A stretch of DNA of 64,000 nt. Source: Escallonia rubra. Taxonomy: Eukaryota > Streptophyta > Magnoliopsida > Escalloniales > Escalloniaceae. Positions 1-64,000 of the stretch are shown one piece after another. How positions within the stretch are numbered: the stretch's first letter is position 1; every line of letters begins with the position of its first letter. The stretch is taken from contig JAVXUO010001335.1 in NCBI GenBank assembly GCA_033065855.1, positions 248,001-312,000 of the forward strand, in the 5' to 3' direction. The notes below the pieces were generated by a model, which was not told the DNA's origin, ran no database searches, and worked only from the letters and a program-made list of their open reading frames with translations. The position numbers were made by a program, and so were the translations under genes.

Positions 1-3000
1 ATGCCGTGCACATGCCATTTTTATCATGGGTAGATCTATAATTTTCCCTAGCCATCTTCCCTCAGTTATGATGACTCAAAGATTACCCGATTTAAGAGAG
101 AGAAGCGGGAAAATGGAGAGAGAAAGTGCGATCACTATCTGGAAATCTTTACCCTATTTTTGAGACGAAGAAGACAAAGTGTGGAAGATGGAAGATAGAA
201 AATGGATTGGCAACCTCGAGAAAGCGAGGTCCAACAGCCCATTTTGTCTCTGTGTGATTAAACTAGGGTTTTACGATTAAAGTATAGAAATAACTCTTAA
301 TTTTCACAACATAATAGTATTTTATAATCGTAGTGCTAATTAGATAATGTGTTTGTTATGGTTTTGATGTTTGTTTGTGTGCATTGTTTATTGATAGAAC
401 AATGGGTTTGAAGTTTGATTATTGTGTTTTTTGTGATTAGTTTATATTTTTTGCAGTAGCTAATTTGTTATTCTGGGTGTTGGTTTTCTTTCTGTTTGTT
501 CAAATCCTCGTTTTTCTTTCTTGACCATAAAATTGCACTATGGGGGTCAATTTAAGAACATTCCAAAAGTGGTTTACACTCCTTGCAAGATCGACTACTT
601 TGATTACTATGACCTTAACATGTTAAGTCTGATTGAGATTGATAACATGGCAGAAAGTGTAGAAACTGTAGGGTTTATGAGCTATTACTATAAGAAGCCT
701 GGGTTAACCCTGACAATAGACTAGTGCAGATAATTGTAAATTCAGATATTTTGGCATTGAAAGACTTCATAAATTCTCAGGGCCAATTATAAATATATTT
801 GGAAAGTTTGTCAATGGATGAGAAGATGGAATCTATTGAGACTCAATTAGGGCTTAAAGAGACTGAGGGGTCTATCATGGTTATTGATGAACTTGATGAT
901 GTAGGTAATGTGGTTATAGGGGCTATTGTGCCTATTTGGAGCTTAGGTACACACGGGCCAACAAGTACACAGGGGGAAAGAGGTGGTTCCATATTTAGGT
1001 TAAGTCTATAAGGTCCAAGCAATACTAGTAATAATGGGGTGGGTACACAAGCTTTAGTAAATGTGGGTACTGAGAAGAACAGAAACAAAAACCATAGTAC
1101 TAAGGCCACAATGGGCATTGAGGGGAGGACGAAAATAAACCAGAGGACTAGGGCAGCAATGGGCAGTGAGGATAACATACACAGGTTAAGTGGTATTGAA
1201 GGACCAAGGGGAAGTGGTACTGAGGGGCCAAGAGAAAGTGGTACTGATGCTAATGAAAGGCCAAGGGGTAGTGGTACTGAAGGGCAAAGGGAAAGTGGTT
1301 CTGACACTGATTTTGATGATAAATCATATTGCTCAGCTTCGTTTGACAGTGACTATGATGCTAATGAGGATGATAGACTGTTTGAGAGGAATGTTGACCT
1401 AAATATAGTAGAACAGAAAGTACGGATTATCAGCAACGTAAGGAACCCTTAGGGGTAAGTTTTGAAAAGAAAGAGTATGATTGTGATGAATGGCAAGAAC
1501 ATCCACCATCAGAGTCTGGGGGTGAAATGAAGAATGCAAAAGGTAAGAAAATAACTGGTGAATTTAACCCTAAATCAGACATGAGGCAGCCTAGGTTCAG
1601 GCTTAGTATGGTGTTTAAAGACAACAAAATATTCAAAGAGGCTGTTAAGCAATATTCTATTTTGGAAATAAAGCCAGTGGTATTTACCAAAAATGAATCA
1701 GGGAGGATTAGGGCTAAGTGTGCTTCAAAAGGATGTGAATGACAGGTGTATGTATCTAAGATGCAAAAGGACAATGAGATTGATTTGGTTGTGAAGACTT
1801 GTGTGACCCAGCACACATGTACCAGGATTCACAAGAATAAACATGCGACCGGTACTTGGCTTTCTTCTAGATACAATAAAGAATTTAGATTAGATCCTCA
1901 AATGAAAGTTGGTACTATGAGGAATACCTAGATGAGTGATCACCAAATAGATATGCCAATTTTGACAGCTTATAGAAGCAAAAGGAAGGCATCAATGATC
2001 ACGGAGGGTAATATAACGGAACAATTTGAACAGTTGAACTCATAGATTGATGAACTTAAGAAAAGTAATCCCAGCACTACTGTGGATCTACAATATGACC
2101 CAATTGGCTTAAGTCAGGGCTCAGGTTTCAAAGGATTTATATTTGCCTTGGTGCATTAACAGAAGGGTTCAAGGCTGGGTGTAGGAAATTAATGGGCCTA
2201 AATGGGTGCTTTTTGAAAAGTCCTACTGGTGGTTAGCTTTTGACGTCAATTGGCATTGATCCCAATAACCAAATGTTTCCATAGGCATATGCTATTGTTA
2301 AGGCTAAAAAACAGAGACTCTTGAGGTTAGTTTGTTCAGCTTTTGGGTGATGACTTAGGGATAGAAGATAGTTTTAGTTGGTTATATTTGTCTGACAAGC
2401 AAAAAAGGTTGGTTAGAAGTATAGAGACATTGTATCCTTGTATTGAGCACAGGTTTTGTGTGATGCACTTACATGCAAACTTCAAGGCAGGAGGGCTTAT
2501 TAGCATTGCTTTGAAAGATACTTTGTTTGCTGCAGCTAAGGCAACTAATGTGGTGAGATGGAAATATAGGCGAGGTGGCTAAGATAGATAAGGAGGCAGT
2601 GGCTTGGCTTGATGATAAACCACCTACCGAATGGTCCAGGTCACATTTAAATACACATGTTAAGTGTGATGTTCTTTTGGAAAACTGTGAGAGCTTCAAT
2701 GCAATGATAAAGAAACAAATGATAAATTAATCATTACTTGTCCTGAAACCACAAGAAATACTTTAATGGCAAAGATGAGGTTTTCAAGGGGACTAGCTGA
2801 GGAATAGGATGGTAATATTTGTCCTGCAATACAGAGAATAATTGAGAGATTGAAGATGAATGCTAGGGAAGGGATACCATCACACTCAGGGGATTTGAGG
2901 TTTGAAGTATCATGTCCACGGGGGGAGCAGTTCACTGTGGATCTAAAAAAGTATACTTGTTCTTGTAGGAGGTGGGACTTGAATGGAACTCCTTGCCCTC

Positions 3001-3346
3001 CTGACATTGCATGCATTTGGCACAAAGACTTAGTGGTAAAGGATTTTATCCATAAGTGTGATAGTATTGATACATACAAGAAGCTTAAGCACAAATTGTT
3101 AATCCAATGAATGGTCCAAGTATATGGCCTAAAAGTAATTTACCATTCATCCCCCCCCCCCAACTTATAGAAGGCCAAGTGGCAGACCTGAGAAACTGAG
3201 TAGAAGAAATAGATATGAAGCTGAGGAACAAACACTAGCAAGATGTCAAGGAAAGGAACAAGAATTAGATGCAGCATATGCCATCAACTTGGACGCAATA
3301 AAAGGAAATGTCAGAGAAGCAGATAGAATACAGCTTTAACAGGGAC

Positions 3347-3463
3347 ACATGCCAACAGAGGAAGGCAGAGCTCCACCACATAGAGACATGCCAACAGAGG
3401 AAGGCAGAACCCCACCACAGGGAGACATGGCAACAGAGGAAGGCAGAGCTCCAATGCAGCAAA
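3347..3463 (+). repeat. 39-bp tandem repeat, three copies, in the transposase tail
   Basis: Three head-to-tail 39-bp units start at 3347, 3386 and 3425. Each encodes a variant of MPTEEGRAPP in the same frame, so the period keeps the reading frame (13 codons). The repeat lies just before the nested MULE insertion and belongs to the low-complexity C-terminal part of the dead transposase. Confidence 0.85.
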
Positions 3464-3483
3464 AGTTATCAGTATATAAAGTA

Positions 3484-5378
3484 GGGTTAATTACAAAACT
3501 GTCCCCTGAGGTTTACACGTTTTTGCACTTTGCCCCCCCGTGTTCACAACTTTTGTAATAATGTCCCTCGAGGTTGACAAAACCGTTGCAAATAGCTCCA
3601 AAATTGGACGTCCGTTCACTTTTGGGCGTTAAGTGGTCATGTGCGGTGCACATGCCATTTTGGCATGGGTAAATTTGTAATTCCCTGCCCCTTCTTCTTT
3701 ACTCTTCTTCTCTCTCGTTCTGTACATAAAGAAGCCCAGAAATGTTCAAGAAAACCTCAAATCTTCAACTCTACCAGAACAGAAACAAATTAAGAAGATC
3801 AACAACAAAGAGGGAGGGAAATTGACACAACCCATGGAATTACCCCCCCAGTTCATCAAATCAGCAAAAATGGAATTTACCCCCCAGAAACAAAAGAACA
3901 TGGCTAGAAGAAGCCAGGACCCAAATTGCTTGCATCAAGAGAAAAACCCATAAACAAAACTGAGAGAAATTCGCAGAAGAAGAAAATGAAATCACCACGA
4001 GTGCATTACCTTCTTAGAACTTTTCTTCTCCCTGACTTCATATCTCTCTTGGCACATGTCTGTTAACCATGCCCCTGGACTCACCAACTGCTCCACCCAA
4101 TAGAAACAGAGATGAAAGAAAAAGTCAATATAAATCCCAGATAAGAAACCCATCTTTTCATCTGCAACTCCAAAGAGTATACAGCTGTGTGTGTGTGTGT
4201 GTGCGTGCGAGAGAGTGAGAGAGAGAGAGATGAAAATGGTCAAAGGATCTTACAAGCAAAGTTCTTTGGATGACTTTGGCCCTCTTCTTCGGCCTCTGTG
4301 GAGGCTTACAACCTTTCATAGCCAAAAAAATCCTCCTCTTTCTCTTTACTGGACAAAGTTATATACAGCTTTGGCCAAACATGCCCTTTCTTACTCCCTT
4401 GATCATCCCCTTCTTTCCCAACACCACCACCAAATATATATGTTTGGTATTAACCCATATAAATATATATGTGTAAATCTGTGGATAAGTTATATATGCG
4501 GGCATGAACGAATTAACAAGAAGAGAAAGGGAGAGAGACCCAGCAGTGGGTTTGAATGGAAGGTGAAATAAAGGCTGGTGTGTGCGTTGTGTGTGAAGAG
4601 GGAATGGAGCACGAGGGCAGTGGGTGTATGGTGCAAGGTGTGTGTGTTTTGTTGGGTGAAAATGGCATATATGTGTGTATGTAATAGCTGTGTGTGTGCT
4701 GTGAGTGAGGGCTTGTGAGGGAGTGTAAGGAAATGGAAAATTTGTTCATAAGTGCATAAGTGGTGGGCTGTAGTGTTGGGTGTGTATGTGGGTATTAGAT
4801 GAAGAAGTCAGTGAAAAATGAAGAAAGCAAAGAGAGATGCAGTAGGCATGTGAGGTAATGTTTTGAACTGTGTGAGTGATGTTGGGTATGGGGGAATTAT
4901 AGCAGGCCTGTGTGACAAAAATGAGCATGGTGGAGTGTTGGACATGGTAGAGAGCGAGTGAGACATACAGGTGAGGATGGACAGTGACGGAGGCGACAGA
5001 TGAAAGTGGCCAGTATGGAGGCTGGTCGGCGACGAGGCTGGCCGGAGATGGTGCGATTCTGGGTCTGTGCAGGTCTGACGAATGAGAGGGAGATAGAGAA
5101 TGGTTAACAGGGAGAGAGAAGAAATAGGAGAGGAAGAGAGAGAAGAAAGTAATAGAGGTTTAGGGTTTTAAGAGGGATTGGGATAGGAAATTACAAATTT
5201 ACCCATGGCATGTGCACAGCACATGACCACTTAACGCCCAAAAGTGAACGGACGTCCAATTTTGGAACTATTTGCAACGGTTTTGTCAACATCGAGGGAC
5301 ATTATTGCAAAAGTTGTAAACACGGGGGGCAAAGTGCAAAAACGTGTAAACCTCAGGTGACAGTTTTGTAATTAACCC
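3484..5378. mobile_element. Non-autonomous MULE with 9-bp TSD, nested in the older MULE
   Basis: Termini GGGTTAATTACAAAACTGTC and its reverse complement delimit 1895 bp. The TIRs run about 190-200 bp and match closely (CCTGAGGTTTACACG, then GACGTCCGTTCACTTTTGGGC). Perfect 9-bp target duplications TATAAAGTA flank it (3475-3483 and 5379-5387), diagnostic for Mutator-like insertion. There is no transposase inside. The middle holds a GT/GA microsatellite (about 4183-4230) and, on the minus strand at about 3996-4090, a possible captured exon of an unidentified gene (SPGAWLTDMCQERYEVREKK followed by a GT donor). The match of its TIRs and the clean TSD point to a fairly recent insertion. Confidence 0.93.
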
Positions 5379-6719
5379 TATAAAGTAAAAACATGTAACA
5401 GTGTATGACTTGTATTTAGTTGTATGTGTATTTACTTTCATTTATCTTTGTGCAGCCTAGAAGGCAACAAACTGCATCCCAACAAAGCCAAAGTGTTCCA
5501 CCAAGGTCAATTGTAATAGAGAAGATACCAGCAGGGTTTATGCCAACTCCACACTCAAGATCCGAAAGACCATCATGGCCTACACCAAACATGGTAGAGC
5601 CAACACCAACATCCCAAGCCAAGACACTTCATTCATAATGAGAGGGGGTAGGAAGTATGTTATTTTTTCAAACTTGAAGGATGCAGCTGTTGGAGTGGGC
5701 GCAGGCAAAGGCAAGTCCAAAAGTCAAGGTGACCAAAGCAAAGGGAAATAGAAGACAACTGCCAAACGACAACCAAAGGCTACTACCAAGGAAGGTCCAA
5801 GCCAAGGGAAGGAGAAGACAACTGTCAAAGGACAACCAAAGCCAACTGTGAAAGAAGGTCAAAGCCAGGGGAAAGGGACTCAATCTCAAAGACATACTAA
5901 TGATGATGGAGGACAAAGAAGTACAAGATCAAGAGCAGCTGTAAGGAATCAAGGTGAAGGACAAGCAAAGCCTGGTGTAAAGGGCAAGGGAAAGCAGAAG
6001 TATTAGGATGCCAATGTAGGTAGGATGCCAATGTAGGGAACTCGTTGTTAGTTTTGTTCAAAGTGTAGACAGGTTGGTTGGTTTTTGGAAGGTAATACAT
6101 ACATTGATACGTGGTTGGTTTTTGAAAGATATTACATACATTGGAAGATAGTGCCAACAGATGTTTTTTGATATTGGATATAATTCAAATGGATGATGAT
6201 GTTTGCAAAAATGATGGATGATGATATTTACTTGTTATGGGATGTTGGATGTAATTTAAATGGATGATGATGTTTGTAATTGAGATAGATGTTATAATTG
6301 TTGTTATTTTCAATGAGATTCAATTGTGAAATGTGTTAGTCTGACGATGAATAAGTTTTTCTACATTTGTTCTGCATCTGATGATGCTTTCAAGGCTGAG
6401 GATTCAAGGTTGCTTTTATTGTGCAATTGGAATTACTGTTTTAACAAAGCTTTCACAACAAAGTGATGTGTTACACATGCATTTCAGTGTTTAGGGACAG
6501 GTTTGTCAACAAAAAACAAAGTATAAGGGACATTTTTATCCCGAAAGGACAAAGTACATGGGACACTATTGTCAACCAGTTTAAATGAAAGGGGTCATAT
6601 TTGAAAAATATAAGGGACACATTTGCCATTAACATGAAAAGTACAAAGGACAGATTTGCAAAAAGTGAATGCTGAAATTGATTTCATTACATTGCTTCAG
6701 TACACAGGTTGAAAATAGG

Positions 6720-7470
6720 CATAGTTAGCAATACCGTACCGGTACCGGCTGTACCGTCCGGTACGTATCGCTTTTTCCTTTTACTGGTACGGTATCCATT
6801 GCAATTTGTACCGATCAAAATACCGATTTGTACCTGTTGTCCCAGCCGGTACAGTTGATACCGGCCGAGATAGTGTGTTTTGTATCGGTCCCATAAAAAT
6901 GAAAAAGTGACAAATTTTGTTAGAAATTTTATAAATTGACCATATAAAGACTAAATAGAAAAGGACTCTAAGGTCTATTATACCAATCAAAGCCTCTATA
7001 GCCTCTTGGTCATAATATTAATTACAATTTGTAAAATCTTTCCTGATAAGTTTTCAATCTTCACTTAGCTTTGATGTACTTCAACCTGGAAGCTTTTATC
7101 ATATTCTTTCATTTACATGATGTACTGCTTTACATATACGCGTGAGCACACACACCTAGAAAAACAGCTTATTCTTGAACGTTCAAGAATAAGAATTTGC
7201 GAACGAGATCGTCGAAAAGGGTAAGATAAACAACTTATTTGGGAACCAATAGTTTATTTGAAAACTAAGGTAATTCAAGCTCTATAAGACAAACATTTTA
7301 TTCTAGATGAGCTGTGAGTAAGAAAATATATGTATATATTGTTAGTTTGTCAATGAATAAATATTACATATATATAATATTGATGAAGATTTTGAGGCGG
7401 TACCGGTACCGGTACGTACCATTTTACAGAAAAAAACGGTACGCAATCCTATACGGTATTCATAACTATG
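6720..7470. mobile_element. hAT-type MITE rich in TACCGGTACCGG
   Basis: Terminal sequence CATAGTTAG/CATAGTTATG followed by AATACCGTA occurs in inverted orientation at both ends. An exact 8-bp duplication AAAATAGG flanks it (6712-6719 and 7471-7478), as expected for hAT. Sub-terminal blocks of GGTACCGGTACCGG lie at both ends. The 751 bp inside have no recognisable coding sequence. Confidence 0.85.
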
Positions 7471-7478
7471 AAAATAGG

Positions 7479-7945
7479 GAAACCTTGATTCTTTTAGTAC
7501 AATCATTCCGTACATCACTCAAAGCATTACAAACCTCCCTAATTAGCTAATTCAGTACATTTCTAACAATTTCTACAAGTCGCCCACATCTTTACCTTCA
7601 TTGTTTCTCACGGCCACTGTTCCCTCATCAAAATTATACAATAATGCAAGCCGATCAATAGAAGTAACACGTAGCTATTGATTGCAACAATCTTCCAAAA
7701 TCTTTCATTTGACCTGTTAATCATAACTGGAGGGTCACGCCAAGCAAAAAACTCATACCTACCAACATGTGAGGAACAATTGGAGATTGTCATATTTTTA
7801 TAATACGAAATGAGAAGAAGAAATTAACACACAAAACCCACCTCATTGCTGCAAGTCCAAAACCTTCAGCCCGGATTTAGGTTTATCCACGAAGTCCTTA
7901 TGACTACTCTCTCACCACATTGACAGTATACATGAGCAATGACTA

Positions 7946-7948
<3 letters not shown>
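7479..7948. other. No gene seen; probable flank of the second dead MULE
   Basis: AT-rich DNA without a supported reading frame. It lies between the hAT MITE and the TA microsatellite and may contain the 3' terminus of the minus-strand MULE at 8060-9273, but I could not identify a matching TIR pair. Confidence 0.4.

Positions 7949-8001
<53 letters not shown>
7949..8001. repeat. (TA)n microsatellite
   Basis: About 26 uninterrupted TA units. The reading frames through it (runs of Tyr-Ile) are artefacts. Confidence 0.95.
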
Positions 8002-8003
<2 letters not shown>

Positions 8004-8059
8004 TCTCCCTTGAAACCCTTACATCCAAATATACATAGGCACTTGAGAGAATTTTTGGA

Positions 8060-9273
8060 GGGAAATAGGTGTGAGGAAATTGGAGGAAAAATAGGTAAGG
8101 GAACTGATATATTTACCCATGATAAAATATGTCCAGGCAAACTGGTTTTGAATGCCCACATCACTAATCAACAGGTTAACACACCACTTTCAGTTCTCCT
8201 TCTTCTCCACTTCAACCACTGCATGAGCCACTAGCCACATACCATCATTAGGGTCTATCCCAAATGCAGTATAGGCCTTTTGAGTGGCATCCATCCATCA
8301 TGAGCACAAGCCTCAAGGACTACACAAGTTCTTTCTTATAACCCCCAAAAGCTACATGCAATCGTTTAAACCTACCACTCTGAACCTCCAAAACCAAAGT
8401 GGCATTGGGGTTACTCCTCAAAACCTATACCTTATAGCTCTAGAGCTTCTCATATTGTTCTTTGCAGTTGCCCTCAATTTCCTCAATAGCAAGTTTCTTA
8501 GCCATCCATATCTGCCATTTAGTGGCCTCAATGTTGTAGGTTTCATGAAGTGTATCAGTTATAGCTTAAACTAGCCATTTAGGATTAGTTCTCATGGAAG
8601 ACTGTATCCTTCTTGCAATCTACCTATAGTTCACCATGTCTACATCATATGTCCTTGAGCAAGTGTGTTCACAATTTAGGGTTTTTACTTGCAAAGTGGT
8701 TGTCCAGTACATGAAAGAAGCATTTATGACCCAAGGACAGTCACCCTCACAACACACAGCTATATCCCTTCTCTTATCCATATTTGTAAAGCTAATGGCT
8801 TTGCCATTCTTACATGCATAATTCCTAATAGCTTCCCTCGGTTGTAGGTGTGAGGCAAATCACTGACCTAACTCAAATTAGGGATCTTCAGACATTGAGT
8901 CAGTGAACTGGGGATAATTAATCTTTTTTCAAGCTTTCTTTTTCATATTAGGAGTGCCTTCTTCCTCATATGAACTATCCACTTCCACCTCATTTGGTGC
9001 ACAGTCAAAGTCATGTTCAGCATCAACAGCGTTTGTCAAGTCCCCTACTTGAATTGCCCTTAGTTTCACATCTTCATCATCACTAACATGGTAATCACTG
9101 TCCATTGTCCTACCATCTTCTTCCCTAAGCACTATTGAGTCTTTTGAGGTTAGAGAGCCATCAATGTAGTCTTCGTCTATGGTATTCTCTGCCTCTGAAA
9201 TTCTACCAGAAGATTGCACTTTTTTAGGCAGAACATTAGAGGTATTTGGCTTGATTGTTACCTTGACTATCAA
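8060..9273 (-). pseudogene. Second MuDR-type transposase pseudogene (N-terminal half)
   Basis: Reading the minus strand from 9273 gives an acidic, low-complexity N-terminus (DSDYHVSDDEDVKLRAIQVG), as in MULE proteins. With frame changes it continues into the DNA-binding domain: REAIRNYACKNGKAISFTN, CEGDCPWVINASF, LNCEHTCSRTYDVDMVNY, then ATKWQIWMAKKLA and DGCHSKG of the early DDE region. There are many stops and frameshifts. It is a different lineage from the element at 521-6003, and no catalytic half was found. Confidence 0.65.
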
Positions 9274-10542
9274 ATATAACCATGGGTTTACTATGCTTCA
9301 CATAAACTTCTATAACCATATTGTCTTTTACACTTTTAGTCAAGCCTAAGACTTACGGTGCAACCACGCATCTTAGAATAAAAATTTTGGCAACTTATCT
9401 TATTTCTCCATATCTATTTCATACCCTAATTTCTCACACTAATCAACCAACTCAAGCAAAAGACATTTGATCTGGATCACAATAGTCGAAATAAGCAACT
9501 TTTCCACCCAAATAAATTATAGTAACAGGGCAGTTTCTAATTCGCCTCCATGGTGCAACTCAATAGTAAAGAATTCTAGTCCTGTATCAAATCGAGTAAA
9601 AATGGCAAGTTAGAGTATGTTGAAAGTCCATTACATAAAAAGCCTTATTTTTTCAATTTCATTTCAACAGCCACAACATAAACCCTAATTGCAAGATATA
9701 ATCTAACACAAACCCTAATTGCATTCAATCGAATAAAAATGGCATGGTAGAATTTGTTGCAAGTCCATTACAGGAAAAACCATGTTTTTATAATTTCACT
9801 TCAACAGCCACAACATAAACCTAATTTCAAGATATACTCTAACAGAAAAATACGACTACTAAAAAACCCTAATTGCGATTAATCTTCAATGGTTGAAGAG
9901 GTAATCATTAATAATTGAATCTATTTAAAGGAGATGAATGAGGGACTTGCCGTATTCTAGAAGCCTGTGGCCCTCACACAGAGCCCCACCATCGTCGCGA
10001 TTACAGAGGGAAGAGAGCCCTAGTTGCGATTGAAAATGGCACAATCCTCCCCATGATCGTTTCCAGTGCCCCCGATCGAAGTGATCCTCTTTGTTTTGGA
10101 AATGACCCAAAATAGAGAGTCTAGACTCCCTTACGCAAAATACCCGTCATTTTTTCCTCCAAAACATGCCCCTGCGATTTGACCAATATGCCCTCGATAT
10201 GTTGGAGTGTACTTTTGCAAACCCTAATTTTTTCCAATAAGTTGGGCGGAAGGCAAACGTTTGTAACATTAGCCATAGTTTGGTGGATAAAAATGCTATT
10301 TTGGAAGGCTAAGACATAATTTGCAAATGTGTCATATGTGAGGATATATTTATGCTTTTAACCCATGAAATAATGTCAAAAAAAATTCATTAAATGTCCT
10401 TGGAAGGGTAACATTTACGTGGGCCTGTAATAAGAAATATAGTAGAAATTATAGTGACGTTGAAATGCATTTAATATCTTTCTGTTTGACACAACTTCGT
10501 AAAGAGTGTGGATCAAAAGTTTTGGCTTATAATGGCTCAATA
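9274..10542. other. Non-coding 5' part of the dead MULE, with a tandem repeat
   Basis: No gene. Contains a tandem duplication (9589-9850) and, at about 10190-10370, TIR-like text (GCAAACCCTAATTTTTTCC, then AATTTGCAAATGTGTCATAT) that is probably the right terminus of the dead minus-strand MULE. Confidence 0.4.
9589..9850. repeat. Diverged tandem duplication, about 138-bp period
   Basis: Two units start near 9589 and 9727. Both contain ATCGARTAAAAATGGCA, AAGTCCATTACA and CAACAGCCACAACATAAAC in the same order. Confidence 0.7.
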
Positions 10543-10557
10543 ATGTAGCTAATTACT

Positions 10558-10707
10558 ACCACCAAGCGCGTAGGTCAGTTGGCACGGGGCTGTGCTAGCT
10601 TAACTGGAGGTTGCGTTCGAAACCTGGGAGAGCTTTGTCGCCCAGGTGGTCCTACCCGGCTCAAAATGTGTGACAAACCTTATCACCCTTTTCCAACCAA
10701 AAAAAAA
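10558..10707 (+). mobile_element. tRNA-derived SINE with 15-bp target duplication
   Basis: A 150-bp element with a Pol III box-A-like segment (GTAGGTCAGTTGGCACGG) and a box-B-like segment (GCGTTCGAAACCTGG), ending in an A-rich tail. It is flanked by an exact 15-bp direct repeat ATGTAGCTAATTACT (10543-10557 and 10708-10722), the signature of target-primed reverse transcription. It encodes no protein and would depend on a LINE for movement. Confidence 0.9.
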
Positions 10708-10722
10708 ATGTAGCTAATTACT

Positions 10723-11848
10723 GCAGTCTCAAATTATGTGCTCTCTTCATGACTTTTCTTTTTTCTCTTTGAAGGACATGCCATGAATTTGGATTGAGAG
10801 GAAATCAACAAAAGCTTGTGTGAATTTCTAAGATAGTACATGGGAGCAAAAATTTTGCCCAAAAATCTTACCGCAGAGCAGATGGCACGGTACCAAGTTA
10901 TAAATGTTACTATGATTCACCATAACAAGTGATTCTGCGCATTCATGTGATAACTATTCTTCCAACTATCATAACAATAAAAAAATTATATCCCTCCAAC
11001 AACTGCAGTGAATGATATAACAATTTGACAAAATTGTTGCTTCAACCAGTTTGTAACGATACGCAACGACATTCATATAACCTTAAACTTTAGCAGCCTC
11101 GATGGTCCCGGATAAAAGTAACAGCCAAACTCACATTAGATCCAGCAATTACATATGCAAAATCCAATCATCTCAGATTCTAATCTATATATATTGGCTT
11201 GTCCCCAGGTTGTGGACCACTAGGGGCTAGGGCATAAATAGCAGTTTCATTAAGGCCCCAACATCTCACCATAATTTCAGTACACAGATAGCCTGCAATT
11301 GAAGAATATAAAAGTAAAAAAATCTAGCATTTAGCACACTGAGCCTTGTAGGGACTGTAGCAACTCCCCATCTGTCTGTCTGTCTGTGGATTATAACTGT
11401 ATATAATGTTTATATATGTATACATACATATATATGCACAAAAGACATAAACCATTTTGTGTTTTCAAGACCGCACGAGTGTGTTTTTGTTTTCTGAGAT
11501 AGAAAGCACCACTTTGAGTTTCCATGTCCATGTCCATGTCCATGTCTTGTATTGAAATTTCATAACATCTCTGCTTCTCCACTTGCAAACTCCCATGATT
11601 ACATTAGAAAATAAAGGCTGCCTCCCCAGATGCCAATCACAAGAATGCCCTTTATCTTTATTTACATAAAGGCGATCATGGCAACTTCTCAAGTGTATCA
11701 TTCCCAACACTAGCAACCACAAGAAGAACTTGGAGGACATCTCTTGTTGTAAGATTACGACGTCAACACAGTGCATTAGGAGACTACTGCCACTGTAAGT
11801 CTTGAAAACGACAAATTTGTCTCGCTCTAGCTTGAACATTCATATCGT
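10723..11848. other. No gene seen; short simple repeats
   Basis: No supported coding sequence. Short simple repeats: (CTGT)n near 11370-11387 and (CATGTC)n near 11521-11546. The 124-aa frame on the minus strand here runs through the second repeat and matches nothing I know. Confidence 0.5.
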
Positions 11849-12582
11849 ATAGGAAGCACCGACACAGGTCGAGGTATGGTTTCCGACACCTCTGGACACG
11901 TGTCCAACACCTCAACTGTGTCCGAATTTATTTATTTATTTTTTAATTATCGGACACCGTGTCGAACACCTCTTGAAGAAGTGTCGGACACCTTGTGAAG
12001 AAGTGTCCACGCATATAGGGGCCAAAATATAATATTCCAAATTTATTTGAGGGATGGATTTTATAAAAATGAACTTTTAGGCCAAACTCTAATCACATCG
12101 ACCTAGCAAAGGGTATCTTCTTCTTTCTCTCTCATCTCTTTCTATAGTAAGATATGTCAACATCTCCGACCTCATTTATAGACTCATCTCACTATATAAA
12201 ACCTCTCATTCATGCCTTTGGTCCCATGTCTTTTTTTCCTTCTCTCTTGTTATTGTTGAGACTCTAATATTGATATTGTTGAGACATTCAACTACTTTCT
12301 TGTTGCCGACCTTTTTTCTTGTTACTGTGGAGACTATTTCATGTTACTTATTTTCTTTTAAATCCATTTTGAACGAAACTCAGTTGCTCCAATTGAGATG
12401 TGTGTGTATAAATATACATACATGTGTGTGTGTGTGTGTGTGTGTACATATGTGTATATGTATAAAAATATATTAAAAAATTCAGCGATGTCCTGCGGTG
12501 TCCTTAATGTGATTTTTTGCAAATTGCGGTGTCCGGTGTCCCAGTCGGTGTTGGACACGGTGTCCGTGTCCGTGCTACCTAG
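11849..12582. mobile_element. GGACAC-rich hAT-like MITE
   Basis: Imperfect TIRs (ATAGGAAGCACCGACAC and, reversed, CTAGGTAGCACGGACAC) enclose 734 bp rich in GGACAC/GTGTCC near both ends. The flanks are CATATCGT (11841-11848) and CCTATCGT (12583-12590), 7 of 8 matching, which fits an aged 8-bp duplication. A (GT)n run lies inside (about 12424-12446). It is related in style to the two elements inside LPAT2 intron 2. No coding sequence. Confidence 0.65.
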
Positions 12583-12590
12583 CCTATCGT

Positions 12591-15500
12591 GCAAACAAAG
12601 AGCTAACTCAGTGCATGAGACTTCTACCGTTATGGAATTTGGAAATGATGAATGGTCCGATTTAACAGAAAAAGAAACCAAAGACAAGAAAAGGTACACC
12701 TCGCCTAACACCTCAGTTACCAACCAACTATTCATGTAAAAAATTGAAGCATAGATGTGAAAATACAGGGACTAAACACCTCAAGTTGGAGGGTAAAGGC
12801 AATTGGGCAAATAAGCAACTTGTTAGGGATCAGCCATCATCTGATTATCCAACTCAGAACAGCTAAAGGGGAAAGATGGGAAGGCAAGTGTGTACTCTGT
12901 TAAACCCAAGGTCCAAATGAAACATCATTGAGATTAGGCTACCCCTCAAAGGTTCCCCGGTTAAAGAGGAAAAACAAAAGATAAAAATGGCGATCTTTAC
13001 GTAAAAAGCTAGAAATTGCACACATGATGTGTTGGATAACAATAACAGTGGCCATGTGAAGTCGAGTTGATTTGTCTTCTCAAAACTCAACACACAACTT
13101 CATTAAATGGACTTGGCTCAGTTTGCAATGGTAAGAGTCACTTTCATTCTTTCTTTTAACGACCCTGTAGTAGACCCATTTATCAGAAAAACCAAAAGTA
13201 GGAGCACTGAACATTAACTCATCACTTTTTAGAGAGATGCAAAGTTGAGAAAAAATCATTAAGAGTGTTGCACACAGTGACCAGCAAAATTGCCAGGGTG
13301 ATGCACACTCCATTTTCAAGTACTAACATGAAATCTGGAATGCAAGCACTAGATTTGATCACACTTTTACACTAGAATCAGTTTCAAGTCCCAAAAATTT
13401 TCTTCACTCGTTAGCTTAGCCGTGACTGACTAGTCGGCCAGGGACGGTGAGGGTGTTATTACGAAATTCTTTGCATGTACACAACTTATTAAACGTTTTG
13501 CGCGAGAATAAATTTCTAAAAAGTGTGACTAAAGGATCACGGCTAGAGTGTCGATTAACTGAAGCTTCGGGGGTTTATGCACGTAAATAGGTACTGAAGT
13601 GTAGCAAAGGCTATATCCTGCGTGGTAACGACTAGATAGGGTGAAAGAGAAAATGTACAGAGGCAAAAAGAATTTATAGTTCAGCAGAGAGTTGGTAAGA
13701 AAAGAGGTTAAGAGTAAGGGAGACCTCATGTATACTTTTCATATGGAGTTTGCTTGTACCAGAGTGTAAGAACTCTTTGGTATCCCTACCCCAAACTAAG
13801 GTCTGAGTGTCCAACAGGGTTCAGTTCTCAACGTTTTTACCTACAAGATACAAAGACAACGAGTTGTGCATGAACCAAGAGCAGAGGCCGTAGGAAATAC
13901 ATACGTCCAAACTGAGATGTCGGACCCATGATCAACAAGGAAGAATGGACCACCCAAAGTCAATGTACCAGTCTGCAGAAGCTTGAGAGATTGCCAGATT
14001 GGTATGGACAGTAAAGTTCACGGATGCCAACACCACAATAAATACCCATGTGAATGATCTTTTAGGGTGACATGCAGAATGTAGCGCATGTATGTAAGAG
14101 CACAATCATTGGGGGTAACTGTAGATAGGAAGACTTGACATCATCCAAGTGGTGTTCATCTCTCCCTAGTCCCTCTCACACACTCTCAAAACACACACAC
14201 GCACACCCCTCTTGCCCTTACCCCCATGTTCTTCTGGCTCTTTCACATATTTATTGAGCTAAACTTAATTACATTTTGTATGTACATTCACCACATGATG
14301 GAATGCTGTTAGAGCCTGTGCTTGATCTTTTAGACTAATGAGCAGAAGTTACATGTGAATGAACTGATGCTGACTTGTTACATCATTCAATAAACTGACA
14401 AACCAGGCCTAAACTGCGAGTTCCAACCTAGATTGCCTGGAACCAGACCTTGACTACTAATGCAGGATGTAGCTGCATGTCATTGAACGTTCATAAATCT
14501 CGAGGAACAAGTATGCAGCACTAGTAAATACCTTGAAATCAGATTGAATAAACCTCATTTTCTCAAAGAGAAGACAAGAAAAGAAATTAAGATGTAAAGA
14601 GATCTAGAAGACTCGTTAATGAACGACAGAAATGCAAATCAGAATGAGGTTCTACAGATAAATGAAATTGATCATATTGGCACAGAAGGGCTCCAGGTAT
14701 AACCTTGAAGCATGCAGTTCTAGCACCGCATTTTGTTAAATTGACAGCAAACAGAACCAGATACTTAACGAGATTTCAGCCAGGATAGGATTGCGAATAG
14801 CATGCTAGTGCCACTCATTGAACAGAACATAAGTGCTATGTGCCAGTCAATTTTGTGCAACGTCTCATCAGTGGCTTCATGATAAAATAACATGGCACAA
14901 CTAGAAGGGTTGATAAAAGTGAACATGGTACATAAAACGGAGCAACTGAACGAATTTAAAAGCAGCATAGAAGAGCCATTCTACGTTCGAGCCGTCTTAC
15001 ATCAATATTCAGATTCCAGGAACATAGAGAACATCAATTTAGCAACTGAGATGCATCAAACAACATTCTCAGAAAGGGTTATGGACCAGGCCCATTTACT
15101 AGGTCTTGTTGAGGTGGCTATTGGATCTCTAGTTTATGGTCAAGCACTTCTTGCGTGAGCTAGAAATATTGTCCAACATGGTCCACTATGTGGGTCTAAA
15201 ACTTGTAATGTCTGAGCCATTCCATCATGAATAAGGCCCTTGCTAAGGTGACCAAATTCCAACTTTTCCAACTTCTGTCGTCAAAATACTGCGGTAAATA
15301 AGCACAGCCTAGACAATATGGTCGCAACCGAAGTCTTGAATTCCTAGAGAACATATCAATAAGGCCGATCTTAGAAAGTTGCTTGCTGAAGAGTACCTAA
15401 ATTTCAGTCATACAAGGAGGAGGGGGAGAGGGAGACTGGGAGAGGGTATTAGGCAGCATGCGGAGCAATAGTACATTGGCCCCAAGTTCGCTAAAACTCG

Positions 15501-17102
15501 GAATTATCCCCAAGTGTTCATTCGTACCATGGCTGACCTGTAATACAGACTCCGCACCATCCAGTGACAAAAGATAGGGTCTCCTAACTGATGATACATG
15601 TATTCTGTGTGTTAACTGCAGTGAATCCTTGCACCACCTCTTCTTCAAATGCCTTCCTAGAAAGGTCTTGCCCTGGTCTGGAAAGGAAAGAGTTTTATTG
15701 CCAACATTTGTATATTAACCTTTGTTTGTGCTGATTATACGCTTTGATTAAAGCAGATACGGAAAGTTCCTCCAAGACAAGCATTTAAGATGGCACCAAT
15801 TGCTAAGAACAACTAAAAACCTGCGAACATTTTTGGGTTTGTGTAGGCATCGGGATAACCCTGAGTCGATTATGCACTCTTAAGCTGTACAACTGAATGT
15901 GTAAGTTAGGCTTTTGTTTATAAACATCCCCTGAATTTGGTTGGAGGATTTCAGCTTTTGCTATTTGTCTGTTGTTAATAAAGACCTTAAGATCAAGAGG
16001 GAGGACCAAAGGAGACCATTTTGAAGCACAGCATTCACGCAGAGTTGCAAGGAAAAGCTTGCCCAGGACATAAGGAACTCTCAGCAGAATTTCGGGAGTA
16101 GAACTTTGCTTTTGTGGTGGAGATAAACCAGCCATATTAACAGCTTCATTTCTGGACTCTTCATAAGTGAAAAGAAACTACAATTTTTTTGTGAGATACA
16201 ATGTTTTCTCTGCTAAGATGCTCTAGCAAAGTATAAGGTGCAATTTCACTAATTTCCTCCTTTCCTTGTTGGTAGCTACTTGGGATTCTGCTCCCCTGGG
16301 AGAGAATCTGAGTTAAGAGGGAACAACTCTGGGCCAGTGGGTGCTTCATGTGCAGGGCCTCCAAGGAAGCTCTCAATAATCTTTTATAACCTTTGCATCA
16401 CAATGACATCTGGTATGTAAAAATGCCCAGACATAACAGCAAACACCGGAGTCCTTCTGATTCATTTTTAGACATGGACGAAAGCCTTTCTGTAATAGCT
16501 TCCTATGCTTTGTTTGCGTTATCCTAAAACAAAAAGATCGATTTGCACCTTGAACGTTGTTGGACTTCAATTATGTCACCTGAGGCATGATAGCATGGCA
16601 ACAAAGACAAAGGAGTACAGGACGTTCAAACTCTATTCATGTTGCACTTTCCACCATATCTGTTTTGCTCTCCTGGAGATGCTACTTTTAGGTTCTTTTC
16701 AAATCCATTTACAGCCAATGACTTTGTAAGTGCCCAGATTGGCCAATTTACTCGTTGCTCAAGTTCAAAAAGATAGCATAAGAAGCCAGAAATTTTGCCC
16801 GATGAGATCCCCAAGCATTCAATAAAAAGTAACTTTTCCCAAGTTAAAGTTTGCCAGTTCCACAAGAGAAGAAGGTTAAAAGTAACAATAGCGAAGTGTA
16901 CCAAAAAGCTTTGGACACTGATACTTTGGTTACCCCAGAAAACTGAGATCCTAATCTATGTGGGAAATACATAGAAATCCTACTTGACCAAGCTAACTAA
17001 TGTGCTCAAACCTACCTACTTTCTCTCCATGTCGCCACCAAGACCTGTATGTGCAAAATCTGCAAATCGAAATAATATATATTGAGGTGCTCTTCCTACC
17101 TG
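12591..17102. other. 4.5 kb without a supported gene, downstream of REC8
   Basis: Ordinary base composition, no obvious transposon ends. Several minus-strand frames of 60-110 codons exist (15803-16135, 16161-16376, 16626-16904) but they share no recognisable domain and no convincing splice chain. It could hold a long REC8 3' region, a non-coding RNA or a poorly conserved gene. I make no call. Confidence 0.4.
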
Positions 17103-20100
17103 TCACATCTTTGCACCTCTCGAGATGAGAATGTCTCCGTAGGGCAACTTTTGTTCAACTCTTACAAAATCACGAGCGGCGAGAACTGTACATATAGCAT
17201 CAACTTATCTCAGTGTCTAAGTAAGCCCAATTGTTGCAATTTGACGTTATGAGCAGTGGTCAGAATATGGTAATCGTTGACAAGAAATTGAAACATGTAA
17301 AGTTGGATACCACAAGTGCTGTAGAAGAGAAGTGCTGCTCTTTTTCTATCCATCCCGTAGGCCAGCTGGTTCAGAGATTCTGTTTGAGAGAATCCCGGAG
17401 TGTCAAAATGCATCTTCAGGTTCCTGTAGGCGTCAAGTCCAGCATATGATGTGCAAAGATCAGTTGCATTACTTATTTAAGCTTTACTATAACTGAGGGG
17501 TATTTGTCTTACATCCCGATAGAATCAGTTATCTGATCAATAGATTGAACAATGATTGGATAATGTTGCGTTTGTGTTGGTCCAGTTTCTACCAATAGAT
17601 CTGTTAAAGCAAACTTGGAGTAATTAAGCATAGTGCAGGACAAATGTAGATTTACATAACTAATTGCAATATAAAGGGACTACCATTCTCATGTGGCAAA
17701 CCATTTTCAGACAGTCTAGCTAACTTGAAAGTTTCATCATTTCGTTCCCATGAAGTCTCCTCTACTACTGGTTCGAGCCCACTGCCATCATGTCTAGATG
17801 ACGAGAAAGCTCTTTTTTGGTTGGACCTGAACAATTAGAACTTCAAAAGTTAGACCAAAACCTAACATTTCTGATGTAGCACTCTTACTAGTCAACACAC
17901 GTGGTATCCTACAAATTAATTTCGCACGTCATTTTATATGTTAACTTAAAGTTAATTAATTGATACTCACCGCCCTTTATTGGCTTCTGAAACGTATGAG
18001 AAAAAACCATTTCCAGATCCTGAGCTTATGGATCTTACTTCGGCTCCTATTGAACCACAGGAAGTGCAATTACCATTAGAAGTTCCTTAAAAACTCATGA
18101 TCAGCTGAATAACAGAGAAATCTTTCCACCGAAGCAACAGATATGTATCTGTGAACAGTGTCGAACATACCAGAATTGCTAGGCGTGACCATCTGATTGG
18201 GCTCGGCTACATTCGGCCCATTGGCATCAGTTAGCCCCACTCCATTAGTGTTCATAAGCTTAGTTCTTACCTCCTCCACAAGGGGCATCTCATGATTGTT
18301 AAGATTTGCCCTTAGCTTCTCTATCGAAATCCCCGATGACTGGGAGGTAACAGCACCACGAACATCTTCAAAATGCTTTGAATTCAAATAGAGTATCAGA
18401 AACAACCACTATGTTTATCCTGAAGAAAAAAGCATGAGACATCGACAGAGTGGCTTACAAATAATGCGGGATCCTGATAATGTGTTCTCCCGGGTGATGA
18501 TGGTGTTGATGGTTCACGTGGCTGCATTGGAGAGTTCCTCCCTGTATGCAGAATAGAATATGGTTACTTCTATATTTCCAGCAAGGAGATTGACAGGAGT
18601 CGCAAGATAAAACTGACTGACCAGAATTAGAATCGTGTGCAGGTTGGGTACTCCTTATCCACAGTTGCAACAGAGGTGGTGGATAATGAATTTCTCTATT
18701 TACATTTGTATATAACCCATACACTAGTACCACAGGGGGTACGTCCATAAGTTTGGCTATCTTCATGGTAGACATGGCATCCAAGCGCTGCAATGCATTA
18801 ACATTAAGAGCCTATTACTGCAGGTGTTACCATGTTACTCACTAAATGCGTATACGCTTCATATCAATGCCCAAGGAGATGGAATATTTGAAGTACTGCA
18901 ACACAATACTGCAGAAACCTTCTATAGAAAGAGTATGTATCATCAGTTCAAAAACTCCGCCTTGACTACCTTCTGAAGTTCATATTAGTATCTAATATAA
19001 TGAAAAATTTTGAAACCAAAGCCACAAGTTGGTGCATTCTTTACAGTATCAGGGTCTGCTGATTAAATTAAATTCTTCTCATGACGTATGGAGTGAAACA
19101 AAGTGAAATGTGTACCTTTCTCTTTCTCCCTCTTTTTGAGATGATATCAGAAGCCTCCTGCAACCAAAATTGGTATGTGGGACCAGGGATGATAGTTTGT
19201 TCATAATCCATGGCTGAAGTTGCAGGCCTTCTTGCTTTCCGTCGTGGTGGAACATGTGGTGGATTATCTAAGGGCTACTCGTCGCATCAAAGTTCTGTAT
19301 AAGTCATCTTATGTCGGAATATCTCATTAGACTATATTCAAGTAGTAGTTAAGGCTACCTGACTGGCTTCCTTGCTTTCATTTATTTGCAGATTGACATA
19401 ATCATCAGGATGCTGCTCCTGGATTTCAGCAGCTATAAGAAGCGCAAACATAAGTAAATTCACCGACACATCCTACTACTTCTTTCTATAAATGGTTTTT
19501 GCCAATAAAGCATTTTCCCAATATCAAAAAGCACAAAGGTTTTTGCTCAAGATACCCATCCTGGAAATGGTTTTGCCAATATAGGCTTTTGCTCAAGATC
19601 AAAAGTATTTTTTCATCATATCATCCTACTTCCATCGCAAATGCAAGTTGCTTTTTCATAATATTAGTTTCATCTCATACTGATTTAAAATAACATCACT
19701 TCTGGGGAGATGAATAATTTGCATGCTTTAGTATCAGGACTGCGGTTGTAATTTTCTACCATTAGCACAGGTAAAGCTTCAAACAAAATGGAAAATCCAA
19801 CTTGCACAGTTTCCATTTATTGAAGAGTAAGATGGATCAAATCCATCACTTACATCTTTTATATTCTTCCTGAAGAGGTGGAGAGGGTATGGTAGTACTT
19901 CGAAGTTGTGTGTAGTCTTGAGAAGCACCATTTACCTGGGTCTCTTCGTCCCCTTCAATATCAAACCTGCCACACGAATCACAAACACATTATGAACTGG
20001 TTGGCAACCAAACTAGAGTGTTGTACTGGAAATAGAGGTGAATAGGAGTCTATCTTCGGTGCAATATATATTGATTCCCTACCAAACAAAGATATTCACC

Positions 20101-23100
20101 TCTCAAATCGATTGTAGATGTCTTTATCTGGCTGATGTGAATCAATATGTTCAAATAAAGTGATGTTAGCAGCATCAGCTGAGAGGGAGAGGGAGAGAGT
20201 TTAGAAGAAATCATGTCCAAATGGAACTGGCAAAATAATTTCATAGAAGCAGTACTATTTATCGCGAAGTAAGGGGAAGCTAGAGAACCTTGATGGTAGC
20301 CCTGAGATAGCTCTCCTTCCCTGGCATTATGGGATATATAGGGTTCATCCACAGTGTCAAGTCTCTACATACAAAAGAGTTAAAGAGAGATCAGCATCAA
20401 TGGAATTGCTGAAAGTTTGTTAGGTCTCCCAGTTAGAACTATAGAAACTTCAACTTCCTAACAGAGAAGAACAGTAATTTCTCAGACTGTAACTAGACTT
20501 TCACAAGCACTGAAAGCAACAATATACCTAAATCATTTGGCTCAAAAGCTTTAGTATGTAAGTTGTATAAAATATCATAATGATGTGAACAAGCATGAAT
20601 CATAGTGCTTTACAAGATGACAAGACGAGTAACCATTTGTATGCAACAAGTTTCAACTGTGCAGAGAAATGTTGGTTCATACATTGATACACGCATAATC
20701 GCACAATTACAAGGAGTGACTCCCAACAATTTCCCATGCTGCAGATAATGGTTGCGTTGGTAGCCATATAACTGAAGAGTGTAGCTTCGAACCTACTGAA
20801 TGGTAGGATTTCCCTAATATTGCTGAGTACATCAAAACCAATGCACTTAAGCTATTATGTTCTCATTTTAGTAAACTTAAAACTTATATAAGGGTCCCAA
20901 CCGCCTGGTTGAAGTGAAGACCTCGCATTTCCTTACAATGAAATAGCCAAATAGGCTTGAAACATTTCCATGCTAGTTTAGCCAGCTCCTAATAAACCTA
21001 AACCAGGTTCCCTCCGACCAAATACTGTAGCAATTTTTGTCATTCGAAAGTGTAGCAGAGTCTGTAGCTTACCATGGCTATATAAGCAGTTTGCTGGAAG
21101 CCCATCACTGTGTGTGAGGTAGAAAAAGACTGTTCAGTCTCTCCAAGCTCTGCCTCTTGATTATCTGGCAGAGTGACTGACTCATACCTTCAAAACAATA
21201 CTCAGTCACGTTAGGATTTCAGGTAACCCTTGAATTTACAGCTAAGGAAAAACCCTCAAAGCCAAGCAATTCTTAACAAGGAAACATGTATGGAATCATA
21301 CGGAATCCAAAAGACCAAAACACCTCTTTAGAGAAGGCGTAGAATCAGCCACAGCTGCAAATAGGTTTATTTAGAGAATCTGATTGCCAATCCATTTGCC
21401 AAGTATGCAAGTCAGAGCCGGAAACAGGTGACATTCTACTAACCTAGGCTGTCCTAGGACTTACACATCAGATCGTTTGGCTGCACATTTGGAAGAGATG
21501 AACTGAGTATAGTTATAACGGGACCCCTTTGGGTCCTCCTTGGGTTAACCAGCAGGTGGAAGAAGATTGGAAGGAATTTTAAGTATTTCACAACTCTATT
21601 GCCCATGTTGCTTCTGTTCCAGCTATTCATAAACCCTGCCTTTCTCACCGGCTCTTCTTCGGCTGGCTCTCTGATAGGGGATTTAGCTTTGAGCAATGGA
21701 AAACCCAAGTAAGAGAAATCCAAAAAATTGACATTCCTACCCTCCAACTGACCCCTGGGGACCCCACGTGCTACAAAAGATTTTGTTCTCAGCTGTTTTT
21801 CATTTATATGCTGTTAATGCCCTTATTCTCTGTCACGGTAAATAAAAGCTAGTGCCATCCGCTGGTTCTCAGGAAGAAGGCGAAGATTAACAGCACTCAC
21901 TTGGCCTGTGATTTCCCCTTTGGAAAGACGGTAGGATCCCGAACAGATTTCACCTTCCATGCTTGGTTTATTTCAACCTAAGGAAATATCAACATAATTA
22001 CTAAAGAGCCCTTCTTCATCACCATGGTTAGGAATATCAAGGAAATCAACCCCAAATGAGAGAATGAAGGAATGTGTACCAGAAGGCGAGTAACATCATC
22101 TGTAATAAACACCAAAGTAACCATCAGAACTTTGCACAAAAAAAAGAACGGATGAAATGAAAAATAGAGGTGGGAATTGGAGCTGACCGTAGAGGAGTTT
22201 AACTTTCCGTTCGTACACGATCACCACACCACCTGAAACCAAACAAAGGAAAATGGTATTAAGAAATTAGCGACGAACAACAGACACACAAATGAATTCA
22301 GAAAGTTTATAGGGAGCTTTTACCCATGAGAATTCCTGAAAGCCGGAGAGCCATTGGAACTGACGGATTCAGAATCTCTTCGCTGTTAGTAGCAAAAATG
22401 GCAGGGGCAGTAAATTAAACTAATTGGCGACAGTAACTGGATAAGAAGTGATATATAGCGACAAATAGGCCTAACCAGATCTTGATGATGTTTAGCTTGT
22501 CTAGATCTTTCCTGTATATCTTGGCGTGCATTGTGGCTGCCATCCTTTATACCACAAAATTGAAACTCATCAAATTCACAAATAGCGACGACTAGCAGAG
22601 ATACCCAGAAATTGCATACAGAAACAGAAATGAGAAAGCTGAATGAGATTAACGTGAAGCAATTCCAGAGTTTTGCTGGAAATGCAGGAAGTACGGTTGT
22701 CGGTTTATATGCACCTTAAAACACACACACATTCAGGCATTTGGAATTCCAAGCTCAAATACTTTCATACTCCAAACAGAATTCACCAAATATGGATGAA
22801 GAAAGTGAATCACACGCACAGATTCTGAAATTCAAGCTCATACACTTTCAAGCTACAAAAACAAAACTAAGTAAATTGATGATATAGCGACGAATAATAG
22901 GGACAGAGAAAATGCAGTTCAAACTGAAATGCTTGCTAGAGAAACAAAAATAAACACTCACAGACACTGCAATTCAAGCTCAAATACTTACAAGCTTCAA
23001 AAACAAAGCTAAGTAAATTGATTAAAGCAACGAATAGTAGAGACAGGAAAATTGCAGTTCACACAGAAATACTTGATACAGAAACAGTAAAAAAAATTGA

Positions 23101-23773
23101 ACGAGATTAAAGTGAAGCAACTGCGGAGTATTTTGAAAATCAACAAATACTGGAATAATGTTTTAATTTGCACGTTGACTCTCACACACAAACGCAGTCA
23201 GGAATTCGAATTCCGACCTCAAATACTTCCAAGCTACATAAACAGAATTCGCAAAAGTTGAATGAAATAGTGAACATACGCATACAATACTAAATAAATC
23301 ACACACAATGCTAAGTGAGGAGCACTCGCAATTCAATGTCAAACACTTTCAGGCCACAAAATCAGAACTCCCACACGAATTTGCAACTCAAGCTCAGATT
23401 CTTCCATGCCAATAAAACAGAATTCACAAAAAATTGAACGGAATAACGTGAGACAAACGACAGTTTTCTGGAATTAAAATCGATAATCAACGAGATATAC
23501 GCAGATTGATTCACAGAAGAGATGTAATACATGTACAATGCAAGTTTACATCGATGAGGCGCGCACACACACGGAAGCACGCAACAGAGTCTAGCTAGAA
23601 CGAGTTTTAGACGATATACAGAGGACCATGGAGTTAACTAGGGGAAATAACATTATAAACAGTTGAAATTAAGGAGGATGAGTGGTAAACGGAAGTGAAG
23701 AAGGGGAGAGTTTTAGTTACCATATCTGACCGAGAGGACCTTTCCGAGCCAGTAGCTGGCGAGAGTAGAACAT
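17103..23773 (-). CDS. REC8: Meiotic cohesin alpha-kleisin REC8 (SYN1/DIF1)
   Basis: REC8 closes the cohesin ring on meiotic chromosomes; family knowledge gives sister-chromatid cohesion, axis formation and separase cleavage at anaphase. Exons, all GT-AG: 23773-23721, 22544-22476, 22382-22324, 22232-22188, 22099-22080, 21977-21901, 21187-21073, 20364-20289, 20178-20100, 19966-19854, 19432-19359, 19274-19116, 18787-18622, 18541-18459, 18375-18171, 18085-17971, 17826-17684, 17588-17513, 17423-17311, 17185-17103. Their sum is 1923 nt: 640 aa plus TGA, close to Arabidopsis SYN1 (about 627). The N-terminus MFYSRQLLARKGPLGQIW then MAATMHAKIYRKDLDKL is the REC8 form, unlike SYN2-4. EEILNPSVPMALRLSG and VVIVYERKVKLLYDDV complete the Rad21/Rec8 N domain. 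The middle has MDYEQTIIPG and RGRKRK. The C-terminal winged helix lies in the last two exons (NQLAYGMDRKRAALLFYSTC, then PYGDILISRGAKM). No lesions seen. Confidence 0.96.
22556..23450. repeat. Diverged tandem repeats filling REC8 intron 1
   Basis: Intron 1 (22545-23720) is built largely from degenerate copies of AATTCAAGCTCAAATACTT, then AAGTAAATTGAT, AGCGACGAATA and ACAGAAA. The clearest pair starts near 22831 and 22971 (spacing about 140 bp), with weaker copies near 22560, 22750, 23205 and 23376. Confidence 0.7.
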
Positions 23774-24090
23774 TTGGTCGCCGTTTGCAGGGCGCGGCAA
23801 TCAGTAAGTCGAGTTGAGCTGGCTCGTAAGTTTCTGCAGGAACTCGTTAATGGCGGTCGATGGTAGAGAGAAAGAGGAAGAACGTGTGTGTGTGTGTGTG
23901 TGTTGTGCGTGTTTTTGCCGTGGAGTCTCTAAATTACGCGCCATAACAGAATGCATGAGGGCATAGGGGCACGCTAAAGTCACCATTCGAGGTATGCTTC
24001 TTTTGGTGCTACGAGCAATTTTTAGTCTCTGCCTTTTAGGTCGTGCTTGTTGTCCAAGAAACAAATGGAAGACATGTTGTGTCTCCAGAC
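23774..24090. promoter_or_regulatory. REC8 upstream region
   Basis: Sequence upstream of the REC8 start (minus strand), with a (CA/GT)n tract at about 23884-23902. I do not see a convincing TATA box. Only about 325 bp separate the start codon from the hAT-like element that begins at 24099, so the promoter either is short or includes transposon DNA. Confidence 0.45.
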
Positions 24091-24098
24091 ACATCGAC

Positions 24099-24726
24099 CA
24101 GGAGCGGATTCAGGAAGTTCAACCGGAGGGGACCAAAAAGTTATAAAAAAAATTGACGGCTAACATAAAAGAATTCACATCACGATTAAATATGTTAAAT
24201 GCAAAATAAATTATTCAATTTGACTAATAATCATATAATATTACTATTCATAGTGATTTATTTAACTTGATAAAGTTAGTTAACAACAAACTACTAATCT
24301 TGCATGAAAGAAACTTAACTCTTATTGTATATATGTATCACTAGTGCGATTACTAATTGTGTGATGACAATAGTCACTTATAACATATTATAGGAATTTA
24401 AACTAAAAAAGAAAAAAGTAACTAACATTTATCTATTAGTGTTTCCTTTATAATCTGGAGATTTAGAATTTGAAAGAATAAAGATGGACAAGGAACGAGG
24501 AAGATAAAGATTACGACGGTCGATGGCACAAAAAATAAAAAACATAACATAATGAAACTCTATTACATTCATTTATAATATAGTGGCATTTTAGTAAATA
24601 TTTTTAAACATAATTACCCATTATTTAAAGCAACAAACAAAAAATCTCAACAACAAAAAAAAATTTGGTGGGGTGGGGTGGGGGGGTGCCATGGCTCTAC
24701 TTGGTCATGCTTGTGCTCCGCCCCTG
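24099..24726. mobile_element. hAT-like element upstream of REC8
   Basis: Begins CAGGAGCGGATTCAGG and ends with TGCTCCGCCCCTG (reverse: CAGGGGCGGAGCA), a hAT-type CAGGRGCGGA terminus. The flanks are ACATCGAC (24091-24098) and ACATCAAC (24727-24734), 7 of 8 identical. The inside is AT-rich with no coding sequence. Confidence 0.7.
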
Positions 24727-24734
24727 ACATCAAC

Positions 24735-25376
24735 CATACTCAGGACTACAGTCTCTTAACATTTTTTTCTCTTATCTGAATTGTTGCCCATAAGAGAGTC
24801 GAGTAATGATGTTGCCTTTTTTTTTCTTTGGTAAGACACCCGATATTTTTATGAGATACTCGATCAATAATGCTTTCTTTACTTTAGATCGTATAGTATG
24901 AGACATATACAAAGCGTAAATAGACCTCACCACTTTATGTTCGTCAACTATCTTGACTCAAAAATCAAAATTTACGACATGAGAAAAATGAGGCCTATCA
25001 CATTTCTTTTTATTTCTTCCACGAGTAGTCATATTTAGGAAGATTCCATCAAATGGCGAATTAGTACAAGGAGGGGAAGCAACGACGAATACCGACCGTT
25101 TTTCCAGCGACTGTCTCTCTACTCGGATTTCTTGGTTGGTCGTCTTGGTTTAATAGATCTAGCCTTAAGTGTCTTGATGAGGTGCTTTTTCCCATTTTTA
25201 ACTTTTTAGCGAGTGCGTCTGTCTTGCAAATTATGTGTGCCATGACTGTTCCTTTTGCTATTATGATGGTTGTGCCTTGGGTGGGGTATGGTGTTACATA
25301 AGGTGGTTGTTAGGAGTCATGGTCTCGTGCTGGTTGAGATTAGCTTGTCGACTGAAAGGTGAAGATAGCGATACTT
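24735..25376. other. No gene seen
   Basis: AT-rich sequence without a supported frame, tRNA or clear element ends, lying between the hAT-like element and the CACTA terminus. Confidence 0.5.
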
Positions 25377-26230
25377 CACTACAAGAATTAAGACCTTTAG
25401 CGACCGCATTTAGCGACCGCTTCTTTTGGCGGTCGCTAAATAGCTATTTAGCTACTGCCCAACTAGCGGTTGTTAAGTCTAGAAAAAAAGAGTGACGGGG
25501 TCAACCAAAAAAATTGCGCCAATTTTAGCAACCGATTAGGCGGTCGCTAAAGTTAGCGACCACTTTACCGGTCGCTAAAAGCTGTCGCTAATTTTAGCGA
25601 ACCGTTTTTAGCGACAGTTCAGCAGTCGCTAACTTTAGCGGCCGCTTGAGAGGTCGTTAAAGCCAGTCGCTAACATTAGCAACCGCCTTTAGCGACTAAC
25701 CAAGCGGTCGCTAAAGGAAAAATATAAAACCTGCCCTAATTTCATCTCTCTCTCTCTTTCTCTTCTCCCTCGATGAATTGCCGACAACACTTCACTGCGA
25801 AATACTTCCCCACCGTCCACTTCACCGTGAATCCTTCCTCGCCGGTAAGCAACTCGCCCACCCCGTCACCCACGCTGTCCACCCCAATCACCGACTTCTA
25901 CTCACACTCAATTCGTCCCAATCAATTTCTGTAAGTGCACTTCAATTTCTCCAAAAAAATCAATTCGCTCGTTTGTTTTAGTATGCAATTAGGGTTTACT
26001 CTTCTCTATGGCGACTGAGTGTGTATTAGTATGAAATTAGGGTTTTGTGATTTGTGACTTAGTATGCGACTGATTTGTGATTTTGGTTTACATGCCTTCC
26101 CCGTTAGTTTGTGATTTGTGATTTGTGATTTAGGTTTGATTTCTGATTTTTTATTTAGGTTTGATTTGTGATTTAGCTTGTTAGTTCCTTAAACTTTATA
26201 AGTAATTTTTCTTGGGTGCCAAATGAAAGG
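25377..26230 (+). mobile_element. CACTA (En/Spm) 5' terminus with sub-terminal repeat array
   Basis: CACTACAAGAA at 25377 is the classical CACTA terminal repeat. It is followed (25396-25715) by at least eight copies of TTTAGCGACCG or its reverse CGGTCGCTAAA, the kind of sub-terminal repeats bound by the element's own regulatory protein. A TATA-like AAATATAAAACC (about 25718) and a CT-rich leader with an ATG (25772) look like the start of an element gene. No matching TTCTTGTAGTG end was found in the window, so the element is probably truncated. The right limit given here is an estimate. Confidence 0.65.
25396..25715. repeat. TTTAGCGACCG sub-terminal repeats
   Basis: Direct and inverted copies of TTTAGCGACCGC, several as palindromes (for example TTTAGCGACCGC...GCGGTCGCTAAA at 25409-25440). 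Confidence 0.85.
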
Positions 26231-26612
26231 AATTTAATAAAATAGTAATCAGTAATCCGCTATTGGGTAGAAACGTCAAGGGACAGGGATGTTGCTTCAG
26301 TTGGGCTGTATGCGCAGCTTGGGCATCTAAATGAGCCGAACTACCCTTTACGTGCTGGCCTTGAACATAATTGGACGAAAGGCTAGATTGCTCTGTTAAT
26401 GTTCGATAAAATGTCTCAGAGAGAAGTTCTCGTTTGGACGGTCATGGTTGCAAAATCGCCAGAGACTGGGTTCTTTTGGCGATGGGTTTGGGTACATTTC
26501 AGGGTTTACACCAAATGGGCTTCATTTAAAGGCATTTAATTTTCAACTTTTCCGCAATGTTGCTAATGCCGTGAAGGCAAGTTGATAAGACGTGTCTGCA
26601 TTGGGTATGAAG
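26231..26612. other. Junction between CACTA remnant and FAR1-type MULE; no gene
   Basis: No supported frame. The expected left terminus of the MULE to the right (a GGGAGCCGATC-type end) is not visible, so that MULE seems left-truncated. Confidence 0.4.
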
Positions 26613-28805
26613 TCACTTCCGTAATTTTTTTTGACCCGTTGATTCTTTAATCGGACTCTTCATATGTATTGCTCGTTTTCGCCCTTTTGTTTGAGACAGA
26701 ATTGGAAAAAAAATATCGTCCTCCTCACCTTGCAGGCTAGTGCTGTCAATGACTGGCTGTGAAGCTCGATTGAATCTACCGGCTGGAGTCGCCCGAGTTG
26801 TCGGAGTGTCCCGACTTTCTGGTAATGTCATCCTAAAATGTACAAGGTTAGCCTTATCCCGTGCAGCTGCTTCAACTTGGTACATGTACCCATCAAATGT
26901 TGACGCTGCATCCAATGATAAACCGTGCATGATGTTACAAAGGTGATTATATCGCAGCGTCTCAGATTGCTCGAAATCAACTGAAACATTGGGCACGTAA
27001 GGAATGTGACCGTGTACTCTATTGGCTTCCTTCGTCCACCGATCCAAGATATACTCTGGAGGGATTTCACGAGCATTCTTGGCGCTAAAATACCTCAAAG
27101 CGTGTCGACAGAGTATACATTTATGCTCAAACAGTTGACAGTTGCAATTAACAAACCCGGTCTCCATACACACTGCTACGGTAAAATGTCTTATGTTCTT
27201 CGGAGCCGACGAAGAGCACGGATTGGCAAAATTCGTCACATTTGTCAAAGCATAAACCTTGAGATATATGTTGCATAGCTCGTGCAACTTTGTCATGCTA
27301 TATTAATTCAACTTTAGTAGTTCCTCCTGAAACTGTCTAAACATTTCCTTGGTATAGACTTGAGCCGCATGAGCCTCCAAAGGTGAAAAAACTACTACGG
27401 CTCTTTCTCTGTAAACTGTAGCCGCGTCGGCTTCTCTCTCAAGGAAAAATTGCTTGTCAAGGGCTTTCTGCATCTCTAGTACGAACTCTGTTATACTTGA
27501 AGAAGAGCGTACGTACCCATCAAAGAATGCATTCATACCTTCGCTTCTCGAGGTCGTAGTCATTCCGGCGGCAAAAAACTTTTTGGTGTAGGCACCGATC
27601 CACTGTGTCCTGATATCATACAACGCTTGCAACCATTCATGACTGTGCAAATAGTAGTCATCCATTAACTTGGCCCACCTCTCCTCGAACACGTCTACCG
27701 TCAACGATTTCTTCACACATGTATTAAAGTCACTCTTGAATGTCGGATGGTTTGCATATACATTGTGAAGTCGTTCGGGATATTTGTTGCTTATGTGCCA
27801 TGTGCACAGGCCATGGTGAGTATCTGGAAGGACCTTAGCGATTGCATTTTTCATTGCCAGATCTTGGTCAGTGATGATGGTCTTTGGAGGAATATGATAC
27901 ATTGCTTCAAGCCACGTTTCAAATAACCACGTAAATGACTCCTCCGTCTCATCCCTAAGCAGGGCAAAGCCAAACAAGATTGACTGATAGTGGTGGTTCA
28001 CCCCGATGAACGGAGCAAAAGGCATAGAGTACTTATTTGTGCGGTATGTGGTGTCAAACGTCACAACATCGCCAAAATTTTGGTAAGCAGCTCTAGAACG
28101 GGCATCCGCCCAAAATATAGTACTAATGCGGTTCTCGTCATCCAGTTGGAGACTATAGAAAAAGCCAGAATTCTCACTCTGAAGGCGCCTGAAGATATCA
28201 AGTGTAGCTTGAGAATCACTCTTACAGGAAGACTCTCTCCTCTGAGCACGAAGTTCATTTCGAAGGTCTACTTCGTTGAAGCTCAACTTGTCAACCCCCC
28301 CAGCCTGGCTTGAGAAAACCCCCATCATTCTAGAAGGTGGAATTTTAGCCTCGGCCATTGTAAATATCAGTTGTCTGTGTGCCGCGCTTATTTGTCGGTG
28401 CTGATGAATTTGACCAATCTTACTAGGGGTCATCAACTGATGATTATGGCTCAACTCCACTCCCGTCACAACCCAATGATTTTCATTTTTTCGGTGTACT
28501 GCATACACATGGGCCTTGCAGCCGGTACCCATAAATGTGTCCCTTTTTCTTTGTCTTGCTGGCCCTTCGTCACTGATCCGAACAACCGGGGGTACATGTG
28601 GGGCTCCTCTATGACACTCAAATAGTCGGGAACAAATTTGGTCTGTATTCGCCCGTTTTCTGGTCGTCTTAATTCTAACACCGAAACCTATCATTTTCGA
28701 ATATGCTCTATAGTATGCTTCAACTTCGTCCAGTATTTGAAAATTTTGACCTTTGTAAGGTGGATCAGAATTTTCACAAAAATTATTTCCTCCAATTGCA
28801 TCCAT
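26613..28805 (-). pseudogene. FAR1/FHY3-type MULE transposase with one in-frame stop
   Basis: A single intronless frame from 28805 to 26613, about 730 codons, broken only by one TAA at 27305-27303 (after ...LLKLN). Domains: FAR1 DNA-binding domain (EAYYRAYSKMIGFGVRIKTT, with ICSRLFECHRG and the C...HNHQL end); DDE core with the first Asp in FGDVVTFDTTYR, the second in ITDQDLAMK, the CTWH element, and Glu in TSRSEGMNAFFDGY; then, after the stop, a SWIM zinc finger (NCNCQLFEHKC-IL-CRH) and a basic SQTKGRKR tail. It is plainly homologous to the intact transposase at 36971-39313. The stop removes the SWIM finger. A sequencing error or readthrough is possible but not needed. Confidence 0.85.
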
Positions 28806-29214
28806 ATTTATACTGAAATCTAAAAAATAAAAATTATATCATTCTCAACAAGTCATAGAATTAAATAATTTTTTTTGGGCAGAAACAGAAATAAAATGGA
28901 ATGAAATGAAATCGAATGAAAAAGGCAAAACTTACAACCGCTAAAAAGGGTAAGTGGGGGCAACTGGGGTTTTATTAGGGTTTTTAATAGCATTTGTGGG
29001 GTAATTGTGGGGTAGCTGGGGGTTTATTTACAGTAGGCGGGGCAACAATTTTTATCGGGTTCATGTCCCTGTGTCACACGAAACAACTGAAAGAAAAAAA
29101 AAATTGTCTTTGATTCCAATCGCTACACTTAGTAGCGGTTGGGTAGTGAGTGGTGGGCCATCGTGATATGGTGTCCTTATGCGGAAAGCAATAAAAAAAA
29201 TTTAACAAAATCAT

Positions 29215-29655
29215 CACCAACTGCTACTTATGCAAAACACCCTCTGGCAGCCATCGCCCCAACAAACATCTCAGAACAACTTTAAAATAACTTTCCAGTT
29301 GTCTGACACCCCTTCCTGAACTAAAAGTCATTCAAAAATTTTTACAATGTTCAATTACCAAAATACCCTCGCTAAGCGACAAATTACCGAAATGCCTCCG
29401 GGGGTTCATTATCACCCTAACGCTCCGCAATCAGCTTCAAAACAACCTTTCAGGTGTTTTAATTACATTTATGGACTAAAAAGTCCTTTGAAAAACTTTA
29501 CCGGAAAAATTACCAAAATACCCCTCTCCGGGTGGCAAATTACCAAGATGCCCCCTGGCATCAGAAAATCTCAAAAGTGCTTTAAAATGCTATTTTAGGC
29601 TTCCTGAATTCATTCTTGATCTAAAAAGTATTTTACAAAATTTTCGCCCAAAAAT
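29215..29655. repeat. Degenerate tandem repeats, about 160-bp period
   Basis: Two clear and one weaker unit share ATTACCAAAATACCC, AAATTACCRARATGCC and a GGACTAAAAAGT-like segment in the same order. Confidence 0.55.
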
Positions 29656-30603
29656 CCCGAACCGGTGTCCGGATCGAGCGCTTAAAAGCCCGTTCGGCCA
29701 AAAAAATAGCTAACAACTTTGGAATGGCCCGAATTCCTTGTACATGGAACTTCCCAACATCCTAGGGTTCTCATAAAAGTTTCGCGTGAAATCGCGCTAG
29801 CTTGATATTTTAAATTACACTGCAAAGTTACAAGGTTCCCCGTATCAGTTAACCCATTTCCAGTCTTTGGAAAAATCTGAAATTTTTTCCTGAAATAGAT
29901 CTTTTAAAAATAACTAGGGTCTCTTTTTGTACTTTGGCAAAATCTATCTCTAGATATTTTTTATAAATTCGTGAAAAACTGTCTAATTAAGTTTTCACTT
30001 TTAGCGACAATTACGTTTCGTATTCACATTAAACACACATAGTGTTACGCACCTTAGGAACACACAGTGTCTTCTTCCTTCAACTGATCCCTCAATCGGT
30101 TTTTGACTTTTAAAAAAAATATATAAAATTCTTACGAACAATCGAGTCGAGCTGTCGATTATGGTAAGCACAATTTGAAATTAACATTGAATTATAAGAA
30201 AATTCAAAATACTTACTTGTTTTAACTTGATATATTTAAAGAAAAATCCACCGATCTTCTAGCGGTTATCCACCGATCTTCTAGTGTAAACTTGTTTTGT
30301 TTGTATTGTCGTGGAGATTATGTAGGTGAGATATGGAGTATGAAGAGAGTTGGTAAAGATGATGGAAAGTGAAACAAAGGGCTCTGTTGAGAAAGAGTCG
30401 GGGAGAACGGATTATAAAGAAAGAAAAGTGAGGGAGAGAGAAGAAAGAAGAGAGAGACAAAAATAGATCCGTGAATGAGCAGTGAGATGAGTGTAGTCAA
30501 AGGCTATGAAAGAAAAAAATTGCAAAAGACTGTCTGGCAAAGCTTTGAGCTGCATTGACTTGGCATTTCTGGAAGAAGGACATCACGCGGGGGGGGGGGG
30601 AGG

Positions 30604-30950
30604 ACACAACACTTTGTTGCAGTTGAGGGGTATGGAAAGAAACAAAAAAAATGAATAAAGGACATTATGGGGGGAAGGAAAAAGGACATCCGGGGGGGAA
30701 AGGACAGCAAAAATGATACCAACCGCAACACTTTGTTGCGGTTGGGGCCGTTTGGAATGAAAAAAAATTTTGAATGATACCAACCGCAACAAAGTGTTGC
30801 GGTTGGGGGGTTTTAGGCACGATCACAACTGCAACAAGGTATTGCAGTTGGGGATTATCTTCGTGGGCCCTCAACCGCTAGTCTTTCTTGCGATTAGGGT
30901 TGAAGGGCATTATTGTCAAAAGTTGCAACTGCATAAAAGTGTTGCGGTTG
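30604..30950. repeat. CAACCGCAACA-type palindrome array
   Basis: At least five palindromes with arms CAACYGCAACA and TGTTGCRGTTG: near 30604, 30719-30745, 30780-30806, 30826-30850 and 30926-30950. A hybrid copy lies further away at 29116-29142 (CAATCGCTACA / TAGCGGTTG). They sit in the sub-terminal region of the FAR1-type MULE and are candidate binding sites for its own protein. Confidence 0.8.
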
Positions 30951-31062
30951 TAACTTTTTCAAGAAAAAAAAAAGTCATCTGAGCCGTCCACGAGTACACA
31001 TGGACGGCAGGATTTATGGTGGAGAAATAACAATTTCTCTACCGGTGGGTGGAGATCGGCTC

Positions 31063-31064
<2 letters not shown>

Positions 31065-31135
<71 letters not shown>
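31065..31135. repeat. (TA)n microsatellite between two MULE ends
   Basis: A (TA) tract of 71 bp lying exactly between the GGCTCCC end at 31064 and the GGGAGC end at 31136. It probably served as the insertion target. Confidence 0.9.
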
Positions 31136-31138
<3 letters not shown>

Positions 31139-31381
31139 AGCTGATCCCTTGACAGCGCAGGCAAAATAGGATATCTTGCCAGCGCGATCTGGCCGTCCAT
31201 CCCTTCGGGATGGACGGCCCAGATCACTTTTTTTTGCGGCGCTGTCAGTCGTCCGCTACATAGTGTAGCGGACGGACCTTTTTACCATCTTGCCCTCGCT
31301 CACCCGTCCGCTAGACTGTGTAGCGGACGACATTCTTGGGCCAACAAAAAGTAGTCCGCTACACTGTCTAGCGGACGACTG
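31136..31381 (+). repeat. Left TIR of the 9.0 kb MULE
   Basis: About 246 bp, roughly 95% or more identical by eye to the right TIR, with one 11-base length difference near the inner end. Contains a perfect 13-bp-arm hairpin (31191-31219, GGCCGTCCATCCC / GGGATGGACGGCC) and three GTCCGCTA...TAGCGGAC palindromes (31251, 31306, 31354). Confidence 0.92.
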
Positions 31382-31863
31382 TTTCCGTCAAACCACCCAC
31401 TTCCCCCTGACAGTTGTCACATCAGTCGATGCACGACTGTTACTTTGTCGTTATCCCAGCGTCCGCAACACAGTGTAGCGGACGTTGGCAAGTATTCGAA
31501 ACCTTCTAAACTTCTATTCATTCCTTCTTCTCACAATCAAACTATTCCTTCTTCTCACGATCAAACCAGCGGCGTTGGCAAGTAGATCGGCGCAATTTCT
31601 TTGCAAGAAATCCTTTAATCGTCTCATCAATCACGTAAGTTCACAAACTAATCCTTTCTTTGTTCATAATCTAGAGTTCATCTTGCGGCGTTGGCAAGTA
31701 GATCGGCACTATGCTAGCGTTTGTCAATGTATATACATATATATTATATATGTGTATTGCGTATTATCTGATCACATGCTAGCGCTGAATATGCTAGCGT
31801 TGTATGTTTGGGAATGTTTACGCTTCCAACCTTGCCCTCTTTCCATTATTTCAGTTGCAAAAA
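31382..31863. promoter_or_regulatory. Leader region of the PMD gene
   Basis: Contains one more palindrome (31461-31483) and a 23-bp direct repeat starting GCGGCGTTGGCAAGTAGATC (31571 and 31685). The frame 31485-32036 through it is not supported as protein. Probably promoter and 5' leader of the downstream gene. Confidence 0.45.
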
Positions 31864-34004
31864 ATGGATTTCAACCCTGGACCAGAAGATTCGTCCGTAT
31901 TATACGACCAAGCAAACCATATCAGTACGCTCATATGGGATGGTGGAGTAAGATACTTATTTTATCGTTTATATCGTTTATTTTGCTTACGTATTTCAGT
32001 TGCGAATGTTGTATATCGTTTATTTTGCTTAAATAATATTTATTAATTCGTAGGAAAGAGCACTTGTCAACACGGTAGAAGTAAGCGATAATTTCAACGC
32101 CTGGAAATTGAACAGAACCCAGAAAAGATTACTGCGTGGGATTGGGTTTGGGATTTTCACGCATGGGCAGATCTTTCAACAACTTGACCGGCACTTAATA
32201 GGTGCCCTTGTTGAAAGGTGGAGAAGTGAAACGAATACGTTTCACTTCCCTCTCGGAGAGATGACAATTACCCTAGAAGATGTAGGGTTCATCTTAGGGT
32301 TACCGGTGACGGGGCGGCCGGTAATAGCTCATCCGTCCGAAGCAACGAATAAGAGGACCGCTAGGGACTTCTTTACTTCGATACCCCAGGATGGATTTAG
32401 CAGTGGTGGTATCAAGTTGAAGTGGTTGGTAGATACCTACGGGGTTTTGCCGGAAAACTATACGGGCCATGACCTTGTGCTGTACACACAAGCCTTCCTC
32501 TGGTGGGTGATGGGGGCAATATTATTCCCAACGACGTCGAAGAACACGGTCAGCGTCAAATATTTACCGTTTTTGCGTAACCTGGCTGAGGTTGGGGATT
32601 ATGCCTGGGGTGCAGCAACTCTTGCATACCTGTACCGAGCATTGCACAAGGCAACGAGGCCCGACTCCAAAGCGATATGTGCATGTCTCTCGCTATTGCA
32701 GGTATATCATACAATTCTTCATTACGTGCTCTTTGTTGTTTTTTTTTTTGTTGAATGGACAATAAATGTTGACGATACTTTTTTTAATGTCTTTGCTCTC
32801 AGGTGTGGTCTTATGAACACCTTGCTACCGGCGCACCCAGGTGTAGGGACGGAACAGATAATGTGTGGCCTCGGTTGTGCGCCTGGGAGTACAGCCGGAA
32901 GGAAACCCACTACGAGAGGAGAGACGATCCCCATCACAACATTTCATACTATCGGGGGGAGCTCGACTCGTTATCTCCTGGCCAGATGCGATGGGCACCG
33001 TACAAACGTTTGGCGCGACGGGTGGGAGAGTCGTTCGTCTTCACGCTCTCCGGGTTGCAACGCACACCCCTGATCCACTTCGAGGTCGCAGAGTGGCAGC
33101 TGCCAGATCGCGCTATGCGCCATTTTGACTGCCTGCAGGGGTTGCCAGCCGGCGCGCCAGATATGAGGCTTAACAGGAACCCACCGGGTGTCGGACTGTT
33201 TGGCAGGGCGAATGCGCACGAGTTGTGCGCGCGTGAAATTGAGGTCTGGAATTCCTGGCAGGACACGCTGGCGGCCATTGTGTCGGAGCCTGACCCCGTC
33301 ATCAGCATCGAACAGTACAATGAGTGGTACTACCGCATCACCCGGAGGAGAGTAGCTCCAGTAAGGTTTGAACGCGGGGAGAAGTACCACCCTAGGGGTC
33401 AGATCGATGAGCACATGGCATACAATCTGGTAAGTTGCCCAACCAGTGCTTCTAATTGAACTTGATCATTCTAAGTGTGTACGAAGTTACTTATTTATTA
33501 TCTCTCTGGATGTAGGTTAATGCCTCGTTCGCCTTCTTCCAGAAGTTGAGCGAGCGGAAGGATTTGGTGGATGCCATGGGCGAGGAGCTTCGCCAACAGG
33601 CTGAAGCGTTGGCGAATGGCTGCGGGAATTTTTTGCGGCAAGCATCGGGACACCCAAACCCGGGAATGGGTTATCCGGGGTGGCAGCGGCCGTTTGTTCC
33701 CGAGGGATGCACCGATCCCTCGGGACAGACTTCGGGAGTGAGCCAGGGATATGGTTTTCCCTCTGTACCGGAGATGGGTGGTGATTGGGGACCGCCAAGC
33801 ACCATGGGCCAGGCTCAAGCGCCGTGGGAAGATTACAGTGCGCCCTCCTTCTCTTTACTATTGGATTCGGAACCCCAACCCCTCTCTCAGAGTCAAGTCA
33901 CGCAAGACTGGGGTTTCGGAAACATCAGTCTGCCCATTGTCCCGTGGGCAGGACCATCTATTGCCGAAGGCGGGCAGTACCCCCCCGTTGACTCCCCGGA
34001 ATGA
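31864..34004 (+). CDS. Plant mobile domain protein (MAIN-like), fused frame to Ulp1 broken
   Basis: A PMD (aminotransferase-like plant mobile domain) protein. Exons: 31864-31947, 32054-32701, 32803-33429, 33516-34004, all with GT-AG introns and phase 0 joins. It starts MDFNPGPEDSSVLYDQANHI, the usual PMD opening. Then come AWKLNRTQKRLLRGIGFGIF, the FHFPLGEMTITLEDVGFILG core, LYRALHKATRPDSKAICACL, VWSYEHL and WAPYKRL. PMD proteins of the host (MAIN, MAIL1) act in silencing and genome stability; transposon copies are common. Exon 4 continues into a Gly/Pro-rich linker and ends at TGA 34002-34004 inside a short tandem repeat. The Ulp1 frame follows one base out of phase, so an ancestral PMD-Ulp1 fusion of about 940 codons is likely. 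Confidence 0.8.
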
Positions 34005-34110
34005 GTGCAATATCCCCCGTCGACCCCCCCGAAGGAGTGCAATATCCCCCGTCGACCCCCCCGAAGGAGTGCAATACCCCCCGGTCGACCCCCGAGGGCA
34101 ATATCGCAAA
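34001..34110 (+). repeat. 32/33-nt Pro-rich tandem repeat that breaks the PMD-Ulp1 frame
   Basis: Units of the type GVQYPPVDPPE. Two units, each starting GTGCAATATCCCCCGTCGAC, are 32 nt long instead of 33, one C short. Two single-base losses shift the frame exactly from the PMD phase to the Ulp1 phase. A TGA also replaces the expected GGA at the first boundary. Confidence 0.75.
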
Positions 34111-35058
34111 GGGCATCCGTTGAAGCCCCTAAAGCCGCAGAAATGCCAGATAATCAGAGAGCGTTATTTTAGCGGCTACCCGCATGACCAAGCGTTGTAT
34201 AGTGTGGATCATCCGGAGGGCATGGATTACAGTTGCTCGTGGGGAGAACTGGCCTCCCTGGCTCCGGGGAGTTGGTTAGACAACGGTGTCGTCTCCACCT
34301 ACGTGGAGATTCTGAAGGAAAGGTGTCGGCAGCAGCCGACCTATCCGGCCGTTTTTTTGTTCGATGCCTTTTTTCATGGCATCCTAGTGTCTGAATGGCA
34401 GGAGTGGGTCGAAAATAGGGGGAAGAAAAAGTTGGCCCAGTGGAGACCGTCCGTTAACCTACGAGCGTATCTTAATAGGGATAGTCCGGTGAGCGCAAGT
34501 GTTGCCGATGTGTTTCTAATCCCATTTCTAGGGCAAAGCCACTGGTACTTGGTTTGCTACTCCCCAACAAGTAAAGTCGTATCGGTGATCGACAGTCTCC
34601 ACGACGATACTCATCAGATGCCTGTGCTGCATATGTACAGAGCCCAGTTGGACTCATTGGTAATATTACGATCGCTGTATAATGCTCTGATTCTATCTTG
34701 CCATAAATTTTAACTCGTGTCTTACGCCATTTTCTGTTTCTCGCAGAATATTTTTTGTGCAATGGTCAATCGTGCGCGTAATGTCCCCGTACCGGCGCGT
34801 CCAAATCTCGATAGGCGATTGAAGAAGAGGAGGCCCAAGCAACGTAACACTTCGGACTGCGGCGTCTTCCTTTGCATGTACATGGATTTCATTTGTCGCT
34901 CTGAGAGCCTCAAGGCGGCCGTCTGGAGCCAAGCAGAAGTTGAAGCCTATAGATATAGAATAGCTTGGCAAATTATGAAAGGCCGGCCTAGAGCGGTTAG
35001 GTTTATAGAAAATCCGGCTAATGACGAGAATCCACCCCAACATGCGGACCCCAGTTGA
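34111..35058 (+). CDS. Ulp1-type (C48) cysteine protease domain
   Basis: C-terminal protease half of the broken PMD-Ulp1 frame. Exons: up to 34659 and 34747-35058 (TGA). Catalytic elements are present in order: His in GQSHWYLVCY (codon 34540-34542), Asp in VSVIDSLHDD (34591-34593), the oxyanion Gln in PKQRNTSDCG (34840-34842) and the nucleophile Cys in the same motif (34858-34860). N-terminal features typical of the fold are GSWLDNGVVSTYVEILK and FLFDAFFH. Ulp1 proteases cleave SUMO precursors or conjugates; whether this one does is not known. No ATG with good context lies close in this frame (first downstream 34222), which supports it being the continuation of the PMD exon rather than a separate gene. 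Confidence 0.8.
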
Positions 35059-36012
35059 AATTGTATCATAACAGTATTTTTTACATAAACCGTACGCCAT
35101 TGGTGTGATTTGATTTGTGTTGATTTCTGTTGTCGATTACTGATTGATTGATGAACGTTGTTGGTTTTTTGGCCTCATTGGGAATGATTGAAATGTGGAA
35201 AAAAAAAAAAAAAAAAAATTTTCTAAGTAGTGAAGTTTAGTCTTTCTGCTGTGCCGTCCGCTATACAATGTAGCGGACAAATGTAGGTAGAGAATTTTTC
35301 TAAGTGTTGATGGGTGGAGCTTTCTGCTGCGTCGTCCGCTATATAGTATCGCGAATGTAAATGAAAATCAAAAGATTCTGCTATGCCGTCCGCTACATTG
35401 TATAGCGGACGTAAAATGAAGACCAAAAGTTTTTCCTACTCCGTCCGCGATACAATGTAGCGGACGGCATAGCAGAAACTTTTGGTTTTCATTTACGTCC
35501 GCTAGATAGTATCGCGGACGTAAAATGAAGACCAAATTTTTCCAAGTGTTGATGGGTGGAGTTTCTGCTGCGCCGTCCGCTACATTGTATGGCGGACGTA
35601 AAATGAAGACCAAATTTTTCTAAGTGTTGATGGGTGGAGTTTCTGCTGCGCCGTCCGCTACATTGTATGGCGGACGTAAAATGAAGACCAAATTTTTCCA
35701 AGTGTTGATGGGTGGAGTTTCTGCTACGCCGTCCGCTACCTTGTATAGCGGACGTAAAATGAAGACCAAATTTTTCTAAGTGTTGATGGGTGGAGTTTCT
35801 GCTGCGACGTCCGCTACATTGTATGGCGGACGTAAAATGAAGACCAAACTCCGCTACATTGTATAGCGGACGTAAAATCAGTTTCTGCTATTAACGTACG
35901 ATTCACACTCAACGATCTCACTACATCGAGGGAGTCTCCAACGACACAATTAAGCAAGGAAAAATTTCGAAACACAATCAACAAGAACACAAATTATTTT
36001 ATTAATAATAAA
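35059..36012. repeat. Internal palindrome array 1 of the 9.0 kb MULE
   Basis: Between the convergent Ulp1 and B3 genes. About ten palindromes GTCCGCTACATTGTATAGCG and variants start near 35257, 35332, 35386, 35441, 35497, 35574, 35651, 35729, 35807 and 35852. From 35497 they are embedded in a tandem unit of about 78 bp that also holds AAAATGAAGACCAAATTTTT and GTGTTGATGGGTGGAGTTTC. The rest, 35890-36012, is AT-rich. Confidence 0.9.
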
Positions 36013-36483
36013 TTAGGGTTCACATTGGGGGAAAGAAATTTTTTCACAAGTGCTCCGATCAAAGATTACAACTTGAAAATCCCACCACCCAAGGTGTTCA
36101 AACACTACAAAGTCCCCGAGTTCGAGGCCATGCTGGCGCACGAAGACGTTCCAACCCTCTGCGAATTGCTTTTTTTGGGGTCGGCCGGGCTTCAGCTTGA
36201 TTTCAACCTGCCATGCCCCCTTGCGGCTATATAATCTTGCACTGTCATGAATTGTTGTAAATTGATTGGTCAAGGCTTCCGGTATGTCCTAACAAACACA
36301 ATACACAAAAAATAGGTTAGTTTTTAACCAAAAGATCAAACCTTTAACACACGAAAATACAGAGATAGAGGGATGGCATACAAGTTCATTCTCAAACCCC
36401 GGCATCATGACTTTGAAAAAGTGTTTGCCTGCCAGGTGCAAGTTGCCAATAAAATCGTAGGTGGTCTCCGATCCAGAAGCCAT
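36013..36483 (-). CDS. Small B3 DNA-binding domain protein carried by the MULE
   Basis: Two exons, 36483-36382 and 36288-36013, joined in phase 0 across a short GT-AG intron, give about 125 aa: almost exactly one B3 domain. Landmarks: GKHFFKVMMPGF, DIPEALTNQFTT, KGAWQVEIKLKPG, FAEGWNVFVRQHGLELGDFV, VFEHLG, FQVVIFDRSTCEKI. The layout matches plant REM-type B3 domains, which bind DNA. Nothing else (no repression motif, no second domain) is present. It lies between the two palindrome arrays and next to the transposase on the same strand. I infer that it may bind the element's own repeats. Capture from a host REM gene is the simple alternative origin. Confidence 0.85.
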
Positions 36484-36639
36484 CGAGGTCGGCGTTGAGG
36501 GGGGACGGTTAATCGCCGGAGTTGTGGGTCACCGGAGATGTGGGTCGCCGGAGATGGAGTAGTTCGAGACAGAGAGAGTGCCCTCCAGATAGGACTGATA
36601 ACAGCCGATTGCCCGATATGATTAATATATATCATATAG

Positions 36640-36830
36640 ACTTATCCGCTACATTGTATAGCGGACGTAAAAGAAGACCAAAAGTTTGCCACCTGTGACG
36701 TCCGCTACATGGTAGAGCGGACGTAAAAGAAGACCAAAAGTTTGCCTGCTGTGACGTCCGCTACATTGGATGGCGGGCGTAAAAAGACTAAAATTCGATT
36801 ACGTCCGCTACATTGTATAGCGGACGGGGC
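36640..36830. repeat. Internal palindrome array 2 of the 9.0 kb MULE
   Basis: Four palindromes (near 36646, 36699, 36754, 36804) of the type TCCGCTACATTGTATAGCGG, in units of about 54 bp that also contain GTAAAAGAAGACCAAAAGTT. They lie upstream of the B3 gene and just downstream of the transposase stop, so they may sit in the B3 promoter. Confidence 0.9.
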
Positions 36831-36970
36831 TTACAAAAAAAAAATTGAAATAAAGACTTTAGATTTGATTCGATGGCCTCTCATAGGTCCATTTTTAAAA
36901 AATTTCAGTACTCGGTCGAAAAATTATCCCTCCGAAAATTATTACAAATGTCATAAAGTTGTACAAAAAA

Positions 36971-39313
36971 TTAAAGGTCCACTGCAGCTTGTTCGTCCTC
37001 ATCTTCGGCGTCACCTTCTTCCCCGTCTTGCAAACCCCCTGAACTTATCCCCAGTGCCTTGTAATGGTTCCGCTTGTCGTGGTCGGTCATTTTGTTGCAC
37101 AATGCACACCTTCGCAGCTTTTTAGGTTGAGTTGCCGTTTCAATAGAGCTTTTCATCCGCGTAGATCTCTTGCGGCCTTTCGTTTGCGATATAATTGGAT
37201 CCAACAAACGGATATCATTGTCGTCTTCCTCCTCCGGCTCGTCATCTTCTGATACCCCCGTCGTAGGCTCGGTGTCAATCGCATTGGTGACTGAAGCTGC
37301 TTCCAACTGGTCGACGATGGGCTCTTGTTGCTGAGCTACCTCGAGGAGATGTTTATAACCGACCATTGTAGCAGCACCCTTTACGGACAAACGGGTGAAC
37401 ATCGTCACCAGATGATTATACCGCAACGTCTCTGATTCTTCAAAGTCAGTATACGGGTGCTCCGGAAAGGAAATGGTACCGTGCAACCTGTTTGCACCTT
37501 TTGTCCACCGTGGCAAGACGTATTTATCGGGGATTGTCCTGATATTCTTCTGGGTGAAAAACCGCAGAACGTGTCTACACAGGATGCCATGGAACTCAAA
37601 CTTCTTGCAAACACATGTCACCGAGTCCGTCAATGTGTCGTGGCTCACCGTATACATTCTGCGCAGCTTCTCAGGGACGAGGTCATTCACGAGCGAATAA
37701 ACCTTGTACTCACGCGTAGACATTTCTGCCACCTTGTTTATACTGTATCGTCCGGATTTTCGCAGCTCTACTTGGTATAGCAAGAAGATCTCCTTCGTAT
37801 AGACTTTGGCACCGTTCAGCTCCAGCGGGGTCTCGAGCAACGTTCTCCTTTGTTTGTACGTTGTTGCAAAGTCGGCAGCCCTTTCTTTTACGAACAACGA
37901 AGCTACCGCTTTTTGTGCGGATGCAACGAAAGTCTTCAAATTGGTAGCTGTACCCACATAACTATCGAACGTGGCATTCATGGATTCACTCCTGCCCGTC
38001 GTTTTCATGCCCGCTGAAAAATACCTCCTCGTGTAAACGCCAATCCATTGCTCTTTGCGCTCGTACAAGTGCTGGAGCCACTCGTTGTCTTGCAATGAGT
38101 AATCCCGAACAAGCTTTTCCCACCTCTCCTCGAATTCCTCAATCGTTAACGACTTGAGGACGCACTTGTCAAAATCCTGTTTAAAGTCTTGATACTTTGC
38201 GTACACGTGATGCAGCCGTTCCGGGTATTTGTTGCTTATGTGCCAGGTGCACAAGTTGTGCCGAGTGTCTGGGAAGACGGTCGCAATAGCCTTCTTCATT
38301 GCCAAATCTTGATCGGTGATGATCACTTTGGGTGCTTTGAAGTTCATTGCTTCCAGCCACGTCCTAAACAACCATTCAAAAGAACTCTCGGTCTCGTCCC
38401 TTAACAAGGCGAACCCGAACAGGATGGAGTGATAATGATGATTGACCCCCGTGAAAGGGGCGAACGGCATCGAGTACTTGTTGGTACGGTATGTGGTGTC
38501 GAACGTCACGACATCCCCAAAATGCTTATAAGCAAGCCTCGAACGACCGTCGACCCAAAAAATTGTGCTAACTCGATGCTCGTCGTCAAGTTTATAATCG
38601 AAGGTCAACTGCGGGTCCTCCATCTGCATCCGTTTCAATAGGCTCATTGTGGCTTGAGCATCATTGAGGTCATACGCGGCTCGTCTATGGGTTCGGACCG
38701 CGTTACGAACGTCTGTCGTGTTAAAGGTCAAATTTTGAATTCCCCCAGCCTGTTCAGCAAGAACATTAATCATGTCGGTAGGTCCTAGTCGCGCATTGCT
38801 CATTGTGTGAATTAGGCTCCTCGCGACCTTACCCATCTTCTTGTGTTGATGCATCTGACTCACCTTAGAAGGGGTTACTAACGGGTGATTGTGTGCCAGT
38901 TCCAGGCTGGTAATAAGCCAATGGTCTTGCTTGGGTTTGTAGCTTACGAACATCTTGACCTGGCAATTTGTGCGCTCAAAGCAGTCCCGTCTTCTACGCG
39001 GATATCCTATTTCGTCATCACTGTCATCATTGCCTACGCGTGTCTCATTTTGCACTGGGTTTCTGCTCCTATGGCACTCGTATAAGCGAGAGCATATCTT
39101 TCTCGTTATGGTGCTCGTTCTTGAAGTCTTTATTCTAATGCCAAAACCAACCCTCAATGAATACGCTCGAAAACATTCTTCAGCTTCTTCCAACGTAGCA
39201 AATGTTCGTCCTAGATACGGATCACTAGCATCTACGGGGACGTTGGAGCTCGACACGAAATCAGACATTGTGAAACAAGAGCTGTGTAGAAATAGACTAC
39301 GCTTAACAATCAA
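36971..39313 (-). CDS. Intact FAR1/FHY3-type MULE transposase
   Basis: One uninterrupted intronless frame of 780 codons; the better start may be the second Met (MSDFVSSS, 39268). Domains by residue: FAR1 DNA-binding domain about 40-146 (EEAEECFRAYSLRVGFGIRI, ICSRLYECHR, NCQVKM, LAHNHPL); MULE DDE core with D272 (VVTFDTTY), D334 (ITDQDLAMK), CTWH at 355-358 and E443 (TTGRSESMNATFD); SWIM zinc finger C567, C569, C579, H581; a basic SQTKGRKR segment and a C-terminal CALCNKMTDHDKRNH cluster; an acidic end. It should cut and rejoin element ends by recognising the TIRs. All catalytic residues are present, so the element could be active if expressed. Host FAR1/FHY3 transcription factors descend from such transposases, but the location inside matched TIRs makes this a transposon gene. 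Confidence 0.93.
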   Translation of the reverse strand: MIVKRSLFLHSSCFTMSDFVSSSNVPVDASDPYLGRTFATLEEAEECFRAYSLRVGFGIRIKTSRTSTITRKICSRLYECHRSRNPVQNETRVGNDDSDDEIGYPRRRRDCFERTNCQVKMFVSYKPKQDHWLITSLELAHNHPLVTPSKVSQMHQHKKMGKVARSLIHTMSNARLGPTDMINVLAEQAGGIQNLTFNTTDVRNAVRTHRRAAYDLNDAQATMSLLKRMQMEDPQLTFDYKLDDEHRVSTIFWVDGRSRLAYKHFGDVVTFDTTYRTNKYSMPFAPFTGVNHHYHSILFGFALLRDETESSFEWLFRTWLEAMNFKAPKVIITDQDLAMKKAIATVFPDTRHNLCTWHISNKYPERLHHVYAKYQDFKQDFDKCVLKSLTIEEFEERWEKLVRDYSLQDNEWLQHLYERKEQWIGVYTRRYFSAGMKTTGRSESMNATFDSYVGTATNLKTFVASAQKAVASLFVKERAADFATTYKQRRTLLETPLELNGAKVYTKEIFLLYQVELRKSGRYSINKVAEMSTREYKVYSLVNDLVPEKLRRMYTVSHDTLTDSVTCVCKKFEFHGILCRHVLRFFTQKNIRTIPDKYVLPRWTKGANRLHGTISFPEHPYTDFEESETLRYNHLVTMFTRLSVKGAATMVGYKHLLEVAQQQEPIVDQLEAASVTNAIDTEPTTGVSEDDEPEEEDDNDIRLLDPIISQTKGRKRSTRMKSSIETATQPKKLRRCALCNKMTDHDKRNHYKALGISSGGLQDGEEGDAEDEDEQAAVDL

Positions 39314-39904
39314 ATGGCATTTCTAACTGAAAATATTACCTAAAAATTACCTTGGCGAATAGACCAATTTAGGATGACAAACATACGGTATGCATAATCT
39401 CAAAAGTGTCTCCAAATTAACAATTATTAATTTATTGAACATAACAAATTTAAATTAGTAAGATAAATAGACGAATTCATCATGCCAAAAAATCGAATTA
39501 AACTATAATGAATTAAATATAAAGTTAACAAATTATACCTTTTTGATGAACATCATGTCTAGAACATCACAAAAAATCTAGAGTATAAAATCACAAATTG
39601 ATGAATACAGTGACAAATTTCTAGAACATCAAGAAAACTTGAAGCAAACTTACCTTGCTTGAGCGAAGCTTGAAGCAAGTGTTACTCGAAGCTTGAAGGC
39701 AGCTGAAAATGGAAGCGAGTCCGAAGGAGAAGAAAATTGTGCTGAAAGAAAATTGAGTAGAAGAAAATTGTGCTGAAAGAAAATTGAGTAGGTTTTGGGG
39801 ATGGGCAATACTGTCCGCTATACTGTGTAGCGGACAGCATTGCCGACAACAAGTCACACTTGTGTCAAACAAGTCACACTTGTGTCAGAATTACATAGTT
39901 GTGA
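39314..39904. promoter_or_regulatory. Upstream region of the transposase
   Basis: AT-rich non-coding DNA between the transposase start and the right TIR. It contains an AGAAAATTG(TG/AG)-type short direct repeat (about 39730-39790) and one palindrome at about 39811-39833 (GTCCGCTATACTGTGTAGCG). No CDS. Confidence 0.5.
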
Positions 39905-40160
39905 CAGTCGTCCGCTGGACAGTGTAGCGGACTACTTTTTGTCGGACGATGTGGGCCCAAGAATGTCGTCCGCTACACAGTCTAGCGGACGGGTGAGCGA
40001 GGGCAAGATGGTAAAAAGGTCCGTCCGCTACACTATGTAGCGGACGACTGACAGCGCCGCAAAAAAAAGTGATATGGGCCGTCCATCCCGAAGGGATGGA
40101 CGGCCAGATCGCGCTAGCAAGATATCCTATTTGGCATGCGCTGTCAAGGGATCAGCTCCC
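39905..40160 (-). repeat. Right TIR of the 9.0 kb MULE
   Basis: About 256 bp, the inverted partner of 31136-31381. Contains the hairpin at 40077-40105 and palindromes near 39908, 39968 and 40022. Ends ...GGGATCAGCTCCC at 40160 and abuts TA repeats. Confidence 0.92.
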
Positions 40161-40177
40161 TATATATATATATATAT

Positions 40178-41277
40178 GGGTAAATTACACACGGCACCCC
40201 TGAGGTTTACCCTAAATTACACACGGCTTGGCCTAAGAATTTTTGTTACACTAAGCCCCCTGTAGTTTGTCATTTTATTACATAAGACCCATTTCCGTTA
40301 GGGCACCGTGAGAAAAAAATAGGGCAACATTGGTTTATTACGATATACCGAAAATACCCTTATGTGTTCCTCTTCCCTCTCACCAGAAAAAGCCAAGTTA
40401 TCGCCGCCACTTCTGCCCGCCATCACTGGCGACGCTGCATCACGGAGAGAGCAGGGGAAGGGAGAACACGCTGCATCACGGATGCCTCTCTCTCTCTCTC
40501 TCTCACTGGATGACGGCGACTCATCATTCGGCGTCTCGTCGCGGCCGAAGGAGTCGATCACCACCGCGAACCCATCGTTCGACGATGGCGACGTCGCCAC
40601 CAAGGACATCCACATGACCTCACATCTCTCCATCCACATCTTCCTGATTGAATTGATCTACACCTCACTTGTGTGAGAGATTCATCAGGAAAAACCCTAT
40701 TTTTGATGCAATCTCCTCACAAATCAATTCCCAAAGTACACTTATACCTACCCAATGAAATGAATGGGTAGTCTCCTGTGAACAGGGGAAAGACTGAGAG
40801 AGAGAGAGCGGCGGCGGCAGCCACGAGGTAGACCACCGGCAACTCTGGCGACCGCCGGTGACGACGGGCCTCACCTTCGGCAGATCTTTGAAGAGGGGAT
40901 AGACTAAGAGAGGGAACAACGGAGACCATCGAAGACCACCGGCTCCTCGTTCGGCGTCTCGTCGCTGTCGGAGGATTCAATTGTCGCCTGGATAACAACG
41001 GCATCTCGGGCATCTCGTCGCGACCGGAGGAGTCGATCGTCGCCGCAAACCCGTCGTTCGATCGGCGACGGCGGCGCCACCACCAAAGACATCCACATCG
41101 ATCCCCTCACCTCCCTCTACATCCGCATCTTCCTCCCAAACACCTGCCTCGGCTTTGATCTCAAATCTAAAGCCGCTAGGGGTTAGGGCAGGGACGAAAG
41201 GATCAAATTCGAATTTCGGATCCATTCCGAAAGATCAGAGCTCCAGCCTCCACCTTTCCTTGGCATTAATTTGATCC

Positions 41278-41310
<33 letters not shown>

Positions 41311-41477
41311 CGAGGGTAAATTGACTTGTTTGTTAGGGGTATGACCGTCATTTCATCAATTTTGTTAACTCTGTTAACGGAAAAATAAAAATATGTAGCT
41401 TAGTGTAATTTTCAAAAGGTAAGGGGGTCCGTGTGTAATTTAGGGTAAACCTCAGGGGGTCCGTGAGTAATTAACCC
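40178..41477. mobile_element. Non-autonomous MULE in the TA tract
   Basis: Termini GGGTAAATTACACACGGCAC and its inverted partner (GAGTAATTAACCC) delimit 1300 bp. The flanks are TATATATAT (40169-40177) and TATATATTA (41478-41486), 8 of 9 matching. The interior is GC-rich and contains a diverged direct duplication (about 40529-40655 and 41010-41135, sharing GGAGTCGATC, CCGTCGTTCGA/CCATCGTTCGA and GACATCCACAT), plus a GA microsatellite. Frames across it match nothing I recognise; it may contain captured host exons. Only the (TA) tract of 17 bp separates it from the 9.0 kb MULE. Confidence 0.85.
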
Positions 41478-41486
41478 TATATATTA

Positions 41487-43026
41487 AGACTCAATAGTCA
41501 TATTAAATCTTAATATTATTCCAGTGAAAATAATTAAATTTAACAATAAGGACCTTATCAAATTTTAGATCATTATTTTGTTTTACAATATCAAAAGTTA
41601 TTTATATATTTTGGATCTATAAATACTTATTCTCATATTATAGTAAGCTTTTTAGAGATATAATTGTCAAAATTGAGTTTGATATTAGTATATCTATCAG
41701 GAAGAGTTTTAGATTATTTAAATATAGTTTTCAAATTATATAAGGCTTACTATCATAGAAATTAACTAATCTAGAGATAAGAACCTCATCTAAGATAATA
41801 CTGACCTTTAGCGGCACTTTTGTATTTGACATATAGTGTTTGTAAACTTTATTTCACATTGAATACATAATGTGATTGTAAGCAATGATATGTTGCACAA
41901 AGAAGCTATTGTAGAAATTCATTCTAAAGTTTTTAATTCAGATTTCAACTAGATTGTCAACGTTAGTAAATTTAAACATGAATCTAACTTGATAAATATG
42001 TTGGTTAAAAATTTTGGCGAATGATTTCCTTATTCTAAACTTTTGCGCTATCATATTGGGTGGTATTGGTTAAATAAAACATCATAATATGTATGTTTCA
42101 TACGAGATTTATTTTTAAAATAGTGTAAATTTAAAACCTTAAGTATGTGAGCATGAGTTAAATTCAACTAATTTTATCTTGAAAATTTTTTGAACAAATA
42201 TTTTTTTATGGTATTTTTATTGTGAGTAATTAAACTCTTAAACATTTTAAATTCTATATTAGTAATATACAAATATATTATGATTTTATGTTAACTTTAA
42301 GGAATTGACGATATTTTTTTGGTGGGACCACGCGACCATCAAATCTAAAAGTATGCAACTATTATTTTTGATGTGTTCTTTATATTACCGTTAATTTAAG
42401 TTTATTGTAATTTAATAAATAAAAAATTATATATATAGATATAGATATAGATATAGACACACACGCACACACACACATAATATAATGATTGCAAAAAAAA
42501 ATTGTATTTATAATATATAACTTTGATAAGCAAATTATAGGAAAAATTTTTGCTTTGATAAGACCACACAATCAACAAAGTTGCTATATCGCATATATGA
42601 GATGGTGAACAAAAATTACATATGTATTTAGAAGGAAAAACGATACAATTTAGGTACTATATTTAAGAATACCCAAAACCTTTAAGATGCAAAAATGTAT
42701 CGTGTAATTCTACAAAACTAACTATAAACATGTTCATTTCTACATAGGGCCCTCGTGATGAATAAAAAAAATTTACTTATATTTAATTAAATTTTTTCAA
42801 AAAAAAACTTGACTAATTAGTAAATCTTAGACAAGTTGTAAGCATTAAATCTTAATTCTGATTACAATGGAATTGATTATAACTATGAGTCGTGATTATT
42901 ATGCGAATTCAATAGCAAGTAGTTCATTAACGCTCGCTCTATAATATTAGCCTAATATGATGACATTTATTATCTTTTACAAGCTCATTATAGTTGTAGA
43001 TATAACCTGACATATTTTGGTATATA
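41487..43026. other. AT-rich stretch without a gene
   Basis: No coding sequence. Contains a compound (TATAGA)n/(CA)n microsatellite near 42430-42476. Confidence 0.6.
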
Positions 43027-43289
43027 AAGGTTATAGAGGAAACAACTCGGGTGGTCCCTGTACTATACGCGTTTTGCCACATTAGTCCCTAAACAAATTT
43101 TTTTTATCTATTTTAGTCCTTAAACATTACGCCGTTTGCCATATTGGTCCTTTTTTCCATTTCCGTCCAAAAATGTCCGTTTGTGGACCCCACACGAGGG
43201 GCACAAAGGACACTTCCCCTCTCTTGGTCATTCCGCTTTCAATTCACTCAGCAGCAGCAGTAGCAGCCGCAGCAGCCGCTCCCTCAGCC

Positions 43290-43600
43290 ATGGCCGCCGA
43301 AGAAGAAAAATCCATCCAAGACGAGCTCTCCCTCCTGATCCTGCTTGCTCGCCGACTGGGTCATCAAATCAGCCTAGGAGACTGAATCCTCCAAGCCCGA
43401 CTGCTCTGAGCTCGCCAAGCAGACCACCCAGCTCGCCCACCTCCTCCGCTTCACCGTCCACCTCGCCTCATCCACCCAGTCTCTCTACGAGCTCCCCCTC
43501 CGCCGCATCGCCTCCGACCTGTCCAAGCACCGGGACTGGGCCCTCGCCCTGGACCGCAAGTGAAAGCATAGCGGCATGCTTCGGCAGGTCCCTTGGTCGT
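43290..43600 (+). pseudogene. Captured fragment of an ARO-type armadillo protein (N-terminal part)
   Basis: Starts MAAEEEKSIQDELSLLILLA. In the adjacent frame it continues LADWVIKSA, stop, ETESSKPDCSELAKQTTQLA, then STQSLYELPLRRIASDLSKH and, after another stop, KHSGMLRQV. This is the N-terminal helical domain of armadillo-repeat-only (ARO) proteins, which act in polar cell growth in the family. One frame change and two stops make it non-functional. Confidence 0.7.
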
Positions 43601-43975
43601 CCCGTCCTCGATCGCCTCCACAAATGCAACCGTACGACCCTCTTCCACGATCGCCTCCTTCCCTTCCCTGATCCCGGCCAGGCTGCTCAGCACCGCCATC
43701 GCCTTCTATGCCAGCCCGGTCCCCCACTCCTCCACCATAGCCACCAGCGGCCTCACCGCACCGGCGGTCACCGCCCTCTCCTTGTTCACTCTCGCCGAAC
43801 AAAGCTTGTTCACTCTCGCCGAACAAAGCTTGTAAAGCGTCATCAAGGCGTCCTTCTTGCCTCTCACCGACCCACTGATCATCAAAGCAACCAACGGCGG
43901 TATCGCTCCACAGGCCCCGATCGAAGCCTTGTGTTTTTGGAGGGAGGAATTGGTTTCTGCCCACCTGAAATGAGG
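43580..43975 (-). pseudogene. Captured armadillo repeats of a U-box (PUB-ARM) protein
   Basis: Minus-strand reading gives SIGACGAIPPLVALMISGSV, RGKKDALMTLYKLC, ERAVTAGAVRPLVAMVEE, then KAMAVLSSLAGIREGKEAIV and VEAIEDGTTKG. These are two to three consecutive ARM repeats of the plant U-box E3 ligase type. LCSARVNK is encoded twice because of an exact 24-bp direct duplication (43786-43833). A stop precedes KAMAVLSS. The fragment lies opposite to the ARO fragment, so two capture events or one rearranged capture are needed. Confidence 0.7.
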
Positions 43976-44192
43976 GTTTCTGGCTGGTGACGGGTAGAGG
44001 AAGGGAAAGGTCCTTTGTGCCCCTCGTGTGGGGTCCACAAACGGACATTTTTTGACGGAAGTTGAGAAAATGACCAATATGGCAAACGGCGTAATGTTTA
44101 AGGACTAAAATAGATAATTTTTTTGTTTAAGGACTAATGTGACAAAACGCGTATAGTACAGGGACCACCGGGGTTGTTTCCTCAAGGTTATA

Positions 44193-45469
44193 TTATGTTG
44201 TGATAAAACAAGTATCATTCATGAGAAAGTATCATTAGATGCATTTAGCAGTTATAAGAACTATAACTTGGCAACAAATAGTAGTCATAGAAGATGTAGA
44301 AAATATTCAACACTCGGAATATAAGGACACGTTATCTTAATCAATTGTGCGTTCTCATTAATAGCAGCTTGCAAGAATGAAAAAAACACATATATACCAA
44401 AATATTGGTAGGTCGTTATCTTAATCAATTTACCAAAAAATAATTCAATAATTAACCTTCCGTACACGGTTGGTCGTCAAAAAAGTTCAAGATAAGACTC
44501 TCATCTAAGGCTAGAGCATCAAGATCGGGAATAGGTCCGGGAACCTCAACTTCCCAAATCCATGGCGTTGGACTTGAAAATTCTGTATCCTCTGTCTTAT
44601 TCTCCCTCCTCCTTTCCTCGATCCACTGCAGTTTCGGACTCGGATTTTGAACGTCCGAGGAACGATTTTCTTCTACGTCCCGAGAAGAACTTTGCGCCAC
44701 AATTTTCGTCACAACTTTGGTCCTCGGTTTCTTCGCAATCGGTTGCGACAAGAAACTAGCGAGAGGAGGGTGGTGGAGAGACTTGTTCTCGCGGCCGGAA
44801 CTCTTTGCGTTCGGCTTTGGGGGTCTACCCCTACCCCGGCCAGACGGACGTGCCATGAAACCACTACTGTGACGAAGCTAAAACTACAGATCCAAAACGT
44901 GAGTACGTATTGGCCTTGGTAGAATGCTTGAACGTTCTCACTAATCCTAGATATCTAGTGTCTTTTTAAGTCTTGTAAGGCACATAATCCTAATCACTGT
45001 GAGAAACATATGAGATCCTAATATAGAATGTTAAAACACGCGTAATCCCAAGACTTGTAAGGACCTTGGGAAACAGAGTCCCAATCACAAAAGGAAGGAA
45101 ACAGAGTCCCAAATCACAATGCATAAGCAACAACAGAAGATGGATCAACTACTACTACCACTTTCTAGGGGTCTACGACTGGTAGTAAGAAGAAAAAAAA
45201 TTCTTCGCCATATAGAAGCTTCCCGAAGAACGTTGTGAAGATTAACGATATTAATTCAAGCCCCAGTACTAGTACAGAGGGAATACCAAACTATCAGCAA
45301 CTGATGAATTAATGCTATATGCATACAACCTGAACTTTGGTGCAAAAATCGAGCACAGATGAGCTGAATATGGCATAATACAAGGTTCAGGATTCATAAA
45401 CAATTGAGTAAGATATAACACACGTTTACAAAGGAAGGCTGCGACTGAAGTGTGTAATGCTGCATGTCA
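44193..45469. other. Spacer between the Pack-MULE and LPAT2, with one unsupported ORF
   Basis: No recognised gene apart from the weak frame at 44452-44856. The stretch next to LPAT2 (45300-45469) is probably its 3' UTR. Confidence 0.45.
44452..44856 (-). CDS. Hypothetical 134-aa protein with AT-hook-like N-terminus
   Basis: I do not recognise this gene. It starts MARPSGRGRGRPPKP, an AT-hook-like RGRPPK core, and the first half is Lys/Arg/Ser-rich. The C-terminal part is acidic (IPDLDALALDESLILNFFDD). No catalytic motif. The ATG gives the longest open frame, but frame length alone is weak support. Similar basic openings occur in the first ORF of some plant LINEs, so this may be a retroelement remnant. 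Confidence 0.3.
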   Translation of the reverse strand: MARPSGRGRGRPPKPNAKSSGRENKSLHHPPLASFLSQPIAKKPRTKVVTKIVAQSSSRDVEENRSSDVQNPSPKLQWIEERRRENKTEDTEFSSPTPWIWEVEVPGPIPDLDALALDESLILNFFDDQPCTEG

Positions 45470-48400
45470 TCACTGCTGTTTATCCTGTCCTGTTCTTGAA
45501 GGCTCTCCCCCGTTCTTGGGCTTCGACGGGACGACCTTGGCAGGGGTTGAGCGCTCTGACTGAGAGAACTGGATCAAAATCTGCATGAGTATCGTGACCA
45601 CGGCCAGGCCAGCTGCCGAGAATGCGATGCCCTTCCATGAAGATAAAAGTGAAGACCACTGGAAGAATTTTAAGGCTCCAAAAACAAGCAAACACGCCCA
45701 AGAGGTGACCACCTGAGGTCAGATAAGCACACAATTAGTTGAAAGAACCGTGACTTTAAAGGACGGCTGATATAATAGAACAACAATCTTACCACAAGGG
45801 ACTTCAAAGGCCGACCAGTATCTTGCAACTCTTGGTCACCAAAGGTGTCCTCGGCTATGTGCTTGTCCAATAACTTATCCTGGTAAGCATACCGCAAGAA
45901 CACGCCATATGAAGTCGGGCAAAAATTACAATAAAAGGCAACCCAATATTCATACTAAATATCACAGTTGTCCAACAGTGTAAGGTTACAATTTAAGTTG
46001 TACTCATTTCATCTCGAGTTGAGTCAAACAGTGAGAACCTTAGTTGCACAAAGCGGGGGCGGGGGCCGGAGCGGGAACGGGGTGGGGGAGCGTAAGCACC
46101 AAGAAGAATCTGAGGTTGTGAGCGGCTTGAATAAATAAATGCGTAAAGAGTATTATCATTTGTTTAGTATAGTTTACATGGCCAGCAACAACAGACAAGA
46201 AGGCTTTAAGGACTTGAAGGAAGAGAGAAACAACTTGTTCCATGCATCTCTATCCAGCTAACAGGATCGAGTTCCCATATTAGCTTGGGACGAGATCCCA
46301 TGGAGCTCCTAACTTGGGATCGCAAAAGCGAGTTTTCGAGAGAGAAACGTCACCATATTAGGAGTTTCCTGCAACTAAGGTGAGAACCATTTATTTCCTT
46401 GTTCATCTCAAGCCATGAATATGACAATGGTGGCCTAAAAGTTTGCCGTGATAGAGGTAATGGAGGCATGATGACCACACCTGAACACATCACTAAGGGA
46501 AGGAGTAATTGATTTGTATTCTCACTATGGAGAGTGGAGCCAGGTTTTGCAAAAACACACCAAAAAGGGAAGAGATATGTTGTAAGGCAGAGAAATAACG
46601 ACAAACGAATAATCACGCACGGGGAACATGCATTTACACACACAGTTGAACCGTTAAATTAAATTTAAATTATAACTAGAGAAAATCATTCAATTAACCA
46701 ACTTTTTTCCGTGTTAAACTGTTAATAGATCCATCACTTAATACATAACGACTATTGATAAACAGACCTCCATCAAAGAGATTAAAATCGTGGAAACATT
46801 ATGTTTACAGAATTTTTATGTGAAAAGGTTAATCATCCAGCTGCATATTTATACATGTCCAACCATTACAGTTCTGGAAGTATTAATAAGAGCTGTGAAA
46901 ACACTTCTTTGTTTTCTGTGAAGTAGAAATCGAATAAACACTTGATATATAACAGGTTTTCTTCTGTAATCTATAGGCCAACTTTGAAAAACAAAAAGGC
47001 AAAGCTTGAAATAGACGAATGAATGGTGAGATGCTTATTAAACAAACAAAGAGAAGTCGTCAAGTAGGTACCTTGGCTACAAAGATGTCTTTGCACCATT
47101 GTGCAACAGAATCATCTGTTTCTGGCAAATCCTTCATCAAGTGCCGCTTGAGGTGGACGTGCACCTGCAAAACTATAAACACTTAAACTAAGAAAATAAA
47201 AAGTGCATCTTGCTATTGTAATCAACTTCCAGACTTCCATATGCAACCTTTTGAATTGACATAAAATAATTCAATTTGGTTGCATGTACACTGGAGATAT
47301 CATCAAATATCGCAGTACTTCACGAATGGGAATCCCAAATTCCAAGGTATGCCATTTAGCTGGCATGCTTAGTTTTCCATTCCATTTTTTCTTTTTTATT
47401 GTTAAAGCAACGATATAAATGTTGGCCTCATTCTCTAACATATTAAGCTTTAGAGCAGGTGATAAAATAGTATTAGAGCTCACCATTGCTCAAGGTCTTA
47501 GGTTTGATTTTTTTTTCCGCTTGCATTTGGCCGCTCTCATACATGTATCATGAAAACTATTTTGTTTGTGCACTTTACAACGGTGCACCTGGAATCAGGG
47601 GCTTGCACACGAGAGGGAGTGTTAGGCCCATCCTCTAACAGCTTAAGGTTTTAGAGCAAATGATAACCTAATACCTTTTTTAAATGTATACTTCCTTCAC
47701 TGAGCATTGCCTCCCATGCTCAACTTCATCAAACGCCATTACGCGTTGTCATGTTATATGTCTTCTAAATAAGAATAACAAGTCCCTAGCATATCATATG
47801 GATGGAAAAGTTAGTATACAAAATAGCACAGTTTTTTGAACAGAGTGAGCCCTGTCACGTGTCAACAGAATCTGGTACTGCAGGGAAAAGAGCAGAGAGA
47901 CTGCAATCCCTGATCCCGCCCTAAGCTCAGGGCATGACCACGCTTCACATCCATCTTTCTCTTAACTTTTCCAATTCTTAAGAAGAACTATAAAATGCCT
48001 CCAATAATCTGAAGCCACAGCGAGGAAATTTTTTTAACCCTCATCGAGCTCTTGAAATAATCTGCACAACTATGTTACTCTGATGGGATACAAGCGTATA
48101 CAACTACGTTTGTCCAAACTCAAACAACACTAAAAAATTTCACCAAAAATGACCTCAATGTGAAACAACATAAGAGGAACTTTAAAAATCTCATTCAAAT
48201 GCTACAAAACATTGCCATTAACCAAGATTAACATCTTATGTATGCTTACCACAGAATGTTGCCCCTTGAAAATTCTTAGCATCGTAGGCGCAGGAGAACT
48301 TTTGGGAATAGCAACTGTTACATCGTAAATGGCTGGAACAAATGAGCGCATATGACTTACTGCTGTAACAAACCCCTGAAGAAACAGATTAATTCAAGTA

Positions 48401-51400
48401 CACTTCAGCCAAGATAGATGGCAGTGCATAAAACAGATGGAGAACTAGAAATTCAACAATAAAATTATTCAATTCCATCACAGCACTTCATGTATAGGTG
48501 TAGCTGTATAATGCCACTAGTCCAATCTTGCTACAGAAACTTGCAAGGGAAAAAAGTGGAAAGAGAAAACAGCATGACTACATGAGGCTGATGATATTAC
48601 CCTTTCTTCTGGTGCAAGCCTATCTTTTTCATTTCTTCTTTTTCTTTGTGCGTTGGGGGGTATGTTTTTCTCTTCTTCTTTTTTTCCTTTTTTTTCTTTT
48701 TTCTTTTGGGGGTGTGGGTGGGGGTGTTGGGGTTTGTTTGGTGGTGGTGGTGGGGGGGGGGGGGCGCTAATGAATTGTCAAGTTACAATCACACAAGCAG
48801 CCACCAATATTTTGTCTCAGGTAAATCAACTGACCTGAAGGAAGCTAAAGAAGGGAGTTGGTGAAACAGATCTGGATTGCGGTAATTTAGAAATCAACAA
48901 TTTATGGAGAGCCATATATTTCGTATAACACACAACAAATAAAAAATCCAATGAGAATTGTAGGATTGTAGCATCCCGATCAATCACTTTTAGTTATTAG
49001 GAGATAACTAAAAGTGATGAACAAAGCCTTTTTATACAACTTATTACGTGGAAGCAAGTAATTAATAGCTTGACACCAAGACCTAAAACATGCTTTTGCT
49101 CGAATGAAGAAGATCATGACAATGATCATAAGGAACAGTTGAAACGACCTACATGGTCCCAGTTCCACCTAATGCTGAAATGGGAACAGAGATGTATGAA
49201 AGCTTCATATGGCAACCACCAATATTTTGTCTCAGGTAAATCAACTGACCTGAAGGTAGCTAAAGAAGGGAGTTGGTGAAACAGATCTGGATTGCGGTAA
49301 TTTAGAAATCAACAATTTATGGAGAGCCATATATTTCGTAACACACAACCAATAAAAAATCCAATGAGAATTGTAGGATTGTTGCATCCCTATCGATCAC
49401 TATTAGTTATTAGGAGATAACTAAAAGTGACGAACAAAGCCTTTTTATACAACTGATTACATGGAAGCAAGTAAATAATAGCTTGACGCCAAGACCTAAA
49501 ACATGCTTTTGCTCGAATGAAGAAGATCATGACAATGATCATAAGGAACAGTTGAAACGACCTACATGGTCCCAGTTCCACCTAATGCTGAAATGGAAAC
49601 AGAGACGTATGAAAGCTTCATATGGCAATCATGAATCTTTCTGTATTAGCTAGGCCATCTTTGATTAGGCTCACGATCATGCTCACTTCTGATTGCAGTC
49701 TTGCCACTAACAATCAGAGCAAACTAAATCTAACAGTATGAAGAAAAGAACACCTTGCTTGCCTGCTCCGTTGCAGTCATAGCGTTCAGCATTTTATTGC
49801 TCAAAATCAACAACAATCACCTCTGGCAGTACGTAGATGATATACGCAATCTCAGATAGATTTTTCCCCACTTTTAGAGGCTCAAAATGTTCTCCATACA
49901 TCATGCTGGTATGTACACACAATAGCACATTTTGGAGCCTTGCAAATAGCATAGACCATAAGACTTGCAAGCAGAATTTTGATATCCAGCTATCCTTTGC
50001 CAGTCAGTTTATATTTCACAACTATTTACCACCAATCCCATGAATTTCATATATCTATACCTAGAAAAGTTCTATATTCATTGCTTAATAGGGTAAGAAT
50101 ATGCTATATCGCTCAAAGTTCAAATTTCACCACCAATCCAAGCCTAGACTAGTAGTCAGGAATCTTATATTATTAAATCTACAGGAGTTCTAAAGTAACT
50201 ACTTAGTAGCTTATGTATCTTGTCTCATCGCTCCAAGTTCACATCTCAAATACTAGGTCAACCTAGCAATAGCAAAAACATTATAAGCATATCCTCCGAG
50301 TTGCTTAAAAAGATTGGATTTACAGCAGTTGAAGTAAACTGTATCTTTTTGCCACTTCCCCCCTATACATGAGCAACCATTGCTCTAATCAACAAGTCTC
50401 ATGTATTTAGTTCAATCTCACCCAGAAGTCAGGACAGATTCTTTAGACCTCAATAAACAAAGAAAAAAGAAAAATCAGCGAGAATTGCACAAGGTCCATA
50501 CTAGCATAAGGTAGTCTATACTGAAACTAATGAAGGCTAGCAGCAAAAATCCATTACCAAACTAGCCAGAAAAAGGAATTAAAATGTGAAGCAAGCAAAT
50601 TAAAATGGATAAAAAACTTTTTTTTATCTGCAACAAATTTCTAACCTTAGTTCGTGGAATTAAAACATTTCTAGGAACAGGCAACCCCATTGAAGATGCA
50701 TATTCTTGAGCCGCTAGAAGTTTGGCTTGTGTAAACCTAGTTCCCTCCACGAAAAGTGCTAACCAAAAGGGCTGAGGGAAATCACTTAGGCGTTGAAGAC
50801 CTGACTGCAGGTAGGATCGACAAAAATGGAAGTAAGCTCAATCAGATATTAACAAAAATAAAACATCTACAAGAAAACAGCTGGAGAAAAAGCGCAAGGG
50901 TGATAGAAAAGGGGATTTTGGGTGGGGGGGTGGGGGTTGGCGTTGTTACACTGGGGCATAGACATGTCAAAGACAACCATACCTTCAATGTGCTTTCATC
51001 CTTGGCCCAGTTCCTTTCAAGAAACAGGTACTCAGAAAACCACATTGACCAGCCTATGACCTGCGTAAAATGCATACAACTTTATCTTTTCCACATATAT
51101 ATAAAACACAGGTGTGCAAGGCCAAAAGAACAACGATGGAGTTAACATTTGTAGAAGAACACAATTCGAAGACAAAAACCATGAAAAAGTAGGTCACTTC
51201 ACACCTAGTCAAGAGATTTCAAATGAACTTCTTTCAAGTACACCCAAAAGGAAGGCAAAGAAGGAGTTTCTAAAATGACCTCACATTCCTATGTTCCAGT
51301 ATATAGTATGCCAACAGGGAACAGGTTCCGCCACCCGTCTCTGGCTAAGATTTTTGTCCCCTTCCTGTCCCCGAAATAAATATCCTCTTCTTTTAGATTT

Positions 51401-54400
51401 GCTGAGAAAAATGGGAAAGTTGCATGCTACTTAAGAGTTTCTGAGAAAAGTCATGCTGTATGTAGATTCACCCTGCCCACAGCACCCCCTCCCCCACCCA
51501 ACCAAACCCTGTGAAAGAAAGGAAAGATAGTCCAACTTCTCGTTTGATCTTCTGTACATGCCACGCCTTGTCTCTTCTGATTATCATCGAAATCTTCCCT
51601 TGTGCCGAGAACTGCAAAGGAATCTTTTGAGCCCCTTACATGGCATTCCAAGGAATGAATTATAAAGAGTAGTTCAGAAGCTGAAGACTTTCCACCTACC
51701 TTAGGATAGTTGATGCATAGCATAAAGCACACTGCAGACATATTAGTAAGTGACGACTAACAAATTTATCCAATTTCAGCCAGTATTACGAAATATAGGA
51801 ATATGCCATTTGCAATGCCTAAACCTGAATAGTCACATCTAAATGATTTGCAACTTTTAAGAAACTTACTGGAAGTAGTTTTGATGACTTCTTCATCACA
51901 GCTAAAGAACTACCAAGGCAACCTGATCGCTGTAACAGAAAGATCCAGTTATCATTTAGCACAAGACAGACATATAACAACAATTACAACAAAAATCAAT
52001 TGCACCAGAGAGTCATTTATTTAAACATTACCTATACCTAAGCATCAGTATAACTCTCTGTTTATGTTTTAAACTATCGTGTGCCCACTACATACATTAT
52101 GTTACACCAGACTGCAATTTACAGTGTAAACATGTATATCCACGTGGTTGAACAAGTGTATAAGATAATACAATAAGCACCTGAGCCAAAATCCATCCAA
52201 CAAGCCAATCAATGTCACTTTTGTGGTTACAAATGACAAGTGCATGTTCTTTACCTGAAAAATACCAGCACAAGCTCAAATTGTAGCACAAAACAATGTT
52301 TACTTTCAACGTCCCAACAAAAGGAAGAAAGAAAAAACTTTATTCCCAACGAAGAGATTTTGGCCATACCCAGCATTTTAAATGTTTCCGGATCCGTATA
52401 AAGCTGGATCTGCAGAGAGAAACATTACACCTTATAAGTTCGTAGATAATCAATTTATCAAACAGTAGATAATCAAGAATCTCAGAAAAAGAAAAAGAAA
52501 TCCAGTCATAAGTCACTTTATCATACATCAAAGAACTGACAGCTAACAGAAGAGCTCATTTTCAAAAGTAAAAGGGTGATCAAAATAGATGAAGAAAGAT
52601 AATCGATAAGACAGGATAGAAGAAACAAAATAAAAAACACTAGTATCAGCTTCCCACAGAATTATTGCTAGAAGGAACCAAAGCGTAGGATCCACTAGGT
52701 AAGAGAGACAAAAAATTTATATTACTACCCCTGTTCTATGACATATCCATGTTTGGCATGGGCATTAGAGAACGAATAACATGTCATATAGAAAATTACA
52801 ACCAACCATTATTGTAAAGGTAAATGTCATCCCTTCACATGGACTAGGCTTTCATTTCCATCCAGAGGTTAATAATGCTACTCCAAGTCAGTGTTTGGCG
52901 CGCAGGATTATTCAGTCGAAATAGGACAAGATAAGCCAAGATACATATCCCGTTGGGGATATGCTTGGCTAATCAGGTTTTAGATGGAATGAGAGATTGC
53001 ATTGTGTTAAAATTAGGGGTCCAAAATGGAAGCTAGCTTGAAGGTAACTAGGCACTCATTTATTTAAATATTTGTCAAGAATACTTCTTTTAGCTACGAA
53101 TTATGCATATGTAGTCTCACCCGGAAGCCATGGCTAGCTTAATAAACCATGCTTCCCGTATTATCAATTTGGACCTTTATTTGGCAAAGATCGAGCTACC
53201 AAGAAAGCAGCCGAAACTCCGGATGATGCAGTAGAAGGTCTAGATCGCAGATATTGTACTATTGTGGTTTGGATGACATGGCTAACGTGTCTACATCTAT
53301 GATTCGAATCAACTGCATCAAAGCCAGCCAAAGGAAAAAGACTTGAGGTAGCATGATAGATGGTTTTTGCCAGTGGGTTGCAGTCTTGGAACATACAAAT
53401 GCTAGCAGAAAGAATTAGTGATGGTAAAGACGCATCCAACGACCGAAAGAAAGATTACAAGGAGCTTACAAAAATTGAATTTTCGTTTGATGTTGATCGT
53501 TGTGGCACAAAGAGTCGTTGCTAAGCAAGAAATGTGGATCTCTTTTTTAGCCTTCTTGGATGATTCTAAAGCATCAGATGCTAACATCCTACTTAATCCC
53601 GATATTTAGTGTCTTTGACAATCACTTTTCCACCGGTTATTAGTTGCCGTTAATGGACTAGCCATCATCGCTAGTATAATGGACTTGTAGTTCTATATAT
53701 TTTGCACAAATCTTACGAATGGTTGGTTTCTAGTTCTATAGATGAGATGTAATGACGAATTATTTATGTTTAAGCTTATAAATTGTAGGTTTTTATTTTT
53801 GTGATTGGGCACAATTTTTTTTAGCACGGTCGTGCTTGGATTATTCATGTTATCCAAAATGGGATTCTATGGGGAAAAAATGGTAGAAAATAGACTTACA
53901 CTTCTGTTTATATCGTTATCCGGCTAAATCCCCAAACACAGGCAATATGATATAACTACTTATCCAGCATGTACTTCTATATTGGTCCAAACAATGGCAG
54001 GATTTATAATTTATCCGGCCTTATCCGACAGTATGTTATCTTTCTAAATCCAACTAAATAATCCTGCGAACGCGCCAAACAAGCCTAACAGTTAAAAATC
54101 CAGCCCGAAACCAACGGCCGATGAGGAAGGCACACAAGGTGGTATTTCCAATCGTAAGGCTCAACTTGACAGAAGTTGGACCTCGTACTCTGAAAGCACC
54201 TCACGAGATAGGCACCTCGCGTATTGATAGACAATCCTCCTTGAGTTGGCCTAATACATGGATAGATTATTTGGGCGACCCCAAGTTAAAGTAACTGCTA
54301 TGGTACCGAGACCAATCAACCCACTCAAACAACATGTTGCATCACAACCTGCTCTCAAACCTTTAGCTGATACGATATAGGGTAGACTTGAATTCAAAAC

Positions 54401-57400
54401 CTTCCAAAGTCAAAGTTCTAATACTATACTTCTTAAGCTATAAGCTCAAAAGCTTAAAAGTCGTAATAGTATGAACAAAATTGTTCATTTTGGTTCCTAA
54501 GCAGGATCATGTTTTCACTTGGTCCTTTCATGTTGCCTCTCCCCCACCCCCAATTCCTAGCCCAACCCATGAAAGGCCTCAAGAGCAAAATCGTGATAGG
54601 CCACTTTCTTGCATTCTCTTCACGTGGTTGAGATGTAACTAACCAATCAAGATAGATCCAATTAACAGGTTTCCATCATCTTCCAAAAAAGAACTCCAAG
54701 AAACTCAAGCGTTAAACGATCTCCTAACTTTACACCAGGTATAGAACATATAACTTGTGTTCTTCTAATTATTGGTGGTGGTGCATGTCTGAGGGTGATA
54801 TACTGATTCATTCGTTTCAATAGTCCATGGTAATAAGCTATTTTAGTGCTCACACATACTTCCTCATGTCACCTATGTTATATGGACTCGGTGTCGGTGT
54901 CCAGATCGGACACGTGTCCGAGTGTCGGACTCGCCAATTACAGGACATGGGGACACGGATCCGATCTTGGACACGGACATGGGGACACGGATAGAATATT
55001 TATTTTCAAATAGTACTTTAAATGAGATTAGTACATACCATATGGGTGGATATGATATCATGAAAAGTAGCTTGCATTCTGATGTAGAAAGAAGAGAAAA
55101 GGATAAGATGTGAAGGTCATTTATAATTACCCACATGCCTATCCACAAGTCACGAGGTATGTTATCCCTCTCTCCGATTGTCCTTCTTTTCTCTCTCTCT
55201 CTCCCCCCTTACCAGCCTCGAGGTATGTTCTCTCTGTCACACTCTCTCTCTCCCCCCTACCAGATCTGGCTTACCCCCTCTCTTTCAACTTAATCTTCCA
55301 TCATCCATGGCTTACCCCCTCTCTTTCTCTCTCCTACCAGATCTGGACTCCTTCCTCCTCCTTAGACCTTCATCTTCCATCATCCATGGCGACAGATTTC
55401 CAGATATGCCTCTCCAATCGGCAACGTGGCGTGTCCATCCGACAAATGTCGTGTCCGGTACGGATCCCGTACCCGGATCAGTGTTGTGTCGCGTGGACAC
55501 GATATTTTAACCCAAACTGCCGAGTCCATATAACATAGCCTGTCGCAAAAGACCTTGCAAACCATGGCATGGGCCTTTGGAAGCCCTAAGGTCCCTACTA
55601 CAGATAGGCAACCAAGCAACGGGTGCATACATTGGTTCTAGCCCGAACTCTGCCTTGGAGGGGTTTAGTCATAATACAGGACACGGTAGCTTCGCGCCAT
55701 TAGCTTTTCAACCATTCAACCTTACTAGCACAACAGTTAATCTCGCTTACTGTAAAGATGTCCTCGAGTGCTTCATAGTGATATGCCACTTTCTTGCATG
55801 CTTTTTACTTGATTGAGACATAACCATCTACATTCAGGGATTGAAGGTAATAGTTCCTCTTTTGCCAACCGAACCCTTCCACTTAACTGGTCGCAGAGGT
55901 AGGCAATGAGGCCTCTTCGTACTTACTATACGTAAGCTCTAAGAGATATTACGAGAGTTCGCCCCAGCGGCGTACTAATTGCCGCGATAGGGTTTCTATT
56001 AACCTATGTTACATGGACTCGACAGTTTGGGTCAAAATATCGTGTCCACACGACACGACACGGATCCGGGTATGGGATACGTACCGGACACGCCATTTGC
56101 ATGACGGACACGCCACGTCACCGATTGGAGAGGCATTCTCGCCATGGATGATGGAAGATGAAGGTCTAAGGAGGAAGAAGGAGTCCAGATCTGGTAGGAG
56201 AGACAAAGAGGGGGAAAGAGAGAGAGAGAGAGAGAGAAGCCATGGATGATGGAAGATTAAGTTGGAGGAAGAAGAAGATGAAGAGACCAAATGTGGAGGG
56301 GGAGAGAGAGAGAGAGAGAGAGTGACAGAGAGAACATACCTCGAGGCTGGTAGGGGGGGAGAGAGAGAGAGAAACATACCTCGAGGTTGGTAGGGGGAGA
56401 GTTAGAGGGGGAGGGAGGGAGAGAGAGAGAGAGATAGAGAGAAGAGGGATAGACAGAGAGAGAGATAACGTACCTCGTGACTTGTGGATAGGCATGTGGG
56501 TCATAATAAATGACCTTCACATCTTATCCTTTTCTATTCTTTCCACATCAGAATACAAGCTACTTTTCATAATATCATATCCACCCCTATGGTATGTCCT
56601 AATCTCATTTAAAGTACTATTTGAAAATAAATATTGTATGTGTCCCGTGTCCGTGTCCAAGATCAGATCCGTGTCCCTTGTGTCCTGTAATTTCAGAAAT
56701 TGGCGAGTCTGACACTCGGACACGTGTCCGATCCGGACACCGACACCGAGTCCATGTAACATAGTTATTAACCAATCAAGATAGACTTTGAAAATACAAT
56801 AGATACTCCGTCTTCGAAAAAGGTCCTCTAAGAAACTAAACCACCAGATCTCCTACCTTACTCCAGGAACAGGACATTATTCTCGTTCTTATTATTATTG
56901 GTGGTGGTAGTCATGATGAATGTGGAGAGTGCTTACATGAATTCATTCATTTCAATCAGCGGTCAATATCAATGAACCTTACTAGTTCAGAAAGGAACAT
57001 CACTTGCGTGAACTGGCATATTGCGATACAACAATTAAGAGAAATTAATAGTTCTTCATTGTACACAAACGGATAAAAATAACACCAAGTCTACAGGCTT
57101 TAGCAAAAACAAGAGCAAAAATTCAACCAAACGAAACCGAATCATCACTACCTTCACTCCAGCCCACCAATCGATGAGCCAAACAAGCTCCAGCCACAGC
57201 AGCTCAGCCACCACTCTGTTAATCCTTCTGTACGTGTTCTTCGAAAATGGCCGCACGAGCACAAAAAAAATCGCCTAAAGCAAACAAGAAAAAATGCTCA
57301 CGCACATAAGAAAAACCCACTCACTCACAACGAAAGAAAGTTACTAATTATTAACCTAATTACACGAATCAGCACAGTTAAATATTTAAACACTCCACCC

Positions 57401-57713
57401 GTTTCATCACATTCTCCCCCCTTGACTTCTTCTGCAAATTTCTAGAATAAATTTAGTACTTTTACATGGGATTGAACACAAATTACAATTATAAAAAAAT
57501 AGGAAGCGTCTGGCAAGTCGAGATAGGGTAAGAACGACGAGTAAAGACATGCTTATGTACTAAATCTATCGTGGAAATTCGCGAAACTAAAATCCATCAA
57601 ACCGGACGGAGCAGTGAGTAACGCAGAGTTACCTGAATGAGATTAACGACGAGACCGGAGATGAAGAAGAGGACGCCCAAGGGAACGACAACAGCTGCCG
57701 CTGCAATCGCCAT
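45470..57713 (-). CDS. LPAT2: 1-acyl-sn-glycerol-3-phosphate acyltransferase (LPAT2 type)
   Basis: Acylates lysophosphatidic acid at sn-2 to phosphatidic acid in the endoplasmic reticulum. Exons: 57713-57633, 57274-57152, 52409-52370, 52254-52181, 51929-51870, 51060-50983, 50804-50646, 48375-48250, 47164-47072, 45879-45793, 45712-45470; all introns GT-AG. The sum is 1164 nt, 387 aa, against 389 in Arabidopsis LPAT2. Motifs: an N-terminal membrane segment ([17 protein letters not shown]), the catalytic NHKSDID (NHX4D), [10 protein letters not shown], substrate-binding [20 protein letters not shown], and two C-terminal membrane segments ([35 protein letters not shown]). Ends ...DKQQ. Every exon is intact. 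Intron 2 (4742 bp) and intron 7 (2270 bp) are enlarged by repeats. The N-terminus and C-terminal tail separate it from the LPAT3/4/5 groups. Confidence 0.97.
47428..47690. repeat. Direct repeat pair in LPAT2 intron 8
   Basis: Two copies of about 50 bp (from 47428 and 47632; CTCTAAC, then TTAAG, TTTTAGAGCA and GTGATAA/ATGATAA) flank about 150 bp. This looks like a remnant of a retroelement or SINE, but the class is unresolved. Confidence 0.45.
48640..48770. repeat. Low-complexity T/G tract in LPAT2 intron 7
   Basis: Poly-T then poly-G-rich sequence (GGTGGTGGTGG followed by a G run). The reading frames across it are artefacts. Confidence 0.85.
48801..49628. repeat. 415-bp tandem duplication in LPAT2 intron 7
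   Basis: Two head-to-tail copies, 48801-49215 and 49216-49628, begin CCACCAATATTTTGTCTCAG and differ by only a few per cent. Both lie wholly within the intron between exons 7 and 8. Short frames in each copy are repeat shadows. Confidence 0.92.
52891..54085. mobile_element. MITE-like TIR element in LPAT2 intron 2
   Basis: Ends TGTTTGGCGCGCAGGATTAT and, inverted, TTGTTTGGCGCGTTCGCAGG then ATTATTTAGT. The TIRs are about 30 bp and imperfect. The GTTTGG start recalls PIF/Harbinger or hAT MITEs, but I could not fix the target duplication. The central region has unrecognised frames (53164-53587). Confidence 0.5.
54873..55538. mobile_element. GGACAC-type hAT-like element, copy A, in LPAT2 intron 2
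   Basis: Ends CTATGTTATATGGACTCGG and inverted CTATGTTATATGGACTCGG, 666 bp. The flanks are CATGTCAC (54865-54872) and CCTGTCGC (55539-55546), 6 of 8 matching, suggesting an old 8-bp duplication. It is rich in GGACAC near the left end and in CT microsatellite inside. It is in opposite orientation to copy B. Confidence 0.65.
56004..56764. mobile_element. GGACAC-type hAT-like element, copy B, in LPAT2 intron 2
   Basis: Ends CTATGTTACATGGACTCG and inverted CTATGTTACATGGACTCGG, 761 bp. The flanks are CTATTAAC (55996-56003) and TTATTAAC (56765-56772), 7 of 8 matching. Its right 280 bp is the inverted counterpart of the left part of copy A (shared AAATAGTACTTTAAATGAGAT, CCACAAGTCACGAGGTA). Contains (GA)n tracts. 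Confidence 0.7.
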
Positions 57714-58230
57714 GGCAAAGAGCAATCAAATGACTGACGGACAAGAACAAGTATATATATATCGCGAGAGAGAGAGAGAGAGGCGGATTTGATGCGGAGT
57801 ACTTATATGTATATCTAGAGAGGAGCGACAGATAGAGAGAGAAAGAAACAAGATTTCGGACAAGTGAGAGATTTTGAGAAAGGGGATAAAGTTGAGTTAA
57901 ATCAACAAATTTTTCCACTTCATTTTTGTCGCTCAAAAAATCAATAAGTGTTAAAAATTTCGTCATATGTGTCGATTTGCGCTTCGTATAGACTGCACCT
58001 AAAAATTCGAGAGCTTGAGTATCGGCAGCCATTCTCATCGTTGTTGCAGATATTCGATACGACGATGATATTACATGTAATGTATCTCGTAACTCCCGGA
58101 GGGTATATCTCGATCAGACCTGAATTCGAGAGCTCGAGTATCAGCAACCCTTCTCACCGTTGTTGCAGATATGTCGATACGACGATGATATCACACGCGA
58201 TGTATGTCGTAACTCCCAAAATAGTCTCAT
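57714..58230. promoter_or_regulatory. LPAT2 upstream region
   Basis: Immediately upstream of the LPAT2 ATG (minus strand) are a short TA run (about 57752-57763) and a (GA/CT)n tract (57767-57782), the latter common in plant core promoters. The TA run is too close to the ATG for me to call it a TATA box. Further up is the tandem repeat at 58005-58220. Confidence 0.4.
58005..58220. repeat. Tandem repeat, 119-bp period, upstream of LPAT2
   Basis: Two units starting at 58005 and 58124 share ATTCGAGAGC, GAGTATC, GTTGTTGCAGATAT, CGATACGACGATGATAT and GTATSTCGTAACTCCC. Confidence 0.8.
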
Positions 58231-61200
58231 ATCCGTTGGAAACATATTTACCTAAATGCCCTTTTATTGGTGCATAAGCTACAAAAATCAAGGGCGCAAA
58301 TGCCTTTACGGCATGCACCTGCAGGCAGGTTGAGAGTGACTGTTCAGCCATTAACGTTAGTTTGCGTTCCCAAAGAAGGTAAAAAGAGGTTACATAAATG
58401 CACGTATTTAAGCGCCTCATGTCATGCTCCAGTCCTTGTACCCAACCTCCTTGACAAATTTTGGGCACAACCGCACACGGGGCTGCATGTGACGGAAACC
58501 AGGCCATAATTTGTGGCCAAGCAACCCAACTAAATCCCTTTTTGCAGATTTTTTCTCTAACTTTGTATGTTTTCAAGATTTACAACTTAAATAAGCACAG
58601 TGAGACGTCGAACGAATATAATAATGTGTCGCTAACGTAGTTATCTTGGTCTGTGTAGGCGGTTTTCGGGAATATGTGAATTTCCTCAAGCGTTTATGTG
58701 CATGAAAATGAAAATAGGGGGTGAGATTACAGATCTTCGTATTTGGCGGTGAAGAAATGGTCATAACTTGAAACTATTCAAAAAATTTATTTTGAATAAT
58801 TACGAAGGTTGTTATGATTGTAGTGTTAATTAATATTACGACAACCGACATTTCCATAGAAGAATCACCCCGATTCTCACAATTCTAGCACGATAATTAC
58901 ATGCTTCATTGTTTCATTGTACTATTCCCAATTCTTAGCAACAAGAAAAAAATAAGTAATGAACGGGTAAGGATCTTCTGCCACACAGCACCTCAGTTGT
59001 AACGAATGAATGTCGCTAAATACATTTTAGCGACAAAAGATTATCCTTATAAAATTTAATAACAGCGCCAAAGCACTTTTAATAATAATCTTTTGTCACT
59101 TACGTTGTTACACCAGACACGCTTTACTGCAAAGAATCCTGATCCGCGAAAAAGAATAGAGTATAATTTTCAACACGCTCTCTCTTCTGTCTCACTTCAT
59201 TCCCTGCTAAATCCGAATATTACCAAACTTGGATGACCTACTTGGTTCCACTGACTCCCAGGTTGGCCAACCATAAGGCCTTGGTTGGGTCGTCCGCCAG
59301 GGTCTCCTTTCCCGGCCTTGTTTGGTTTCTAAACTCAACCACCTCAACGGCCTTCATTAACAGTCGGCAAAGGGACTATTTCTGATTTTAATGAAATGCT
59401 TGCTCTTCATTGGTTTCTTAGCTTAGCTTATCCCTTTGTCCTGAACCAGACGGCTGAAGAAAGAGAAGTGTGAACCCCCAATTTTGTGTTTCTTATGGTG
59501 TGAATTTAACCAAAAAGGCTTGCTTAATGTGCACTTAACTTGAAAGCAATTTTTGCATGGTGAACGTATAATATATCATGAGATATAAATGTATTGCGTA
59601 GCACGAGCAGACAATTTTTGGGTCAAATTTACTTTAATGTTATGGGTGGGAATAAGTGGGTGCAAAGTAAAAAAATTAATATCGGTGCGGAGATTGTAAC
59701 ATGGAAGTGCAATTTGGATGCTTTACTTCATACTCTATCGGTTATGTATTAGCTCAAAAGTTCATTAACGTATAACATTTTTTCACTTAAGAAAATAATG
59801 TAAAGTTTTTGCTTTTTGCGTTTTGGGCGAGCTTTTCTGTTAACATTGTAACGTATTATCAGTTAGTTTAAGGAAGTATGTCTCTATTTGGGTTTACAAA
59901 CAAGATCTTACTCGGACGGATCCTTAATATAAACATATCGGTATGCTATTCTGACGGATACTGAGTATACAAATACCGATACGCTCGAGAACTAGAGGGA
60001 ACACAACAAAGTATCCTATTCTGAGGGATACTTAGTTGTATTTTTCATTCTCGAGCATCTCTATTTAATTGAGTCGCGCCACCACACTTGTTTTGCTTGT
60101 GATTCCCTCTATTTCTCATATTTTTGGGTTCTCTTCTCTCTTATAGTTTTATTTGTTCCTTTAATTCTTTTGTTCTGAGTCTTGATTCACAGAGGACGGT
60201 GTGTTTTTGTGATTTTTTGGTGCAAGGCTGTAGCGTTAAAACATTTTTTAGTTGCTGTCATAATCTACTTTTAGGTTAATGACTTTACTGGACGAGGAAA
60301 AGATGACCTTAACGTAACCTCCAAGTTTAGGCAGAGTATCTTTGTCTTCCTTTTTTACTTTAGAGGGGAAGTGATAAAAAAAAAACTGTTGTTTATTGTA
60401 CACTTCACGAATAATAGCATTCAAAAGAATATCAATATTGTTGCGGATGAAATCCGAAACTTGATTCGTGAATAAACCTGCACAACAAAAAGACAACACC
60501 GGCGATTCGCCGGAAGGATTTCCGGCGGAAAATCTCCGATGCTTAAATCAGAAGATAATTTTAAGAGATTATAATGTAAACTCAAATGAATTCACCTGTC
60601 TTTCTTGATTCCCGCATTTTCCTTTTATAGGGTCCTTCCTTAGTGGTTTATTTACTTCCCCATTTAATTATGGAGTTTTACCAGATTAATAAGACATTAT
60701 TCCCATTAATGGTAGTTAATTCTCTTGAATGGGAAGGTAGTTAGTCCCCACTTTACCTTTATTCATGAGTATTGTGGCAGGTTTAACTTCTCCAGAGAGT
60801 GACAAGTGTCATAATGATATTTTTTACTCATATCAAATATTATTTAGATCCATCGAGGTGTGTTTTACTTGTATTAGTGTAATCTTGTTTCCTAGATTTT
60901 GTTGGTTACAGGTCTAAAGAACGAACTCCAAAAGAAGCATGCATTTTTCCTTGTTAGACAGCCAAACAATGTCAGTTTGATGTTGAATCTGCTATAGAGT
61001 ACTGTTCAAACATGGATCTAGTTTAATTAAGAGACATGCTAAAAAACTCGCATTATTTTCAGTATAATACGACTCTAATAATTATTTTTACGTACCTTAG
61101 CCTTTTTGAAGAGTAGCATCGGTACTCGTGTAAACAAGAAGACAATTGTTTATTATAAATATCAATTCTTGTAATTTTGAAAAGAAAAAAAAGGTGAGCC

Positions 61201-61722
61201 CTGATTTAGAAATTGCTTGATAATCCGAACAAGGTTTCATAAATGCTTCGTTGTGTCTCACTGCATGGAAGTTTAAGCTATACTTGGACTTCTTTCACAA
61301 TTCTATATGAATCACAAAATTTTTGGTTTTGTATGTAAGAACAATTAGAACCATTGGATGGATTAAGTAGTCATCTAGGATTAAATAGTATGAAATGTGG
61401 TGGTCATGCACAATGTAAGACATAAAATAATTATCAAGCCTAATTCAAATACTTACATTGACTAAGAAAAATGGCATATGGATAAAAAAAAAATGCTTCG
61501 TAAGTGGCAGATCAGATACAAAGTTTATCGTATTCGAATCTGCTTAAAGGCAGATATATTTTTAACGAAGACAGATACTACGAGTGGGATATATGCTTCT
61601 ATATATCGGCTCTAGATGAATGTGACTCAGGACAAATATTCGCGTTTTCGAATATGCATCAACAGCCATATCTCTGCCCTCGAACAGGTAAGAAGAAATG
61701 ACGTCTCTAATTCTATTCACCA
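58231..61722. other. 3.5 kb without a supported gene
   Basis: AT-rich intergenic DNA. A short repeated motif around GTATCCTATTCTGAGGGATAC occurs near 59970-60040. The 83-aa (60248-60499) and 65-aa (61504-61701) frames match no family that I know. Confidence 0.5.
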
Positions 61723-61731
61723 TTAAAAGAA

Positions 61732-62932
61732 GGGTAAATTACACTAAACACCCCTGAGGTTTTACGTAATTACACTCCACTACCGCTATCTTTAAAAATT
61801 ACACTCCGACCCCCCGAGGTTTGTACCCGCATTACACACAACTACACGCATTTAACGGCAGGCCCAACTCCGTGAAAAGATTCCCTGACACATTACTTTA
61901 TGCAATTTTCATACCCAAAATACCCCTGAGGGAGTGAAAGATTTCAAACCCTAATTTTGTTTTGAAAACCCCTAATTTAAAAATTAGGGTTTTGACCTTC
62001 TTCCTTTACCTTTCAATCCCTCTTCCAGAACCCCAGCTCCCAATTTTTTCAGAACCAGCACACTGCAGCCACTAGCCAAGTTCCAGACATGTGTCACCTT
62101 CATCGGAACTGTGCCTCGATCTACGGTATCCATTCCGGCACCGGTAACCCACCTTTTTCGGCCATCTCATCACTGCCTGTCCCCTGATAACCCCAGAAGC
62201 CCCTCACAACCGCCGATCAACCACCATCGGAATCACCGGACGACACATCAGCGTTACCAGACCACACCATCTTCAATCGGGAGCAGGATCAACCCTAGGA
62301 CCCTCCCAAACAACTTTAATCAGAGGAAACTACCTTCAATCAAAAACCTGCACGAACACCTAGGCCCCTTACGACAGAATCTAGATCGAAACCACCTAAA
62401 AGCACAACTAACAATCGGCAATCAAACCCAACCAACCTTTCTAGGGCAAAGGGGGAAGGGGAAACAAAAAAACCCTAGTAGAAAAGCCTTGCCCTAGACT
62501 CACCGTCCAACTCTAACCCACAGACCAACCCCGACGGCAAAAAAACCTACACCCTAAACCACCAGCTCCCAATTTTTCCTACAGCTGACGACGCTGGCCG
62601 GATTCGCGTTGCTGTTGCTGGGGATTTCAATGGCGCTGATGCTGTGCGGATCGGTGACCTTCTTTATCGGGTTCACGTGGTAGGGGCGATTGGCGGGGTG
62701 GTGGTCGGGCTGGCGATGGCAAGGTGGGGGAAGAGAGAGAGAGAGAGAGAGAGAGTAAAGTTTTCCTCCAAAATTTCAAGAAAACAGTCTGAGGGGCATT
62801 CACGTCTTTTCGCATTACACCATTAACATTGTAAGAGAAAAAGTTACTTTTTGAGCTGAGTGTAATTTTTAAAGATAGCGGTAGTGGAGTTTAATTATGT
62901 AAAACCTCAGGGATGTTTAGTGTAATTTATCC
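61732..62932. mobile_element. Non-autonomous MULE with 9-bp TSD and a possible captured exon
   Basis: Termini GGGTAAATTACACTAAACAC and the inverted GGATAAATTACACTAAACAT delimit 1201 bp with TIRs of about 100 bp (CCTGAGGTTTTAC; CTACCGCTATCTTTAAAAAT). An exact duplication TTAAAAGAA flanks it (61723-61731 and 62933-62941). The GC-rich interior contains, after an intron-like CTACAG, a frame reading LTTLAGFALLLLGISMALML then CGSVTFFIGF (from about 62584), which looks like one transmembrane exon of a small plant membrane protein. No transposase. Confidence 0.92.
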
Positions 62933-62941
62933 TTAAAAGAA

Positions 62942-64000
62942 TTTATTGCTAATGTGCCTTAGGCGTCGAAAGAATGCAAAAAATAGATATCTGCAAAAAA
63001 AATTAGGTTCCAGCCCAAATTTCTGCTTACACCTTTGGTGGGTAGACCCAGCCCAACATCACTCAAAGCCTTACAAGTAACGGGCTGGGCCGGGTTGGGA
63101 TTTCTGTACTCTAAATTTGGTCTAACTGAAAGTTTTTTAGCCCAATTTGATCAAAAAGAAGGTTCATCCCGAGTTGAGCAAATCGGGTTTTTATTTTATA
63201 GTTTTCGCGTTCTCTCTATTTTTTTTTTTTTGGGGGACAGAGTTTGTCGTGGCTAGGAGGTGGGAAGAATTACGTTCATTTGGCATGTTTTTGTACAATG
63301 AAAAAGGTGATTTCATTTTTGATACGTGAGAGAAGTCAAAACGATATGATCGCATTCCATATTCTGGTTGTTTGGCCATCTTAAGAGGATGCTGCAATTA
63401 TTTTTACAACTTAGCTTTGTGCGTACAAATAATTGTGAACAGAGTTTCAGGCAAGTCAAGCAAAAAATTGATTATACTCGTATAATAACATTAACAAATG
63501 GCAATGTTGACCATATAACATGAAGTGATGCATCTAAACAAGGGGTTCAGTTGTGTTCTCGTTGCAAAGAAGGAATGTAATGCTATGCTTCGAGAAAGTT
63601 GAAACGTTATGAAAAAAAATTATTGTATACATGATTTGAAGTCAACCACTGTTGTATTGCGCATTGCACAAATAGAAACATTAGTTCTATGAAGTCGTAT
63701 TTGAGACATATATCAATGGAAAAGTTCAAGATATCTATCTCCTTAAAAAAGAGTTGAATATGTGACAGTGAAGCTAGATTGGGTGACTTAATGACTATAA
63801 TTGCACTTCTTAGTACCATCTAGGTAGGCCTAATGTTTTAGTCGATATTGTGCAGAAAAAACTACAGTTTTGTAATTTCATTATCGACTAAAAGAAATTT
63901 ACAAAAGGATGTATGTAGGTGAAAGTCTCGAGGTATAAATTTGGATGTTTATATGGAAGTTTAAGAAATCATCCAAGTGTTGAAACCTGATTATTACTAA
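62942..64000. other. No gene seen at the right edge
   Basis: AT-rich sequence, no supported frame or element ends. Confidence 0.5.

Follow-up and report, generated by a model that had tools for sequence, protein, structure and literature searches.

A FAR1-type MULE of Escallonia rubra with a PMD–C48 fusion gene, a B3 gene and palindrome arrays: a possible VANC-like anti-silencing cassette

This study describes a complete MULE of 9,025 bp at positions 31136–40160 of a 64,000-nucleotide stretch of Escallonia rubra DNA (the window), which contains three genes with four domains: a FAR1-type transposase, a gene in which a plant mobile domain (PMD) is fused to a C48 protease, and a stand-alone B3 gene. 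It is best read as an autonomous FAR1-type MULE that has multiplied recently and in which an accessory cassette is resident. The cassette may serve as a VANC-like, sequence-targeted anti-silencing system, an interpretation that is preferred tentatively and rated at somewhat less than an even chance. The best-described escape of a plant transposon from silencing is that by VANC of Arabidopsis VANDALs, and the present element belongs to a different MULE lineage. The cassette of its family is conserved, the candidate target sequence is precise, natural sites exist by the thousand and many copies are near-identical, which makes the anti-silencing idea directly testable by binding assays and methylation maps.

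The element, which lies inside a (TA)n microsatellite, starts with GGGAGCTGATCCCTTGACAGCG at 31136 and is closed by the complement of this sequence at 40160, both ends being exact. Its long terminal inverted repeats (TIRs) are located at 31136–31382 (plus strand) and 39904–40160 (minus strand), with 228-nt arms that are 98% complementary and a further 42-nt arm (95%) in the left TIR. The target-site duplication of MULEs is 9–11 bp long; TA-rich repeats flank 16 of 16 visible left ends and 17 of 18 visible right ends of the copies, where a duplication is indistinguishable from the repeat. The transposase is encoded by a single intact exon on the minus strand (36971–39268, 765 aa) with Pfam matches to MULE (PF10551, 3.9e-33), FAR1 (4.1e-13) and SWIM (5.4e-5); every match in the window reported here for the transposase, PMD, C48 and B3 is above the curated cut-offs. 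The motifs DTTYRTN, TDQDLAM and GRSESMN, which we take to contain the catalytic D, D and E residues, are present in 21/21 copies. The combination of FAR1, MULE and SWIM domains is that of the transposases of Jittery/FAR1-type MULEs, from which the element is set apart by its accessory cassette.

The genome holds at least 57 transposase copies; the 57 scored, the window copy included, are all 99–100% identical, and 55 of them have no stop. The copies were picked by transposase similarity, and intactness was therefore dropped as a sign of within-family selection. The genome also holds at least 150 C48 copies (identity 92–100%), at least 240 B3 matches and 2,369 TIR candidates. Among the 40 full-length TIR matches scored, 31 have a C48 among the matches listed, on the same strand and within 6 kb, and 15 of these 31 loci have no transposase among the matches listed. 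The transposon family is very abundant in this plant genome.

The PMD–C48 fusion gene (31864–35058, plus strand), as delineated by Pfam, splice sites and reading frame, consists of five exons (31864–31947, 32054–32701, 32803–33429, 33516–34659 and 34747–35058). The PMD is matched at 32054–32701 (4.7e-49) and 32803–33435 (8.8e-17), and is joined by a linker of tandem repeats (33982–34093, plus strand) to the C48 domain of the Ulp1/SENP type (34106–35058, plus strand), for which the Pfam matches in the window are at 34006–34665 (1.5e-4) and 34750–35058 (3.5e-6). An alignment of the C48 domain to SENP2 (8.6e-14) includes the catalytic His, Asp, Gln and Cys, and C48 is matched at 3.1e-13 in the Pfam comparison that included the open 949-aa PMD–C48 protein of another copy, L028. 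The repeat unit of the linker is 33 bp long, and many copies keep it in frame; in the open ones the unit reads EGVQYPPVDPP (11 aa). The window copy has a frameshift in the linker, and its PMD frame stops at a TGA at 34002–34004. The splice sites are nearly invariant across the copies, with L027 and L029 as the exceptions. The B3 gene (36013–36483, minus strand) has two exons (exon 1, 36382–36483; exon 2, 36013–36288) and encodes 125 aa, with the Pfam match at 36016–36288 on the minus strand (1.1e-8). A preliminary description of this DNA had named one pair of near-identical TIRs enclosing an intact FAR1-type transposase with its DDE residues, a PMD, a C48 protease with its His/Asp/Gln/Cys set and a stand-alone B3. 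All of these were recovered, the four domains by Pfam; its view of them as four separate modules was dropped, as PMD and C48 form one gene.

The same description had asked whether PMD, Ulp1 and B3 are retained together and under purifying selection, and had named their random loss among copies as a mark of chance capture. In the 20 further copies read directly, one of which (L032) is truncated where its contig stops, PMD DNA and C48 DNA were each kept in 20/20 and a full-length B3 in 18/20, B3 being lost or truncated in the other two, so that joint retention was borne out. In the genome-wide comparison, which covers the 150 of 240 B3 matches listed and in which a one-residue variant falls under the cut, 14 of the 57 transposase copies and 10 of the 40 TIR copies have a listed B3; these counts were set aside as a measure of B3 presence or absence, in favour of the 18/20 from direct reading. 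A second, diverged subfamily contains all four domains in the same gene order. The DNA identity between the subfamilies is 71% for the TIR, 81% for PMD and 68% for C48, and the block of B3 and transposase is far more alike than the left half and the TIRs, with 94% amino-acid identity in the transposase. The dN/dS values between the subfamilies are 0.29 (0.21–0.41) for PMD, 0.21 (0.14–0.32) for the transposase and 0.65 (0.47–0.87) for C48; as judged from these sequence comparisons, purifying selection is evident on PMD and the transposase and appears weaker on C48. Within the family, the shared changes in C48 (46 replacement to 7 silent) give no depletion of replacements, and those in PMD give a non-significant deficit of replacements. 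The question of selection is thus answered positively for PMD and the transposase and more weakly for C48, and B3 (three silent and two replacement changes between the subfamilies) is too similar to be judged. The invariance of B3 was dropped as proof of selection, because intron and exons of the gene are equally invariant within the family. Two frames of subfamily 2, of 144 and 153 codons, have no significant Pfam family (best E values 0.12 and 0.033).

These comparisons make it very improbable that the cassette is a chance capture, i.e. a Pack-MULE-like load of functionless host gene pieces. MULEs capture host genes (PMC13317346, PMC8616336, in the parts available), and nearly all of the PMD–C48 copies read are broken; however, the cassette consists of complete spliced genes instead of fragments, the gene order is identical in two diverged subfamilies, PMD and the transposase are under purifying selection, and a third, diverged PMD-repeat-C48 gene (L005) keeps the catalytic residues. 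It is distinctly unlikely, if less so, that PMD–C48 is a selected general factor, desumoylating or competing with host PMD proteins without being targeted, and that B3 is an ordinary activator or a passenger of the right half. The dN/dS values below 1 for PMD and C48 agree with such a factor, B3 is without evidence of protein-level selection, and the similarity of the B3/transposase block looks as if the right half had recently been exchanged. Against this, both subfamilies have B3, and B3 is open in 18/21 copies, whereas the much longer PMD–C48 gene is fully open in 2/21 (with the incomplete L032 among the 21).

A feature overlooked in the preliminary description is a rigid palindrome, GTCCGCTA-N7-TAGCGGAC, of 23–25 bp, which occurs in the TIRs (three exact palindromes in the left, two exact and one with one mismatch in the right) and in other noncoding DNA of the element. 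Its half-sites number 34 in the 9-kb element, none of them in the 5,484 coding bases, with 0.8 expected, and a single half-site is found in the other 55 kb of the window. All 12 exact pairs in the window element, and 13 of 14 in subfamily 2, have a 7-nt spacer, and exact sites number 11,428 genome-wide, with 0 for the reversed control. Two noncoding arrays are formed by tandem units, one between PMD–C48 and B3 (35257–35870; units of 54–55 and 78 bp) and one from the 5' side of B3 to the 3' end of the transposase gene (36645–36826; 56-bp unit). No palindrome was found inside the alignments of PMD–C48 (introns included), transposase or B3 of the copies read; isolated half-sites lie inside the PMD–C48 gene in 3/21 copies and also in subfamily 2.

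Subterminal repeats are transposase binding sites in other cut-and-paste elements, and the palindromes could likewise be sites at which the FAR1 domain of the transposase binds for transposition and autoregulation, PMD–C48 and B3 being unrelated to them. The presence of palindromes in both TIRs, and the good conservation of the transposase (94% identity, dN/dS 0.21) between subfamilies having the motif in common, speak for such a role; however, 14 of 22 sites are in internal arrays between the genes, more than 3 kb from either element end, where the transposase should need none, and this explanation is considered possible but rather unlikely.

In the preferred anti-silencing reading, a dimeric DNA-binding protein encoded by the element would recognize the palindromes on all copies, with B3 as the first candidate and the FAR1 domain of the transposase or PMD–C48 itself as alternatives. 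The PMD–C48 protein would be brought to the palindromes, or would act near them, and might strip SUMO off silencing factors and/or compete with host PMD proteins; repressive marks would then be lost from the copies, leading to transcription and transposition. This logic would be that of VANC in VANDAL elements, but in another MULE lineage. Singleton transitions among the copies occur in excess at cytosines of CG and CHG sites, which is read as a trace of DNA methylation, so that there would be silencing to counter. Within palindromes (sites with up to two mismatches), CG has changed no less than neighbouring C, giving no sign of protection. The comparison with VANC that had been made beforehand gains from the palindrome array and from a relative matching DUF1985 (see below), and it is weakened by the state of PMD–C48: nearly all copies read lose its frame after insertion, which counts against the anti-silencing reading.

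According to the available parts of the sources, VANC contains DUF1985 together with tandemly repeated peptide motifs and binds to short sequence motifs located in noncoding tandem repeats (PMC5735166), and occurs in Arabidopsis VANDAL21 and VANDAL6, including Ulp1-carrying VANC/Kaonashi (KIU) forms (PMC5735166, PMC10398659, PMC13317346). As far as described there, the present element has in common with these a MULE transposase accompanied by another protein whose variable region contains tandem peptide repeats (and which has a C48 domain, as in KIU), an accessory protein that diverges faster than the transposase, and a short family-specific motif in noncoding tandem repeats. Unlike the non-TIR VANDALs, it has long TIRs, a FAR1-type transposase, an extra B3 gene and a motif that is a 23–25-bp palindrome. 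MULEs with captured PMD-C genes have been reported from grasses and Amborella by Ikeda et al. (2017; PMC5418596), who already suggested an anti-silencing use; in the available text the PMD is reported as fused to the transposase, whereas here it forms, with C48, a fusion gene that is spliced and separate from the transposase, and it is accompanied by B3 and palindromes. Transposase and C48 are likewise combined in grapevine, where MULE and CACTA elements carry ULP1-like regions (PMC2528002), and such regions in melon and rice elements are cited in PMC2528002 and PMC13317346; as described in the parts available, these elements are without PMD, B3 and a palindrome array. Searches of the open-access literature, with subscription journals and preprints outside their scope, found nothing for PMD combined with Ulp1 or C48 or for B3 with FAR1, TIR, Mutator and transposase, and, for PMD with B3 and transposon, gave a single paper, on LTR elements.

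The N-terminal domain of the accessory protein here scores as PMD, unlike that of VANC, and clear DUF1985 scores are obtained only for relatives. The window PMD exon matches DUF1985 at only 0.069 and the PMD of subfamily 2 at 0.24, and the full L028 protein gives no match to DUF1985, or to the DUF287 of VANC, up to an E value of 5. The L005 gene matches DUF1985 at 1.2e-7, below the curated cut-off; in its group, 11 of the 12 loci with listed PMD matches are also matched by the DUF1985 profile, two of them over the cut-off, in-frame neighbours included. MULE-borne PMD genes would bridge to DUF1985; if true, this would tie the host silencing factors MAIN/MAIL1 to known anti-silencing proteins. 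The fuller proposal, that B3 reads the approximately 11,400 genomic 23–25-bp palindromes, that the PMD–SUMO-protease fusion is the effector and that MAIN/MAIL1 and VANC are two branches of one domain superfamily on opposite sides of one pathway, is speculative and, taken as a whole, unlikely. The sequence of the repeat linker differs among the three PMD–C48 genes, and the L028 protein also matches DUF7745 at 1.1e-5.

The MULE occupies positions 31136-40160, exactly as first delimited, and is complete: it measures 9,025 bp, is set in a (TA)n microsatellite and is bounded by TIR arms of 228 nt with 98% identity. The four domains named in the preliminary description all exceed the Pfam curated cut-offs, but splice sites and the comparison of copies resolve them into three genes rather than four modules, with the plant mobile domain (PMD) and the C48 protease fused. 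The PMD-C48 gene (31864-35058, plus strand, five exons) joins PMD to C48 via a tandem 33-bp (11-aa) repeat, and is followed by the B3 gene (36013-36483, minus strand, two exons, 125 aa) and the transposase gene (36971-39268, minus strand, single exon), which contains MULE, FAR1 and SWIM domains. The His, Asp, Gln and Cys residues of C48, which we take to be catalytic, are all in place in an alignment to SENP2 (E = 8.6e-14), in agreement with the earlier reading. A short element with 49-nt inverted ends (GGGTAAATTACACACGG..., 92%) adjoins the right TIR at 40178-41477.

The 566 Mb assembly contains at least 57 transposase copies including that of the window, with 99-100% identity and no stop codons in 55 of the 57, a count that is a lower bound because scoring was limited to the best candidates. 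At least 150 C48 copies were found at 92-100% identity, and the B3 search gave 240 matches, of which the best 150 were listed. The 20 next-best transposase copies out of the 56 besides that of the window were fetched for reading, and they align to the window element over its length as far as each stretch permits. PMD, C48 and B3, whose joint retention had been proposed as a check, are kept together: PMD and C48 DNA is present in all 20 further copies (the 5' part of L032 is cut off by the contig end) and B3 is full-length in 18, being truncated in L022 and missing from L038. Of 21 copies, 18 have an open B3 frame, with L035 also broken. The PMD-C48 gene of the window copy has a frameshift in the linker, and among the 20 fetched copies the whole frame is open in two (L021, 938 codons; L028, 949 codons), where exons were cut at the columns of the window copy and an indel at an exon edge was scored as a frame change. 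All five checked transposase motifs occur in 21 of 21 copies, which is no evidence of selection because the copies were chosen by transposase similarity. Among the matches listed, C48 accompanies 48 and B3 14 of the 57 scored transposase copies, and the 40 full-length TIR matches scored, a sample drawn independently of the transposase, have a same-strand C48 within 6 kb in 31 cases, transposase in 16, B3 in ten and C48 without transposase in 15; in these counts, a missing partner does not equal an absent one.

The B3 search exposed a group of copies with another open-frame length, subfamily 2, one of which (contig C1213, 66400-78700, four adjoining stretches) has the gene order of the window element: PMD(+), C48(+), B3(-), transposase(-). 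Its DNA identity to the window copy is approximately 71% in the right TIR, 81% in PMD, 68% in C48 and 92% in the transposase region, and exon 2 of its B3 has zero amino-acid differences. This copy is broken, since its C48 and transposase span more than one reading frame; a shorter stretch of another subfamily 2 copy (L040) matches it at 92.5%. The subfamilies are clearly more alike in the right half, comprising B3 and transposase, than in the left half or the TIRs, which suggests that the right half was exchanged between them. Between C48 and B3 the C1213 copy has two short frames of 144 and 153 codons, alike by eye, for which a Pfam search gave no significant match.

Purifying selection (dN/dS below 1) had been named as a further test, and between the subfamilies the PMD and the transposase are under selection, with dN/dS of 0.289 (bootstrap 0.211-0.408; 425 codons) and 0.212 (0.143-0.318; 765 codons), respectively. 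The value for C48 is 0.653 (0.471-0.871; 270 codons), whereas that for B3, 0.167 (0-0.908; 125 codons), is uninformative with only three silent and two replacement differences. All values probably lean upward, because both compared copies include post-insertion decay. Once inserted, the genes of family members decay, and shared replacement to silent changes are 15:11 in PMD, 19:6 in the PMD tail, 46:7 in C48, 7:7 in the transposase and 2:0 in B3. A replacement deficit relative to the no-selection expectation is seen in shared and singleton changes of the transposase, by which the copies were ascertained, and in PMD-tail singletons (28 silent versus 18 expected); none was found within the family in PMD, C48 or B3. 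Singleton transitions in the PMD-C48 alignment are most frequent at CG (62/404 sites) and CHG (42/313), followed by CHH (60/999) and A/T (22/1,604), a cytosine-methylation signature from which we infer that these copies were methylated in the past and silenced by the host.

The finding is larger than the preliminary description stated. A palindrome array was absent from that description. The element contains 34 copies of TCCGCTA or its complement, against a Markov-model expectation of 0.82 per element; none falls in its 5,484 coding bases, and the remaining 55 kb of the window has one. These half-sites pair as TCCGCTA-N7-TAGCGGA, and the spacer is exactly 7 nt in 12 of 12 exact pairs in the window element and in 13 of 14 in subfamily 2. 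With up to three mismatches allowed, the element has 22 palindromes (all with at most two) and the rest of the window two (both with three); when repeated two-arm motifs were sought irrespective of sequence, the palindrome ranked first in the element with 12-14 occurrences, and no motif exceeded two occurrences in the rest of the window. Each TIR contains palindromes, and others form tandem arrays that flank the B3 gene on either side, with units of 54-55, 78 and 56 bp. Subfamily 2 has 18 by the relaxed pattern, none in coding stretches and most of them in intergenic DNA that aligns poorly or not at all to the window; two isolated half-sites lie inside its PMD-C48 gene. In the read copies, the alignments of PMD-C48, transposase and B3 contain no palindrome but three isolated half-sites (L022, L026 and L035). 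In the whole genome, GTCCGCTA-N7-TAGCGGAC has 11,428 exact occurrences (reversed control 0), which at the mean of 10.9 palindromes per read copy would correspond to about a thousand element-equivalents. A related motif, AACCGCTAC-N5-GTAGCGGTT, occurs 251 times (control 0), and among the matches listed contigs C9 and C12 show palindrome clusters with the centre CATTATG/CATAATG, perhaps a third subfamily.

That the spacing stays fixed across contexts suggests that the palindrome is read by a protein binding DNA as a dimer. One element-encoded protein would bind it, and B3 is the first candidate: it consists of a DNA-binding domain on its own, and no other protein is as conserved between the two motif-sharing subfamilies, PMD-C48 having diverged. 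However, VANC21 has no reported B3 domain yet binds its motif, and the FAR1 domain of the transposase is a serious alternative. With B3 or another binder, palindrome binding would counter silencing, and C48 would strip SUMO from silencing factors. The gene content of the element confirms the combination first reported, and its anti-silencing interpretation is supported in part.

The single parts have precedents. Excerpts of Hosaka et al. (PMC5735166) describe VANC proteins, the anti-silencing proteins of Arabidopsis VANDAL elements, as having DUF1985 and DUF287 domains together with variable regions that contain tandem peptide motifs, and locate the motifs they target in noncoding tandem repeats within the same element family; according to excerpts of a 2026 review (PMC13317346), an Ulp1 domain (KIU) is present in some VANC genes. 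MULEs have captured PMD-C genes twice, for which anti-silencing was speculated, in excerpts of Ikeda et al. (PMC5418596). The combination with B3, a FAR1-type transposase and a palindrome array was not found in an open-access literature search. The PMD-C48 gene resembles VANC/KIU, as excerpted, in layout, but the full L028 protein gave no DUF287 match up to E = 5. A third, strongly diverged PMD-repeat-C48 gene (L005, contig C815) retains the catalytic residues with a different linker repeat, is 52% and 42% identical in PMD by exon and 30% and 51% in C48 by piece, and has no TCCGCTA half-site in 4.1 kb. Its PMD matches DUF1985 at 1.2e-7, below the curated cut-off, and DUF7745 at 1.1e-6, and another PMD (L008) matches DUF1985 at 2.9e-4. 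Genome-wide, among the matches listed, the DUF1985 profile also matches 11 of 12 L005-type PMD loci, two of the 11 exceeding its cut-off with neighbours in frame. Matches of the PMD exons are weak in the window (0.069) and subfamily 2 (0.24); there was none in the full L028 protein up to E = 5, nor up to E = 10 in four tandem PMD genes on contig C922 (approximately 1.278-1.297 Mb), which appear host-like, with the domain wholly in one open frame. The element is not a VANDAL; it may act in the manner of the VANC/KIU system, to which its PMD-C48 gene is possibly related.

Window positions 29463-29928 match the left flank of the L005 gene at 88%, inverted, which suggests that the neighbouring MULE family also pairs a FAR1 transposase with PMD-C48. 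The neighbouring MULE (26616-31064) has a TIR-like end, GATCGGCTCCC, at 31064 and a broken FAR1-type transposase gene (26616-28802, minus strand; 49% amino-acid identity), and its own palindrome, the related motif AACCGCAACA-N3-TGTTGCGGTT, has 551 exact occurrences in the genome (control 0). Elsewhere in the genome, the C48 matches at C1734:41610-42200 and C699:39200-39790 fall within open reading frames of 2,025 and 1,969 codons, compared with 218-432 at the other matches listed, perhaps reflecting a strongly expanded repeat linker.
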